Assembly (NCBI GenBank): GCA_031317595.1
Contig: JANCMB010000001.1
Coordinates: 1,544,971 to 1,608,970 of the forward strand
From: Glutamicibacter sp. PS
Lineage (GTDB): Bacteria > Actinomycetota > Actinomycetes > Actinomycetales > Micrococcaceae
Length of the DNA: 64,000 nucleotides
Reading direction: 5' to 3'
Positions within the stretch are counted from its first letter, which is position 1. Every line of letters begins with the position of its first letter. Below, one piece after another: positions 1 through 64,000 of the stretch. The notes under the pieces are model-generated. The model made no database searches. It had not been told where the DNA came from and saw only the letters and a program-made list of their open reading frames with translations. A program made the translations under genes and the position numbers.

Positions 1-95
1 CCCTTACCAAGGGAAGAGGCCACACCGCCGGTGACGAAGATATGCTTTGTCGTTTCAGACGACCGGGAATCACGAGAAGTATTACGCTGCACCAC
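1..95 (-). CDS. pyrG: CTP synthase, N-terminal 31 codons only (runs off the window)
   Basis: Reading the minus strand from position 95 gives a GTG start and a protein whose residues 17-31 include KHIFVTGGVASSLGKG, the hallmark N-terminus and P-loop of CTP synthase, which aminates UTP to CTP with glutamine and ATP. An AGGA-like ribosome site lies about 9 bases before the GTG at 95; a second GTG at 92 is the alternative. A stop codon two codons upstream of the first GTG fixes the N-terminal limit. The rest of the gene lies left of position 1. It is downstream of recN on the same strand. Identity is clear from the motif; only the exact start is uncertain. Confidence 0.85.
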   Translation of the reverse strand, partial: MVQRNTSRDSRSSETTKHIFVTGGVASSLGK

Positions 96-373
96 GGGAT
101 TTCATCCTATCACCAACTTGGATTCGAACACTACGAGAAACTCTACGGCACCTAGGCCTTGGCGGAGAACAAACTTCACATTCCGGCACCCGTCGCGGCG
201 GACACGGGATCGCTCGGCGACGGCCGAGCACGGTCCCGTTCCTCGCATTTGGCGCGGAAACACAGGGGTGTCTCGCCATGGGTGATGGCACCGACTGCCG
301 GGGAGCAACGCATGTGCCCTCCGGCCGCGAGCCTGGATTACGCTCCGGGCGGCAGCCCAGAAGGTGCCGGATA
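96..373. other. Intergenic gap between recN and pyrG
   Basis: About 280 bases between the recN stop and the pyrG start. I see no convincing gene, tRNA or strong hairpin. The pyrG promoter must lie here, but I could not place it with confidence. Confidence 0.4.
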
Positions 374-2104
374 TTACAGCGCGGCCGCCAGCTGGCGGGC
401 CGATTCGAGGAGCTCTTCGGCGTGGGCGCGGGCCGTGTCGGAATCTTCCTGGCCGGCGAGCATGCGCGCGAGCTCTTGGACCCGGTCGTCGTCGGCCAAC
501 TGCACCACATCGCTAGCGGTGAAGCCCGCTTCCCCGGCGCCACCCTTGCCGGAACTCTTGATCACCCGAATGTGATTGTTGGCGTAGGCCGCCACCTGAG
601 GCAGGTGCGTGACCACGATGACCTGCACGTGCTTAGCCAGCATCGCTAGTCGTTCCCCAATGCTCACCGCGGCCTTGCCGCCGACACCGGAATCCACCTC
701 ATCGAAGACGAAGGTAGGCACCGGATCCACGGCGGCCAACACCACCTCGATGGCCAGCATGACACGGGACAGCTCACCGCCGCTGGCTCCCTTACCGAGG
801 GCGCGTGGGGCGGCCCCGGGATGCGGCGCCAACATCATATTCACCGCGTCCTGCCCGAAGGCACCGGGCTCTTCGAGTTCGGTGAGCTCGATGACCAGCT
901 TGGCATCGGGCATCGCCAACGCGGTCAGTTCGTCGCTGACTCGACGTGACAGCGCTGCCGCGGCCTTGGCGCGAGCCGCGCTGAGTTCCGCGGCCAGCGA
1001 GCCTACTGTCTGCTCCAGCTCGGCCACTTGGAGTTCCAACTCTTCGATCCGGTTCGAGTCGTCGCCAAGCTCCTCGAGACGGCGAGCGGAGGATTCGGCC
1101 CAGGCGAGCACCTCATCAACACTCGGCGCGTATTTGCGGACCAGTTTGCTCAATTCGGCACGCCGCGATTCGATCTGGGCCAAACGTTCGGGCCCTTCCT
1201 CGTCCAGATCGGCGAGATAGCCAGACATATCGCTGGAAAGCTCCGAGGCGAGAATTCCTAGCTCGGCGGCCCGCTCGACAAATCCGGCCAAGGCCGCGTC
1301 ATCGCCACTGGCCTGCGCCAGAACGCCGCGCGCCGACTCAATCAGAGTGGAGATGCCCGGGTTCTCGAAGTCTTCCGAGTCGATAAGCGATCGAGCCTGA
1401 GTGGCGGCGGTTCGCAACGATTCCACATTGCCCAGTTTGATGGACATCTCGCGTAGCGATTCGTCCTCCCCCGGCTGCGGGTCGACCGCCTCAATTTCGG
1501 CCAGCGCCAACCGCAAATTCTCGGCCTCGCGCACGCGGTCACGAGACTCCTGTTTCAGGGTGGTCAGTTCCTTGCTGGAGGAACGCCACTGCCGGTAGGC
1601 GCGCTGGTAACGACTCAGGGTACGCCCGAAGCCGGTTCCGGCGAAGCGATCCAGGGCATCACGTTGCGCGGCGGGCTCCTTGAGTCGGATCTGATCCGAC
1701 TGGCCATGGACCGCCACCAACTCTTGGCCAAGCTCCGCGAGCAGGCCGACCGGGGCGCTACGTCCACCGATGGTGGCTTTGGAACGTCCCGCGGCGGACA
1801 ACGAACGGGTTAACAGCAGTTCGCTGTGGGCTTCGTCTTGGTCGATAAATGCTCCGGCATGGCTGGCCGCTTCGAGCACCGGGTGATCGTGCTCGAGGTG
1901 TATGACAGCTTCGGCCAAGGCGTGCTTGGCCCCGGTGCGCACGGCGCCGGCGTCAGCGCGGCGCCCCAAGAGCAAGGCAAGTGCGGTGATGACCATGGTC
2001 TTACCCGCGCCGGTTTCACCGGTGACAACGGTCAGCCCGGGTCCAAGCGGCAAGGTCGCCTGGGAAATCACGCCCAGGTTCGAGATCGAAATTTCCTGAA
2101 TCAA
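374..2104 (-). CDS. recN: DNA repair protein RecN (SMC-like ATPase)
   Basis: 576 residues, normal length for RecN, an SMC-type ATPase that acts early in double-strand break repair. The N-terminus has a Walker A motif GETGAGKT at about residues 30-37. The middle is coiled-coil-like with many Glu, Ala and Arg residues. The ABC signature GASGGELSR and the Walker B region TFVFDEVDSGVGG lie in the C-terminal part. It is the last gene of a minus-strand string HAD-small protein-tlyA-nadK-recN, with 9 bases between the nadK stop and the recN start. No LexA box was found at its own start, so it is probably read from the upstream operon. Confidence 0.95.
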   Translation of the reverse strand: MIQEISISNLGVISQATLPLGPGLTVVTGETGAGKTMVITALALLLGRRADAGAVRTGAKHALAEAVIHLEHDHPVLEAASHAGAFIDQDEAHSELLLTRSLSAAGRSKATIGGRSAPVGLLAELGQELVAVHGQSDQIRLKEPAAQRDALDRFAGTGFGRTLSRYQRAYRQWRSSSKELTTLKQESRDRVREAENLRLALAEIEAVDPQPGEDESLREMSIKLGNVESLRTAATQARSLIDSEDFENPGISTLIESARGVLAQASGDDAALAGFVERAAELGILASELSSDMSGYLADLDEEGPERLAQIESRRAELSKLVRKYAPSVDEVLAWAESSARRLEELGDDSNRIEELELQVAELEQTVGSLAAELSAARAKAAAALSRRVSDELTALAMPDAKLVIELTELEEPGAFGQDAVNMMLAPHPGAAPRALGKGASGGELSRVMLAIEVVLAAVDPVPTFVFDEVDSGVGGKAAVSIGERLAMLAKHVQVIVVTHLPQVAAYANNHIRVIKSSGKGGAGEAGFTASDVVQLADDDRVQELARMLAGQEDSDTARAHAEELLESARQLAAAL

Positions 2105-2113
2105 GGCGAGCTC

Positions 2114-3157
2114 CTAGTTGCTGGTGCGCGTCGAATCGTCGTGCCCGATCAAAGGTGGGCCGGGTTCGTCCTTATGCTGCGGTTCCACCACGTGGACCGC
2201 CGGGGATAGGAACGGCAAGGACTGCGTGGCCTGACGGCGCAGATCTCCGCGAGCTGGGCCGCGCCACCCCTGGATGGGTAGCTCAAACTTGTTGACCAGT
2301 CGCTCGGAGAACGGGATGGTGCTCAAGCGGGCCAGTTTCACCGGAGTGTCGCTGCGGGTTGCCTCGACACGAGCTCCGGGCGGCAGGTCCACGGTACGGC
2401 GGCCGTCGCACCAGAGCACGGCTTCGGCGTCGGTGCGGGTAAGAATTTCCACGGCCATGATCGAGGTCGGGGCGATAACCATCGGCTTGGCAAAGAGTGC
2501 GTGCGCGCTAATCGGCATCATGATCAAAGCCGAGACCTCCGGCCAGACCACCGGGCCGCCGGCGGAAAAGGCGTAGGCCGTCGATCCGGTCGGGGTCGCC
2601 ATCACCACGCCATCGCAGCCGAAGGTGGAAATCGGACGGCCATCGACCTCGATCACCACTTCGATCATGCGCTCGCGGTTGGCCTTTTCCACCGCTGCCT
2701 CGTTCAGCGCCCAGGTCTGTCCGAGGCAGACATTCTCGCGCCACACGCTGACCTCGATGGCCATGCGTTCCTCGACGGTGTAGTCCCCTGCCACCAGTTG
2801 ACGGACCGTACTGGCTAATTCGCTGGATTCGGCCTCGGCCAAGAATCCCACGTGCCCCAGGTTGACGCCCACGAGCGGCAAGTCTGCGGAACGCACCATT
2901 TCAGCGGCGCGCAACACCGAACCGTCGCCACCGAGCACAACTCCGAGGTCAACATCGTCCAGGGTGCAATCCTCGTCGAGAATATGTACCGGGATATGTT
3001 CGGCATCGTGGTCGGCCGCGGCGGCCATCACGGCCTCTTGGTCGGCCTTGCGCATCACCGGGACAACCCCGGCTTCATAGAGCAGGGCGCTGGTCTCGAT
3101 GGCGGCGGCAATCGCGTCTTTTCGTCCCGTGTGGGTGAAGATTAGAATGCGGCGCAC
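2114..3157 (-). CDS. nadK: NAD kinase
   Basis: 347 residues; phosphorylates NAD to NADP. The GGDGS nucleotide-binding motif is in VVLGGDGSVLRAAE, and a second conserved block reads TPTGSTAYAFSAGGP. The start codon is GTG, preceded by a purine-rich GAGAGGGG. The C-terminal tail of about 45 residues beyond the kinase core is longer than in most NAD kinases and has low sequence complexity. It sits between tlyA and recN, the conserved actinobacterial order (ppnK-recN). Confidence 0.95.
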   Translation of the reverse strand: MRRILIFTHTGRKDAIAAAIETSALLYEAGVVPVMRKADQEAVMAAAADHDAEHIPVHILDEDCTLDDVDLGVVLGGDGSVLRAAEMVRSADLPLVGVNLGHVGFLAEAESSELASTVRQLVAGDYTVEERMAIEVSVWRENVCLGQTWALNEAAVEKANRERMIEVVIEVDGRPISTFGCDGVVMATPTGSTAYAFSAGGPVVWPEVSALIMMPISAHALFAKPMVIAPTSIMAVEILTRTDAEAVLWCDGRRTVDLPPGARVEATRSDTPVKLARLSTIPFSERLVNKFELPIQGWRGPARGDLRRQATQSLPFLSPAVHVVEPQHKDEPGPPLIGHDDSTRTSN

Positions 3158-3245
3158 GGCGCGGGGCCCCTCTCAGTCTGGTTACGCCCGGCAGATAGCG
3201 CGGCCGCGGAGCGTCCGTGGCCAGCCATCGCCAAGCAGTTCATCA

Positions 3246-4040
3246 CTAAGAATAGTCAACGGAACCGAACATTTGTTCCATTAAGCCCGTCTGTGGACCT
3301 GGTGCCGTGGTTTTTTGGAACCAGGCGAAGAATTCAACGTTGCCGTCCTGCCCGGGTAGCTGGCTGCGTCCCAGCCCGGCCAAGCCGAGCCCGACCTGCA
3401 ACGCTGCCTGTACCACCTGCTCCACGGCACTACGGCGCAACTCCGGCGAGCTCACCACGCCGGTTTTACCCACATGTTCCCTGCCGACCTCAAACTGCGG
3501 TTTGACCATCAACAGCAGGTCACCGCCCGCCCGGGTGGCCCCGGCTAACGCCTCGAGCACAAGCCGGAGGGAAATAAAGGATAGGTCTGCAACCACCAAA
3601 TCGACTTCACCGCCGATATCCGCGGGGTCCAGGTAGCGCACGTTCAGTCCCTCGTGCACGCTCACGCGCTCGTCAAAACGAATTTCGTCGACAAGTTGTC
3701 CATGTCCGACATCGACCGCCACCACGTGGGCGGCTCCGCGACGAAGCAGTACATCGGTAAATCCACCCGTGGAGGCCCCTGCGTCCAGCGCGCGAACCCC
3801 GGCGGGATTCAATGAGCCGAAATGGTCCAGTGCACCGGCGAGTTTATGACCGGCTCGTGAAACGTACTGGGTGAAGCTATCCTGCGCGACGCTGATCGGG
3901 ATCTGCGCGGCAATCTTTTTGGACGCCTTGGTGGACGGGTGCCCGTCGACCTGCACGAGACCCGCCTCAATGAGTTTGGCGGCCTCGGTCCGGGAGCGTG
4001 CCAGACCGCGCGCCACCAACTCCATATCGAGCCGATTCAT
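3246..4040 (-). CDS. tlyA: TlyA family rRNA 2'-O-methyltransferase
   Basis: 264 residues. An N-terminal S4 RNA-binding domain (residues about 1-60, starting MNRLDMELVARGLARSR) is followed by a Rossmann methyltransferase core with ALDAGASTGGFTDVLLRRGA as the SAM-binding loop. TlyA proteins of this type methylate cytidines in 16S and/or 23S rRNA; loss causes capreomycin resistance in mycobacteria. The start overlaps the stop of the small upstream gene by four bases (ATGA), so translation is probably coupled. Confidence 0.93.
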   Translation of the reverse strand: MNRLDMELVARGLARSRTEAAKLIEAGLVQVDGHPSTKASKKIAAQIPISVAQDSFTQYVSRAGHKLAGALDHFGSLNPAGVRALDAGASTGGFTDVLLRRGAAHVVAVDVGHGQLVDEIRFDERVSVHEGLNVRYLDPADIGGEVDLVVADLSFISLRLVLEALAGATRAGGDLLLMVKPQFEVGREHVGKTGVVSSPELRRSAVEQVVQAALQVGLGLAGLGRSQLPGQDGNVEFFAWFQKTTAPGPQTGLMEQMFGSVDYS

Positions 4041-4219
4041 GCCCCACGCTCCGTGCTTTTCAGTGCCTGCTGCAATCCGGTGAGGAGTTGCTCGTAGCGG
4101 GCGGGATGCTCGGTCACATCCAATCCCGCAAGTTCCTGAAGGCGTTGCTCAATCGAGGCATCGCTTGGCGGCTCGGCACCCGACCCGGGTGGGCCGGGCA
4201 CCGGGGGCACGCTAGTCAT
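4037..4219 (-). CDS. Small conserved protein (Rv1693-like position)
   Basis: 60 residues, hydrophilic, with a Pro/Gly-rich N-terminus and a C-terminal half likely to form a helix (EQRLQELAGLDVTEHPARYE). It overlaps tlyA downstream by four bases and the HAD gene upstream by four bases. That tight coupling on both sides is the best evidence it is translated. A small gene occupies the same slot in Mycobacterium (Rv1693, between Rv1692 and tlyA). Function unknown; no domain recognised. Confidence 0.75.
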   Translation of the reverse strand: MTSVPPVPGPPGSGAEPPSDASIEQRLQELAGLDVTEHPARYEQLLTGLQQALKSTERGA

Positions 4220-5223
4220 CGGGCGCCCGCCCGCAGAGTGGACAGCGACTGGCTGGTGAATTCCACGGTCGGGTCAATCGCCTCATCGCTATGCGGATGA
4301 GCCAACCACCAGGCGTTGCACGCCGCGCGCCAGGAGTCGAGGTCGCTGTCGTTTCCGGTGACCAAGACGCGGTCATCCTGCACGCGGGCCACTGCCTCGC
4401 CCACCTGTACGCCATGACCGAGCACCTGGATGGTGGGGTATGGCTGATAAAGCTCAGACAAGGAGCGAATCAGATACTTTGGACGTTCCTCGGCCGGGGC
4501 GCCGAGCGCTTCACGCGGCGAATCGACCCCGGTCAGCACGAGTGCCGAGGAAAAACCGGCCCGGTTGGCACCTAAAATATCGGTGTCCAACCGGTCGCCA
4601 ACCACCAGGGGACGACGCGAGTCGGTGCGTTCGGCTGCTCGCCGGAACAGGTACGGCTCCGGCTTGCCGGCCACGAGCGGGTTCACCCCGGTGGCGCGCT
4701 GCACGCACGCCACCAGCGAACCGTTGCCCGGCGCAATGCCCTCGGCACGCGGAATGGTCAGGTCGGTATTCGTCGCCACCCAACGGGCACCGCGTGCGAT
4801 CGCAAAGCTGGCTTCGGATAGGTGCCGCCAAGACACCTCGGGGTCGAAACCCTGGATGACCGCGTCCGGCTCATCGGTGTGCGACTCGACAACCTCCATG
4901 CCACGAATGGATACGCATTCGCGCAGGTAGGGCGAGCCGACAACCAGCACCTTGGCTTCCGGGTTGAGCTCACGAGCGAGCATCTCGGCGCCGGCATCGG
5001 CCGAACCAAACACTTGCTCGGCGGTCGTATTCACCCCAAGCTGGCGCAGGTGAACCGCTACCGACATCGGCGAACGCCCCGCGTTATTCGTCACGAAGGC
5101 CAACGAAACTTCGATCTCCGCGAGCGTATTCAACGCCTCCACTGCGCCATCAATGGCCTGCGGGCCGGCATACACCACACCATCTAGGTCGGCCAGGACC
5201 GCGTCATACCCCGAAATCAGCAT
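4216..5223 (-). CDS. HAD-superfamily (NagD-like, IIA) phosphatase
   Basis: 335 residues. The catalytic DLDGV motif is at residues 12-16, the second motif FVTNNAGRSP follows, and the acidic metal-binding motif is VVGDRLDTDILGANRAG. This is a class IIA HAD (NagD type). Its place matches Mycobacterium Rv1692, a glycerol-3-phosphate phosphatase that recycles phospholipid head groups, so that activity is a reasonable guess but not shown. A C-terminal region of about 70 residues follows the HAD core. It starts the HAD-small protein-tlyA-nadK-recN string and lies 15 bases after the TPR gene. Confidence 0.85.
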   Translation of the reverse strand: MLISGYDAVLADLDGVVYAGPQAIDGAVEALNTLAEIEVSLAFVTNNAGRSPMSVAVHLRQLGVNTTAEQVFGSADAGAEMLARELNPEAKVLVVGSPYLRECVSIRGMEVVESHTDEPDAVIQGFDPEVSWRHLSEASFAIARGARWVATNTDLTIPRAEGIAPGNGSLVACVQRATGVNPLVAGKPEPYLFRRAAERTDSRRPLVVGDRLDTDILGANRAGFSSALVLTGVDSPREALGAPAEERPKYLIRSLSELYQPYPTIQVLGHGVQVGEAVARVQDDRVLVTGNDSDLDSWRAACNAWWLAHPHSDEAIDPTVEFTSQSLSTLRAGAR

Positions 5224-5238
5224 GCGTGCTCATACCTC

Positions 5239-7098
5239 TTAGTTCGTCTCGGACTGCTCGTCGGTTGACGGGACTTCGTTCAGCCCGTCTTCCTCGTCAA
5301 TCCCCTGCTCGCCAGTCTTGTCCGAGGCTACCAAATCATCTTCGTCGGCGGACTGCTCCGCCGCTGCATCGGCATCGGTAGCCGACGCCTCAGCTTCCAC
5401 CAGATCCTTGGCTCGCGGAGTCTGCTCTTCCTCATCCATTTCCGGAGCAAGGTCGATGATGAAGGAGTCCATCGAGTTATCCACGCCGAGTGCTTCTTCG
5501 GCCACGGCGACCTGAGCGTTCCAGCGCTTTGCTTCCTCGGCACGACCAACGGTCGAGAGCAGGTCGGCGTAGGCGGTGAACAGGCGCGGGCTGTAACTGT
5601 AGGCGCGGTTGAAGTCCAGCTGCGGCAGTGCTTCAAGCTCGGCCACGGCCTTATCCAACTGTCCGAGGTCGGCGTAGGCACCGGCGACCACCATATGCAT
5701 CTCGACGCGCATCGCCACCGGCAATTCGCTGAGGTCTTCCTCGCGGGCCATTTCAATGGCCTTCTGCGGACGACCCATGCCGCGCAATGCATCGGCGATC
5801 AACGCCACGTTCTCATTCGAACCGCTGATGCGCCGGTGGGTGCGCAATTCGCGCACAGCGTCGGCAAAACGCTCGGCGTGGTACGCGGCAATACCCACGG
5901 CTTCACGAACCACTGCCACGCGACCACCGCGCCGGGATGCAGCCATCGTGTGCTGGTAGGCAAGCTCAGGGTCGACGTCGAGGAGACGACCGGCCATCAC
6001 GAGGTGCTTGGCCACCCAACCGCGGTTGCGGTCATCGAGGTAACGCAGCTGGGCCAGAGTCACCTTGTCTAGTTCCTTGCCGGTGACATCCTCATCGATA
6101 TCCGGGGATGCATCGCGGTCTGCGCGGTTGGAAATACGCAGGTCGCCCGGGTTGTGGGCACGGTACTGCTCGGTGACCGGAGTCTCGTCGTCGCGGCGTC
6201 CTGCCGAGCGCTTGAAACCGTCCTTGCCGCGCTGGCCATCGCGCTTCTTGAATCCACCATCACGGCGGTCATCGCGACGCTTGAAGTCCCCGCCGCGGTT
6301 ATCGTCACGACGGTCGCGGTTGAAGCCGCCTTCACGGCGCTCGCCCCGGTCGTCACGACGCTTGAAGTCACCATCACGACGGTCATTACGGCGGAAGTCA
6401 CCACCACGGTTATCGTCGCGGCGGTCACGGTTAAAGCCACCTTCGCGACGTTCGCCGCGGTCGTCGCGACGCTTGAAATCCCCGCCGCGATTGTCGTCAC
6501 GGCGATCGTTGCGGCGGAAGTCGCCACCACGGTTATCGTCACGGCGGTCACGGTTAAAGCCACCTTCGCGGCGTTCACCGCGGTCATCACGACGCTTGAA
6601 GTCACCGTCACGGCGGTCGTTGCGGCGGAAGTCCCCGCCACGGTTATCGTCACGGCGGTCGTTGCGACGGAAGTCCCCACCACGGTTATCGTCACGGCGG
6701 TCGTTGCGACGGAAGTCCCCACCACGGTCGTCATCGCGGCGTTCGCGGTCGTAACCACCTTCACGGCGTTCACCGCGGTCATCACGACGCTTGAAGTCAC
6801 CATCACGGCGGTCGTTGCGACGGAAGTCCCCACCACGGTTATCGTCACGACGGTCACGGTTGAAACCGCCATCACGGCGCTCGCCCCGGTCGTCGCGGCG
6901 CTTGAAGTCACCATCACGGCGGTCGTCGCGACGCTTGAAGTCGCCCTCGCGGCGCTCACCGCGGTCATCACGACGCTTGAAGCCGCCGTCTCGGCGGTCA
7001 TTGCGGCGGAAGTCTCCGCCATTATCGTTGCGGCGGAAACCGGACTTGCCGGTCTCCCCTCGTCCCTTACCTGAGCTGTCGCGATAATCGTTAGCCAT
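5239..7098 (-). CDS. Arg/Asp/Gly-repeat protein with C-terminal TPR-like domain
   Basis: About 619 residues from the ATG at 7098, which follows a GAGAGGAATT ribosome site; an in-frame codon further upstream at 7140 is less likely. Residues 1 to about 330 are a highly repetitive, charged, disordered tract built from short modules such as GDFKRRDDRGERREGGFNRD and RRDDNRGGDFRRNDRRD; the RGERR core occurs six times. The C-terminal ~280 residues form helical TPR-like repeats (AVRELRTHRRI, ELEALPQLDFNRAY) and end in an acidic tail. The position matches Rv1691, a TPR protein, in the tyrS-tlyA region of Mycobacterium. The tract resembles RGG-type RNA-binding tails, so an RNA or ribosome role is possible but unproven. 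Confidence 0.8.
   Translation of the reverse strand: MANDYRDSSGKGRGETGKSGFRRNDNGGDFRRNDRRDGGFKRRDDRGERREGDFKRRDDRRDGDFKRRDDRGERRDGGFNRDRRDDNRGGDFRRNDRRDGDFKRRDDRGERREGGYDRERRDDDRGGDFRRNDRRDDNRGGDFRRNDRRDDNRGGDFRRNDRRDGDFKRRDDRGERREGGFNRDRRDDNRGGDFRRNDRRDDNRGGDFKRRDDRGERREGGFNRDRRDDNRGGDFRRNDRRDGDFKRRDDRGERREGGFNRDRRDDNRGGDFKRRDDRRDGGFKKRDGQRGKDGFKRSAGRRDDETPVTEQYRAHNPGDLRISNRADRDASPDIDEDVTGKELDKVTLAQLRYLDDRNRGWVAKHLVMAGRLLDVDPELAYQHTMAASRRGGRVAVVREAVGIAAYHAERFADAVRELRTHRRISGSNENVALIADALRGMGRPQKAIEMAREEDLSELPVAMRVEMHMVVAGAYADLGQLDKAVAELEALPQLDFNRAYSYSPRLFTAYADLLSTVGRAEEAKRWNAQVAVAEEALGVDNSMDSFIIDLAPEMDEEEQTPRAKDLVEAEASATDADAAAEQSADEDDLVASDKTGEQGIDEEDGLNEVPSTDEQSETN
5990..7090 (-). repeat. Coding minisatellite-like repeat array
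   Basis: The DNA encoding the N-terminal half of the preceding protein consists of near-identical direct repeats (for example cggcggtcgttgcgacggaa and ggttatcgtcacggcggtc on the plus strand recur several times). Modules of about 36 and about 105 bases are nested. Because stop codons are absent from several frames, long spurious open frames appear on both strands. Copy number is likely unstable. Boundaries are approximate. Confidence 0.8.
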
Positions 7099-7335
7099 AC
7101 CCTTTGAATTCCTCTCAGCGGGTAAAAGACGATCCCGCAAACGTTCGCTTCCGACTTTGGCCGGTCGCTTCCCTATTCATAAATCTCTGATGGCGCATTG
7201 CGCCAAGCACTCATTCCAGTCTACGGGGGCCAGCCCGGTTGAAAAACAGATCTGGCTAAAGTGTGTGCAGACACTCAGAACCTTAGACTCTCAACGCCGA
7301 GATAGAAGACTCTAAGAGCGAGTGCAAGTACATCC

Positions 7336-7596
7336 TCATAACTCGTCAATACCCTTGGCCAGAAGGGCGCTTACTATTTCCGCTACTGCGGGCGTCCCCT
7401 TTAGACCGGAATCTGATTGATTCAGACGGCAGGCCAGGCCCTCAGCGGACGTATCCATGTCGAACAGATCGATTCCGTTAAGAAGAATGGTGGGAGACGC
7501 CTCTCACGGCGTTGACTGTACCGACGTTTCTCCTGTCTGCACTTCTTCAATAACCACTACGCCATCAGAGCGGTACAGCTGCCGAATCCGCAACAT
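7336..7596 (-). pseudogene. Remnant of a thioredoxin-like / alkylmercury-lyase-like protein with an in-frame stop
   Basis: Reading one minus-strand frame from an ATG at 7596 gives 30 codons, a TGA at 7504-7506, then 55 more codons to a TGA at 7336. After the internal stop the peptide reads SPTILLNGIDLF, then GLACRLNQSDSGLKGTP. This matches the pattern (GSPTILxxGxDPF...GLxCRxY...GxAGxP) I know from a family of small thioredoxin-fold proteins annotated as thioredoxin or alkylmercury-lyase-like in actinobacteria. The usual N-terminal CPN active-site segment is not found upstream, and a TAG interrupts the frame there. I read it as a decayed gene; family assignment is from pattern memory only. Confidence 0.5.
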
Positions 7597-7841
7597 TTGT
7601 TCCGCAGGAACGCCCAGAGTCTAGGTCGGTCAGTTCCTACTTCCGCGTAAAGATTGCGGTGATCCCGCCGAGATGCGTAACTCGGCAAAAAATAAAAAGC
7701 CGCTCGAACCCTTCGGAAAATAAAGGCGAACCAGCGTACATCCTGGCGAATAAAAAACACTCGGAACAACACACGGGGGTGCATCATTCCAAGCAAAATG
7801 TTATGTATTCACCAAATAAATAAACATTCGGTATCAACAAA
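7597..7841. other. Intergenic, AT-richer stretch
   Basis: Lower GC than the surroundings. A minus-strand open frame (7557-7796) has an unlikely composition rich in Phe and Arg and no ribosome site. This stretch lies where 16S rRNA would be expected behind the rRNA-type leader described next, but no rRNA sequence is recognisable. Confidence 0.4.
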
Positions 7842-8090
7842 CTTGGCACACTATTGAGTTCTCAAACAACAAACACTCTCGACACCACACTCACCCACAT
7901 CATGGGCGACTGCTTCGCTTCGGAGCAACTTTCCCAGCCTACCACCACCCCGAGTCGGACGCAAATCCTAACCGGTGAGCAGTTCCTGACTGGAAGCTCA
8001 TCAACCGGTGAACACCTCGTGAAATCCGTGGTGGCCGTTCCGGCGACAGAGAAAAACTATACACGGATTCCAGAGCAACGCAAAACCGGG
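7842..8090 (-). promoter_or_regulatory. Orphan rRNA-operon promoter and leader with boxA-like antitermination element
   Basis: On the minus strand, a sigma-70-type promoter can be read as TTGCGT (8078-8083), a 16-base spacer and TATAGT (8056-8061). About 190 bases downstream comes TTTGAGAACTCAATAGTG (within 7842-7865), the boxA-like element that I know from 16S leaders and 16S-23S spacers of Arthrobacter and other actinobacteria. In related genomes this element precedes 16S rRNA. Here no 16S, 23S or 5S sequence follows before the TPR gene. Either the operon was lost or it was dropped during assembly. Identification is from recall, not alignment. Confidence 0.55.
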
Positions 8091-8150
8091 CAACTCCTGC
8101 CGTTGAGCTCGATAAATCCGAGCTGACTAGGTGTTTAGCTATAGAGAGAT

Positions 8151-8200
8151 AAAAACCCGCTAGATTCTGTGTGCTGCTTCACAAAATCTAGCGGGTTTTT
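8151..8200 (-). terminator. Rho-independent terminator of tyrS
   Basis: A perfect 16-bp inverted repeat, aaaaacccgctagatt (8151-8166) and its complement (8185-8200), with an 18-base loop. On the minus strand it ends in a T run, just after the tyrS stop. It is symmetrical and may work in both directions. Confidence 0.9.
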
Positions 8201-8217
8201 GTTGCTACTCGGGTGCT

Positions 8218-9537
8218 CTAGCCGGCCAGTTCAACCACGGCCATGTTCTTCTTACCACGCCGAACCAGTGCATACCGACCGTGCAAGAAATCGTCGGCCG
8301 ACAGTTCGCTGTCAATGCCCTCGACCTTCTGGTTATTGACGTAGGCGCCGCCTTCGGACACGGTTCGCCGTGCCTCGGACTGCGACTTACTCAAACCCGA
8401 AGTCGTGAGCACCGAAAGAATGTTCAGGCTTTCGGCTTCTACGGTGGCCCGTGGCAATTCAGCAATTACCGACTGCAAGGTTGCCAGATCAATGCTTTGC
8501 AATTCGCCGTTGCCAAAAACAGCTGCCGAAGCATCAATAACCTTCTGCGTTGCTTCCTCGCCATGTACCAGCGAAGTAACAGCCCACGCCAGTTCGCGCT
8601 GCGCCTTGCGCTGGTGCGGACGCTCGGCAACCTCGAGGGCCAGGGCCTCGATCTGTTCGCGCGTCATGAAGGTAAAGACCTTCAGACGATCGATCACGTC
8701 GGCATCTGCGGTGTTCAACCAGAACTGGTAGAAGGTGTAAGGGCTGCACATCTCAGCGTCCAGCCAGATCGCGTTACCTTCGGACTTACCAAACTTGGTT
8801 CCATCCGAGTTGGTAATCAGCGGAGTGCCGTAGGCGTGAACGTGCTTGGCGTCCACCTTGCGAATCAGCTCGGTGCCGCTAGTGAGGTTGCCCCACTGAT
8901 CCGAACCGCCGGTCTGCAAGGTGCAGTCGTAGAGTCGGTTTAGCTGCAAGTAGTCGTAGCCCTGCAGCACCTGGTAGCTGAACTCGGTGTAGCTAATTCC
9001 CTCCTCGGAGTTCAGGCGCGCGGCGACGATCTCTTTCTTGATCATGGTGCCAACACGGAAGTACTTTCCGATATCGCGCAGGAAGTCCAGGGCGCTTACG
9101 TTTGCGGTCCAGTCGAGGTTATTGACCAGACGTACGGCGTTATCCCCCTCGGCCGACAGGAAGCGCGAGACCTGATCCTGAAGCTTCGCCACCCATTCGG
9201 CGACGGTCTCCTTGGTATTCAGGGTACGCTCGGCCGTCTGCCGCGGGTCGCCGATCAGACCGGTTGAACCGCCGACGAGGGCCAATGGCTTGTGACCGGC
9301 CAGCTGCAGTCGGCGCATGTTCAAAAGCTGTACGAGGTTGCCTAGATGCAACGACGGCGCAGTGGGGTCAAAGCCGCAATAGTAAGTGATCGAATCCTCG
9401 GCAAGGGTTTTCTCCAGCGCGGTTTCATCCGTGGAAACGTGGACCAGTCCACGCCACTTCAATTCCTGCCAGATATTCTCGAACGACGGATCATTACTTT
9501 GTCCCGAAAGAACGGGATTCTGCTTCAGCTCAGACAC
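8218..9537 (-). CDS. tyrS: Tyrosyl-tRNA synthetase
   Basis: 439 residues, class I aminoacyl-tRNA synthetase that charges tRNA-Tyr. The HIGH-type motif is in FDPTAPSLHLGNLVQLLNM and the KMSKS-type motif in DGTKFGKSEGNAIW. The QVLQGYDYLQLNRLY block is the usual TyrRS helix. The C-terminus has an S4-like RNA-binding domain (EARRTVSEGGAYVNNQKV). It is a single gene with its own strong terminator downstream. In the related Mycobacterium order it lies beside the TPR/HAD/tlyA string, as here. Confidence 0.96.
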   Translation of the reverse strand: MSELKQNPVLSGQSNDPSFENIWQELKWRGLVHVSTDETALEKTLAEDSITYYCGFDPTAPSLHLGNLVQLLNMRRLQLAGHKPLALVGGSTGLIGDPRQTAERTLNTKETVAEWVAKLQDQVSRFLSAEGDNAVRLVNNLDWTANVSALDFLRDIGKYFRVGTMIKKEIVAARLNSEEGISYTEFSYQVLQGYDYLQLNRLYDCTLQTGGSDQWGNLTSGTELIRKVDAKHVHAYGTPLITNSDGTKFGKSEGNAIWLDAEMCSPYTFYQFWLNTADADVIDRLKVFTFMTREQIEALALEVAERPHQRKAQRELAWAVTSLVHGEEATQKVIDASAAVFGNGELQSIDLATLQSVIAELPRATVEAESLNILSVLTTSGLSKSQSEARRTVSEGGAYVNNQKVEGIDSELSADDFLHGRYALVRRGKKNMAVVELAG

Positions 9538-9550
9538 TCTTCAAGAGTAG

Positions 9551-9603
9551 CAAAATCCCACCGCCGCCAATGCCACCACTAGGCAGCATGACGACGGTGG
9601 GAT
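9551..9603 (-). terminator. Probable terminator after the HelD-like gene
   Basis: On the minus strand the arms ATCCCACCG and CGGTGGGAT (plus-strand 9595-9603 and 9555-9563) are separated by about 31 bases and followed by TTTTG. The loop is long, so efficiency is uncertain. Confidence 0.5.
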
Positions 9604-9622
9604 AACAAGCTCCGGCAGGAGA

Positions 9623-11914
9623 CTAACTACGCACCGGCTGTAGCCCGGCAGGCAATGGTTGCGAGTGCAGCACGTGCAGCCGGGTGGTGGCTCGAGTCAT
9701 CGCCACATACAGATCACCGACGGTTCCATCCACCTCGGCTACCAGTTCGGACGGTTCGACCACGAGCACGCCATCGAATTCCAAGCCCTTGGATTCACGG
9801 GCCGAAATCACCACGAGATCTTGGGTAAGCCCACCAGAACCGGTGCCTACGCGTGAGCCATACTCCTGGGCGATCCGTTGACGGAATTCGGCCAAACGAT
9901 GAGCCGGGACAATCACCGCCTGCAACCCGCCCGCCGTGTGCTCAAGTTCGCCGGGCAGGGCACCTAGGACCGCATCAGCAAGAGTCTTGGTCGGTGCGAT
10001 CTCATCTTCGTTGGCCACGCTGGTGAACACCGGACTGAAGTCGCCTTCACGCACGGAACGGGTTTTGGTGATTTGCAGGCCTGCGGCACGCGCCATCGAC
10101 TCCGCGGCCCGCGCGATCTGCGCCGGTGTGCGGTAGTTGACCGTAAGCTCTTCGAGGTGGAACCGGTCCTGAAGGAATGGCTCCAGAGCCTGCGCCCACG
10201 ATTGCGCACCAGAGGCGGCCGAAGTCTGCGCAATATCCCCAACAATGGTCAGCGATTTCATGGGGCAACGACGCATCAGTAGATGCCACTGCATCGGCGA
10301 GAGCTCCTGCGCTTCGTCCACAACAATATGGCCGTAGGCCCACGTCCGGTCCGAAAGCGCACGGTCGGCGGCCGAAAGGTGTGCCGCCGTCTCCTGATTA
10401 ATCCCGGCGAGCATCTCGGCATCGACGATTCCATCAATACCGGCATTGGCCAGCATCGTGTCCATATTCTGCAGTGCCGCCTTGGCGTTCTCGACGTCGC
10501 GAACGTATTGCTCTTCGTCCGGCAGACTACTGGGATCGATGTAGTCGCCCAACAGCTCGGCGGCCTCGTCGAGCAGGGGCACGTCGGCTTCGGTAAAGGG
10601 TTCACCGACCGGGCGGAACAGCGCGTCGCGTTCGGCTTCGGTCAAATGCGGAGCGGCGGCGGCCAACAGATGTGGTTGTGCCCACAGCTCGGAGACCAGT
10701 CGTTGCGGGCTCAGCGGCATCCAGCAGAGGTTCAGCGCCACCCGCACATCGGCGGACTCGCGCACCTCCTGTGGCAGGTAGGAACGGTCGGCGGTGTTGC
10801 CGTTGCCCGAGGACTCCTCGAGTTTCGTTTGCAGTTGCTCGACCAGCTCCCCCACCAGGGTTTTCACGAAGATCTCACGGGCCTGGTTATGTGGCTTGCG
10901 GCTATGCCGTGCCCGCTCGCGGGCGTGCCGCACCATCCGCGGGGTGAGGGTCAACAGCGTGCCTTCGACGTTGAGCAGTCGATCTTCGTGCAGTAGACGC
11001 TGTCGATTGCGCACCGCGGCGGCGATCACCTTACGCATCTCGAGGCGGCCCTTGATGCGGGCGACGTTCCGGTCGGTTTCCGGGATCGCCTGGACGCCGG
11101 GGAACAGATCCGCGAGCGAGGACATTACCACGCCGGTTTCACCCAGCGAGGGCAGCACGCGTTCGATGTAGCGCATAAACGAATGCGAGGGGCCGACGAT
11201 GAGCACGCCGGCATTGCGCAGACGCTCGCGGTATTCATAGAGCAGATAGGCCGCACGGTGCAGCGCCACGGCGGTTTTTCCGGTACCCGGCCCGCCTTGA
11301 ACGACGACCGCCCCGGCCAGCTCACGGCGGATGATGGCATCCTGTTCGGCCTGAATCGTGCCGACAATATCTCCCATGCGACCGGTGCGCTTCTCGCGCA
11401 GCGCCGAGAGCAAGGCACCCTCGCCGTGGAAGGTGTGCCCTTCATCCAGCCAGGTGGCGTCCAGAACGTCATCTTCGATCCCGGCCACGGCGCGCGATTT
11501 CAAGATGAGGTGACGGCGCCGGCGTACGCCACGCGGGTTGAGCGCGGTGGCCTGATAAAACGGGGCTGCTTCGGCGGCACGCCAGTCGACCAGCAACCGG
11601 TTCAGCTCCTCATCGGTCAGGCCGATACGACCGATATACCGTGGAGTGCCACCGTTCTGCGCGGCCTTTGCGTCGAGGTCCAAGCGACCGAAAACCAAAC
11701 GATCTTCCACGGCGTCGAGCTGGGCAATGCGATCCTCGTAGAGCGTGGCAAAGGAGTCACGCTCTGATTGGTTCTGGAAGCTACCAACGGCGCCGGTGGC
11801 GCGTGTGCGTTCGAGCTGTTCAACCTTCTCGGCACGCAACTCATCTAACCGCGCGTATAACCTGCCGACATATTCCGATTCGGACCGCAAATCCTTCTCG
11901 ATCGACCCCGCCAT
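9623..11914 (-). CDS. HelD-family UvrD-like helicase/ATPase (RNA polymerase recycling type)
   Basis: 763 residues. The N-terminal ~110 residues are helical and charged, as in HelD proteins that insert into RNA polymerase. Walker A is GGPGTGKT at residues 207-214, followed by AVALHRAAYLLYEYRERL, typical of HelD. Motif II/III appears as VVDEAQELSPMQW and IVGDIAQT, and C-terminal motifs as ESKGLEFDGVLVV and LYVAMTRATTRLHV. HelD factors remove stalled RNA polymerase; the actinobacterial relative HelR gives rifampicin tolerance. I saw no rifampicin-associated element upstream. Whether this is HelR or ordinary HelD cannot be decided here. Confidence 0.85.
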   Translation of the reverse strand: MAGSIEKDLRSESEYVGRLYARLDELRAEKVEQLERTRATGAVGSFQNQSERDSFATLYEDRIAQLDAVEDRLVFGRLDLDAKAAQNGGTPRYIGRIGLTDEELNRLLVDWRAAEAAPFYQATALNPRGVRRRRHLILKSRAVAGIEDDVLDATWLDEGHTFHGEGALLSALREKRTGRMGDIVGTIQAEQDAIIRRELAGAVVVQGGPGTGKTAVALHRAAYLLYEYRERLRNAGVLIVGPSHSFMRYIERVLPSLGETGVVMSSLADLFPGVQAIPETDRNVARIKGRLEMRKVIAAAVRNRQRLLHEDRLLNVEGTLLTLTPRMVRHARERARHSRKPHNQAREIFVKTLVGELVEQLQTKLEESSGNGNTADRSYLPQEVRESADVRVALNLCWMPLSPQRLVSELWAQPHLLAAAAPHLTEAERDALFRPVGEPFTEADVPLLDEAAELLGDYIDPSSLPDEEQYVRDVENAKAALQNMDTMLANAGIDGIVDAEMLAGINQETAAHLSAADRALSDRTWAYGHIVVDEAQELSPMQWHLLMRRCPMKSLTIVGDIAQTSAASGAQSWAQALEPFLQDRFHLEELTVNYRTPAQIARAAESMARAAGLQITKTRSVREGDFSPVFTSVANEDEIAPTKTLADAVLGALPGELEHTAGGLQAVIVPAHRLAEFRQRIAQEYGSRVGTGSGGLTQDLVVISARESKGLEFDGVLVVEPSELVAEVDGTVGDLYVAMTRATTRLHVLHSQPLPAGLQPVRS

Positions 11915-12015
11915 CTAGGCTCCCTCCCGCACTGACCTGCCGTTAATTCCGGACAGATCATCCTACGCCCTCTGCGGTACCGGTGGGTAATCGCCCCTAG
12001 CGAACGACGTACTCA

Positions 12016-12558
12016 CTAGACCTTTTGCAGGGACACCAACTTTGTTTCCGGCAGTTGCGCCCGTCCGTTGAGCTCTTCCAGCTCGAGGACCACGCCAATG
12101 CCGGCCACCTGCGCGCCGGCCAGTTCCAGCAGGCGCAGCGCCGAGCCAACCGTGCCACCGGTGGCCAAGACATCATCGAGCACCAGCACCCGGGTGCCCG
12201 GTTCGAACTCATCACGATGGATCTCCAGAGACCCGGAGCCATATTCCAGGCTGTAGTCGTCGCGGAAGGTTTCGCGCGGCAACTTACCGGCCTTGCGGAT
12301 GGTGAGCATTCCGGTGTCTGATGCGTAGGCCGCCGCGGCGGCCAAGACAAAGCCCCGAGCTTCGAGCCCGGCCACTAGGTCAAAGGTGCCGGCGAAGGGG
12401 GCGATTAGTTCGTCGACGATCCGCCGTAGCCCGGTTGGGTCGGCAAAAACCGGCGTCAGGTCCTTAAAGGAGATGCCCGGCGACGGGTAGTCCGGCACAA
12501 CTGCACAGAGACGATCTAACAGGTCGATGATGCTTTCATTCTCAGCCACGAGGCTCAA
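12016..12558 (-). CDS. apt: Adenine phosphoribosyltransferase
   Basis: 180 residues; makes AMP from adenine and PRPP in purine salvage. The PRPP-binding motif is VLVLDDVLATGGTVGSALRL, and the conserved APRT block is VAGLEARGFVLAAAAAYA. Length is normal. It stands alone on the minus strand between the helicase gene and the mycothiol-type enzyme gene. Confidence 0.93.
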   Translation of the reverse strand: MSLVAENESIIDLLDRLCAVVPDYPSPGISFKDLTPVFADPTGLRRIVDELIAPFAGTFDLVAGLEARGFVLAAAAAYASDTGMLTIRKAGKLPRETFRDDYSLEYGSGSLEIHRDEFEPGTRVLVLDDVLATGGTVGSALRLLELAGAQVAGIGVVLELEELNGRAQLPETKLVSLQKV

Positions 12559-12601
12559 GTCTACCGTTTACTACGGCCGTAACCTACGCGTGGACCTGCT
12601 C

Positions 12602-13342
12602 CTAGCGATCCATCAGTACCGTGGACGGCCACGGGTCGAGGTTCGGGAAGTCTGCAGAGTCTGCCTCGGCGGTGGCCTGCACCACCCCGGTGCTGGGGCG
12701 ACCGGCCAGCCACGCGGCCAAATCGTAGTCGGTGCCGGTCAGCACCCACGAGCGATCGCCGCCACCGAGTACGATGGGCTGCTTTCCGTGAGGCTGCAAC
12801 ACGACCCGATCACCGGGAGCAACTCGAGCCTTCAGGGCCCGCAACAGGTGATCGGTGAAGGCTTGCGGCCAGCTCGCGGCCGGGCGTACCGACGCATCGA
12901 GATCGGTCGCGTGAATCAGCATTTCGCGCCATACCGCATAGACCATGTCGGCCACGGTGGCTCCTGGCCGGTAGCCCACGGGCTGCTCCCATCGCTCCTC
13001 GAGGCCGGGCAGGCTCTCCCGGAGGGTGCCAAGGGATTCAATGGTCAACTCGGCAAGTTTTTCCGGACGCATCAGTGCCGTCATGTTGATCGCCTCAACG
13101 CGACCGGCCATGCCGCCGTCGTACATTTCCGGCGGGTTCTCGCTACCGGCGTGCTCGAATTGACGCACGGCGGCCCGTGCCAGGGAATGCAGGTGGGCCA
13201 CCAGTTGGGCGGTGCTCCATCCGGGCAGCGAACTGGGCTGCGGATAGCGGGAAAGGTCGGTGGCGCGCAGTTGTGAAACCAGCTCGTCGATCGAGGTTTC
13301 GACCAAGGCCAGTAGCTCACTTGGCGGCAGTAGACGTGTCAT
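12602..13342 (-). CDS. Maleylpyruvate isomerase family / mycothiol-dependent DinB-like enzyme
   Basis: 246 residues. The N-terminal ~150 residues form a DinB-like four-helix domain, with the family pattern SLPGWSTAQLVAHLHSLARA; the His-rich helix is where the metal ligand lies. The C-terminus fits the MDMPI C-terminal domain (GDRVVLQPHGKQPIVLGGG, DYDLAAWLAGR). Members use mycothiol, the actinobacterial thiol, as cofactor. The exact substrate is unknown. It is a single gene between argH and apt. Confidence 0.75.
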   Translation of the reverse strand: MTRLLPPSELLALVETSIDELVSQLRATDLSRYPQPSSLPGWSTAQLVAHLHSLARAAVRQFEHAGSENPPEMYDGGMAGRVEAINMTALMRPEKLAELTIESLGTLRESLPGLEERWEQPVGYRPGATVADMVYAVWREMLIHATDLDASVRPAASWPQAFTDHLLRALKARVAPGDRVVLQPHGKQPIVLGGGDRSWVLTGTDYDLAAWLAGRPSTGVVQATAEADSADFPNLDPWPSTVLMDR

Positions 13343-13419
13343 GTCTCATACTCTAATACCGCAGGTGGGCCATTGCTGCACCGCGCCACGGGTTGCCGTG
13401 GCGCGGTGCGCGCGCCGGT

Positions 13420-14966
<1,547 letters not shown>

Positions 14967-15048
14967 ATGAAGCTCTTCCCCCACGTCGCACGTAGTCGTA
15001 AGGTAAAGGGCAACAGTAGAAAGCGGATGCTTCATTGGAGGTTCACCC

Positions 15049-15606
15049 ATGGAAATCCAGTTATACCGTGGCGATATCACCACGCTGCACGTCGACGCAA
15101 TTGTCAACGCAGCCAACCCCTCACTGCTTGGTGGAGGTGGTGTAGATGGCGCCATTCACGCCGCAGCGGGACCCGAGCTCTTGGCCGCCTGTCGCGAACT
15201 ACGAGCCGGGAACTATCCCGACGGAATCTCCTCCGGCATTGCCGTGGCCACCAAGGCCGGGAATCTGCATGCGAAGTGGGTTGTGCACACCGCGGCACCC
15301 AACCTGAGCCTGCCCGGTGCGAAGCCGAACCCGAAGATTCTGGCCGATTGCTTCAGCAATTCGCTCTATGTTGCCGCGCGCCATGACGCACATTCGATCG
15401 CGTTCCCCGCCATCGGCGCGGGCGCCTTCGGATGGGATCCGCAGCAGGTGGCCGAAATCGCCACCGAAGCCATTGGGGGCTGGGTGCAGACTAACCTGCA
15501 CATCTCGCCGATTCACAAAATCATCATGGTTTCGCACACCGATCAGGTGCAGCAGGCCTTTGAGCAGGCATTCGGGCTCCCCTCGACGCAGGAGGTTGCC
15601 GCATAG
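15049..15606 (+). CDS. Macrodomain protein, probable O-acetyl-ADP-ribose deacetylase
   Basis: 185 residues. The N-terminal macrodomain signature is AIVNAANPSLLGGGGVDGAI at about residues 17-36, and the phosphate-binding loop is FPAIGAGAFGWDPQQVAEIA. Such proteins bind or hydrolyse ADP-ribose derivatives. An ATTGGAGG ribosome site precedes the ATG. It is the only plus-strand gene inside the arg region and its promoter region is shared with argH, so co-control by ArgR is possible. The biological link to arginine is unknown. Confidence 0.88.
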   Translation: MEIQLYRGDITTLHVDAIVNAANPSLLGGGGVDGAIHAAAGPELLAACRELRAGNYPDGISSGIAVATKAGNLHAKWVVHTAAPNLSLPGAKPNPKILADCFSNSLYVAARHDAHSIAFPAIGAGAFGWDPQQVAEIATEAIGGWVQTNLHISPIHKIIMVSHTDQVQQAFEQAFGLPSTQEVAA

Positions 15607-15623
15607 GAGGCGATAGACGACAG

Positions 15624-15655
15624 CGGCGGGCCGATGCTCAAGCATCGGCCCGCCG
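15624..15655. terminator. Bidirectional hairpin between the macrodomain gene and argR
   Basis: A perfect 15-bp GC-rich stem, cggcgggccgatgct (15624-15638) and its complement (15641-15655), with a 2-base loop, lies between two convergent genes. There is little T run on either side, so the terminator call is less certain. Confidence 0.6.
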
Positions 15656-15735
15656 TACTGTTACGACTCCCCCGAACTCACGAGGCGGCGAACGGACGAT
15701 ACCCGTTCGGTGCCCCGGTGCCGCCGGAACTCTGG

Positions 15736-16239
15736 TTAGCTACTTTCGGCCAACCGCAGGAAACGGGAGGCCACCTCGGCGCCACCGGCCGGGTCGCGGG
15801 TGATCACCATGACGGTGTCGTCGCCGGCGATACAGCCCAGCACCGAGGGCAACTGAGAGTGGTCGATGGACAACGCCAGCAGGTTGGCCGCCCCGGGCGG
15901 AGTCCGCAACACCACAATATTGGCCGAGGCTTCGGCGGTGACCAGATGATCTTGGCAGATCTTCGCCAGTCGCGCGTCGAGCACCTCTTGGGTCAGCACG
16001 GTTTGCGGGCTGCGGTCCCCACCCTCGGAGCGAATCGCGTAGATCAGTTGCCCGGTGGTATCACGGACCCGCACCGCCCCGATCTCCACCAGATCCCGGG
16101 AGAGCGTAGCCTGGGTGACCTCGAGGCCATCATCCTTGAGGAGCGCGAGCAACTCCGCCTGAGACCGCACCGAATGCGCGGCAAGGAAATTACGGATGCG
16201 CGCCTGACGGGCGGTTTTGGTGCTGGGCTGGCCGACCAT
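15736..16239 (-). CDS. argR: Arginine repressor
   Basis: 167 residues. The N-terminal winged helix has AARQARIRNFLAAHSVRSQ and TQATLSRDLVEIGAVR. The C-terminal hexamerisation and arginine-binding domain has GAANLLALSIDHSQL and GDDTVMVITRD. It binds ARG boxes when arginine is present. It is the last gene of argCJBDFR, directly abutting argF (stop and start adjacent). Its likely targets in the window are the sites before argC and argH. Confidence 0.95.
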   Translation of the reverse strand: MVGQPSTKTARQARIRNFLAAHSVRSQAELLALLKDDGLEVTQATLSRDLVEIGAVRVRDTTGQLIYAIRSEGGDRSPQTVLTQEVLDARLAKICQDHLVTAEASANIVVLRTPPGAANLLALSIDHSQLPSVLGCIAGDDTVMVITRDPAGGAEVASRFLRLAESS

Positions 16240-17214
16240 TTAGTCCCCGCTTTCTCGGGGAGCACCGGCCGGACCGGCGCTCAATCCCGAGGCCGCCATC
16301 AGCCAGGCCATCAGGGCCTTCTGCGCGTGCACACGGTTTTCCGCCTCGTCGAACACGACCGACTGTGGCCCATCGATCACCTCGGCGGTGATCTCATAGT
16401 CTCGGTAGGCCGGCAGGCAATGCAATACGATGGCGTCGGACTTGGCGGCCGCCATGGCCTGCGCGTTGATCTGGTAGTCGGTGAAGAGCTTGAGCCGCTC
16501 GGCTTTTTCCTCCTCCTGTCCCATCGACACCCAGGTGTCGGTGGCCACCACGTCGGCGTCGGCCAGCGCCTCGGCGGGGTTGGAGGTGATGGTGATCTTC
16601 GCGCCGGTCTCATTGGCGCGCAGCTGGGCGGCGGCGATGATGCGTTGCTCGGGGTGGTAGCCCTCCGGTCCGGCGATGGCCACGTGCATTCCTGCGTTGA
16701 CCGCGGCCAGCAGGTAGGAGTTGGCCATATTGTTCGCCGCATCTCCCAGGTAGGCCAGCTTCAGCCCCTGCAGCTCGCCCTTGTGTTCACGGATGGTGAG
16801 CAGGTCGGCCAGTAGCTGGCAGGGATGATAGTCATCGGAGAGGGCATTGATCACCGGCACCTTTGAATGCTGTGCCATTTCTTCCAAGCCCGACTGGGCG
16901 TAGGTGCGCCACACGATGGTGGAAACCATGCGCTCGAGCACGCGGGCGGAGTCGGCGATGGACTCCTTGTGTCCGAGCTGGGATTCGGCGGAGTTCACGA
17001 TCAGCGGGGTGCCGCCCAGTTCGGCGATGCCGGCGTGGAAGGATACCCGGGTGCGGGTTGAGGTTTTATCGAAGAACACCGCAACCGTTTGCGGCCCCGC
17101 GTAGGGACGGTAGCCGAAGCGGTCGGCCTTCATGGCAAGGGCCAGGTCTAGCACCTCGCGCTGTTCGCCGGGACTCAGGTCGAGGTCGGTCAAAAAGTGA
17201 CGGGTGGTGGCCAT
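16240..17214 (-). CDS. argF: Ornithine carbamoyltransferase
   Basis: 324 residues; converts ornithine and carbamoyl phosphate to citrulline. The carbamoyl-phosphate motif is FFDKTSTRTRVSF and the ornithine-loop motif is VLHCLPAYR; a DTWVSMGQEEE block follows the family. It abuts argD upstream and argR downstream with no gap, so translation is probably coupled. Confidence 0.96.
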   Translation of the reverse strand: MATTRHFLTDLDLSPGEQREVLDLALAMKADRFGYRPYAGPQTVAVFFDKTSTRTRVSFHAGIAELGGTPLIVNSAESQLGHKESIADSARVLERMVSTIVWRTYAQSGLEEMAQHSKVPVINALSDDYHPCQLLADLLTIREHKGELQGLKLAYLGDAANNMANSYLLAAVNAGMHVAIAGPEGYHPEQRIIAAAQLRANETGAKITITSNPAEALADADVVATDTWVSMGQEEEKAERLKLFTDYQINAQAMAAAKSDAIVLHCLPAYRDYEITAEVIDGPQSVVFDEAENRVHAQKALMAWLMAASGLSAGPAGAPRESGD

Positions 17215-18471
17215 TTAATGCTCCTTGCGGTGTGCCATCGCCTGGCCGATGAGGCCGGGTAGGGCGTCGATAAATGTACTCAGTTGCTCGCGGGTGATGA
17301 TCAACGGCGGTGCCAAACGCAGTGTGCGGGGGCCGGTGGTATTGATGATGAAGCCGGCCTCGAGCGCGGCCTTGACCACCTCGGAGGCGTAGTCGCCGAC
17401 CAGGTCGAAGCCGATGAGCAGACCGCGGCCGCGCACCTCGGTGATCCCCGATAGTTCGGCCAACTGCTCGCGCAGCCAGCTACCGGTGGTCGCGGCGTGC
17501 TCGAGTAAGTTCTCCTTTTCCAGCACGTGCAAGGTGGCCAGGCCGGCGGCCGTGGCCACCGGGTTCCCACCGAAGGTGGTGCCGTGATCCCCCGGCTTCA
17601 GCAGGTCCGAAACCTCGTGGCCCAGGGTGATCAATGCACCAATGGGGAAGCCTGCGCCCAGTCCCTTGGCCAAGGTGATGGCGTCGGGTAGCACCGGAGC
17701 GCTAGCCAGGTAGCTTCCGGTGCGCCCCATGCCCGTTTGCACCTCGTCGAAAATCAGTAGTGCTCCGGCTTCGTGGGTGATGGCACGGGCCGCACGCAGG
17801 TACTCCGTGCTCAGCTCATGTACCCCGGCCTCGCCCTGAATCGGTTCGATAAAGACCGCCTGGGTGTGCTCATCGACGGCCTCACGTAGGGCCTCGACAT
17901 CTCCGGCCGGCACCCACTGCACCTCGCCGGGCAACGGTTCGAAGGGCTCGCGGTAGGCCTTCTTCCAGGTCAGCGACAGGGCACCGAGGGACCGGCCGTG
18001 GAAGGCGTTCTCTAGGGCGATCACCTTGGTGCGCGGGCGTTCGGCACTACCGGTGTTGCGCCGGGCGAGCTTCAGCGCCGCCTCATTGGCCTCGGTGCCG
18101 GAGTTGGTGAAGAACACCTTTGAACCGCCCGGGGCGCTTGCGATCTTCAGCAGCGACTCGGCCAGAGCGATCTGCCCGGGCGAGGTGAAGAAGTTCGACA
18201 CATGCCCCAGGGTGGCTAGCTGCGAGGAGATCACGCTGGTATGCAGCGGGTGGCCGTGTCCCAGGGTGTTGACGGCGATACCGCCGAGCAGATCCAGGTA
18301 CTGCTTGCCATCCGCGTCCCACACGTGGGCGCCGGAACCGCGCACGAGCACCCGCTGCGGGGTACCGAACACTCCCAGCAGGCTACCGGTGTAGCGTTCG
18401 GTCAGCGCGGTGGACGGCAGTGCCCCGAGCGCGGCGAGCGCATCGGAGGGCTGTGGTGCTGGCTGGTTCAT
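17215..18471 (-). CDS. argD: Acetylornithine aminotransferase
   Basis: 418 residues, class III PLP aminotransferase. The PLP-lysine context is [16 protein letters not shown], preceded by [32 protein letters not shown] is the phosphate-binding loop. It makes N-acetylornithine from the semialdehyde; many homologues also serve lysine synthesis. The start overlaps the argB stop by four bases. Confidence 0.95.
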
Positions 18472-19391
18472 TGGTTCTCCCCCTCGGGCCGCACTTGGGT
18501 GCCCACACCGGCGGTGGTGAACACCTCGAGCAGCATCGAATGTGGTTGGCGTCCGTCGACGATGTGGGCGCGCGGCACCCCGGCATCCACGGCCTTGAGG
18601 CAGGCGCCCATCTTCGGGATCATGCCCGATTCCAGCGACGGTAGCAGCGCGCGCAGTTCCTCGTTGCTCAGCGAAGTGATCAGCGAGGACTTATCCGGCC
18701 ACGCGGCGTAGAGACCCTCGACGTCGGTAAGGATGACGAGTTTGGAGGCGCCCAGGGCCACGGCCAGTTCGGCCGCGGCGGTGTCGGCGTTGACGTTCAG
18801 CACCGCGCCGGTGGGTTCGCCGCGTTCGTCGAACTCAGGGGCGACGGTGGAGATCACCGGGATCATTCCGGCCGCCACGAGCGAATCGACCTGATCGGTG
18901 CGTACCCGCGTGACCTCGCCGACCAGCCCCAGATCCACCGGCAATCCGTCGACGATGGTTCCGGTGCGGACGGCCTGCAACGTGGCCCCGTCCTCCCCGG
19001 AGAGGCCCACCGCGTAGGGACCGTGCGAGTTGATCAGCCCGATCAGGTCGCGCTGCACCTGACCGGTGAGCACCATGCGCACCACATCCATGGCCTCGGG
19101 GGTGGTTACCCGCAGGCCGCCGCGGAACTCGGATTCGATGCCCAGGGTCTGCAGCATCTTATTGATCTGCGGTCCGCCGCCGTGCACGACGACCGGCTTA
19201 ATTCCGGCGTGGCGCAGGAAGACGATGTCTTCGGCGAAGGCGCGACGCAGCTCGTCGTTCACCATGGCATTGCCGCCGTATTTGATGACCATGGTGGTTC
19301 CGGTGAAGCGTTGGATCCAGGGCAGCGCCTCGATTAGTGCCTCGGCCTTGCGCTGGGCCAATGCGGTATCGGTGGGGTTTCTCTCGCTCAT
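18468..19391 (-). CDS. argB: Acetylglutamate kinase
   Basis: 307 residues from the ATG at 19391. An in-frame codon at 19445 would add 18 residues and overlap argJ by 26 bases without a ribosome site; the inner start leaves a 28-base gap and has AGGCAGAG before it. The family motifs are [28 protein letters not shown] and [12 protein letters not shown]. It phosphorylates N-acetylglutamate and is the usual feedback-controlled step; the N-terminal helix linked to arginine inhibition in hexameric enzymes is present ([12 protein letters not shown]). Confidence 0.94.
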
Positions 19392-19419
19392 CGTCTCTGC
19401 CTGTTCTGCTCTGGCCGAC

Positions 19420-21647
<2,228 letters not shown>

Positions 21648-21652
21648 CTACC

Positions 21653-21688
21653 GCTGCATATTCATGAAACCTAATAAATATTCACTAT
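21653..21688 (-). promoter_or_regulatory. ARG boxes (ArgR operator) upstream of argC
   Basis: On the minus strand TAGTGAATATTTATTA (21672-21687) and TCATGAATATGCAGC (21653-21667) each match the ARG-box half TGAATA. The spacing is about 20 bases, as in the paired boxes of other arginine operons. They lie 15-50 bases before the argC start. Confidence 0.75.
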
Positions 21689-21812
21689 GACACGGGGATG
21701 CCTTGCGCACCACGGATGAGGGCCCCCGAAGAGTAACGTTGTAGCGGTGACGGGCAACCAGCTTCGACTCGGAAGCCTGCCCGGCAGCCTCGAGATGGAT
21801 TCAGGAGTGAGC

Positions 21813-22781
21813 ATGCAGCAAAACGCCATTGTCGTCAGCGCCCCCGGCGGAGCCGACGTGCTGAAGGTAACCCGTACGCAGGCGCCGACCCCGGGGCCCG
21901 GCGAGATTCTGGTCAAGGTCTCGGCTATCGGGGTTAACTTCATCGAAACCTACCAGCGCTCCGGCGTCTACCCGGTGGACTACCCCTTCATCCCAGGATC
22001 GGAAATCTCCGGCACCGTCGCCGCCCTCGGCGAAGGCGTGCAGGGACTCAGCATCGGCGAGGCCGTGGCCACCTCTCGGGCTGTGGCCGGTTATGCCGAA
22101 TATGCTGTGGTCAAGTCCGAACATGTCGGCAAGGTCCCGCAAGGCATGGACTTGCAGTTGGCCGCCGCCCTACCGCTGCAGGGGATGACCGCACACTACC
22201 TGGTGCACTCGAGCTACTTGGTGCGTCAGGGCGACGTGATACTGAGCTATGCCGGGGCCGGCGGCGTGGGACTGCTACTCACCCAGATGCTCAAGCTCAA
22301 GGGCGCCACGGTAATCACCACCGCCTCCACGCAAGAGAAGAAGGACCTGGCCAAGGCCGCCGGAGCCGACCACGTGGTGGACTACGATCAGGTCGCCGAC
22401 ACCGTCGCCGAAGTCACCGACGGGCGTGGGGTGCATGCCGTGTACGACGGCATCGGCAAGGACACCTTCGAAACCTCCCTAGCGGCACTGCGCACCCGAG
22501 GCACCCTGGTGCTCTTCGGTGGAGCTAGCGGTCAGGTCCCGCCCTTCGACCTGCAACGCCTAAACACCGGCGGCTCGCTGAAGGTCACCCGCCCCTCGCT
22601 GAACCACTTCATTGAGGACCCGCACGAGCACGCGTGGCGTTTCGGCGATGTGTTCGGCTGGGCGGCCAGCGGCACCCTCGACGTGCGCATTGGGGCCAGC
22701 TTTGATCTGGCCGAGGCCGGCGCCGCACATGCAGCTCTGGAATCCCGGGCCACCACCGGCAAGGTCATATTGCTGCCCTAG
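21813..22781 (+). CDS. Quinone oxidoreductase (zinc-less MDR family)
   Basis: 322 residues from the ATG at 21813, which has CAGGAG six bases before it; an upstream in-frame codon at 21747 is less likely. The GroES-like N-terminal domain has GVNFIETYQRSGVYP, characteristic of NADPH:quinone reductase. The nucleotide fold is YAGAGGVGLLLTQMLKLKGA. No zinc-binding Cys pattern is seen. It reduces quinones with NADPH. It is divergent from argC. Confidence 0.88.
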   Translation: MQQNAIVVSAPGGADVLKVTRTQAPTPGPGEILVKVSAIGVNFIETYQRSGVYPVDYPFIPGSEISGTVAALGEGVQGLSIGEAVATSRAVAGYAEYAVVKSEHVGKVPQGMDLQLAAALPLQGMTAHYLVHSSYLVRQGDVILSYAGAGGVGLLLTQMLKLKGATVITTASTQEKKDLAKAAGADHVVDYDQVADTVAEVTDGRGVHAVYDGIGKDTFETSLAALRTRGTLVLFGGASGQVPPFDLQRLNTGGSLKVTRPSLNHFIEDPHEHAWRFGDVFGWAASGTLDVRIGASFDLAEAGAAHAALESRATTGKVILLP

Positions 22782-23013
22782 CTAGCACTTTCGGGTCCAG
22801 GGCAGAACATTGCCTGGGGCGACTCGGCCCCGTGGCGTAGCAGTAGTGAAACCTATGAGACTTAGCCGACAGTTCAGCAAATATAGCCCCGCGCTTCATC
22901 GATTCAGTATTAAATAACTATCGGGTCCTCGATCCGCCCCTCCAGGATCCATCTCCTTCTCGGGACGCGCTCCCCCAGCACCCCGAAGACCATTTACGCA
23001 GTTAAGTGAAGGG

Positions 23014-26000
23014 ATGGATCCGTTCATAATGATCAACGATCAAACTCCTGCGCCGGATCAAGAAATCTACGCCCCCCAGTTTCCCTCCGGCGCCCTGGCC
23101 CCGGCCGCCCGCACCCTGGTAGACATCCTGCAGGCAACCGCCGAGGCCCACCCCGACGCGCCCGCCATCGATGATGGCGAGCGTACCGAAAGCTACGCCG
23201 AGCTCATCGAAAAGGTCAAGGCCAAGGCCCTCCGCCTGCACGAGCATGGGCTTGGCGCCGGAGACCGCATCGGCGTGCGCGTTGAATCGGGCACGCGCCA
23301 CCTCTACGAGTGGATCCTGGCCATCATCTGGGTCGGCGCAGCCTACGTCCCGGTGGATGCCGACGATCCCGACGAGCGAGCCAAGACGGTTTTCACCGAA
23401 GCCGGAGTGGCCGGCATCGTCAAGGGCATCGACACCATCGTGGCGGATGCCGCACGGCCCAGGCCATTCGCTTCCCCTCGCCCGCCGGACCTGGAAGATG
23501 ACGCCTGGATCATCTTCACCTCCGGCTCCACCGGCAAGCCCAAGGGCGTCGCGGTATCCCATCGTTCGGCCGCGGCCTTCGTTGACGCCGAAGCGCAGAT
23601 GTTTCTGGCCGGCGACCCGCTGAACACCTCGGACCGGGTCTTGGCCGGGCTGTCGGTCGCCTTCGATGCCTCCTGCGAAGAAATGTGGATCGCCTGGCGC
23701 AACGGCGCCTGCTTGGTGCCGGCCCCGCGAGCTCTGGTGCGCAGCGGCATGGACCTGGGCCCTTGGCTGATTTCCCGCTCGATCACCGCGGTCTCCACCG
23801 TCCCCACCTTGGCGGCCTTGTGGCCAGCCCAGGCCCTGGACTCGGTGCGCCTGCTCATTTTCGGTGGCGAAGCCTGCCCGCCAGAACTAGCCGGCCGGCT
23901 GGCCACCGAAGGTCGCGAGGTCTGGAATACCTATGGCCCCACCGAAGCGACCGTGGTGGCCTGCGGCGCCACCATGGACGGCAGCCTCCCGGTGCGCATC
24001 GGGCTGCCCCTGGCCGGATGGGATCTGGCCGTGGTCGGCCCCGATGGCATTCCGGTGGCCGAGGGTGAATCTGGCGAGCTGATCATCGGCGGAGTTGGAC
24101 TGGCCCGCTACCTAGATCCGGAGAAGGACGCCGAAAAGTACGCGCCGATGCCCACCTTGGGCTGGGAGCGCGCCTACCGCTCCGGCGATATGGTGGTCAA
24201 TGACAGCAAAGGCCTGATCTTCATCGGACGTGTCGACGACCAGGTAAAGATCGGCGGCCGACGGATCGAACTGGGCGAAATCGATGCCGCGCTCAACTCC
24301 CTGGCCGGAGTCTCTGCAGGCGCGGTGGCCGTGCGCGAAACCGCCACCGGAAACAAGATCCTCGTCGGCTACCTGCAGGCGCCCGAAGGCTACGACCTGT
24401 CCGCCGCCCGTACCGCCTTGCTGGAGGACCTGCCGGCGCCCATGGTGCCGATCCTGGCCGTCATGGACAACCTACCGATGAAAACCAGTGGCAAGGTCGA
24501 CCGCAATGCACTGCCCTGGCCGCTGCCGGGCGCCGAGCAGAACGACTCCTCCGGCGAGCTGCCGCCACTGAATGAGGTGGGCGAATTCATCGCCGAAGCA
24601 TGGCAGGGAGCTCTCGGCGCACCAGTGTCCGGATTCGACGCCGACTTCTTCGCCGCCGGCGGCGGTTCCCTGTCGGCAGCCCAGCTCGTCTCCGCCTTGC
24701 GCGTGCGCTATCCGAACCTGACGGTGGCCGAGCTCTATGACTACCCGCGTTTCGGGGCCCTGGTTGAATTCCTCGACGGGCATCAAGTCGCCAGCGAAGC
24801 GGCTGAACCGCGCATCGTGGCGCGCACCAGGCGCACCACCCAATTGGCGCAGACCCTAGCAGCCTTCCCGCTATTCATCCTCTCGGGCGTGCGCTGGTTC
24901 ACCTATTTGTTGATTGGGCACGTGGCCTTGGTCGCCATGGGTGTTTTCGAGGACTCGCTGCCCACCCCGTGGTACGTGATCGCCGGGCTATGGCTAGTAT
25001 TCGTCACCCCGATCGGACGCATGGTCCTGTCGATTCTGGCTAATAAGTTGCTGCTGCGCGGACTGGAGCCCGGAAGCTACCCGCGCTCCGGCTCGGTTCA
25101 TCTGCGCCTGTGGCTGGCTCAGCATGTGGCCGATGTGGTGGACCCGATTTCGCTCTCCAGCGCGCCGCTACTGCCCTGGTATGCCCGCATGCTCGGCGCG
25201 ACGATTGACCGCACCGCCACCCTGCACACCCTGCCGCCGGTGACCGGAATGCTTACCGTGGGCCCGGGCGCCACCATCGAACCCGAGGTGGATGTCAGCG
25301 GCTACTGGATTGACGGCGACAAGCTACACGTGGGAGCCATCCATGTCGGCGCCCGCGCCTCGATCGGCGCGCGCAGCACCCTGCTCCCCGGGGCGGCGAT
25401 CGGCGATGACACGATCGTCGAGGCCGGCTCGGCCGTCTACGGAACCGCCCGCGAAAACTCGCGCTACGCCGGCTCCCCCGCGACCCGCCAGTCCAAGGCC
25501 AAGCCCAAGTGGCCCGAGGCGGAACCCGCCTACCGCAAGCTGCCGCGCGTACTGGCCGGCCTCGCCTCGATCCTGCTCAACCTGTGGCAGTGGCTCCCCG
25601 TGGTCCTCGCCTTCCTCTGCACCGCCCCGATCCTGCGGCCGTCCCAGTCGCTGGCGGACATCGGCTGGCGTTTCATCCCCGCCGTGATCGTGGCGGCGCT
25701 GGTCTGGTTCCTGTCGAGCATGATCTTGACCATCGTCGTGGTGCGCTTGCTGTCAATCGGCCTGGTCGAGGGATGGCATCCGGTCACCTCGCGGGTGGGC
25801 TGGCAGGCCTGGGCGACCGAGCGGGTTCTGGATACCGCCCGCGATCAGCTCTTCCCGCTCTACGCTTCACTGTTCACTCCCATCTGGCTTCGCCTCTTGG
25901 GGGCCAAGGTCGGACGCGATGTGGAAATCTCCACGGTCCTGCTGATCCCGAAGATGACCACCATCTCCTCCGGTGCCTTCCTGGCCGACGACACCATGGT

Positions 26001-26964
26001 GGCCTCCTATGAACTCGGCGGCGGATGGATGCATATCGCCCCGGTGCGCGTGGGCAAGAAAGCCTTCCTGGGCAACTCGGGGATCCTGCATGCAGGGCGC
26101 CGCGTACCCAAGCGTTCGCTGATTGCGGTGCTCTCGGCCACGCCGAAGAAAATGAAGGCCGGGACTTCGTGGCTCGGTTCCCCGCCGAACAAGTTGCGCC
26201 GCACCACGGTGGAAGCCGAGTCGGAGCGCACCTACCGTCCGGCCCTGAAATTGAAGATCATGCGCTCCTTCTGGGAGCTGACCCGCAGCCTTGCGGTCTT
26301 CACCACCGTCGCCATCGCCGGTGGCGTGCTCTGGGCATTGGCCGCCCTGACCACCTACCTCGGCGTCTGGGCCGGCATCTTGCTCTCCGGCGCGGTGCTG
26401 GTGCTTGCTGGCGCGTTGGCTGCCGTAGCCGCGGTCGCGGCCAAGTGGCTGGTGGTCGGCGCGATCCGTCCCGGCGAGCATGCGCTGTGGAGTTCCTTCA
26501 TCTGGCGCACCGAGATGGTCGACTCCTTCACCGAGCTGGTCTGCGCCCAGTGGTTTGCCCGCCTCGCCTCCGGAACCCCGGCCTTGATCTGGTTCCTGCG
26601 CGCCCAGGGTGCCACCATCGGTCATGGCGTGTGGTGCGAAAGCTACTGGCTGCCGGAAGCCGATCTGGTCACCCTGGAGGATCACTCCACGGTCAACCGC
26701 GGTTCGGTCCTGCAAACCCACCTGTTCCACGACCGCATCATGTCCATCGACGCGGTCACCCTGGGAGCAGGGGCGACGCTTGGCCCGCACAGCGTGATCC
26801 TGCCAGCGGCGCAGATCTCCGACGGCACCACCACCGGCCCGGCCAGCCTGGTCCTTCGCGGCGAGGTTCTTCCTGCCAATACCTACTGGCGCGGCAATCC
26901 AGCAGTACGCTGGAACATCAATACGGAAACACGAGTTTCGCAACCCGTCACACAGGAAGCCTGA
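23014..26964 (+). CDS. Pls/PosA-type membrane NRPS, probable isopeptide poly-lysine synthetase
   Basis: 1316 residues; epsilon-poly-L-lysine synthetase of Streptomyces albulus is, from memory, about 1319. Adenylation domain 1-500: TSGSTGKPKG (169-178), FDASCEEMW (217-225), NTYGPTEATV (305-314), YRSGD (388-392), GKVDR with K494. Thiolation domain 520-590 with S552 in GGGSLSA. Then six hydrophobic segments (about 613-642, 652-675, 845-870, 886-912, 1090-1115, 1116-1148) flank three soluble domains rich in hexapeptide-like GxxxxI/V repeats, as in Pls. Aligning by eye to GrsA gives the code D-A-E-S-I-G-T-V-V-K, close to lysine codes. The start is 23014 (or 23029). No thioesterase or ordinary condensation domain is present. 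The product is inferred. Confidence 0.85.
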   Translation: MDPFIMINDQTPAPDQEIYAPQFPSGALAPAARTLVDILQATAEAHPDAPAIDDGERTESYAELIEKVKAKALRLHEHGLGAGDRIGVRVESGTRHLYEWILAIIWVGAAYVPVDADDPDERAKTVFTEAGVAGIVKGIDTIVADAARPRPFASPRPPDLEDDAWIIFTSGSTGKPKGVAVSHRSAAAFVDAEAQMFLAGDPLNTSDRVLAGLSVAFDASCEEMWIAWRNGACLVPAPRALVRSGMDLGPWLISRSITAVSTVPTLAALWPAQALDSVRLLIFGGEACPPELAGRLATEGREVWNTYGPTEATVVACGATMDGSLPVRIGLPLAGWDLAVVGPDGIPVAEGESGELIIGGVGLARYLDPEKDAEKYAPMPTLGWERAYRSGDMVVNDSKGLIFIGRVDDQVKIGGRRIELGEIDAALNSLAGVSAGAVAVRETATGNKILVGYLQAPEGYDLSAARTALLEDLPAPMVPILAVMDNLPMKTSGKVDRNALPWPLPGAEQNDSSGELPPLNEVGEFIAEAWQGALGAPVSGFDADFFAAGGGSLSAAQLVSALRVRYPNLTVAELYDYPRFGALVEFLDGHQVASEAAEPRIVARTRRTTQLAQTLAAFPLFILSGVRWFTYLLIGHVALVAMGVFEDSLPTPWYVIAGLWLVFVTPIGRMVLSILANKLLLRGLEPGSYPRSGSVHLRLWLAQHVADVVDPISLSSAPLLPWYARMLGATIDRTATLHTLPPVTGMLTVGPGATIEPEVDVSGYWIDGDKLHVGAIHVGARASIGARSTLLPGAAIGDDTIVEAGSAVYGTARENSRYAGSPATRQSKAKPKWPEAEPAYRKLPRVLAGLASILLNLWQWLPVVLAFLCTAPILRPSQSLADIGWRFIPAVIVAALVWFLSSMILTIVVVRLLSIGLVEGWHPVTSRVGWQAWATERVLDTARDQLFPLYASLFTPIWLRLLGAKVGRDVEISTVLLIPKMTTISSGAFLADDTMVASYELGGGWMHIAPVRVGKKAFLGNSGILHAGRRVPKRSLIAVLSATPKKMKAGTSWLGSPPNKLRRTTVEAESERTYRPALKLKIMRSFWELTRSLAVFTTVAIAGGVLWALAALTTYLGVWAGILLSGAVLVLAGALAAVAAVAAKWLVVGAIRPGEHALWSSFIWRTEMVDSFTELVCAQWFARLASGTPALIWFLRAQGATIGHGVWCESYWLPEADLVTLEDHSTVNRGSVLQTHLFHDRIMSIDAVTLGAGATLGPHSVILPAAQISDGTTTGPASLVLRGEVLPANTYWRGNPAVRWNINTETRVSQPVTQEA

Positions 26965-26976
26965 GGCGACGCACCG

Positions 26977-28278
26977 ATGCACCATCGGATTCTGGATGAG
27001 TACACCAAGCACTACGGCTCCCCGACCTACACCGTAGAACATTACGACGTGAACCTGGTGGTGAAGCTCGCAAGCAATCACCTCGACGGCCGAGCCATGC
27101 TGCGCATTCGCGCGCTCGAAGATCTCAATGAGATCCCGTTGAACCTCAACGGGTTGAGGATCATCAAGGCCACCTGCCAAGGGCGCAAGGTCTCCGTGAG
27201 CAAAAAGCACCACCGTATGGTCGTCTCGACCCCGAACCGGGTCAAAGCCGGGGATCATATCGAATTGAATCTGCGTTACGGCGGAAACCCCGATGTCGAT
27301 AACGGCCAGTGGGGCGAAGTGGGCTGGGAAGAACTCACCGACGGTGTCCTCGTTTCGGGACAGCCCGTGGGCGCATCCACCTGGTTCCCCTGCAATGACC
27401 ACCCGAGCCACAAGTCCTCCTACCGTTTCGAGGTGTCCACCGACGCGGGCTATCGCGCGGTGGCCAATGGCGACTTGATCTCGCACCGCCGTTCGGCCAG
27501 CCGCGATACGTGGCTGTACGAACAGCGCGAGCCCATGGCCACCTATCTGGCGACCTTGCAGATTGGGCGCTACGTCGAAATCGCTTTTGACCACGGGCAC
27601 CATCTGCTGGCGTATTCGGTTCCAGGCAATGACCTGCCGGTGCGCAGAGCCTTTGCCCAACAGGGGCAGATGGCCGAGATCTTCGAGCGCAAATTCGGCC
27701 CCTACCCCTTCGAGAATTACAAAATCGTGGTGGTGGACGACGAGCTCGAGATTCCCTTGGAGGCCCAAGGCATGAGCATTTTCGGACGCAATCACCTCTC
27801 GCTGGAGTGGGAAGCCCAACGCCTCATCGCCCACGAGTTCGCGCACCAATGGTTCGGCAATTCGCTAACTCCCTCGCAGTGGAAGGACATCTGGCTAAAC
27901 GAGGGCTTCGCCTGCTTCAGCGAGTGGGTTTATTCCGAATACGCCGGAGTCATGCCGCTGGAGCAGCGCGCGCGCGATGCCTGGGAGAAACTCAAGTCGC
28001 TGCCCCACGACCTGCAGATCGGGGACCCCGGCCCGAAGGACATGTTCGATGATCGCGTTTACAAGCGCGGGGCACTGACCCTGTACGCATTGCTCACCGC
28101 GCTAGGCGAGAAAGCCTTCTACGAGATGCTGCGCGATTGGACGGCGACCTACCAGCACGACAGCGTCGATACCAAGAAGTTCGCCAAGCATCTAAAGAAG
28201 CATGCTTCTGGCATCGACGTGGATCAGATTCTGCAGTCCTGGCTCACCAATCTTGAACTGCCGGACTTTCCCGCCTGA
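26977..28278 (+). CDS. M1-family zinc aminopeptidase, short form
   Basis: 433 residues. The zinc motif HEFAHQW has H286 and H290, and the third ligand E309 lies in NEGFA. The substrate-binding GAMEN motif of M1 enzymes is replaced by EAQGMSIFG (262-270), and the large C-terminal domain of classic aminopeptidase N is missing. No signal peptide is seen, so it looks cytosolic. It starts 12 bases after the NRPS stop, so they are co-transcribed. Degradation enzymes for poly-lysine (Pld) are zinc aminopeptidases, so trimming or degrading the polymer is a reasonable role. Confidence 0.85.
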   Translation: MHHRILDEYTKHYGSPTYTVEHYDVNLVVKLASNHLDGRAMLRIRALEDLNEIPLNLNGLRIIKATCQGRKVSVSKKHHRMVVSTPNRVKAGDHIELNLRYGGNPDVDNGQWGEVGWEELTDGVLVSGQPVGASTWFPCNDHPSHKSSYRFEVSTDAGYRAVANGDLISHRRSASRDTWLYEQREPMATYLATLQIGRYVEIAFDHGHHLLAYSVPGNDLPVRRAFAQQGQMAEIFERKFGPYPFENYKIVVVDDELEIPLEAQGMSIFGRNHLSLEWEAQRLIAHEFAHQWFGNSLTPSQWKDIWLNEGFACFSEWVYSEYAGVMPLEQRARDAWEKLKSLPHDLQIGDPGPKDMFDDRVYKRGALTLYALLTALGEKAFYEMLRDWTATYQHDSVDTKKFAKHLKKHASGIDVDQILQSWLTNLELPDFPA

Positions 28279-28301
28279 AGGTTCGGCGAACCCGATGGCC
28301 A

Positions 28302-28345
28302 GTTCAAAATCCGTTCATTATCAGTTCATCCACGAATTCTAGGCT
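28302..28345 (+). promoter_or_regulatory. PHO box and -10 element of ppk2
   Basis: Three consecutive 11-bp direct repeats begin GTTCA: 28302-28312, 28313-28323 and 28324-28334. This matches the actinobacterial PHO box (GTTCAYC-type, 11-bp period) bound by PhoP when phosphate is low. A TAGGCT -10 hexamer (28340-28345) follows. Only seven bases separate it from the ATG at 28353, which suggests a leaderless transcript. Confidence 0.75.
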
Positions 28346-28352
28346 TGCCACC

Positions 28353-29249
28353 ATGAGTGTTGAAATGCCCCTGCTCGATGACGCCTTCCATGGTTACTCG
28401 GTGCTCGATGATGATGACGATGACCCATTGTTGTTGCGCGCCGATGGCAGTGTCGTTGACACGTGGCGCGAAGACTATCCCTATGACCTGAAGCTCGACC
28501 GCGAAACCTACGAGATTGAAAAGCGTGCGCTGCAGATCGAGCTTCTGAAACTCCAGAAGTGGACGAAGGCCAATGGCCGACGCATCATGATCGTTTTCGA
28601 AGGCCGTGATGCCGCGGGCAAGGGCGGAACGATCAAGCGCTTCACCGAGCACCTGAACCCTCGCGGTGCCCGCGTCGTCGCCTTGGAAAAGCCCAGCGAA
28701 CGAGAATCCACCCAGTGGTACTACCAGCGCTACGTGCAGCATTTCCCCGCAGCCGGTGAAATCGTGCTCTTCGACCGTTCCTGGTACAACCGTGCCGGCG
28801 TGGAACGGGTGATGGGCTTTTGCACTCCCGAGCAGGTGGACCATTTCCTCGACCAGACTCCGCTCTTTGAAAAGCTCGTGGTCGACGAGGGTATCGATTT
28901 GGTGAAGTTTTGGTTCTCGGTCTCGCCGGGCGAGCAGCTCACCCGCTTCACCATTCGGCGGATCGACCCGGTGCGACAGTGGAAGCTCTCCCCCATGGAT
29001 CTTGAGTCCTTGGATAAATGGGATAGGTACACGGAAGCCAAAAAGGAAATGTTCCTGAAGACCGACACCGACCACGCACCATGGACGGTGGTGAAGTCCA
29101 ACGACAAGAAGCGAGCCCGGCTCCAGGCGATGCGCCACGTGCTGAACCTATTTGACTACAAGGGCAAGGATCATGTGCTGATCGGTTCCCCTGATCCGCA
29201 GATCGTGGGTCGCGCCGCGAACGTCATCACCCATGGCGAAGAGTTCTAG
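28353..29249 (+). CDS. ppk2: Polyphosphate kinase 2
   Basis: 298 residues. Walker A is FEGRDAAGKGG (83-92), Walker B FDRSWYNRAGVE from 140, and the lid region SPMDLESLDKWDRY, all PPK2 class I-like. An acidic N-terminal stretch contains six consecutive Asp residues. PPK2 uses polyphosphate to phosphorylate nucleoside mono- or diphosphates, giving ATP or GTP. It follows the NRPS-M1 pair but has its own PHO-box promoter, so it responds to phosphate starvation. It could supply ATP for the adenylation domain; that is inference. Confidence 0.9.
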   Translation: MSVEMPLLDDAFHGYSVLDDDDDDPLLLRADGSVVDTWREDYPYDLKLDRETYEIEKRALQIELLKLQKWTKANGRRIMIVFEGRDAAGKGGTIKRFTEHLNPRGARVVALEKPSERESTQWYYQRYVQHFPAAGEIVLFDRSWYNRAGVERVMGFCTPEQVDHFLDQTPLFEKLVVDEGIDLVKFWFSVSPGEQLTRFTIRRIDPVRQWKLSPMDLESLDKWDRYTEAKKEMFLKTDTDHAPWTVVKSNDKKRARLQAMRHVLNLFDYKGKDHVLIGSPDPQIVGRAANVITHGEEF

Positions 29250-29262
29250 CAGGTTTCGGGTT

Positions 29263-29934
29263 TCACCGCACGGTGATCGCGGTGGCCAGCAGGCCGTGTC
29301 CAACTGGGGATTCGCTCATCCATTGCCCGCGGAGCGCTGACAGGTCAACCCCGCGGTGCGCGGAGTTGGCCTGCAGGATTCGGGCCGTGAAGGTTCCTGG
29401 TTCTTGGCCAACCGTGATCTCGCATTCAAGAAAATCTAACCAGCGCTGGGCTAGTGGATACCACGTCTTGAAGACGCATTCCTTGGCGCTGAACATCAGC
29501 TTGTCCCAAGCGATCCCGGGATCGTAGGCACGGAGACGAGCGGCTAAGCGCTGTTCTTCCGGCAGCAGGATCAGGTCGACCGCATCTGCCGGGAGCGCCT
29601 GATGCGGTTCGGCGTCGATGCCGATACTGCTGAATTCACTGGCGCAGGCCACCGCGGCCGCACGCAGTCCTGCAGTATGCGTCATGCTACCCACGATATT
29701 CGGAGGCCACACCGGCGCACGGTGGTCATCGGGGACGAGTATGTGATTGCCGTGTCCGAATTCGGCGAGCGCTTGGCGAGCGCAAATACGCACGGTGCGG
29801 AATTCCCGTTGACGGGCTTCGACCGCGTTGGCCACGTAGCGTTCTTCTTGCCAGAATCTGGGCCCGTCATCTAGCTCGGTGCGTGCCTCGACCACGCGTA
29901 CGCCCTCTGGCAATAGCTTGGAAAAAATTGGCAT
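29263..29934 (-). CDS. 4'-phosphopantetheinyl transferase (Sfp/EntD type)
   Basis: 223 residues. The magnesium and CoA motif GIDAE is at 105-109, and the catalytic FSAKECVFKTWYPL block at 148-161. The N-terminal WPPNIVGSMTHTAG is the EntD-like signature. It transfers phosphopantetheine from CoA to a carrier-protein serine. It is convergent with ppk2, and the only carrier protein seen in the window is S552 of the NRPS, the natural target. EntD types usually serve siderophore NRPSs elsewhere, so it may serve others too. Confidence 0.88.
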   Translation of the reverse strand: MPIFSKLLPEGVRVVEARTELDDGPRFWQEERYVANAVEARQREFRTVRICARQALAEFGHGNHILVPDDHRAPVWPPNIVGSMTHTAGLRAAAVACASEFSSIGIDAEPHQALPADAVDLILLPEEQRLAARLRAYDPGIAWDKLMFSAKECVFKTWYPLAQRWLDFLECEITVGQEPGTFTARILQANSAHRGVDLSALRGQWMSESPVGHGLLATAITVR

Positions 29935-29944
29935 GGTTTCCCGC

Positions 29945-31456
29945 TTAGAACCTCGACGATCCGCCGGCGCCCGAAAAGCTGCCGCCGGAGTAGCCGCTGG
30001 ATACCGACCCGGAAGAGCTAGAGGACTGACGAGAATGATCTACCGCGATGGTTGCCCCTGTGTAGCCAGCGTTGTAGCTGCCCACGTTCCAGTACAGGAT
30101 TCCGAGATTCAAGAGATCCAGTACGGTTCCGCCGCGTTGGCCTTGGCCGACAGTGGAATAACGGGTGAGTTCCATTTCCTTGCGCATCTGTTCCTTCTAC
30201 TCTTCATTCTGCGCATAGGCTTCGATGTGAGCCTTGCCAAAGTCATCCAAACACTCCGTCAGCCCGTGTCGGAGCTTTGAGAGTTGATCCACGGCCGCGT
30301 CAACATCGATCCGTTCAGCCTTCAATTGGGTGCCGATCGATTCGAGCGATTGCGTTGTGCTCTCCCGGTACGAGGCGACCGCCGCAGCACAGCCCTGCAA
30401 TTCCGGCCCAACGTCATCGATCAGCGTGGAGATTTGGGCACGATCGTCTGCCAGCGGTTTCGTCTGCGCGCGCCAAGCTTCTTCCCACGAGGCCGAACGC
30501 GCGCAAAGCGCGGCGGCAGCGATGATGGCGTCATCGGTCAGATCAAGTTTTCGCGCGTCAGTTTTGAAATTCTTGGCGGCGTCCACACCTCGGCCAGAGA
30601 AACAGTAATTCATCCCCGCTGCGTCCAACTCGGCTTGCGAGTCAAAGGATTCACGACACGTTGACATGAAGTCGGCAAAGCGGCGTTCAAGCTCCGCGGC
30701 GTGGATCGATCCGGTGGGCAGGATCTTGGCGGCGATTTCCGTCTCTTCCAAGTCTATGGTGACGTTAGTGAGATGCTCGGTCCCGCTCTGTAATTCCTGG
30801 GCGAAATTCCTGCGTCGCGACGAACGCATCGCAACCGAGAATACCCGGACAATACCAGTGCCGCCGCCTCCTGTCGCGACAGTCCACCAAAGTCCGGGGC
30901 TTTCGTACCACGGCCGATTTGCGGTCTTCGAAGCCTTGTCGACCACTGCGATCACACCATCGGCCCACCGCGATAAGTTGAAGTCGCCTTACCCGGCTTC
31001 ATGGATACCCTCCATTTGGCTAGTGGTGACTTTGCCATCCACGCCAAAGTACGTGCCAATTTGACCGTCGCCATGACCCTTTTCCGACAGCGTGATGATC
31101 AGCAGCCCGTCGGCCCAGTAGTCGCCATAGTCCTCTGCCCTGGCCGGGTTCCACTCCGGATAAGTCTTCCGGGAAAATTCGAGCGCTTTGGTATTAACGT
31201 CATGGGAGTAGTTGCCTCCGCGCGTGTACCCCGCGACGTTAGTCGGTACGTTGAGATCTATTTTTTCAAAGGCATCCAGGAGCCGGCCGCGATTAATCAC
31301 GTGGGCGGTATCGTCAAGACTGACCGTCCCCAGATTCGCACCGGCATGAATCTGCACTCCGGAGTCCGCGAAGGCCGGAGCTACCACGTTCAGCAGGCCG
31401 AAGGATAGGACGGTCAGCCCGCTGACGAGCCGCCTGGCCAGATTGATTCGTGCCAT
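29945..31456 (-). pseudogene. DUF5129/TPM-like secreted protein with two in-frame stops
   Basis: One open frame of about 504 codons interrupted by TAA at 30989-30991 and TAG at 30197-30199, with no frameshift. Joined, it parallels the intact protein at 33469-34989 from signal peptide to tail. Shared stretches are EDYGDYWADG, GDGQIGTYFG, RPWY-SP-LW, ELERRFADF, RAQT, KAERIDVD and the end GGSSRF. The first stop replaces a Tyr position of the paralogue (IHEAGY), and the second a residue just before EQMR. The N-terminus is a signal peptide ending AFADS. Read as a recently disabled duplicate; stop readthrough or a basecalling problem is less likely. Confidence 0.8.
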
Positions 31457-31742
31457 GTTCGCTTCTCCTCAGGACCGGTGCTGGATGGATGTTGAACGAC
31501 CACTCAGACCCAGTTTATTGATCTAAAGGGATTTTTGACGCGGCGGCTATTGACGGGCCGCGCCAGCTCGCTATTGCTGGACGCATTCCACTATGGCAGA
31601 TCGAACTATTCATTGCTTTAGGCAGCGGTGCCAGCGACGTGATGCATAGCTCAGAACTAGGGGGCCATGAGTTACCGTCAATGCGCAGTGCTCTTATGTA
31701 GTCTCTTATTCATATTTTGTAAATTCGAGGTAGAGATGAGAC
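31457..31742. other. Intergenic region between divergent genes
   Basis: About 285 bases between the disabled DUF5129-like gene and the lipoprotein gene. It is AT-richer near the lipoprotein start. I see no gene or clear hairpin; promoters for both flanking genes are presumably here. Confidence 0.3.
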
Positions 31743-32306
31743 ATGAGATCAATGCTTTCACTACGGACCGGCGCGAAGGCCGGGTCTATGGCGCTGGCAT
31801 GCGCCCTACCGTTATTCCTCGTCGCATGCGCGGACTCCCCGGCCGACCCCTTGGTTAACAGTTCGACCAGCAACGGAACACCGGGGAGTTCTGATGGCTT
31901 TTCTGAGGTCCAAGCAGTATACGAGGCCTTTGACCCCTCCCGACTCACCGAATTCACCGAGAAACGCAATGAAGAATCTTCTGCCGCGAATTTGGTCTTC
32001 GTTGCCCAAGGCTTACTCGGGCCTGATAGAGCATTGATCATCCCGACGACTCAGGGAGTGGACGGAAAATCACTACTTGTCTCGTACATATGCCGCTCGT
32101 CAGGTAAACCGGGGACCCGGTGGGGCGTTGACTTCACCATCGATTCTGAACCCTTGCACTCAGGCATCCAGTCAGAAGCTTGCACAGAAAACTCAGTCGA
32201 AATGTTCACCACCAGAGCATTGAGCCCGACCGAATGGCCGGACACCCTAGAGTCACTGGGCCACGTTGAGCTCGCTGTGTCCGTTTTCGAGGTTGAAGGA
32301 GACTAA
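31743..32306 (+). CDS. Putative lipoprotein
   Basis: 187 residues. The N-terminus has a positive patch, a hydrophobic stretch and a lipobox LFLVAC with the lipidated Cys at about residue 29, followed by a Ser/Thr/Asn-rich linker. A GAGGTAGAG ribosome site precedes the ATG. Two later Cys residues (ICRSSG and SEACTE) could form a disulfide. No known family was recognised. It is alone on the plus strand between the broken gene and the GNAT gene. Confidence 0.7.
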   Translation: MRSMLSLRTGAKAGSMALACALPLFLVACADSPADPLVNSSTSNGTPGSSDGFSEVQAVYEAFDPSRLTEFTEKRNEESSAANLVFVAQGLLGPDRALIIPTTQGVDGKSLLVSYICRSSGKPGTRWGVDFTIDSEPLHSGIQSEACTENSVEMFTTRALSPTEWPDTLESLGHVELAVSVFEVEGD

Positions 32307-32498
32307 GGAATCCTGAGCAAAATTGTCCCGCTAGATGAACCCTTGCGTTGTCCATGCATCCGCCGCTCACTATTCGAGCCCGGCTCAACTACATCCGATG
32401 CGCTCAACTGTGTTGCTCGAAGCGTCGCGCACCATGGCCGATCGACACATGGGGTCAAGGGTAAGAAAAGCACAACGATGCCCCGTAGGCTAGGTGAC

Positions 32499-32972
32499 AT
32501 GTCACAGAGCGAACTGACCCTGCGCGAGATTAGGCCTTCGGATGCCGACTTCATTTACTCTCTAGCCTCCGATGCTCGGGTGACCGCCTTCGTGGGCGAC
32601 GGGCAACCGTGGAGCGAAGAATTCACGATGAAACGCCTGAACCAGGCGGTACAGGACGAGCACATCTATTGGCTACTGGCTCTCGTCAATCGGATTCCTA
32701 TTGGGCTTTTCGTCGCAAGCGACACCGGTAGCGGAGTGGAAATCGGCTATTGGGTCCGCCCCGAGAACTGGGGACAAGGAGTGGCCGGACGCATGCTGAA
32801 TGCCGGGCTACCGCTCGTCGCAGACCGCTTCCCCGAAACGGACTTGCTGGCACGGGTGCACGAACAGAACACCGCCTCACTGAAGCTACTCGAACGTCGC
32901 GGGTTTCGGCGTGGGCACACCGATGATCAACGCATCATGACCCTGCACCGAGCGGCGCAGCCTCGCGCATAA
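32499..32972 (+). CDS. GNAT-family N-acetyltransferase
   Basis: 157 residues from the ATG at 32499, which starts MSQSELTLREIRPSDADF, a typical GNAT opening; an in-frame ATG at 32478 is an alternative. The acetyl-CoA loop appears as WVRPENWGQGVAGRML, and the C-terminal part as EQNTASLKLLERRGFRR, as in RimJ/RimL-type acetyltransferases. Substrate unknown. Its 3' end overlaps the convergent DUF2975 gene by 87 bases. Confidence 0.78.
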   Translation: MSQSELTLREIRPSDADFIYSLASDARVTAFVGDGQPWSEEFTMKRLNQAVQDEHIYWLLALVNRIPIGLFVASDTGSGVEIGYWVRPENWGQGVAGRMLNAGLPLVADRFPETDLLARVHEQNTASLKLLERRGFRRGHTDDQRIMTLHRAAQPRA

Positions 32973-33389
32973 CCGCCACAACAATCCACACACCGCCCCT
33001 CCGACGGCAAGATCTGCGGCGGCAAGCAAGACGAATCCCGGGCCACCAACCGACACCACGAACAACAGGTGCCCGATGGTGACCACTGGAAGAGTGGTGG
33101 CTAGGACCGCGCAAGTCAGGGCCAGTCGCGCCCAGAGTCGATCAGCGGGCACCGCCACCCGACCCCGCAACCGCTTCCTAACGAGTACGCCCAGGGCCAG
33201 AATCATGACCTGCACCGCGGCCAACGCGATCACCCCTGCAACGCTGTACGGTACAGCGAGATGCTCGACCTCCCACAATCCCGTGGACATCTGCCGCGCC
33301 AATCCCGGAATCAGCACTTCCATGGCGCCCAGCAGGATCCACACCGAAGCAATCAACGGCCACATCAGGACATGAAGAAACTTTCTCAT
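32886..33389 (-). CDS. DUF2975-like membrane protein
   Basis: 167 residues with four hydrophobic segments (about 6-30, 46-70, 87-112 and 117-142). The layout and the ending of the last segment resemble DUF2975 proteins. Those usually sit beside a small XRE-type regulator, which is missing here. The last part of the gene is antisense to the GNAT gene over 87 bases. Function unknown. Confidence 0.6.
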   Translation of the reverse strand: MRKFLHVLMWPLIASVWILLGAMEVLIPGLARQMSTGLWEVEHLAVPYSVAGVIALAAVQVMILALGVLVRKRLRGRVAVPADRLWARLALTCAVLATTLPVVTIGHLLFVVSVGGPGFVLLAAADLAVGGAVCGLLWRLCARLRRSVQGHDALIIGVPTPKPATFE

Positions 33390-33468
33390 GCATCGATTAT
33401 CAGCATGAATCTATCGTTAATCAATAGATTTCACCGTCCGTCGACGATGGCCGACGAGATAATGCCTC

Positions 33469-34989
33469 CTAGAACCTCGACGATCCGCCCGATCCCGAGA
33501 AGCTGCCTCCCCCGGAGTAACCATGGGAAATTCCCCCGCTGGAGGAACTGGCCGACTGCCGTGAGCTCTCCACCGCACTGACTCCGGAACTGTATCCAAC
33601 GTTGTAAGCCTGAACCCGCCAGAACAGATCAGCCGGTGAAATGACGTCAAGAATGGATCCGCCGCCACGCATTCGTGTCCGGTTATTTGCGCTGCGTGCC
33701 TCACGCAGCTTGTCACGCATTTGCTCACGCTCGGATTCCGTTTCGGCATAGCTTTCGATCTGCACCTTGGCGTATTCGTCGAGCCGCGCGGTCAATCGCT
33801 CACGCAACCCCCGCAACCGGTCCAACGCAGTGTCCACGTCGATACGCTCGGCTTTCAGTTCGGTGCCGGTCCGTTCAACGACCGCACGGGCTTCTGCACC
33901 AAAGGATTGCAGGGCCGCAAACGCGCTTTGCAGTTGTTCTTCCCCCTCGGAGGGCAGGTTGCCGAGTTCGTCAAGATCCTCCAGGATCGGCGCCGTTTGG
34001 GCACGCCACGCGTCTTCCCAAGTGGACGAGCGGGTATACAGTGCCGCGGCGGCGGTGATCGCATCATCCGTGGCATCCAATTCTTGAGCTGTCTCGCGGA
34101 ACTTCTTGGCGCGCTGCCCCGCGGCGCTAGAAGATCGAGCCTTCTTATCCATGGCTAGCAGCTCTTGTTGCTCGTCGAAACTCGTACGGTACTTCTCGGT
34201 GAAGTCGGCGAAACGACGCTCCAGATCGGCGGCGTGCCGCGAGCCGGTAGGCAACGTGCGGGCCGATAATTCGGTGACTTCCAGATCCATCGTGACGCGT
34301 GTGAGGTGCTCACTACCGGCCGACAGTTCGGCGGCGAAACTCTGCCGTCGGTGTGCCCGTACCAGGAGTACCGCCCCGGCGGTCACGCCCGCACCACCGC
34401 CAAGTACACCTGCGGTGATCCACAGCGCTGGGGATTTGTACCAAGGGCGGTTCATCACCGCCGCCCCCTTGTCGGCGACCGCGATCACCCCGTCGGTCCA
34501 CCTCGCCTGATTGAAATCCTCGTAGCCCGCCTCGTGAATCGACCGCATTTGGCCATCGCCAACCTTACGGTCCTCACCAAAGTACGTGCCAATCTGCCCG
34601 TCACCGGGACCTTCGACCGAGAGGGTAATAATGAAATACCCGTCGGCCCAGTAATCGCCGTAGTCCTCCGGGTCGGCCGAAATCCACTCCGGGTGCGCAC
34701 TCTTGGCGTAGGTCAGCGTTTCGGTGTTGATGTCGTCGGAATACTCTCCTTCACGGCTATAGATGGCGACCTTGGTCGGTTCATAGAAGCTGATTTCGGC
34801 GAGCGCGTCGCGCAGCTTCTCGTCGTTGAGTACTAGGGCCTCATCATCGATGGAGACCGAAACGAGGTTGTTGGAGGCAGCCTGCGCCGAGGTGTCCTGA
34901 GCCGCGGCAGAAGGTAGCGCCGCCACGGAGCTGAACACCATGAGCGTAGCGGCCGAGCCAAGCCGAGCGATCTTTGACAGACGGTTCAT
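33469..34989 (-). CDS. DUF5129/TPM-like secreted membrane-anchored protein
   Basis: 506 residues from the ATG at 34989, which has AAGGGG upstream; an in-frame codon at 35016 is less likely. Signal peptide 1-31 (SVAALPSAAAQD). A TPM-like domain follows with DYGDYWADGYFIITLS and GDGQIGTYFGEDR. A membrane segment comes next (ALWITAGVLGGGAGVTAG), then a long coiled-coil-like stretch with KAERIDVDTALDRL. The C-terminus is Ser/Gly-rich and ends GGSSRF. Likely a cell-surface protein; no activity known. It is the intact partner of the broken copy at 29945-31456. Confidence 0.75.
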   Translation of the reverse strand: MNRLSKIARLGSAATLMVFSSVAALPSAAAQDTSAQAASNNLVSVSIDDEALVLNDEKLRDALAEISFYEPTKVAIYSREGEYSDDINTETLTYAKSAHPEWISADPEDYGDYWADGYFIITLSVEGPGDGQIGTYFGEDRKVGDGQMRSIHEAGYEDFNQARWTDGVIAVADKGAAVMNRPWYKSPALWITAGVLGGGAGVTAGAVLLVRAHRRQSFAAELSAGSEHLTRVTMDLEVTELSARTLPTGSRHAADLERRFADFTEKYRTSFDEQQELLAMDKKARSSSAAGQRAKKFRETAQELDATDDAITAAAALYTRSSTWEDAWRAQTAPILEDLDELGNLPSEGEEQLQSAFAALQSFGAEARAVVERTGTELKAERIDVDTALDRLRGLRERLTARLDEYAKVQIESYAETESEREQMRDKLREARSANNRTRMRGGGSILDVISPADLFWRVQAYNVGYSSGVSAVESSRQSASSSSGGISHGYSGGGSFSGSGGSSRF

Positions 34990-35083
34990 CGGGGCCCCTT
35001 CTGCGTGCCGAAGCACGTCGAATAAATCCGAACGTTAGCTTAGTTGCCATCCTAGCCGCTGGCAGCCGGGCTATGCTGAGTCA

Positions 35084-35458
35084 ATGATTGACTTTTCGAA
35101 TGCGTCTTTGCTGAAGCTCGGTCCGATTAACCCAGCCGATTTGGCCGAAGAGGTCGCGCCCCTGCTCGTGCCCGGCGAGGAAGTGCTGGCCGCTTTCAAG
35201 GGCGTACGCGACTCGGTGGCGTTCACCGATAAGCGCATTATCGCCATCAACGTGCAGGGCCTGACCGGCAAGAAACGCGACTACACCTCTCTGCCCTACA
35301 CCAAGATCCAGTCCTTTAGTGTCGAGACCGCCGGAACCTTCGACCTGGATTCGGAGCTCGACCTGTGGTTTAGCGGGCTGGGAATGGTGCGCTTCGAGTT
35401 CAAGGGGAAGGTGGACGTTCGCGCCTTGGCACAGCTGATCGCCACGAAGGTTCTCTAG
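35084..35458 (+). CDS. PH-domain protein (bacterial bPH type)
   Basis: 124 residues. It has the bacterial PH pattern LLVPGEEVLAAFKGVRDSVAFTDKR-type start, then LPYTKIQSFSVETAGTFDLD and LWFSGLGMVRFEF. No membrane segment or signal peptide, so cytosolic. Bacterial PH proteins form ring oligomers; their roles are mostly unknown. It is divergent from the DUF5129-like gene. Confidence 0.85.
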   Translation: MIDFSNASLLKLGPINPADLAEEVAPLLVPGEEVLAAFKGVRDSVAFTDKRIIAINVQGLTGKKRDYTSLPYTKIQSFSVETAGTFDLDSELDLWFSGLGMVRFEFKGKVDVRALAQLIATKVL

Positions 35459-35518
35459 CACCGTTAGCTGCACAACATCGATACACCGCTCTCTGCGGCT
35501 CACGGTATTATTGGGAGA

Positions 35519-36040
35519 ATGACTAGCATTGACGATTCCGGTATCGACGTCCTCCCAGAGCCAGAGCGCGAGGTGCTCACCTGGGACACCTTCGGCGAAG
35601 CATCCCGTGAACTTGCGCAGACCGTTGTTGACAGTGGCTTCGAACCCGACGTCGTGGTGGCCATCGCCCGTGGTGGATTGCTGCTGGCCGGTTCCATCTC
35701 CTACGCACTGGGCGTCAAGGCCTGTGGTGCCTTGAACGTCGAGTTCTACACCGGTATCGGCACCGTGCTGCCCGAGCCGGTGGTCTTGCCTCCGATGCTC
35801 GACGAGGGACACCTGCGCGATAAGAAGGTCCTCTTGGTCGACGACGTCTCCGACTCGGGCCGCACCCTGGCCAAGGTCGTTGACCTCATCGGTAACTGGG
35901 GCGCCGAAGTAAAGACCGTCTGCCTCTACACCAAGCCGCGGACCATTCTTGCCCCGGATTTCGAGTGGCGTCGGACCGACAAGTGGATCACCTTCCCGTG
36001 GTCGGCACTGCCGCCGGTGACCGCAGCGACCAAAGCTTAA
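35519..36040 (+). CDS. Phosphoribosyltransferase-family protein
   Basis: 173 residues. The PRPP-binding motif is VLLVDDVSDSGRTLAKV, and the N-terminal VVAIARGGLLLAG loop is also typical of type I phosphoribosyltransferases. The hood region resembles xanthine/guanine-type enzymes (KTVCLYTKPRT), but the substrate cannot be fixed. Possibly purine salvage. It ends just before a strong bidirectional hairpin. Confidence 0.82.
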   Translation: MTSIDDSGIDVLPEPEREVLTWDTFGEASRELAQTVVDSGFEPDVVVAIARGGLLLAGSISYALGVKACGALNVEFYTGIGTVLPEPVVLPPMLDEGHLRDKKVLLVDDVSDSGRTLAKVVDLIGNWGAEVKTVCLYTKPRTILAPDFEWRRTDKWITFPWSALPPVTAATKA

Positions 36041-36060
36041 TCGTTTCTAGCCCCACAGCA

Positions 36061-36094
36061 GATGGTGGCGGTGCTTGCGGGCACCGCCACCATC
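36061..36094. terminator. Bidirectional hairpin terminator
   Basis: A perfect 14-bp stem gatggtggcggtgc (36061-36074) and its complement (36081-36094), with a 6-base loop, lies between the convergent phosphoribosyltransferase and MFS genes. A short T-rich run follows on the plus strand. Confidence 0.7.
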
Positions 36095-36132
36095 TCTCGT
36101 TAAATCCCCTTACTCTGAGCCTCGGCGCTTGC

Positions 36133-37389
36133 TTAGTGCCGCGCGCGCCGCTGCCGCAGTAGCGCCAGCGAACCAATGGACAGTGCCGCGGCCAAAGGAA
36201 TGCCCGCGGAAAGAGCCATCGCCCCCTGCGGTCCGGTCAATTCAATCACCCACCCCAGTAGCGGACCACCCAAGGCTTGGCCACCGATCGCGATGAGAAT
36301 GTAAAGGGACATCACCCGTCCGCGAATATAGCGTTCGGAACTTTGTTGCAAGGTGGTGTTCGCTGCCGTCCACATCAGAATGCTGCAGGCGGCGGCCGCG
36401 GCGATCAGCGACACGAAGATCCATTGGTTTCCCACGAAGGCGGCGATCAGTTTGAAGATCATGAATCCGACGGTAGCCAAGTAGACGCTGCGTAGCCGAA
36501 CCACACTACGACGCAGCGCAAGCAGGGCCCCGATCAGGGCGCCGGCTCCAAGGGCCGAGGTATAAAGGCCGTATCCCACACCGCCGGCCCCTGCCGCTTC
36601 GGCCATACTGGTCAGCAGCACCGGCCAGTTCAGCCCGATCAACGATACGAAGCACAGCAGCAACAGAGTCCAAATGATCGGTGGGCGCCGCACGCAGTAT
36701 CGCAGTGCCTCGGCAATCTGCCCCTTTGCCTTGGGCGCCGCGTGCCGCGCCTCCGCACGGGCAGCAATCTGCTTCAGCGCCAGCACATTGCCGGCGCTGA
36801 GCAGGGCCGCCGCCGCGAAGGCCCACCCCGGACCGAGGGGAATCATCAGCCCGCCGACCGCCGGCCCCAGCATGCTGCCGGTCTGAAAGATCGTGGAATT
36901 CATACTAATCGCGTTGGGCAAGCGTGCGGCATCCACCAGCTCGCCAACAAAAACCTGCTGGGCCGGACGTTCGACCACGGAGAGCACGCCCAGCACCGCC
37001 ACAGCAATGAAGATCGTGGCGACCCCTAGCCCACCGGTCAGACCGAGCACCGCCATAAGCAGGGCCACCACCGCGGCCCCGGATTGGGTGAATAACAGTA
37101 GCCGTCCGGTGGCATAACGGTCGGCGATCACCCCACCCCACATGCCCAATAGGAGGGTGGGGCCGAACTGGATCAGCACGAGGGCTCCGACCATCGCCGG
37201 GCTTCCGGTCAGTTCGAACACCAGCCAATCCTGCACAATGCGCTGGATCCACAAGGAAATCGTCGCCGCCAGTTGACCGGCGGCATAGACGCGAAAGGGC
37301 CGGCTGTGCAGTGCGGCCAGGGCTCCGGTCTCCCGCGTACGCGGTCCACGCCTCGGATGCACGCCCGCCCTGGGCCCTTGTCGTTTCAT
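36133..37389 (-). CDS. MFS transporter (DHA3-like exporter)
   Basis: About 418 residues from the ATG at 37389 (GGAAGG ten bases upstream; the GTG at 37407 is an alternative). Twelve hydrophobic segments can be seen. Typical MFS sequences are FRVYAAGQLAATISLWIQ at the N-terminus and GGVIADRYATGRLL in the 2-3 loop. The layout is that of enterobactin-exporter/drug-exporter types. Substrate unknown. Confidence 0.8.
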   Translation of the reverse strand: MKRQGPRAGVHPRRGPRTRETGALAALHSRPFRVYAAGQLAATISLWIQRIVQDWLVFELTGSPAMVGALVLIQFGPTLLLGMWGGVIADRYATGRLLLFTQSGAAVVALLMAVLGLTGGLGVATIFIAVAVLGVLSVVERPAQQVFVGELVDAARLPNAISMNSTIFQTGSMLGPAVGGLMIPLGPGWAFAAAALLSAGNVLALKQIAARAEARHAAPKAKGQIAEALRYCVRRPPIIWTLLLLCFVSLIGLNWPVLLTSMAEAAGAGGVGYGLYTSALGAGALIGALLALRRSVVRLRSVYLATVGFMIFKLIAAFVGNQWIFVSLIAAAAACSILMWTAANTTLQQSSERYIRGRVMSLYILIAIGGQALGGPLLGWVIELTGPQGAMALSAGIPLAAALSIGSLALLRQRRARH

Positions 37390-37485
37390 TCTGCTATTAC
37401 CTTCCACCTGTCATACGCCGCCGCTATGCCGACCCACCGGTCAATGCTAATGCCCGCGGCGGCGCTCCCATGAGCGGCAGGCGAA

Positions 37486-37983
37486 CTATGAAGCCGAGCC
37501 CGGTGCCTGATCCGAAATATCTGCCAAGGTGACCTCGAAGAGGCGGATCACATCATCGGCCGCCACGTTTAACCCCACTCCGTGCTCACCACCTCCGAGC
37601 GAAATTTGCCGCCCGACAATATGTGCATCGGCAATCACCGGAAGGATCGTACGGGTGCCGAAGGGAGTGATCGTGCCACGCTCATAGCCAGTAACCCGTT
37701 GGGCTTCGGCCGCATCCGGCATGGACAGGCGGTTGGTGCCCAACAATGCCCGCAGTTTGGTCCAGGAAAAACGCCGATCCCCCGGCACCAGAACCAGCAC
37801 ATAGTCGTCGGCGGCGCGACGCACCACGAGGGTCTTGAGTAGATCTGCGGTGCTGACGCCGCGAGCCTGCGCGGCTTCTTGCAAGCTGGCGACCGGCCCA
37901 TGGCGCGTCACCGAATACTCGATGGCCGCGGCCTGTACCGCGGCGATTGCCGGATTCTGTGGGGTCTTAGCGTCCGTACCCAC
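37486..37983 (-). CDS. YbaK/EbsC-family aminoacyl-tRNA deacylase
   Basis: 165 residues from the GTG at 37983. AGAGGAG sits six bases before this GTG, while the in-frame codon at 38028 would overlap the next gene. Motifs: LLKTLVVRR, GDRRFSWTKLRALLG and TPFGTRTILPV, as in the YbaK/prolyl-tRNA editing family that removes Cys or other wrongly attached amino acids. Follows the cyclase gene by 25 bases. Confidence 0.85.
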   Translation of the reverse strand: MGTDAKTPQNPAIAAVQAAAIEYSVTRHGPVASLQEAAQARGVSTADLLKTLVVRRAADDYVLVLVPGDRRFSWTKLRALLGTNRLSMPDAAEAQRVTGYERGTITPFGTRTILPVIADAHIVGRQISLGGGEHGVGLNVAADDVIRLFEVTLADISDQAPGSAS

Positions 37984-38008
37984 TGATGCTCCTCTCTGCG
38001 ACGCGCGT

Positions 38009-38689
38009 TTATTCGTCGCCCGCTGCACTCTGTCGCGTTAATACCGCGCGCACGGGCGACCCATCGACCCCGCGTAGCCTTAGGGGAAACGCGCTGAAGC
38101 GCCAGCCTGTTCCCGAGGCCCGATGCAACTGCGTGAGATTTTCGACGATCAGCCCGCCGGCGCCGAGGAAAACCTCATGCACCGGTAGTTGTACCGGTTC
38201 GGACTGTTCGACAATTGATGTCAGATCTGGGCTGAGCGTATCGACACCGAGCAGACGCACGCCGTGTTCCAGCAGAAACTCGGCGATCTCTGCCGCAAGG
38301 CTCGGGTGGCGTAAATACTCGTCCGTGCCGAAGTGGCGAGAGTATCCGGTGTGAAAGAGGACGACGGTTCCAGAACGGAGCCCGCTTAGCTGACTTCGCA
38401 CCGCGGCAAGACTGATCACCGATTGCGCGTCCGGTGCGTCAAGGTGCACGATACGTGCCGGGCCGGTGCAGTGCTCCAGTGGGATCCGGTCGATCGGAGA
38501 CCCTCCGGCGATCAGGTGCAACGGTGCATCCATATGCGTGCCGCTATGTGAGCCGAGGTGTAGCTCGGCAACCTCGAATCCGTCGGTTTCCAGTTCCGCG
38601 GCCCGTCGCAGCGTCACCTGCGGATCGCCTGGGTAGACCTGCATTCCGGTGTGGATGGGATGGCTGAGGTCGATCAGCTCCTGGCTCAC
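38009..38689 (-). CDS. Cyclase-family metal hydrolase (kynurenine-formamidase-like)
   Basis: 226 residues. The metal-binding motif is HSGTHMDAPLH (conserved HxGTHxDxPxH), and the N-terminus is ELIDLSHPIHTGMQVYPGDP. VDTLSPD and FLGAGG also follow the family. Members hydrolyse formamides or similar compounds; the substrate here is unknown. No other tryptophan-breakdown genes are nearby. Confidence 0.88.
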   Translation of the reverse strand: MSQELIDLSHPIHTGMQVYPGDPQVTLRRAAELETDGFEVAELHLGSHSGTHMDAPLHLIAGGSPIDRIPLEHCTGPARIVHLDAPDAQSVISLAAVRSQLSGLRSGTVVLFHTGYSRHFGTDEYLRHPSLAAEIAEFLLEHGVRLLGVDTLSPDLTSIVEQSEPVQLPVHEVFLGAGGLIVENLTQLHRASGTGWRFSAFPLRLRGVDGSPVRAVLTRQSAAGDE

Positions 38690-38793
38690 CGCTCTACCTG
38701 TACATGGTTCCGGGTCATAGAACCCATCGTATAACGCTGGGCCTGCACGGCTTCAACGGCGTACGGCGTGGGCGATGAACCGCTGGATACACA

Positions 38794-38832
38794 CAACGGG
38801 CCGCTAGTTCGTGCTGAACTACCGACCCGTTG
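38794..38832 (-). terminator. Probable terminator of pheST
   Basis: An imperfect 17-bp stem between caacgggccgctagttc (38794-38810) and gaactaccgacccgttg (38816-38832) with a 5-base loop, just downstream of pheT on the minus strand. No strong T run. Confidence 0.55.
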
Positions 38833-38854
38833 CAGTTAGGTGCGCTTACGTGGT

Positions 38855-41395
38855 CTAGCGCTGGGTGGCCCCGAAGCGCTCCGCGGCCAGGGAGACCGCT
38901 GCGGCCCGCGCCTCGGAGGCCTCATCGGCGGTCAGCGTGCGGTCTGCGGCGCGGAAGCGCAGACCGAAGGCCAGTGACTTCTTCCCCTCGGGGATGCCGG
39001 TCCCGGTGTACACATCGAAGAGCGCGATGTCCTCGAGTAGCACTCCGGCTCCCTCGCGCAGTGCGGCCAGCACATCACCGGCCACAACTTCCTGATCCAC
39101 GACCAAGGCCACGTCCTGAGTAGCCAGCGGCTGAGTGGACAGCGCCTGGGCCACGACCACGGCGGGTGCCGCAGCCATCAGGGCCTCGGCGTCCAGCTCC
39201 ATGGCGCAGGTGCGGGCCGGCAAATCGGAGTCCTTGAGCAACTGCGGGTGCAGTTCGCCGGCGTAACCGATCACGGTGCCGTTCACGCTCAGTGCCGCCA
39301 CGCGGCCCGGGTGGAAGGCCTGGTGGCTGCCCTGGGCAACCTGCAGCGGGGCGCCGAGCACATCGGCCACGGTGCGTGCCGCGTCGATCGCATCGGCCCA
39401 GTCCCAGGCGCGCGGGGTGAAGTCCACCCCGGCGGCAGCTTCATGGCCGGTGAACACGGAGGCCACATGCCATGGCTGGTGCGGTACCCCGTCGAAGAGG
39501 TTGGCGAGCACGTCATCACTCGGCTTAGCACCCAGCGGAGGGAGTACCGACGAACCCATCTGTTCCTTGGGCAGGAACACCAGGCCACCCTCGTAGAGGG
39601 CCAGGTCGCGGAAGCCACGGCCGTTATTGCGGCGTGCGGTTTCCAGCAGCTGTGGCAACAGGCTGGTGCGCAGGAAGCCGAACTCCTTGGAGATCGGGTT
39701 GGCCAGCGCCACCGAAGGCACCTCGGTGCCCGCGTTCGCGGTACCGAAGGTGTTGTTCTGCGTGGTGGACACGAAGGGGTAGCACAGCACCTCGGTCAAA
39801 CCGGCGTCGGCCAGGGCCTGTAGCACGCGGCGGCGTTGCGACTGGCTTCGGGTCAGCCCGCGGCCGGGAGGGGCCACCGGCAGAGTCGCCGGAATCTGGT
39901 CGTAACCCACGATACGAGCGACCTCTTCGACAAGGTCTTCCTTAATCGCCAGGTCCGGACGCCAGCTTGGCACCTGCACGGCGAAACCCTCGGCGGTGCG
40001 CGTCACGCTGGCACCGATACCGGTCAGCGCCTCGGTGATCTGCGCGTCGCTGTAGTCCACGCCAATCAAACGCTGGGCAAATCCCTCAGGCAGCAGTACA
40101 TGTGCCGCCGGGGCCAAATCCTGCACATCGGTGATGTTGCGGGTTTCGGTGCCACCGGCCAGCTCGACGAGCAGGTCGACGGCGCGCTGTGCGGCAACGG
40201 CGGCCACCTGCGGGTCGACGCCACGTTCGAAACGCTTCGACGCCTCGGAGGGCAGCTTGTGGCGACGGCGCGAGCGGGCGATGGACACCGCATCGAAATG
40301 TGCCGCTTCGATCAGCACGCGGGTGGTGGTGTCCGAAACCTCGGTGGAGGCCCCGCCCATCACACCGGCGATACCGATTGGCCCGGAGGCATCGGTAATC
40401 AGCAGGTCCTCGACCGACAGCTCGCGTTCCTTCGCATCGAGGGTGACCAGCTTCTCGCCCGCCGTCGCGCGGCGCACGGTGATGCCGCCGCTGAGCTTAT
40501 CGGCATCGTAGAAGTGCAACGGCTGGCCGAGTTCAAGCATCACGTAATTCGAGATGTCCACCGGTAACGAAATCGAGCGCACGCCGGCCAGCTGCAGCCG
40601 TGAGGCCATCCAGCGCGGCGTGGGCGCGGTGGCGTCGATGCCGGTCACCTCGCGGGTGACAAAACGGTCGCAACCGGGCACGCCATAGATCGGCGCCTCG
40701 TCGGCCAGGGTAATGTCCAAGCCCGGGGCCTGCGCCTCGGCCACGGTGACCTTCGAGGCCGGGTCGACGAACTCGGTGCCGGTGGCCAGCGCGTATTCGC
40801 GGGCCACCCCACGGATCGAGAAGCAGTAGCCGCGATCCGGGGTGACGTTGATTTCCGCGGCCTGATCGTTCAGTCCGAACAATTCCATCACGTCGGTGCC
40901 CAGTTCCGGGTCTAGGCCCAGCGTGGAGAGCACCATGATGCCGTCGTGGTCCTCGCCAATGCCTAGCTCACGGCTCGAGGCGATCATGCCGGCCGATACG
41001 TGACCATAGGTTTTGCGGGGGCTGATCTTGAAGTTACCGGGTAGCACCGCGCCGGGCAGGGTCACCACGACCTTATCGCCCTCGACGAAGTTGTGCGCAC
41101 CGCACACGATCCCCTGCACACCGCTGGGGTCGATCCCCTTGCCGGTCAGGGTTTGCTCGGCACCCTCGGGCACCACGCGTACCTGGCACCAGTTAATGGT
41201 TTTGCCGTTGGAGGCCTCCTCCTTGACGAGCGAGAGCACCTGACCGACGACGATCGGGCCAGAGAGCTCGTCGGAAGGACGGTGCACGTCCTCTTCCTCG
41301 AGACCAACCTTGACCAGGTCGGCCATGACGTCTTCGGCCGTGGCATCGGCCGGTACCTGCGCGTACTCGCGCAGCCAAGACAGTGGAATACGCAT
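38855..41395 (-). CDS. pheT: Phenylalanyl-tRNA synthetase beta subunit
   Basis: 846 residues, the larger subunit of the bacterial PheRS tetramer. The N-terminal tRNA-binding (EMAP-like) region has IVCGAHNFVEGDKVVVTLPG. The middle has SRRRHKLPSEASKRFERGVD and the FERGVD block of the B3/B4 editing domain. The C-terminal RNA-binding domain ends FDVYTGTGIPEGKKSLAFGL. It lies three bases after pheS. Confidence 0.96.
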   Translation of the reverse strand: MRIPLSWLREYAQVPADATAEDVMADLVKVGLEEEDVHRPSDELSGPIVVGQVLSLVKEEASNGKTINWCQVRVVPEGAEQTLTGKGIDPSGVQGIVCGAHNFVEGDKVVVTLPGAVLPGNFKISPRKTYGHVSAGMIASSRELGIGEDHDGIMVLSTLGLDPELGTDVMELFGLNDQAAEINVTPDRGYCFSIRGVAREYALATGTEFVDPASKVTVAEAQAPGLDITLADEAPIYGVPGCDRFVTREVTGIDATAPTPRWMASRLQLAGVRSISLPVDISNYVMLELGQPLHFYDADKLSGGITVRRATAGEKLVTLDAKERELSVEDLLITDASGPIGIAGVMGGASTEVSDTTTRVLIEAAHFDAVSIARSRRRHKLPSEASKRFERGVDPQVAAVAAQRAVDLLVELAGGTETRNITDVQDLAPAAHVLLPEGFAQRLIGVDYSDAQITEALTGIGASVTRTAEGFAVQVPSWRPDLAIKEDLVEEVARIVGYDQIPATLPVAPPGRGLTRSQSQRRRVLQALADAGLTEVLCYPFVSTTQNNTFGTANAGTEVPSVALANPISKEFGFLRTSLLPQLLETARRNNGRGFRDLALYEGGLVFLPKEQMGSSVLPPLGAKPSDDVLANLFDGVPHQPWHVASVFTGHEAAAGVDFTPRAWDWADAIDAARTVADVLGAPLQVAQGSHQAFHPGRVAALSVNGTVIGYAGELHPQLLKDSDLPARTCAMELDAEALMAAAPAVVVAQALSTQPLATQDVALVVDQEVVAGDVLAALREGAGVLLEDIALFDVYTGTGIPEGKKSLAFGLRFRAADRTLTADEASEARAAAVSLAAERFGATQR

Positions 41396-41398
41396 TGC

Positions 41399-42478
41399 TT
41401 AGATCTCCATCCCGAAGTGCTGGCTGAAACGGATGTCGCCCTCGATCATGTCGTGCATGTCCGGGACATCGTTACGGAACATGAGCGTGCGCTCAATGCC
41501 CATGCCGAAGGCAAAGCCGGAGTAAACCTCCGGGTCGATGCCCGCGGCGCGCAGCACATTCGGGTTGACCATTCCACAGCCACCCCATTCAATCCAGCGT
41601 GCCCCGCCTTTGAAGGTTGGGTGCCACAAGTCCAACTCGGCGCTGGGTTCGGTGAACGGGAAGTAGGCCGGACGTAGACGAATTTTCGCTTCCTCGCCGA
41701 ACATCTGCCGGGCAAAGTGCTCCAGCGTACCGCGCAGGTCGGCCATGGTCAGGTTCTTGTCCACGGCCAGGCCCTCAAACTGGTGGAAGACCGGGGTATG
41801 GGTGGCGTCCAGTTCATCAGTGCGGAACGTGCGTCCCGGGCAGAGCACATAGACCGGCACCTCACGCTCGAGCATCGAACGGACCTGTACCGGGGAGGTG
41901 TGCGTGCGCAGCACCAGGTGCGCGTCGGCCGGCTCGATGAAGAAGGTATCCTGCATTTCACGGGCCGGGTGATCCGGCTTGAAGTTCAACGCGTCGAAGT
42001 TGAACCACTCGGATTCCACCTCGGGCCCCTCGGCGATTTCCCATCCCATGCCGACGAAGATGTCCGAGACTCGGTCCTGCAGCACCGACAGCGGGTGCCG
42101 GGCACCAGCACGACGACGGCGTGGTGCAGCGGTGACATCGACGGTCTCCTCGACGAGGATGCGGGCGGCCTCTTCCTCTTCCAGCACTACGGTGCGGGCG
42201 GCAAGAGCCTTGTTGACCCGGCCGCGGGCGGCACCCACGAGCTTGCCGGCCACTGCCTTCTCGGACTTGTCCAGCGAGCCGATTTGGCGGTTGGCCAGCG
42301 ATAGTGGGGACTTCTCGCCGGTGTGCGCCAGCCGGGCCTCCTTCAGCTGGGCTAGGTCGGAGGCGCTTTCGATGGCCGCTAGGGCTGCCTCGACGGCGGC
42401 GGTTACGGCCGCTTCATCGGTGGGATGGGGAACGGGAGGCTGCAACGTGTGTTCCTCCTGGATTGTCTGATCAGACAT
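41399..42478 (-). CDS. pheS: Phenylalanyl-tRNA synthetase alpha subunit
   Basis: 359 residues, catalytic subunit. Class II motifs include [40 protein letters not shown] and [11 protein letters not shown], with [12 protein letters not shown] as motif 3. The N-terminal coiled coil binds tRNA. It heads the pheST pair and follows a clear terminator of the upstream gene. Confidence 0.97.
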
Positions 42479-42537
42479 GGGATCGATCGATCCTTCTCTT
42501 CTCTCGCGGGATTCTTAAGTCCCATTCTATTAGCTAA

Positions 42538-42567
42538 GGCCCGCCATCGTTTGAACGATGACGGGCC
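42538..42567 (-). terminator. Terminator after the LppM-like gene
   Basis: A 14-bp stem with one mismatch, ggcccgccatcgtt (42538-42551) and aacgatgacgggcc (42554-42567), lies between the LppM-like stop and pheS. Confidence 0.65.
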
Positions 42568-42606
42568 CCAAAGCTGTGCTGATGTGCTCACGGCTGCCGC
42601 GGCAGC

Positions 42607-43263
42607 TTAGTGCGTGTGCTCCTTGACACCTTTGGGCGCGAAGGCCAGGGCAAAGATAAAGGTCAGAACCAGCAGGGCCCCACCAAAGACCGCCGAGTAA
42701 AACAGCGCATGTGAGGCAGTGCCGGTGACCTGATACTCGGCCGTGGGCTGCAGCAGGTCGAAGGTCACGGTGTTATGTTCCTGCACACCGGTAGCGGAGT
42801 GGCTCACCACGTGCCCGGAGTAGGTAACCGACAAGTGACCGGAACTGAGCACACCGCCGCCTAGTGCGTCGGCGATACCCGGCATCGAGAACTTGATGTC
42901 CTCGCCCTCGCTGACCAACTGGGCATCGACCCCGAGCAGGTTCGACAGGGCGTCCTGCAACTGCACCAGGTTCAACGTGCCGATGGTGCTAAATTCCAGA
43001 CCAACCTCATCTGGGGTGTCGACCTTGGCGATGCTCCACTCATCGTCTTCGACGGTGAGGATCTGCGAGAGCGGCACACCGCTGGGGGTCGTGAGCTCGT
43101 CGAAGCTGGCCCCGTCGACCAACGACTTGTCGGCGGTCACCTTGACCTGTGCGCTGGCCGAGTCTGCATTCTTGATGTTGATCTGCGCATCTACATTTGC
43201 GCAGCCGACCATCGTTAGCGCTGCAAGCACGGCAAGCATAATGGTGCCGAGAATTTTCTTCAC
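42607..43263 (-). CDS. LppM-like lipoprotein
   Basis: 218 residues from the GTG at 43263, with GGGAG eight bases before it; a TTG at 43278 is less likely. Signal peptide with lipobox ALTMVGC. The body (VTADKSLVDGASFDELTTP, then TYSGHVVSHSATG) resembles the actinobacterial LppM family of lipoproteins. A C-terminal membrane segment (ALFYSAVFGGALLVLTFIFA) is followed by a short tail. Anchored to the cell membrane; role unknown. Confidence 0.75.
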   Translation of the reverse strand: MKKILGTIMLAVLAALTMVGCANVDAQINIKNADSASAQVKVTADKSLVDGASFDELTTPSGVPLSQILTVEDDEWSIAKVDTPDEVGLEFSTIGTLNLVQLQDALSNLLGVDAQLVSEGEDIKFSMPGIADALGGGVLSSGHLSVTYSGHVVSHSATGVQEHNTVTFDLLQPTAEYQVTGTASHALFYSAVFGGALLVLTFIFALAFAPKGVKEHTH

Positions 43264-43407
43264 GGAGTAGTCTCCCAAACAACGTTCTTATGAGGCGGCC
43301 GAAGCCATTTCGAGGTGCCCTGCCCGCGGGCACCGTTATATCTTACGCGCTGGTAACTCGCCTTTCACCTCACATTTCGGTGAGCGAGATTATCCTGCAC
43401 GGGGTAT

Positions 43408-43836
43408 TTAGTCAGGCAGACGGCCTGCAACGCGCTCCAGGAGGGCTGCCACGATCGGCGCATCGGCTGGGATCCACGGTACCTGCTCTGCCAGATCCGC
43501 GTCGAGCGGCAACCAACGCAGCTCATCGTGTCCCTCGATAGGTTCCGGGACTCCGTCGTTGACTACGGCGAACCACACGCGCATCACGGCGGTTTCATTC
43601 AGTGGCCAGCCCATGGCGGTCGGCCCGGCCAGCTCCTCGCCAAGGGTTACGCTCACCCCCAGTTCTTCGCGCACTTCACGGTGCACCGCCTGGACAAGTT
43701 CCTCCCCCAACTCAACTTTTCCGCCGGGAAATTCCCACTGCCCGGCCAGATGCTCCGGGTAGGTGCGGCGTGCGGCCAAAAGGCGGGTCGGAGCGGTCAG
43801 TGAATCAAGTATGGCGACGGCTACGATCTGTTTCAT
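43408..43836 (-). CDS. NUDIX hydrolase, MutT-like
   Basis: 142 residues from the ATG at 43836 (MKQIVAVAIL); a longer frame from 43884 would overlap the methylase gene. The Nudix box is GGKVELGEELVQAVHREVRE followed by ELGV. Length and N-terminus resemble MutT/8-oxo-dGTP or CTP-type pyrophosphatases; substrate not provable here. It starts 9 bases after the TrmH-type gene's stop. Confidence 0.88.
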   Translation of the reverse strand: MKQIVAVAILDSLTAPTRLLAARRTYPEHLAGQWEFPGGKVELGEELVQAVHREVREELGVSVTLGEELAGPTAMGWPLNETAVMRVWFAVVNDGVPEPIEGHDELRWLPLDADLAEQVPWIPADAPIVAALLERVAGRLPD

Positions 43837-43844
43837 GCCCCAGC

Positions 43845-44729
43845 TCACATCCGGTTCTGAGCGCGAGCCGAAGCGTACAGGCACACCGTGGCCGCGGTGC
43901 CCACGTTCAACGACTCGGCGGCACCATAGAGCGGAACGGCCACACCATAGTCACTGGCGTGCTTTTCCTCATCGCTTAGCCCCTGACCCTCATTGCCAAA
44001 GAGCCACGCGCTGGGCAATTCAAGAGCCGGTTCGTCCTGCGTTGCACCGGCGCCGGAGTCATGCTTGCGCAGCACACTGGCATCCTGTAGCGCATCCAGG
44101 TCATGGGCTCCGTAGCCATCGGCCGCCAGCAGTTGCACCCCGTTCGTACGAGCCAACTGGGCGAGCTCGGCAAAGTCCACCGCACTGAGCACAGGTAAGT
44201 GGAACAGCGAGCCGACGGTGGATCGCACCGCCTTGGGGTTGTAGATATCGACGCTTCCCTTGGTGAGCACCACCGCGTCGGCTCCAGCGGCGTCGGCAGC
44301 CCGAAGAATCGTTCCGGCGTTGCCAGGATCCTGCACTTGGCAGAGAACGGCGATGAGTCTTGGCTGCTGCGCAAAAATCTCCTCGAGCGTGGGCTCGGTG
44401 ATTCTGGCAACCGCGATGATGCCCTGCGGGGTCATGGTGTCGGCCATGGCCAGCAGAACTTGCCCGGTGACCGTACGGGTGAATACCCGTGTACCGGAAA
44501 GCAGCTCTACGAACTCGGGGTTGGCGTCGAGGAATCCTTCAGCCGCATAGACCTGGGTGACCAATGAAGGATTGTGCTGGGAAGCCTTGAGTGCTTCGCG
44601 CACCGCCTGCGGACCCTCGACCAGAAAGCTGCCGGTGCTCTTGCGTCCCTGCCGAGTGGCAAGTCGTGCGACGGCCTTGACCCGGTCGGCTTTGGGGTTG
44701 CTCAGGAGCTCATCGGCGTAGCTGGTCAT
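43845..44729 (-). CDS. TrmH/SpoU-family RNA 2'-O-methyltransferase
   Basis: 294 residues. The SPOUT knot motifs are LCQVQDPGNAGTILRAADA, LFGNEGQGLSDE and VPLYGAAESLNVGTAATV. The N-terminal part is an RNA-binding L30-like domain. It methylates a ribose in rRNA or tRNA; the target is not known. In actinobacteria it usually follows rplT, as here. Confidence 0.92.
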   Translation of the reverse strand: MTSYADELLSNPKADRVKAVARLATRQGRKSTGSFLVEGPQAVREALKASQHNPSLVTQVYAAEGFLDANPEFVELLSGTRVFTRTVTGQVLLAMADTMTPQGIIAVARITEPTLEEIFAQQPRLIAVLCQVQDPGNAGTILRAADAAGADAVVLTKGSVDIYNPKAVRSTVGSLFHLPVLSAVDFAELAQLARTNGVQLLAADGYGAHDLDALQDASVLRKHDSGAGATQDEPALELPSAWLFGNEGQGLSDEEKHASDYGVAVPLYGAAESLNVGTAATVCLYASARAQNRM

Positions 44730-44754
44730 GATTCGAGGATACTAGCTGACATGC

Positions 44755-44794
44755 AAACAGGCGGTGTTCACGCGTTCGTGAACACCGCCCGTTT
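44755..44794 (-). terminator. Terminator of infC-rpmI-rplT
   Basis: An 18-bp stem with one mismatch, aaacaggcggtgttcacg (44755-44772) and cgtgaacaccgcccgttt (44777-44794), follows the rplT stop on the minus strand. Confidence 0.75.
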
Positions 44795-44821
44795 GCTGTG
44801 ATCTGTCCTATACGGTCAGAT

Positions 44822-45502
44822 CTACTTCATCTTCTGGCGAGCTTCGCCACCAGCAGGCTCGAAGCCTGCGGCCTTGGCGGACTCAACCGAGTTGAACCAG
44901 TACTCAGCAACAGTCTGCTCGTACCAGGTCGAGCCCGGTACGTGGTACTTGTTGGAGCCGGCGTTGCCCTTGATGATGAACCCTTCCGGGACATCGGCGC
45001 CGTCAACAGCCTTGTATGCACCGACGGCCTCGGCCTTTTCAGCCGGGGTCGACTCAGCAGCGACAGTAGCCTTGGCTTCAACCTTCTTGGTTGCTGCCTT
45101 TGGTGCGGCGGCTACTGCCTCAGGCGCTTTTGGGGCGTTGACATCAGCCGGCAAGGCACCCTTTGCAACCTGGACCAGCGCGGCGAAAGCGTTGGCGTCC
45201 GAGACGGCCAGTTCGGCCAGCATACGACGGTCAACCTCGACCTCAGCGGCCTTCAGGCCCTGGATCAGGCGGTTGTAGGTCATGCCGTTGGCGCGGGATG
45301 CAGCATTGATGCGCTGGATCCACAGGCGGCGGAAGTCACCCTTGCGCTTGCGGCGGTCGTTGTAGCTGTATACGAACGAGTGGAGCAGCTGCTCCTTGGC
45401 CTTACGGTACAGGCGCGAGCGCTGACCGCGGTAACCCTTTGCGCGTTCCATTACGACGCGACGCTTCTTGTGGGCGTTGACTGCCCGCTTCACACGTGCC
45501 AC
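44822..45502 (-). CDS. rplT: Ribosomal protein L20 with an added C-terminal domain
   Basis: 226 residues, nearly twice the usual 117-120. Residues 1-118 are normal L20 ([18 protein letters not shown], then [18 protein letters not shown]). An Ala/Lys/Glu-rich linker (about 119-172) leads to a small domain (173-217) with [19 protein letters not shown] and [17 protein letters not shown] recognise this as the sunset domain found at the ends of several actinobacterial proteins. GTG start with AAGGAG upstream. It follows rpmI in the usual infC-rpmI-rplT operon. Confidence 0.93.
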
Positions 45503-45598
45503 GTGTGTACTCCTTCAAGTCGGTTTCCTTCGCCCGGTGGGGTGAAGGGAAAACTATGGTTGTTGGGGTTATGCTTCCCCGAATTGCAAAAGGGAGGC

Positions 45599-45793
45599 TT
45601 AGAGACCCAGCATCCGCTTGATGGTCTTCACATCGGCCTTGGCCACGATCTGGTCGGAAGCCAGGCGACGGGTCAGACGCGAGGACTTGTGCTCCAGGTA
45701 GTGGCGGCGGTTAGCCTGCTGGCGCTTGAGCTTGCCGCTACCGGTCAGCTTGAAGCGCTTCTTGGCGCCACTGTGAGTCTTGAACTTCGGCAT
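45599..45793 (-). CDS. rpmI: Ribosomal protein L35
   Basis: 64 residues from the ATG at 45793, the normal size of bL35. It starts [20 protein letters not shown] and continues [18 protein letters not shown] longer frame from 45922 is read through the upstream spacer and has no support. Second gene of infC-rpmI-rplT. Confidence 0.96.
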
Positions 45794-45963
45794 AGCTGCC
45801 GTTCTCCTTACGTGCTCTCGGCGGTCGGTAAACCACCGAGGGATCATCCGAAGCGGCCCTCCCATGGGAGAGGATCGCTGTTGTTCTCTTATAGTTAGAT
45901 CTTCGCGAAGAAGATCTCCCACCGTTGGACGGTGACAGGCTGCTGTGAACCCAACAGGCGTGG

Positions 45964-46650
45964 CTAGGCGTCGCCCTCGGCTGCTTCGCGGGCCTGCTCC
46001 AGCTTGGCTCGAGCCTCATCGTCCATGGCGGAAGCAACGGACTGGCCTTCGGTCTCCTGCGGCGCTTCGGTGTTCACCTTGCTAGCGCCGCGGCGGCTGC
46101 GGCCACCGGACTTCGCCTGCTGCTCGCGACGAGCCTCAGCCTTATTCTTCAATGGGCCAACCACCATGACCATGTTGCGGCCATCGATACGCGGAGCGGA
46201 CTCCACTGCACCGACTTCAGCGACATCGTCAGCAAACTTCTCGAGCAGGCGAATGCCCATCTCCGGACGCTGCTGTTCACGCCCACGGAACTGGATCATG
46301 GCCTTGACCTTGTCACCAGCGGCCAGGAAGCGTAGCGCGTGGCCGACCTTGGTCTCGTAGTCGTGGGTGTCGATCTTCAAACGGAAGCGAACTTCCTTCA
46401 GCACCGTATTGGTCTGGTTCTTACGAGCTTCACGAGCCTTGACCGCGGCTTCGTACTTGTACTTGCCGAAGTCCATCAGTTTGCACACCGGAGGCTTGGC
46501 GTTAGGCGCCACCTCGACCAAGTCCAGATCGGACTCATGAGCCAGTCGCAATGCGTCCTCGATGCGGACGATGCCGACCTGCTCACCGTTAGGGCCGACG
46601 AGACGTACCTCTGGTACGCGAATGCGCTCGTTAATGCGTGGATCGCTGAT
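45964..46650 (-). CDS. infC: Translation initiation factor IF-3, starting with ATC
   Basis: 228 residues if translation begins at the ATC at 46648-46650. AGGAG (46657-46661) lies six bases before it, and the peptide then reads [15 protein letters not shown], the normal start of IF-3. The first ATG in frame, at 46551, would remove 33 conserved residues. IF-3 genes are known to use rare start codons for self-control, because IF-3 rejects non-AUG starts. Core motifs: [20 protein letters not shown] and [13 protein letters not shown] 45-residue Lys/Glu/Ala-rich tail extends the C-terminus. Confidence 0.9.
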
Positions 46651-46683
46651 GTGTTACTCCTGATGTTCGAAAGTCCGTGTCCC

Positions 46684-46727
46684 GCAAATAAAGAAGGCCT
46701 CCATCTGCGAGTTCGCAGGTGAAGGCC
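46684..46727 (-). promoter_or_regulatory. Attenuator-like hairpin in the infC leader
   Basis: On the minus strand, GGCCTTCACCTGCG pairs with CGCAGATGGAGGCC (plus 46696-46727) and is followed by TTCTTTATTTG, like a rho-independent terminator about 35-75 bases before infC. Leaders of infC operons in other bacteria are attenuated, so this could set expression of IF-3, L35 and L20. Confidence 0.55.
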
Positions 46728-46933
46728 ATAAAGACATCGGCGTGAGAACCCAAAGGATCTCTTAAGGGATGCATTGACATCCTGCCGAAAAACCCGGAAG
46801 CCTGAAGTCGGCGACAGCGGGTGGGAGATGGCCTCCACTTGCTGGGCTCAACGCTGGTCCGTTGATCACATCCGGAGGATTCCGGACACTCTCAAGTACC
46901 TGCATCGAGTCGGTCTGTGACAAGCTTAGCAGT

Positions 46934-47299
46934 ATGAGTACCGAAGACACCAACTCGCATGAGCACAACGTGGCCCAGGAGGTTCGCGACATCGCCGAGG
47001 TCGCGGCCGTTGAAATCATTACCACTGCCGCCGTGCACCTGATGAGCGCCGCCGCAGTTAAATGCGGTCTCGCCGAGGGCGACGACGCCAATGAGCTCAA
47101 GGATCTCGACGAGGCCCGTAAGCTCATCACTGCACTAGCAGGCCTAGTCACCGCCGGTGCACCGGAGATCGGTTCACAGCACGCCGCTCCACTGCGCGAC
47201 GGTTTGCGCAGCCTCCAGCTGGCGTTCCGCGAAGCGTCCATCATTCCGGACGAGCCGGGGAAGGGTCCGGGCGAAAAGTTCACCGGCCCGGTGAACTAA
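46934..47299 (+). CDS. DUF1844-family protein
   Basis: 121 residues from the ATG at 46934 (MSTEDTNSHEHNVAQEV). The helical body with AEVAAVEIITTAAVHLMSAAAV and LDEARKLITALAGLV matches DUF1844, a small conserved actinobacterial family of unknown function. In related genomes it lies beside infC, divergently, as here. Confidence 0.85.
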   Translation: MSTEDTNSHEHNVAQEVRDIAEVAAVEIITTAAVHLMSAAAVKCGLAEGDDANELKDLDEARKLITALAGLVTAGAPEIGSQHAAPLRDGLRSLQLAFREASIIPDEPGKGPGEKFTGPVN

Positions 47300-47337
47300 G
47301 CGGCATTTAGGTGCAAATTTAAGAGATTAAAGTCATG

Positions 47338-47372
47338 GGGTCCGGATGCGTGTACGCATGCGGACCCTTTGT
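47338..47372 (+). terminator. Terminator after the DUF1844 gene
   Basis: Arms gggtccggatgcgt (47338-47351) and acgcatgcggaccc (47354-47367), 14 bp with one mismatch and a 2-base loop, are followed by TTTGTT. Confidence 0.75.
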
Positions 47373-47383
47373 TCTTGCGGACA

Positions 47384-47749
47384 TCAGATCGGGCTGTCGA
47401 CGAGCTCGTCGTCTGATACGCAGACCTTGGCCAGATACAGCCAGACGAATCCGCCGCACACTACGGCGATTGCAGGAATGAGTCCTGCGATTCCTCCCAA
47501 CGTTCGGGTGTAGAACACTAGAGCTGTATAGATCAGGATGCCGCCCCAGTACAGGCTGCTCCCACGGGCTCTAAAGTTCCAATGCTCTCGGCGATACACC
47601 CAAATACCCGTCGCGGCCCCTAGCAAGCCCACGACCGCTATGGCCCACCAGATCAGGGGCACGCCCAGTTCACCTACCACCAGCAAGAAGCCCGCATAGA
47701 TCACCGCAAGGAGAGCGAATCTCCACCCGCGGACTGGATCGATCAACAT
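47384..47749 (-). CDS. Four-TM membrane protein of unknown function
   Basis: 121 residues. Four hydrophobic stretches: 10-28, 32-50, 66-84 and 87-107. It starts MLIDPVRGWRFALLAVIYAG and ends in an acidic tail (SDDELVDSPI). No family recognised. Single gene, convergent with DUF1844. Confidence 0.6.
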   Translation of the reverse strand: MLIDPVRGWRFALLAVIYAGFLLVVGELGVPLIWWAIAVVGLLGAATGIWVYRREHWNFRARGSSLYWGGILIYTALVFYTRTLGGIAGLIPAIAVVCGGFVWLYLAKVCVSDDELVDSPI

Positions 47750-47921
47750 GCGGATATCACTTCCATCGGTTCGCCTTCTGGTCCTCTATCGGCGCCGTCG
47801 TCGTCATAATCGCCGATCACGTCGAACCTATCAGCCGGTGACGGGCCGCGCCATTGTACTTAAGTAGGAGGGCTGGGCCGCCAAAGCGACCCAGCCGGTA
47901 AGTTAAGGCGCCATAAGCAAC

Positions 47922-49262
47922 CTAGTGGACTTGATTCAACGCCGAACGTCGACGCCCCCGAATGCGCCGCCTAATCTGCTGTGCGACAAGGGCCACGAGC
48001 ACGACGAACACCGCGAGAATGCCGATACCGGCGAAGGCCGGTCCGGACCCGTAGCCATCGACCATGGCACCGGTCAGCGGCGAACCCAAGGCGGTACCGG
48101 TGGTCATGGCCGTGCCATACCAACCCATCGCCTCGCCGCGGCGCTTTTCGGCCACAAGGTCGGTAAGCCACTCGGAGGCCGCCGAAAGGGTCGGCGCACA
48201 GAGCAACCCGGGGGCAATCGACAGCAGCGCCAGTGACCAGGTATCGGTGGCGAAGTACATCGGGATGGTCAGCACGCCCATGGCCAAAAGCAGGAACAGC
48301 GGGGAGATCTGCCGTTCAATCATGCCGTAGAACAACCCACCGACCAGCGAGGCAGCACACCAGAAGAAGAAGACGATCCCGAGATCTGCGGGAACACCGC
48401 GGTGTTCCAGATCGGCCACGATCCCCACTTCGGTTCCGGTCAGCAACGCCCCGGCCCCGCCGGCGGCAATAAAGACGGCGAGCACGGTGGCACTCATCCA
48501 GCTAAAGCGGCTCTTAAAGGCCCGTCCGCGCGCCTTGATCCGCGCCTTGGTGGACTTCGCACCAGCGAGGATCAGTTCGCCTTCCACTTCGTGCACACCG
48601 GCCGGCGCCGAGGCTAGCAGGCTCGCCTCGGCGCCAAGGCGTTCCTCGTGGGCACTGGCCGTAGTTTCACCCCCCGTGCTCTCGCTCCGGGTGGGCGGGT
48701 TGAGCCACATGAGACCGAGCCCGGCCAGTGAGGTGCTGATGCCGATCACGCTCAGTCCGATCGTCGTACTGATCTGGGTGGCGATCAGTCCGGCCGATGC
48801 CGGTCCGACGATGAATACCAATTCGGTAGCCATCGCATCGAGGGCAAAAGCCGAACGGCGCGTTTCGCCGGTGGTCATAATGCCCAAGGCGGTACGGACC
48901 ACAGAGAAAACCGGCAGCGCGAACAGACCGCCGATGAAGGCTAAGAGATAGACGAAGGGCAGCGACACATGTGGCACAGTGCACCACACGGCGGTTTCGA
49001 CAATGACCGAGGGTAAGAGGGCTCGGCGTAGGCCCCAGGTGTCTACCCGGCTGCCACGCCACGGGGCACCGATCGCAATACCGATGGTCATCAGCGCGGT
49101 GGCGAGACCCGCGGTCGTCCAGTCTTGGTCGAGGTTGAGCACCAGATGCAGCAACAGCAGCATGCTGAGCGCGGAATGAGGTAGGCGAGCGACCATTCCG
49201 ATAACTAGTAGGGTCGCGATCTTAGGCTGGCTTAGGATCTGCCAGTACCGTTTCATGCCCAC
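47922..49262 (-). CDS. MFS transporter
   Basis: 446 residues, about twelve hydrophobic stretches with a long central loop (about 195-255). An AGGA-like ribosome site fits the GTG at 49262; ATG at 49256 is possible. MFS features: AIGAPWRGSRVDTWGLRRALLPS in the 2-3 loop region and GEAMGWYGTAMTTGTALGSP in the C-terminal half. Substrate unknown. It lies 18 bases upstream (in position) of SseB; the two may form one transcript. Confidence 0.85.
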   Translation of the reverse strand: MGMKRYWQILSQPKIATLLVIGMVARLPHSALSMLLLLHLVLNLDQDWTTAGLATALMTIGIAIGAPWRGSRVDTWGLRRALLPSVIVETAVWCTVPHVSLPFVYLLAFIGGLFALPVFSVVRTALGIMTTGETRRSAFALDAMATELVFIVGPASAGLIATQISTTIGLSVIGISTSLAGLGLMWLNPPTRSESTGGETTASAHEERLGAEASLLASAPAGVHEVEGELILAGAKSTKARIKARGRAFKSRFSWMSATVLAVFIAAGGAGALLTGTEVGIVADLEHRGVPADLGIVFFFWCAASLVGGLFYGMIERQISPLFLLLAMGVLTIPMYFATDTWSLALLSIAPGLLCAPTLSAASEWLTDLVAEKRRGEAMGWYGTAMTTGTALGSPLTGAMVDGYGSGPAFAGIGILAVFVVLVALVAQQIRRRIRGRRRSALNQVH

Positions 49263-49279
49263 ACTATCTTTGTCCTTTC

Positions 49280-50161
49280 TTAGTGTGCCGTGCTCATCAA
49301 ACTCAGTTCCATCGAGTCCACTGCTTCGGCGAAGTGAACATCTTGAGCAAGTTCCGTGTGGATCTGGCGGGCCGTAGCTTCGGCCAGTTCCTTCGGTGTT
49401 CCGTGTCGGAAAACCAGTTGTACGTTCAGTTCGGGGCCAACTCCCCCGCCGCCAACAACCGCGCCATCGCGGTCGCGGCTGGCTACACCTCGGCCTGGGC
49501 CTAGGCGTACCGAATCAATCATCTGATGCTCGGCAACCGCCTGGCCAATGAGCTCCGCCAGGGACTCGTCGCGATAACTTGGCACCCAGGGCACCTGTTT
49601 CGCCAGCGTCCACACACCTGGACGGCGCAGCACGAACGTGAATTCACTACCGGGGTTCATCACCAAGAGCTGAGCTTCCTCGCTGACCGCGGAGAGCGCC
49701 GCCCGAGGCGCGTAAACTGCGACCGGACGCGCCTGCGGGTGCCATGCCTGCAGATCGCCCACCGTGGTAAAGATCGGCAGTGCCATACGTCCGTCGGGCG
49801 CCTTGATTTTCACCAGCGCCATATCGGCTTCCTTATCGGACGCGAATCCGTGTTCGGTCATCGCTTCCTCGCCGAGCTGAGCCACCACGGCAACAAATAC
49901 GCGCGCGTTGGCCAGCGCTGCATGCACGCCCGCTTCATCACCGGTTCCGGCACGAAGCGCCTGTATTGCGGCCACCACGTCCGGGTTCGCGAGTCCGTCA
50001 TCCTGATCGAAATTGTGCAGCGGGTTTCCTTCCCCGCTGAGGTCTCGACCTTCCCAGCTTTGCCCCGCAGAATCGCTCGGTTCACCGGCTCTGGCCAGGG
50101 CCGCCGCGATATGTCCGGGCAGGTGGCGCTGCGAGGTTTGCTCTGGGTTGTGACTGCTCAT
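49280..50161 (-). CDS. SseB-family protein
   Basis: 293 residues with two SseB-like halves. Motifs: ALANARVFVAVVAQLGE, LPIFTTVGDLQAWHP and AQLLVMNPGSEFTF. Widely kept in actinobacteria next to the histidine gene priA, as here. Function unknown; despite the name there is no type III secretion system. Confidence 0.85.
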   Translation of the reverse strand: MSSHNPEQTSQRHLPGHIAAALARAGEPSDSAGQSWEGRDLSGEGNPLHNFDQDDGLANPDVVAAIQALRAGTGDEAGVHAALANARVFVAVVAQLGEEAMTEHGFASDKEADMALVKIKAPDGRMALPIFTTVGDLQAWHPQARPVAVYAPRAALSAVSEEAQLLVMNPGSEFTFVLRRPGVWTLAKQVPWVPSYRDESLAELIGQAVAEHQMIDSVRLGPGRGVASRDRDGAVVGGGGVGPELNVQLVFRHGTPKELAEATARQIHTELAQDVHFAEAVDSMELSLMSTAH

Positions 50162-50241
50162 GGCTCCATGCTATCGGTCGGGGCAAGCGGCGAGGTTGTC
50201 CGTGCGGCTGAACTCATAGTGCGCTGCGCCACGCACGATCC

Positions 50242-50292
50242 TAAAAAAGGCTCAGGCCGACAGCGCACCTGTCATGCGCTGCCGGCCTGAGC
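50242..50292 (-). terminator. Strong terminator after priA
   Basis: On the minus strand GGCTCAGGCCGGCAGCGCA pairs with TGCGCTGTCGGCCTGAGCC with one mismatch, a 7-base loop and a run of six T. It ends the hisC-hisB-hisH-small gene-priA string. Confidence 0.92.
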
Positions 50293-50320
50293 CGAAATGC
50301 TGGGGAATTCCCCTCTGAAG

Positions 50321-51058
50321 CTAAGCTCGTCCGGCGACGTCGAGCGCCTCTGGCAAGGTGAACTGGCCCGAATAGAGGGCCTTACCCATAATCGCACCTT
50401 CAACACCGGCAGGAACGAGTTCGCGTAGCACGCGCAGATCTTCCAGCGAGGAAATACCTCCGGAGGCGACAATAGGCTTATCGGTCTTGGCGCAGAGTTC
50501 ACGCAACAGTTCAACGTTCGGTCCGCGCAGGGTGCCGTCCTTGGTCACGTCGGTGACTACGTACCGCGCACATCCGGCATCCTCCAAGCGCGCCAGCACC
50601 TCCCAAAGGTCTCCGCCTTCTTTGGTCCAGCCGCGTCCGGCCAAGGTCGTGCCGCGCACGTCCATCCCCACGGCGATCTTGTCACCGAAGCGTTCGATGG
50701 CGCGGGCGGTCCATTCCGGGTTTTCCAACGCCGCGGTACCCAGATTGACACGGGTAGCCCCAAATTCTAGGGCACGTTCCAGCGAGGAATCGTCGCGAAT
50801 GCCGCCGGATAGTTCAACGTTGATCTTCAGCTCTTCGGCAATACGCTGCACGATCTGGGTGTTATGCCCTCGGTCGAAAGCGGCATCCAAGTCCACCAGA
50901 TGCAGCCACTGTGCCCCGTCGTTCTGCCACGCCAATGCGGCCTCGAGTGGGTCGCCGTAGCCGGTTTCCGAGCCGGCTTCACCCTGCACAAGACGCACCG
51001 CCTGTCCCCCGGCGATGTCTACGGCGGGCAACAGCTCAAGAATGGGTAGCTCGCTCAT
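50321..51058 (-). CDS. priA: PriA/HisA phosphoribosyl isomerase
   Basis: 245 residues from the ATG at 51058 ([20 protein letters not shown]); the longer frame to 51148 has a poor N-terminus. TIM barrel with [35 protein letters not shown] and [12 protein letters not shown]. In actinobacteria one PriA enzyme does both HisA and TrpF isomerisations. No trpF is in the window, in line with this. Last gene of the his string. Confidence 0.93.
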
Positions 51059-51081
51059 TGCTTGTCTTCTCCTTGAAGTTC

Positions 51082-51231
51082 TTAGTACGTCAGGGCCCAG
51101 GCGGCGACAACTGCGGTCACGGCCAGCACCCAAAGGGCAATCTGCCAAGAAATATGTGCGCTCTGCTTACGTAGCGATAACGCGCCACCGCCGAGGAATC
51201 CGGCGAGTCCGAGAAGTACTACGGACCACAT
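51082..51231 (-). CDS. Small two-segment membrane protein between hisH and priA
   Basis: 49 residues from the ATG at 51231. The start lies one base beyond the hisH stop, so coupling is likely. Two hydrophobic segments (3-14 and 29-47) flank a basic loop ([10 protein letters not shown]). A small membrane protein occupies this slot in related Micrococcaceae as far as I recall. Function unknown. Confidence 0.6.
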
Positions 51232-51232
51232 A

Positions 51233-51868
51233 TTAGAGGCTCGCCAACCAGTTGCGCAGTAGCTTCTGGCCGGCTTCACCGGACTTCTCCGGGTGAAACT
51301 GCACAGCTGAGAGCGGGCCGTTTTCTACCGCGGCCACGAAATCGCTCCCGTGGTTTGACCATGTCACCTTCGGCGGAGTCATCGCCGGCTGCGTAACGTC
51401 AAACGCCCAGTCCAGCACCGCATAGGAGTGAACGAAATAGAAACGCTCGTTTTCGATGCCCTTGAAAAGGTTGCTCCCTTCGGCAGCCTTCACGGTGTTC
51501 CAGCCCATGTGCGGAATGACATCGGCCTTCAGACGCTCGACCACGCCAGGCCATTCACCGATGCCCTCGGTTTTCACCCCATGCTCGACGCCTTGTTCGA
51601 AGAACACCTGGTGCCCCACGCAGATACCAAGTACCGGTTTACCGCCGGCAATGCGCCGACCGATCCAACGCAATGACCCACTGGCCTTCAGTGCGTCCAT
51701 CACGGCAGCAAAGGCTCCCACCCCGGGCACCACCACACCGTCGGCGTCCTGAATCGCCTTCGGGTCCGCGGTTAGTTCGACGTCGGCCCCGGCGGCCTCC
51801 AATGCACGGACCGCGGAGCGGACGTTGCCAGAACCGTACTCGAGTACGACGACCTTCTTTGCAGTCAT
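51233..51868 (-). CDS. hisH: Imidazole glycerol phosphate synthase glutaminase subunit
   Basis: 211 residues. Class I glutamine amidotransferase with the active Cys in [17 protein letters not shown], and the C-terminal His in [13 protein letters not shown]. It supplies ammonia to HisF; hisF is not in this window. Two bases after hisB. Confidence 0.96.
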
Positions 51869-51870
51869 GC

Positions 51871-52491
51871 TTACAGTGCACCCTTCGTCGACGGGATTTG
51901 GTCACCCATGCGGGCATCGGGTTCAGTTGCCTCGCGCAGCGCCCGGGCAAAGGCCTTGAACTGTGCCTCGACAATATGGTGCGGGTCTCGGCCTGAAAGC
52001 ACCTCGATATGCGCGCAAATCTGGGCGTGGAAGGTAATCGCTTCAAAGGCATGGCGCGTCATGGAACCAGTGAAGTGCCCGCCGATGAGGTGGTACTCCT
52101 GACCGGCCGGCTCGCCCCCGTGGACGAGGTAAGGACGCCCGGAGACATCTACAACGGCACGTGCCAGCGCCTCGTCCAAGGGCGCATAGGCGGTACCGAA
52201 GCGACGGATACCGGCCTTGTTGCCTAGGGCCACGCGCAAAACTTCACCGATGGTGATCGCAACGTCCTCGACGGTGTGGTGCACGTCGATATGCGTGTCC
52301 CCGGTCGCGCGGACTGTCAGGTCGATCAGCGAGTGCTTGGACAGCGCGGTGAGCATATGGTCATAGAACGGAACGCTGGTGGAGATCTCGCTGGTGCCGG
52401 TCCCATCGAGGTCCAGTTCCACAAACACGGAGGATTCGCTAGTCACGCGTTCCATGCGTGCCCGACGTGCGCCAATCAGTTCGGCAGTCAT
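51871..52491 (-). CDS. hisB: Imidazoleglycerol-phosphate dehydratase
   Basis: 206 residues, monofunctional HisB. Manganese-binding blocks: [17 protein letters not shown] and [34 protein letters not shown] is also typical. Seventh-step enzyme of histidine synthesis. Between hisC and hisH. Confidence 0.97.
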
Positions 52492-52518
52492 TATTTCCTT
52501 TGCGGTAGTTCGTTCTCG

Positions 52519-53625
52519 CTAGTTCGCTGCGTCCAACAGCTCGGCCAGTCGGTCGAGGAAGGCCGTCGTCTCGGCTTCGGTACCGGCCGTCACGCGCAAA
52601 GTTCCGGGGATCCCGTTGTTTCGCACGATAATGCCTGCTTCCAGAAGTCCCTGCCAGATGGCCTCGGGATCGTCGAGCCCGCCGAAAAACACAAAATTCG
52701 AGTCGCTCACCGATGGCTTGAGCCCAAGTTCTTTGAGTCGTTCCACGATCCGGTCGCGCTGCACCTTGATCGCTTCGACTTCCGCCAAAAGTAGATCCAC
52801 GTTCTTCAGCGCAGCAATGGCGGTAGCTTGGGTGACCGCGGAAAGGTGGTAGGGCAGACGTACCAGACGGATGGCATCGGTGACCTCGGGCGCGGCCGCA
52901 AGATAGCCCAGTCGAGCACCGGCAAGGGCGAAAGCCTTCGACATGGTACGCGTTACGATCAGCCGTTGGCGATCGGCAAGCAGGGTCAGCGCCGAACGCG
53001 TTCCGGCCAAGGAGAACTCGGCATAGGCTTCGTCGACGACGACCATGGCGTTGGTTTCGGAGCACGCCTCATATACGGCCTCGATGACATCTAGCCCCAA
53101 CGCCGTACCGGTTGGATTATTCGGCGAACAAAGGATGACAATATTGGGTCGGTGCTCGCGCACCTGGGCTGCTGCCGATGCGGCGGTTAGTTCGAAATCT
53201 TCATCACGGGTCCCGGCGATAAAGGTGGTGTCGGTGCCACTGGCAAGGAGCGGATACATCGAATAGGTCGGAACGAAGCTCATTACGCTACGTCCTGGAC
53301 CACCGAATGCTTGCAGAATCTGCTGAAGGATCTCGTTGGACCCATTGGCCGCCCAGATATTGTCGGCGGCTAACTCGTGACCCAGATAGTCGGCGAGACG
53401 TGCGCGGAGTTCGGTAAATTCCCGGTCTGGATATCGGTTCAGTGTGGTTGCCGCAGCCACTACCTCATCACTAATGGCCCGAACTACTGCATCGGGCAAT
53501 GGATGGGTGTTCTCGTTGACGTTCAGCTGAATGGGCACGTCGATCTGTGGCGCGCCATAGGGAGAAAGCCCTCGGAGATTCTCGCGTAAGGGCAGCTGAC
53601 TCAAAAGTTCACTGCGGTCATTCAC
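52519..53625 (-). CDS. hisC: Histidinol-phosphate aminotransferase
   Basis: 368 residues, class II PLP aminotransferase. The PLP lysine is in TRTMSKAFALAGARLGYL, and ILCSPNNPTGTAL and VVVDEAYAEF are the family motifs. It transaminates imidazole acetol phosphate. First gene of the minus-strand his string here; hisD, hisG and hisE are not seen. Confidence 0.95.
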   Translation of the reverse strand: MNDRSELLSQLPLRENLRGLSPYGAPQIDVPIQLNVNENTHPLPDAVVRAISDEVVAAATTLNRYPDREFTELRARLADYLGHELAADNIWAANGSNEILQQILQAFGGPGRSVMSFVPTYSMYPLLASGTDTTFIAGTRDEDFELTAASAAAQVREHRPNIVILCSPNNPTGTALGLDVIEAVYEACSETNAMVVVDEAYAEFSLAGTRSALTLLADRQRLIVTRTMSKAFALAGARLGYLAAAPEVTDAIRLVRLPYHLSAVTQATAIAALKNVDLLLAEVEAIKVQRDRIVERLKELGLKPSVSDSNFVFFGGLDDPEAIWQGLLEAGIIVRNNGIPGTLRVTAGTEAETTAFLDRLAELLDAAN

Positions 53626-53701
53626 GGTTTAATTCTAGTCGCGCAGTGACCTCCCGCTTCAATCGAGGTCGCTACTAGGTAATAAACCGCACTTCAACAG
53701 G

Positions 53702-54052
53702 CTAGTCGAGAACCGGGATCTGCAGGGTGTCGCCCGCCTGAATTGCGCCGTACTCGATGGAGTTGATCTCGCTGATGTACTGCATGGCGGAGTAGATATC
53801 GTGCTCTCCGGCGTGTTCACGAGCCAGATCCCACAGCGTGTCTCCAGGAATCACGGTCACTTCAACGAACTCTTGCCCTTGCGGCGCGGCGGAACTGGCC
53901 TGTGCGGAATTGAAGAACATGGCGACGAAGAATGCCGCGGCGACGGTCAGCGCAAATACGGGGATTCCTACCAGCACGGCCCAACCGCGACGATTGATCT
54001 TGATCTTCAAGGGAGCGGCCTTGGTGGTGGCGTCCAACGCAAGAGTACCCAT
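53702..54052 (-). CDS. LysM-domain membrane protein, probable SOS division inhibitor partner of lexA
   Basis: 116 residues: short cytoplasmic N-terminus, one membrane segment (about 24-47), then a LysM domain (64-113, EVTVIPGDTLWDLAREH...) outside the cell. It is divergent from lexA across LexA boxes. The same arrangement is known for yneA (Bacillus), chiZ (Mycobacterium) and divS (Corynebacterium), SOS-induced division inhibitors. I infer the same job; the sequence itself shows only anchor and LysM. Confidence 0.8.
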   Translation of the reverse strand: MGTLALDATTKAAPLKIKINRRGWAVLVGIPVFALTVAAAFFVAMFFNSAQASSAAPQGQEFVEVTVIPGDTLWDLAREHAGEHDIYSAMQYISEINSIEYGAIQAGDTLQIPVLD

Positions 54053-54083
54053 GATGTTTTCTCCTCATGTGTGGCTACGAGTG

Positions 54084-54127
54084 TTCCGAGTTCGAATTCG
54101 AACAACTAGTTCGAACATGTATTCGGA
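54084..54127. promoter_or_regulatory. LexA operators (SOS boxes) between lexA and the LysM gene
   Basis: Dense TTCGAA-type repeats. The best match to CGAAC-N4-GTTCG is CGAACATGTATTCG at 54112-54125, with one mismatch. An overlapping CGAAC-N5-GTTCG lies at 54099-54113. They sit between the divergent lexA and LysM gene starts. Confidence 0.75.
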
Positions 54128-54313
54128 AGTAGTACATCTGTTCTAACACCGCTCGATCGACGTTGTCCAGACACCTTCGAACAAATCTTTGAAAGAGGAG
54201 TCATCTTCTACTAAGATTTCGAAGTAATCGAGCAATGGAAACATCACAGCATTCGGCCCCGACAGTTTGTCATTCACCGGCGGGATCAGAAGGCTTAGGG
54301 AAGGCAGAAACTC

Positions 54314-55030
54314 ATGTCAGCATCGCAACGCACTCCGCGATCCAACGCTCGATCCCTGACTATTCGTCAGAAGAAGATTCTCGAAACAATTCAGCGCGCT
54401 ATCGGGAAGAATGGCTACCCGCCATCGATGCGTGAGATTGGCGACTCGGTCGGACTGGCAAGCCTCTCAAGCGTGACGCATCAGCTGGGGCAGTTGGAAA
54501 AGTTGGGCTACATCAGACGTGATCCGCGTCGTCCGCGAGCCATGGAGATCCTCCTTCCATTGCAGCTAAACGAAGATGGATCGGCACCTGCACCGGCAGC
54601 CGAGGAACCCAGCCCGGCAGAAGAGTCCAAGGTCATCGAGCTCAGTACCTCGGCCGATACCACGATGGTTCCGCTAGTAGGGCGTATTGCCGCCGGTGGC
54701 CCGATCCTGGCCGAGCAGACCGTAGAAGACGTCTTCTCGCTCCCTCGGCAGCTGGTCGGACATGGCGAGCTCTTTATGTTGCGAGTCTCGGGCGATTCAA
54801 TGGTTGATGCTGCCATCTGCGATGGCGACTGGGTTGTCGTGCGTCGGCAGCAGACCGCCGAAAACGGTGACATTGTGGCGGCGTTGCTCGACGAAGAAGC
54901 AACGGTCAAAACCTTCCGGCAGCGCGATGGGCATACTTGGCTGTTGCCGCAGAATTCCCGTTACGAGCCAATTCTGGGCGACAGTGCCGCCATTATGGGC
55001 CGCGTTGTTTCGGTGATGCGCTCGCTCTAG
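54314..55030 (+). CDS. lexA: LexA repressor
   Basis: 238 residues. Winged helix 15-75 ([20 protein letters not shown], then [16 protein letters not shown]). The cleavage bond is A127-G128 in GRIAAGGPI; the catalytic pair is S162 in GDSM and K199 in ATVKTF. It represses SOS genes and cleaves itself when RecA is active. Its own promoter region holds LexA boxes. Stop overlaps the GH76-like gene by four bases. Confidence 0.97.
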
Positions 55031-56061
55031 GCGTTCGGTATCGAAGTCGCCGGGCTCAACCGGCACGCGGCGTTGAAAATCATCCAGCGCTGCACGACCG
55101 CAGATAGTTCAATCTCCTGCCGTTCCACCAGCGTTAGCGCGGTGCTGCGCACCATCTGCGCCGCCTTATCGCGCGCCTCGGAGGGAAGTCGCCGGTCACC
55201 TGCGGACAGTGCCAAGTAGCGGCACAGGATGCCGGTAAATAGTGCACCGTCGCCGGTGGCCGAGATCGGCAAGGAGCCGTGCTCGTCGGCCAATTCACGA
55301 CGAATCGCGTGAATCAAGTCGGCCGCACGCGTCAGATCCTCGGACATACCCAAGGCACACAGCGTGGCCAGAGTTGTGCCCTGGTTGTAGGTGTAAATAG
55401 CCGGTTCGAGATCTACGGCGTCATCCTTCAGACGCAGACCATCGAAGTAGAGGCCGCGAGCCGTGTCGAACAGATGCTCATTAAGCCACTGCATCAGCGC
55501 GCGGGCCGCCGTATAGCGTCCGGTACGAACAAACAAAAGCGCTGCCGGGCCGTTGGCCGGCGTATTTTTGAAGTCTCTTGAGCGATTCCAGTAAATTCCG
55601 CCACCCAAACGGTCATCTCCGGCCGCTGCTAGAACCCGACCCAGCTGATGGACCGCCAGGGAAGCCAACGGGGCTCGTTGCCCCGGAAGAGCTGCGGTGA
55701 GGCGTTCCAGACGACGCGCCGCCAACGCAAGCCACGCCATGTCGTCGTAGAAGGCATTCGGGAATTTTCCGAGATTACGCAAGAAGATTCCGCGTAGCAA
55801 CGCCTTAGCCCGCCGGATTTCCTGCATCGCCCGGAGCCGCTCCCCTGATGCGAGCCACAGCTCGGCATCGTCAACGATCGCATCCAAATAGTGCGCCTGC
55901 CACCAGTAGTTCCAGGGCCCTAAGTCGCGAATGTGCCGGTTATCGTCTTGCCTATCGTGGCTTCGTCCAATGAATGTACCGGGGAGTCCGGCGAGGCGAC
56001 GTCCAAAGCGCGCGTGTGTATCGCGGGCCGCGCCGGCGGCAAGTGATCGAAAGGACTCCAC
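55027..56061 (-). CDS. Glycoside hydrolase family 76-like protein
   Basis: 344 residues, GTG start with GTGAGG before it. An (alpha/alpha)6-barrel-like protein with the catalytic Asp pair in [12 protein letters not shown] (D106-D107), [10 protein letters not shown] and [13 protein letters not shown], as in GH76 alpha-1,6-mannanases. No signal peptide, so cytosolic, which is unusual for a mannanase. It is convergent with lexA, four bases overlapping. Confidence 0.75.
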
Positions 56062-56079
56062 TGGAACCTCACCGTTTCC

Positions 56080-58071
56080 CTAGGGCTTGAGGCGCTTCAG
56101 CACACCGAGGATCGTCTTCTTATCAACGGTGGGCCACATCGGCGGCAGCGAGCCCTTCAGGAAGGTTCCGTAGCGTGCGGTGGCCATACGGGAATCGAGC
56201 ACAGCCACAACACCCTTGTCGTTGACCGAACGGATCAAGCGTCCGGCACCCTGTGCAAGACGAATGGCTGCGTGAGTGGCCGAGACTTGCATGAACCCAT
56301 TCCCACCGTGCCGGGCAATGTCTTCGGTGCGCGCCTTGGAGATGGGATCATCGGGACGCGGGAAAGGAATTTTATCGATAATCACCAATCGACAGGAATC
56401 CCCCGGGACATCCACGCCTTGCCAGAGCGTCATCGTGCCGAACAGGCAACTATCGCGGTCGGCGGCAAACTGCTCCACCAGCGACTTCATACTGCCTTCA
56501 CCTTGGCAGAGGATCTCGGCATCTAAGCGAGGGCGCAGGATCTCGGCGGCTTCCTCCGCGGAACGTTTAGAGGTAAAGAGCACCAGTGCCCCGCCGCCCG
56601 AGGCGGTGATGAGCTCTTCGATCTCGTCGAGGGTTTCGGCTGAGAGTTGGCGACCGGGTTTGGGCAGGTGTTTGGCCACGTAGAGTATGCCCTGTTTGGG
56701 GTAATCGAAGGGACTGCCAACGTCCACTCCTTCCCAACTGGGAGCACCGGCCCCCATCAACCCCAAGGATCCGGCCACGGAATCGAACTGCGCGCCAATG
56801 GCTAAGGTGGCGCTCGTCAATACCACGGTGCGTCCATCGAACAGCCCTTCCCGGAGCTTGCCAGCCACCGACAGCGGTGCGACATTGAGGGTAGCCGGGG
56901 TACCCGGGTCGGATTCTACGTACCCGCGGCCATCGACAAATTCACGGGGACGGGTCGTATAGAGAACTTCGCGTCGCTCTTCGGTTTCCAGCATCCGAAT
57001 CGCATCATCCATAATGGCTTGTAGCTGGGAACGAGCCGTCTGTCGCCCACCGTCGGCCGGGGCGTTGGCCTCCGGTTTTGTCAAAGCCAGCACTAGGCGA
57101 GACTGTTCGACGATGTCGTTCAGGGCGATGCCCATCTCCTCCGGCAATCCCTTATCCATCAGGCCGGTGGGGATGCCCGTCAACGACTTTTCAAGCCTGT
57201 GGGCTGCCTTGGTGAGTTCATCGACGTTCACCGCGCAGTGACGCTTCGCCCCGCCGGCGGCGGTGAGCACCATTCGCGCGGACAGCGCGCCGGCGACCGA
57301 AGAAGTCACGCGGTCTTGCAGCTCATGAGCCTCATCAATGATGGCGACGTCGAAATCCGGAAGCACGTTCAGCCCCTCGAAGGCCGAAACGGCGAGCAGG
57401 GCGTGGTTGGTAATCACCACATCCGCTTCCGAAGCACGGGCACGCGCCATTTCCGAGAAACATTCGTCGGCCATCGGGCATTTTTGCGACCCTAGGCACT
57501 CCATGGCGGAGACGGAGACCTGCCGCCAAGCCTTATCGCTAACCCCGGGGACCAGCTCATCGCGATCCCCGGTTTCCGTGTGTTCAGCCCATTCGCGAAG
57601 TTTCATGACTTCGTTAGCCAGCGGCGAGTACACCGTGCCAGAGGCTGGGGGTTTCTCATCCATGGAGAACAGCGCACCCTCGTCTTCATCCGGGTAGCCG
57701 CCGCCGAGCTTATATTGGCACAAATAGTTCGAGCGCCCCTTGAGCAAGGACACATCCATGGGGCGCGAGAGCTTGCCCTTGAGCGATTCGAGCAGACGTG
57801 GCACATCACGTCCGACGATCTGAGACTGCAACGCCAACGTGGCGGTGGAGACGATCACGGGTTTTGGCGAGGTTTGCGCGTAAGCCAGCGCCGGAATCAG
57901 GTAGCCCATCGACTTACCCGTTCCGGTACCGGCCTGCACCAGCAGATGACGTTCTTCGTCCAACGCCTCAACGACGTGTTTGACCATCTCCTGCTGACCG
58001 GGGCGCACCTGCCCACCCATGGATTCCACGGCGGCTTGCAGCAGCCCAAGGGCCTGCTCTTGCTTATCCAT
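56080..58071 (-). CDS. dinG: DinG-family ATP-dependent helicase
   Basis: 663 residues. Walker A is QAGTGTGKSMGYLIPAL, DEAH box IIDEAHELQD, and an Fe-S cluster is suggested by Cys in LCQYK, MECLGSQKCPMADECF. Motif VI is RLAQGAGRLIRS. XPD/DinG-type 5'-3' helicases unwind R-loops and damaged DNA. Overlaps the hflX stop by eight bases. Confidence 0.92.
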   Translation of the reverse strand: MDKQEQALGLLQAAVESMGGQVRPGQQEMVKHVVEALDEERHLLVQAGTGTGKSMGYLIPALAYAQTSPKPVIVSTATLALQSQIVGRDVPRLLESLKGKLSRPMDVSLLKGRSNYLCQYKLGGGYPDEDEGALFSMDEKPPASGTVYSPLANEVMKLREWAEHTETGDRDELVPGVSDKAWRQVSVSAMECLGSQKCPMADECFSEMARARASEADVVITNHALLAVSAFEGLNVLPDFDVAIIDEAHELQDRVTSSVAGALSARMVLTAAGGAKRHCAVNVDELTKAAHRLEKSLTGIPTGLMDKGLPEEMGIALNDIVEQSRLVLALTKPEANAPADGGRQTARSQLQAIMDDAIRMLETEERREVLYTTRPREFVDGRGYVESDPGTPATLNVAPLSVAGKLREGLFDGRTVVLTSATLAIGAQFDSVAGSLGLMGAGAPSWEGVDVGSPFDYPKQGILYVAKHLPKPGRQLSAETLDEIEELITASGGGALVLFTSKRSAEEAAEILRPRLDAEILCQGEGSMKSLVEQFAADRDSCLFGTMTLWQGVDVPGDSCRLVIIDKIPFPRPDDPISKARTEDIARHGGNGFMQVSATHAAIRLAQGAGRLIRSVNDKGVVAVLDSRMATARYGTFLKGSLPPMWPTVDKKTILGVLKRLKP

Positions 58072-59725
58072 GAAGGTTGTACGGCTCCAATTCCGCCGCG
58101 AGGGATTCGCGAACCTTGACGATCATGCGAGTGCCGTCCTCACGGTGCTCACTTTCCAAAATTTCCGACTGGTCGCGGTGCAGTTTCGAAACCAAATCAC
58201 CACGGTCATAAGGGATCAGGACTTCAAGTTGCACGCTGGGCCGCGGAATCGAGGCGCTAATCAACTCGAGAAGCGCATCGATGCCTTCGCCAGTGTGGGC
58301 CGAAACCGCAATCGAATTCGATTCGCGGTTGCGTACCCGTTCAATCACAAACGGATCGGCGACGTCAGCCTTGTTCAGCACGATGATTTCCGGGATATTC
58401 AACGCGTCAATCTCGGAAAGCACGGTGCGTACGGCACGGATCTGCGCTTCGGGGTCCGGGTGCGAGGCATCCACCACGTGCAAGATCAGATCCGAGTCGC
58501 CGATTTCCTCGAGCGTCGAACGGAAAGCTTCGACCAACTGAGTCGGCAGGTTCGAGACGAAGCCAACCGTGTCGGCTAGCGTATAGCCCATCCCGTCGGC
58601 GGTTTGGGCCTGGCGCACGGTGGGATCCAGGGTCGCAAATAGCGCGTTTTCAACCAGGACCCCAGCATTCGTCAGGCGGTTGAGCAAGGAAGATTTGCCC
58701 GCGTTGGTGTAGCCGGCGATAGAGACGGCCGGCACTTCATTACGTTTACGGCTTGCGCGCTTGGCTTCACGTGCGGGCTTCATCGCCTTGATTTCACGCC
58801 GCAGCTTCGCCATGCGGTCACGAATGCGACGACGATCAAGTTCAATCTTGGTTTCACCTGGACCGCGTGAACCGATGCCGCCACCCGCAGCACCGACACG
58901 GCCGCCGGCCTGCCGAGACATGGAATCGCCCCAACCACGCAAGCGCGGCAAAAGGTACTCAAGCTGCGCAAGTTCGACCTGCGCTTTACCTTCGCGGCTC
59001 TTGGCATGTTGCGCGAAGATATCAAGAATCAGTCCGGTCCGGTCGATGACCTTCACCTTGACGATGTCTTCAAGTGCGCGGCGCTGCGAGGGTGCCAGCT
59101 CGGAGTCGACAATCACGGTATCTGCCCCGGTAGAGGCGACAATGTCGCGCAGTTCGGCAGCCTTGCCGGAGCCCAAGAAAGTGCTGGGGTCGGGCTTGCT
59201 TCGACGTTGCACGATTCCGTCGAGCACCTCGGAGCCCGCGGTCTCAGCCAGCGCGGCCAATTCGCGTAGGGAATTTTCCGCTTCTTGAACCGACCCCTCG
59301 GTCCAGATTCCCGCCAAAACAACCCGTTCCAGGCGTAGCTGGCGGTATTCGACCTCGGTCACGTCTTCGAGTTCGGTCGACAAACCGGCCACGCGTCGTA
59401 GGGCATGGCGGTCGGCAAGGTCGTCCTGTTCACCGTCGAAGGTCGAGCGCGATACCGAGAATCGGTTCAGCGCAGTGGCACGACCGCCGAGCACATCTTT
59501 CGATTCGTCTTGCCCGAAGTGGTGCACCTGCGGCGCATCGGCGCTGTCGGCGGCAAGAATACGATCAATGGCCGCCTGAATCTGCGCGTCGTCCATCGGC
59601 GCGGATTCGTGATCGTGCGACTGAGAGTTAGTCATGGTCCCCTTAGAAGTTTGTCGCTTTACAGAATAGTGTGCTTGCCCCTGATTTTGCGAGGTGGCAG
59701 TTGTGGCATCGAGATGTTCGGTCAT
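58064..59725 (-). CDS. hflX: GTPase HflX
   Basis: 553 residues from the ATG at 59725 (GGAGG nine bases before it); an ATG at 59635 with AAGGGG is the alternative. The N-terminal HflX domain has DTVIVDSELAPSQRRALED and VIDRTGLILDIFAQHAKSRE. The G domain has GYTNAGKSSLLNRL (G1), ADTVGF (G3) and NKADV (G4). HflX splits stalled ribosomes. The N-terminal extension before about residue 80 is poorly conserved. Confidence 0.93.
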   Translation of the reverse strand: MTEHLDATTATSQNQGQAHYSVKRQTSKGTMTNSQSHDHESAPMDDAQIQAAIDRILAADSADAPQVHHFGQDESKDVLGGRATALNRFSVSRSTFDGEQDDLADRHALRRVAGLSTELEDVTEVEYRQLRLERVVLAGIWTEGSVQEAENSLRELAALAETAGSEVLDGIVQRRSKPDPSTFLGSGKAAELRDIVASTGADTVIVDSELAPSQRRALEDIVKVKVIDRTGLILDIFAQHAKSREGKAQVELAQLEYLLPRLRGWGDSMSRQAGGRVGAAGGGIGSRGPGETKIELDRRRIRDRMAKLRREIKAMKPAREAKRASRKRNEVPAVSIAGYTNAGKSSLLNRLTNAGVLVENALFATLDPTVRQAQTADGMGYTLADTVGFVSNLPTQLVEAFRSTLEEIGDSDLILHVVDASHPDPEAQIRAVRTVLSEIDALNIPEIIVLNKADVADPFVIERVRNRESNSIAVSAHTGEGIDALLELISASIPRPSVQLEVLIPYDRGDLVSKLHRDQSEILESEHREDGTRMIVKVRESLAAELEPYNLHG

Positions 59726-60062
59726 GGTTATGAGCCTCCGGTTGTTCAGCACAATGGTGAGGAGTTGCAGAGATATGCCAACGGCTGCCGGAAGGGGTGC
59801 AGTGTCCAAGTACACAAGATGCCTAGGTGCCACGTTCGGTGACGACCTCTAGCTAATGACTCTGTCCACGCGCACTCATCAAGTACCAGCGCGCACCAAA
59901 GAGAGGTGCACCAAAAACTGGCGGAGCGGCTACCGTTATCGGCGGCTTAATTAGCTGTAGATCAGAGTCATAGAGAAAACTCTATCACTTGAGTCGCCGT
60001 CGATCTATATTGTGTGGCTCACTATGTTTGGCCACCACCGTGCCAACCGATAATCTTCCATC
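59726..60062. other. Divergent intergenic region of hflX and the RsmC-like gene
   Basis: About 340 bases without a supported gene. A TATATT at about 60008 could be a -10 for the plus-strand gene; I could not fix a -35. No strong hairpin or tRNA seen. Confidence 0.35.
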
Positions 60063-60674
60063 ATGACCTCGGATCACTATTTCAGCGCGTCGCCGGCTTC
60101 AAACGATGAACGACGGACGCTACGCGTCACCCTCGCCGGCGCCGAACGCGAAGTGATGACTGCCCCAGGGATCTTTTCCCCCGGTGGTCTCGACAAAGGT
60201 ACTGCGGTATTGCTGGAATATGTGGCACCACCACGTGGACGCGTATTGGACATCGGTTGTGGCTGGGGACCCATTACGCTTACTGCGGCGCTGCTCGCCC
60301 CCGACAGCGAGGTCTTTGCCGTAGATGTCAATGAGCGTTCTATTGATTTGGCGCGGCGCAATGCCAAGGCGTTGAACCTTGACCGCGTTCAGGTAGGTAC
60401 GCCGGATGACATCGCCGAGGACCTCGAATTCGACACTATCTGGTCCAACCCGCCGATTCGTATCGGTAAAGAGGCCCTACATGAGTTGCTCTTACGTTGG
60501 CTGCCGCGGCTTGCCCCGGGTGGGGAGGCCCTACTCGTCGTGCAGAAGAACCTTGGAAGTGACTCGCTGCAAAAGTGGTTGGCCGAACAGCTACCAAATC
60601 ATTGGAGCGTGATACGTGCGGCTACTTCCAAGGGCTTCCGCATCCTGCAAGTGAATCGGCCGTCAGACGACTAG
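60063..60674 (+). CDS. RsmC-like class I methyltransferase
   Basis: 203 residues. SAM loop VLDIGCGWGPITLTAALL and catalytic NPPIR motif in TIWSNPPIRIGKEA, as in RsmC/RlmG guanine-N2 methylases of rRNA. The N-terminus is the short single-domain form common in actinobacteria. No clear ribosome site before the ATG, so perhaps leaderless. Confidence 0.88.
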   Translation: MTSDHYFSASPASNDERRTLRVTLAGAEREVMTAPGIFSPGGLDKGTAVLLEYVAPPRGRVLDIGCGWGPITLTAALLAPDSEVFAVDVNERSIDLARRNAKALNLDRVQVGTPDDIAEDLEFDTIWSNPPIRIGKEALHELLLRWLPRLAPGGEALLVVQKNLGSDSLQKWLAEQLPNHWSVIRAATSKGFRILQVNRPSDD

Positions 60675-60684
60675 CCGATCTCAG

Positions 60685-61617
60685 TTAGTCGGAGCCCAAT
60701 ACCCCACGGGCCACCAACACGGCCGGACCAGAAAGCACCACTTCCTCACGCCCGGAGGCGACGGGCACGAAGTCGACGCCCACTTCCCCACCGGGGATCT
60801 GCACGGTCCAATGGTCAATGGTGGCTTGGCTGTGCGCCCAATACCGCATGGCAGCCGCGGCAGCGCAGGCTCCGGTACCGCACGACAGCGTTTCACCCAC
60901 GCCGCGCTCATGCACGCGCATACGCACCGTGGCCACGCCGTTGCTTAGCAATGGTTCCGCGGGAACGACAAACTCGACGTTCGTCCCGTTCGCGGGCACA
61001 GGCTCCACTTCCGGCACATGAAAAAGATCCAGCGCCTCGAGCTCCTGCGGGTCTGAGAGCGCGACCACGGTGTGGGGGTTGCCCATCGTAATGCTGAGAG
61101 CCGGGCGGTGCTGATTCCATCCGGAAGCCAAAACCAGTGAATCTACCGATTCGGCGGTTGCCTTGTCTTCATGAATCAGCCCCCAAGGCCCCAGATTTGC
61201 CGCGTAGCCGTTTGCTGTACGTTGCACCTTCTTTACGCCGGCGCGGCTACCGATGCTCAATGTTTGACCGACCTCGAGATTCACCAGCCCCTCGGCCATG
61301 AGGAAATGAACGAAGGCGCGCACGCCGTTGCCGCACATTTCAGCTATCGAACCGTCGGAATTGCGGTAGTCCATGAACCACTGGGCCTCCGGATTCTCCG
61401 CCACCTGGCTTTCGTATCCAGAGACCATCGAGGTTGGCACGGCGCGGATGAGCCCGTCTCCGCCGAGGCCGAATCGGCGATGACACAATGCCGCCACCTG
61501 CTGAGCGTTGAGGTCATGGTGGCCCTGCGGGTCCGAGATCAGCACAAAGTCGTTGCCGGTGGCATGCCCCTTGGCAAAGGACAGGCCCTCCAATTCGTTC
61601 AGTGCACTGATTGTCAT
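60685..61617 (-). CDS. dapF: Diaminopimelate epimerase
   Basis: 310 residues. The two active cysteines are in MCGNGVRAFVHFL and SCGTGACAAAAAM. GHATGNDFVLISDP opens the fold. It interconverts LL- and meso-diaminopimelate for lysine and cell-wall synthesis. It overlaps miaA by one base. Confidence 0.96.
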   Translation of the reverse strand: MTISALNELEGLSFAKGHATGNDFVLISDPQGHHDLNAQQVAALCHRRFGLGGDGLIRAVPTSMVSGYESQVAENPEAQWFMDYRNSDGSIAEMCGNGVRAFVHFLMAEGLVNLEVGQTLSIGSRAGVKKVQRTANGYAANLGPWGLIHEDKATAESVDSLVLASGWNQHRPALSITMGNPHTVVALSDPQELEALDLFHVPEVEPVPANGTNVEFVVPAEPLLSNGVATVRMRVHERGVGETLSCGTGACAAAAAMRYWAHSQATIDHWTVQIPGGEVGVDFVPVASGREEVVLSGPAVLVARGVLGSD

Positions 61618-62543
61618 TACTCCGCCTCAGGTTGGCTGTGGGTGTTGTCGATATGTGCGAGGACATCGCCGAGCATTCCCGCCCGGGTCGGATCAAACCA
61701 TGTCACTCGTGGGTCTGCGGTGAACCAGGTGATTTGTCGCCGCGCAAACTTTCTAGTGGCCACGACCGTTTGCTCAATGGCTTGAGCCCTGTCGATCTTG
61801 CCATCAAGATAATCAGTGTACTGCTGATATCCGATAGCACGTGACGCCGTCTTACCTTCACGTAGACCTCGTTCGAGCAGGCCAGCGACCTCCTGGGCGA
61901 GTCCCAGACCGTCCATCCGCTTGACGCGAGAGGCTAGGCGCTCGTGCAATGCCGCCCGCTCAAAGTTCAGCCCCAATTGTATGGTCGGCTGCATGTACTC
62001 TCGGTCTGGCATGTACGAGCTGAAGGCGCGTCCCGAAATGCGGTAGACCTCTAGCGCTCGAATAACACGTCGAACATCCAAGTTCCGCGCTGCGGATATT
62101 GGATCGACCGCTGCCAGTTCGCACCGTAGGTCGCTCTCCCCCGCAGCAGCCATTTGCGCCTCGATCTGGTTGCGGACCTCTGGGTTCGTCGGCGGAAAGT
62201 CAATCACGTCCAATGCAGCACGAACGTACAATCCAGATCCACCCACCAGAATCGGTACCTTACCGTGGGCGCGGATGACCTCGAATCGTTCGCGGGCCTG
62301 CGCTTGAAACTGGGCTACAGAGGCTTCTTCACGAATATCCATGATGTCCAGCAGGTGGTGGTCGATCCCACCGCGTTCGTTCGGGGCCAGCTTTGCCGTT
62401 CCAATGTCCATGCCACGATAGAACTGCAATGCATCGGCATTGACGATTTCGCCGCCCAGCTCCTGAGCAAGCGCGATCGCCAAATCCGACTTCCCTGTTC
62501 CGGTAGGACCCACGATCGCAAGGATCGGAAGCGAGGAAGTCAT
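61617..62543 (-). CDS. miaA: tRNA dimethylallyltransferase
   Basis: 308 residues. P-loop IVGPTGTGKSDLAIALA, then NADALQFYRGMDIGTAK and ASRAIGYQQYTDYLDG. It adds the dimethylallyl group to A37 of tRNAs. Its product is the substrate for MiaB, encoded directly upstream. Confidence 0.96.
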   Translation of the reverse strand: MTSSLPILAIVGPTGTGKSDLAIALAQELGGEIVNADALQFYRGMDIGTAKLAPNERGGIDHHLLDIMDIREEASVAQFQAQARERFEVIRAHGKVPILVGGSGLYVRAALDVIDFPPTNPEVRNQIEAQMAAAGESDLRCELAAVDPISAARNLDVRRVIRALEVYRISGRAFSSYMPDREYMQPTIQLGLNFERAALHERLASRVKRMDGLGLAQEVAGLLERGLREGKTASRAIGYQQYTDYLDGKIDRAQAIEQTVVATRKFARRQITWFTADPRVTWFDPTRAGMLGDVLAHIDNTHSQPEAE

Positions 62544-62547
62544 CGCG

Positions 62548-64000
62548 TTATTTACGCACCATCAAGGTCGGCATACCTAGGCTGGTTTTACCCTTGCCGC
62601 CGCCGGTCCCCGTCGTCGGCACACCGCAAGAGTCGGCCTGTGCACGGTCCCAAGCATCGCCCGCACGGGATCGGCGCACCGAATACTGGTCCCTAGCCGG
62701 ATCCGAGATCAGGTGGAATGCCGCTGCCTCTGTGATAGGTACGGTCACTAGATCGCCAGGGCGCGGGACCTCGGCCCCCTCTGGCACCGAGAAGTGCACG
62801 AGGCGCTGGTCTTGCGCACGGCCGGAGAGCCGATGGGTTTCCTCCGCTTTACGGCCAGCTTGCTCCGTGACCATAACCTCTACGGTGCGTCCTACCTGCT
62901 TGGCGTTCTCTTCCTTTGCAATCCGGTCCTGCAGTGCGGTGAGTCGTTCATAACGTTCCTGAACCACGGCCTTCGGCAGTTGATCGTCCATGGTTGCGGC
63001 CGGAGTACCCGGACGCTGCGAGTACTGGAAGGTAAATGCCGACGAGAAACGCGACGCCTCGACCACGTCGAGAGTAGCTTGGAAGTCTTCTTCGGTTTCT
63101 CCGGGGAATCCGACGATAATGTCGGTTGTGATGGCCGCGTGTGGGATACGTTCGCGCACCTTGTCCAGAATGCCGAGGAATTTCTTCGAACGGTACGAAC
63201 GGCGCATGTCCTTGAGTACCTTGTCCGAGCCTGATTGCAGGGGCATATGCAGCTGCGGCATGACATTCGGGGTTTCGGCCATGGCTTCGATGACGTCGTC
63301 GGTAAAGGCCGCCGGGTGCGGGCTAGTAAAGCGCACACGTTCTAGTCCTTCGATTTCACCACAGGCACGCAGGAGCTTGCCGAAGGCGAGACGATCACCG
63401 AATTCAACTCCATAGGAGTTCACGTTCTGCCCCAGCAATGTCACCTCGATGGCACCGTCATCGACCAGCGCTTGAATTTCAGCGAGGATTTCGCCCGGGC
63501 GGCGGTCTCGTTCCTTACCGCGAAGCGAAGGAACGATGCAGAAAGTACACGTATTGTTGCAGCCCACAGAAATGGACACCCACCCGGCGTATACGGACTC
63601 GCGTCGGGTCGGTAGCGTGGAGGGGAAGACGTCAAGGGACTCGAGAATCTCCAGCTCTGCCTGCTTGTTGTGCCGGGAGCGCGACAGAAGCGTCGGGAGT
63701 GAGCCGATGTTGTGTGTACCAAAGACCACATCTACCCATGGGGCCTTCTTCAAGATGGTGTCGCGGTCCTTTTGCGCGAGGCAACCGCCGACAGCAATCT
63801 GCATGTTTGGACGTTCACGCTTCAGCGGCGCCAACTGCCCTAGGTTTCCGTAGAGCTTATTGTCTGCGTTTTCACGTACGGCGCAGGTGTTGAACACCAC
63901 GACGTCGGCCACCTCGGTATCCGCATCGTCTTTGCGGCTCAGGCCGGCGTCTTCCAGCAATCCGGAAAGGCGTTCGGAGTCGTGCACGTTCATCTGACAG
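62548..64000 (-). CDS. miaB: tRNA-2-methylthio-N6-dimethylallyladenosine synthase (5' end cut by the window)
   Basis: About 484 codons are present; the start lies beyond 64000. The first cluster cysteine is visible in the last bases ([11 protein letters not shown]), with [10 protein letters not shown] as another. The radical-SAM motif is [16 protein letters not shown], and a TRAM-like region follows ([13 protein letters not shown]). It adds the methylthio group to i6A37 after MiaA acts. The C-terminal tail of about 50 residues beyond TRAM is poorly conserved. Confidence 0.96.

Follow-up and report, generated by a model that had tools for sequence, protein, structure and literature searches.

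The window, by which we mean the whole stretch of 64,000 nucleotides analysed here, very likely encodes a membrane-bound epsilon-poly-L-lysine synthetase (Pls), as judged from sequence comparisons. The polymer it would make is very probably epsilon-poly-L-lysine (epsilon-PL), a known antimicrobial, in a soil or cheese bacterium. Epsilon-PL is a natural product in wide use for preserving food. Producers that do not form filaments would be of practical value, and the gene is a concrete candidate in Glutamicibacter, a genus for which PMC8117764 already lists Pls homologues. The features of the locus are collected in Table 1.

Table 1. Features of the putative pls locus; positions are those of the window.
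Feature	Position	Strand	Basis
pls, putative epsilon-poly-L-lysine synthetase, 1316 aa	23014..26964	+	Family model, PDB match, pocket code, tree
Adenylation (A) domain, residues 10-507 aligned to 7WEW, code DAESIGTVVK	23041..24534	+	Pfam, 7WEW alignment
Thiolation (T) domain, residues 525-587, phosphopantetheine Ser552 in GGGS	24586..24774	+	Pfam, motif
Helix pair 1, predicted membrane helices, residues 607-680	24832..25053	+	AlphaFold2 model, hydropathy
C1-like left-handed beta-helix domain, about residues 727-829	25192..25500	+	Pfam, AlphaFold2 model, Foldseek
Helix pair 2, predicted, residues 842-914	25537..25755	+	Hydropathy, AlphaFold2 model
C2-like beta-helix domain, predicted, about residues 963-1059	25900..26190	+	AlphaFold2 model
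Helix pair 3, predicted, residues 1092-1148	26287..26457	+	Hydropathy, AlphaFold2 model
C3-like beta-helix domain, predicted, about residues 1200-1301	26611..26916	+	AlphaFold2 model
M1 zinc metallopeptidase, 433 aa, HEFAH...E motif, PldII-like; putative epsilon-PL degradation and self-protection	26977..28278	+	Profiles, motif; role from PMC8117764 and PMC9223678
PPK2 polyphosphate kinase, 298 aa, proposed partner in nucleotide regeneration	28353..29249	+	Profiles, neighbourhood comparison, tree
Sfp-type phosphopantetheinyl transferase (PPTase; PptT-like), proposed activator of the Pls T domain	29263..29934	-	Profiles, genus and genome searches

The pls reading frame opens with ATG and is uninterrupted. 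Pfam assigns an AMP-binding domain to residues 40-365 (E 1.6e-57) and a PP-binding domain to residues 525-587 (E 1.6e-9), together with hexapeptide repeats; at E 0.001 its matches include no condensation (C) or thioesterase (TE) domain. The initial annotation, which had described an A-T pair in 1316 residues with no thioesterase, was correct on these points and in its coordinates. It had also recognised a Pls/PosA-type layout, and the A-T module is indeed fused to the terminal domain of NCBIfam TIGR02353, the 'Pls/PosA family', whose model it matches over residues 612-1297 at 635 bits (cut-off 423). The resemblance is not due to chance: among PDB entries, the S. albulus epsilon-PL synthase is the best match (7wew_A, E 1.7e-181), followed by linear gramicidin synthase (E 3e-113). 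An ordinary NRPS was rejected, given the lack of C and TE matches and a genome that at E 0.001 contains only two PP-binding domains, one in Pls and the other in a frame of 107 aa.

The AlphaFold2 model of residues 600-1316 (pLDDT 82) consists of three units, in each of which two paired helices precede a beta-helix domain, so that six predicted membrane helices separate three acyltransferase-like domains. This model agrees with the initial description of three soluble domains flanked by six hydrophobic segments. A plain hydropathy scan was less clear, with nine windows that overlap and fall into about five clusters instead of six clean peaks. Foldseek returned weak acyltransferase and carbonic-anhydrase matches for the C-terminal model (best E 2e-4; query-normalised TM at most 0.15). 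Because the C-terminal domains match PDB structures weakly, the condensation mechanism rests on family analogy.

Aligned to GrsA, the pocket code of the A domain is DAESIGTVVK, exactly as first read by eye. The S. albulus Pls A domain (7WEW) has all ten residues of this code and shares 296 of 490 aligned residues (60%) with the window protein, which makes S. albulus Pls a better reference than the bacitracin lysine code of the initial comparison. The same code is common to 97 of 98 other full-length loci, L024 having a gap at the last position, in a comparison that leaves out the window and its own-genome copy and counts some genomes twice.

Pocket codes can nevertheless mislead within the Pls/PosA family. 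Taken by itself, a code resembling that for lysine is weak evidence: PosA, the A. baumannii delta-poly-L-ornithine synthetase, has a code that again comes closest to the lysine code of bacitracin, but the enzyme prefers L-Orn (PMC10522769). It could be argued that the window enzyme likewise polymerises another diamino acid, either ornithine as in PosA or diaminobutyrate/diaminopropionate (Dab/Dap), and the adjoining arginine biosynthesis genes argC and argB belong to a pathway that runs through ornithine. We consider this very improbable and reject it because of code position 2, the tree, the sequence identities and the neighbouring genes. Position 2 is Ala in the window Pls, as in Pls, in contrast to the Met of PosA and the Phe of Dap/Dab enzymes (PMC10522769). 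PosA shares family and overall layout with the window protein but has the code DMEHNGTVSK, 36% A-domain identity and no M1 peptidase gene in its 2.5-kb flanks; a Sphingomonas contrast sequence has the code DMEHNGTVTK. A Streptomyces sp. NBC_01527 synthetase of the same family (L125), whose Dab type is inferred from its neighbours, has the code DFECLSAVTK and again 36% A-domain identity; it adjoins genes for a diaminobutyrate transaminase and an aspartate kinase (dat, ask), which are absent beside the window pls.

Phylogeny points the same way as the code. An unrooted maximum-likelihood tree of A domains was built from 27 hand-picked full-length sequences plus 7WEW; the contrast in it came from just three sequences, two with a Met code and one Dab-like. 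These three other-code proteins are separated from all Lys-code proteins by one long branch (support 100), and the window protein lies with Pls on the Lys-code side, apart from PosA and Dab/Dap-type synthetases. When full-length sequences were used for the tree, L128, a Streptomyces protein with the Lys code, grouped with the other-code proteins, at a support of only 34.

The gene neighbourhood matches that of known producers. The M1 peptidase gene begins 12 bp past the pls stop and is homologous to the M1 genes adjoining pls in Streptomyces and Kitasatospora; a pls-pldII pair is the gene context found in epsilon-PL producers (PMC8117764). Of 80 named loci, 79 have an M1 match that starts 16-216 nt beyond the Pls match, and at the sole exception, L080, the contig ends. 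The M1 neighbour and the tree both favour epsilon-poly-lysine over poly-Orn or poly-Dab. The initial expectation of a poly(lysine)-type polymer is in this respect supported; the polymer is, however, already known and not uncharacterised.

The window locus thus resembles that of S. albulus in its identical pocket code, its A-T, membrane and acyltransferase-like layout and its pls-pldII pair, the last as described in PMC8117764. It differs in its Micrococcaceae host, in the PPK2 gene that follows the peptidase gene and in the Sfp-type PPTase gene beyond, on the opposite strand. Pls homologues of C. variabile and other coryneforms, as presented in the same source, have the same architecture and pls-peptidase operon, and a lysine pocket that by the authors' account equals or closely resembles that of confirmed Pls; a polyphosphate kinase neighbour is not mentioned in the part of the paper covered here.

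By analogy with these systems, the A domain would adenylate lysine and load it onto the phosphopantetheine of the T domain, which the PptT-like enzyme would have attached. The C1-C3 domains would then join lysines repeatedly through the epsilon-amino group without a thioesterase, yielding extracellular epsilon-PL. Encoded in the same direction as pls, the M1 peptidase may trim or degrade the polymer and protect the producer. More speculatively, the linked PPK2 could recharge nucleotides from polyphosphate, offsetting the ATP-to-AMP cost of each residue.

This PPK2 linkage was not found in print. PPK2-based ATP regeneration has been added to S. albulus by engineers (PMC10012588). Of 18 congeneric genomes, the same 14 carry all three genes, pls, M1 and PPK2. 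This co-occurrence is weak by itself, because a single deletion in G007 removed pls from about codon 89 onwards together with pldII, ppk2 and the final part of the PPTase gene, and we therefore turned to the wider family, of which 197 genomes were sampled. The 32 PPK2s most similar to that of the window, from nine genera, are each encoded 1.4-5.8 kb downstream of a pls gene, and none of the 118 others among the matches listed lies within 15 kb of one. In a PPK2 tree, 31 of 34 pls-linked sequences form one group without unlinked members, with a support of only 64, and the remaining three fall outside it.

The linked PPK2 may regenerate, in nature, the ATP that polymer synthesis uses up, or the genes may simply form a conserved block. 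We propose tentatively, at somewhat below even probability, that Micrococcaceae have a PPK2 dedicated to Pls, which draws on polyphosphate to restore the nucleotides used there and is thus a natural counterpart of the engineered regeneration in S. albulus. On this reading pls, pldII and ppk2, in many cases joined by an Sfp-type PPTase gene, would make up a production unit complete in itself. The damage shared by pls and ppk2 in G542 was considered as a sign of a functional link and dropped, as it looks like general sequence error or decay. There, pls carries one stop and a frame shift near codon 1174, the M1 and PPK2 genes are both broken by a frame shift, and the unrelated neighbour QOR has two in-frame stops; with this evidence gone, the estimate for the PPK2 partnership is slightly lower. 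If the link is functional, producers would themselves have solved the ATP cost of the polymer, the block would offer a ready-made gene set for production strains, and polyphosphate would be tied to the making of a cationic antimicrobial.

The link between the PptT-like gene and pls is imperfect. PF17837 occurs in 11 of 18 congeneric genomes: G007, where the copy is cut, and 10 of the 14 that have pls. This search gave no match in the other four pls-bearing genomes, G002, G010, G012 and G017.

Whether the gene is used is a separate matter. According to PMC8117764, the C. variabile gene, the only coryneform homologue tested by expression and of the same type as that of the window, made epsilon-PL in S. 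coelicolor, yet C. variabile itself gave no detectable epsilon-PL in culture. The window gene may therefore be silent, or it may be degenerating in function so that no polymer is made; full-length pls is absent from 4 of the 18 congeneric genomes, one of which keeps an 88-codon remnant. We regard this reading as very unlikely, given the open 1316-codon frame, the intact T-domain motif and pocket, and a dN/dS of 0.05-0.19 against 11 congeneric orthologues. The pls orthologues, full-length in 14 of the 18 genomes, evolve under purifying selection. G002 and G010 each carry a second Pls-like copy with the code DAESIGTVIK; the in-frame stops flagged in these copies are terminal stops, and both copies are intact.

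The window gene pls very probably encodes an epsilon-poly-L-lysine (epsilon-PL) synthetase, as predicted from comparison of its A domain with that of Streptomyces albulus Pls. This solved domain (7WEW, chain 7wew_A) is its top structural relative, with an E-value of 1.7e-181 where the second-best entry reaches 3e-113, and the two A domains share 60% identity. With GrsA (1amu_A) as a ruler, the pocket code is DAESIGTVVK, identical to 7WEW at all ten positions and to the code that the initial annotation had read by eye. That annotation based its lysine call on likeness to the bacitracin lysine code. The call is strengthened by the full identity with Pls, but bacitracin likeness alone is a risky argument because PosA, the A. 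baumannii delta-poly-L-ornithine synthetase, has a code most like that of bacitracin lysine yet prefers ornithine, according to passages of PMC10522769. Identity at the ten code positions, combined with the A-domain identity, is the better evidence for lysine.

The candidates for the pocket alignment were 124 sequences, from the window and 123 loci with a Pls-like match; the 100 exceeding 1200 aa were aligned and the 24 shorter ones left out. DAESIGTVVK was found in 99 of the 100 (window and own-genome copy counted), with only L024 deviating, by a gap at the last code position. Contrasting codes are DMEHNGTVSK in A. baumannii, DMEHNGTVTK in Sphingomonas and DFECLSAVTK in a Streptomyces enzyme whose gene adjoins those for diaminobutyrate transaminase and aspartate kinase. 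Code position 2 is described in passages of PMC10522769 as tuning chain length: lysine enzymes have Ala there, PosA has Met and Dap/Dab enzymes have Phe. The unrooted A-domain tree comprises 27 hand-picked proteins plus 7WEW. There, one long branch (support 100) parts three other-code proteins from all Lys-code ones, among them the window Pls; the full-length tree puts one Streptomyces protein with the Lys code beside the three other-code proteins (support 34). The comparison with S. albulus Pls and the tree, both proposed in the initial annotation, support its reading of this gene as a poly-lysine synthetase.

Features of the window, in window positions unless Pls residues are stated
Feature	Position	Strand	Basis
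pls	23014-26964	+	ATG start, 1316 residues encoded
AMP-binding domain	Pls residues 40-365		Pfam
PP-binding domain	Pls residues 525-587		Pfam
Hexapeptide repeat	in Pls ORF		Pfam
TIGR02353 (Pls/PosA family)	Pls residues 612-1297		NCBIfam, 635 bits vs cut-off 423
M1 peptidase gene (pldII-like)	26977-28278	+	Pfam
PPK2	28353-29249	+	NCBIfam, Pfam
PptT-like phosphopantetheinyl transferase	29263-29934	-	NCBIfam, Pfam
Consecutive parts of DUF5129	30197-30955, 30989-31456	-	domain match
Complete DUF5129, 515 aa	33469-35016	-	domain match
Apparent arginine biosynthesis block	13420-21638	-	argC, argB by NCBIfam; other arg genes by eye from translations

The protein had been described as an A-T pair followed by six hydrophobic segments around three soluble domains, lacking a thioesterase. 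This anatomy proved right on the Pfam, TIGR02353 and AlphaFold2 results: neither a condensation nor a thioesterase domain was among the Pfam matches, and the model of residues 600-1316 (mean pLDDT 82; input alignment of 39 sequences, L047 left out) contains a pair of long helices and then a beta-helix domain, three times over. Foldseek places this model weakly near hexapeptide acyltransferases and gamma-carbonic anhydrases (best E 2e-4). Six clean peaks were not seen in the hydropathy scan by itself.

The closest named relatives, Arthrobacter sp. NIO-1057 (91%), Arthrobacter sp. S41 (89%) and Glutamicibacter sp. JC586 (87%), point to Glutamicibacter as the source of the window. Of 18 genomes of the genus, 14 have a full-length orthologue (80-100%, the window's own counted); three of the other four lack pls altogether and G007 retains ~88 codons. 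Values of dN/dS against 11 orthologues range from 0.05 to 0.19; for four of these orthologues the synonymous distance exceeds 1. Of 394 genomes in the class sample, 105 have a TIGR02353 match above the cut-off. Glutamicibacter is already listed in passages of PMC8117764 as a genus with Pls homologues; they also report that the C. variabile enzyme yields epsilon-PL in S. coelicolor, C. variabile itself having no detectable epsilon-PL; antiSMASH 'NAPAA' clusters are described as common to Micrococcaceae isolates in PMC11078813. The window gene therefore belongs to an already known type. Second copies in two genomes (L168, L169) represent another Pls type with ~47-48% identity to the window's Pls and the code DAESIGTVIK; the 7-8 kb regions retrieved around them showed no match to the window's M1 peptidase.

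The M1 peptidase, carrying an HExxH-18-E motif, is encoded 12 bases from pls. In 79 of 80 named loci pls is followed by an M1 gene (in the remaining one the contig ends at that point), as it is in Streptomyces and Kitasatospora plasmid records. The pls-pldII pair is known, PldII degrading epsilon-PL in self-protection (passages of PMC8117764; PMC9223678).

PPK2 follows next. In the genus, pls, the M1 gene and PPK2 occur together: 14 of 18 genomes have all three and the other four have none, with G007 and its pls remnant counted among these four. In G007 the unrelated neighbour QOR precedes the pls codons, which abut a truncated phosphopantetheinyl transferase gene at the deletion scar (L170, 3234-4023); pldII and ppk2 are missing, and the loss was one deletion. 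Among 197 Micrococcaceae genomes, Pls matched in 111 (E <= 1e-200) and PPK2 in 136 (E <= 1e-100). Among the matches listed, each of the 32 PPK2s nearest to the window's (72-100% identity, its own counted) is encoded 1.4-5.8 kb downstream of pls and on its strand; they come from 32 genomes and 9 genera. For the other 118, no pls among the 121 listed matches was located within 15 kb, and pls occurs in 56 of the 94 genomes that carry them. The simpler alternative explanation of this linkage is common descent of a stable gene block. Since 79 of the 111 genomes with Pls lack a PPK2 of this close group, the synthetase can do without it in some hosts; only 13 of the 80 named loci contain a PPK2. S. 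albulus made more epsilon-PL when engineered with PPK2-based ATP regeneration (passages of PMC10012588), and the titles, abstract openings and passages searched contain no description of a natural pls-PPK2 link. An apparent shared decay of pls and ppk2 in genome G542 was rejected: in this locus (L226, G542:C1:639000-648500), in-frame stops or frame shifts affect QOR, pls, M1 and PPK2 alike, a pattern that suggests sequence error or decay of a general kind rather than pls-gene decay alone.

The PptT-like transferase likely activates Pls, since the genome contains two PF01648 transferases (the other a 126-aa frame) and two PP-binding domains (Pls and a 107-aa frame). It is present in 4 of the 80 named loci, and a PptT-like gene occurs in the linked locus L186. 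An opposite-strand candidate, by our motif or Pfam, lies between M1 and PPK2 in 12 of 20 linked loci retrieved; the motif matched 10 of 18 loci scanned, and PF01648 matched 9 of 9 antisense candidates scanned, 6 above its cut-off. These divergent Sfp-type candidates (L188, L190, L191, L197-L205) precede PPK2, whereas the window's gene follows it. L189 has one further antisense candidate, judged by eye.

Two proteins in the class sample, of 844 aa (L096:1450-3981, -) and 945 aa (L113:793-3627, +), carry a T domain and hexapeptide repeats with no A-domain match, and represent a putative stand-alone terminal module; the 844-aa protein scores 884 bits for the Pls/PosA terminal domain. Within the window, the two partial DUF5129 ORFs are apparently a split duplicate of the complete one.
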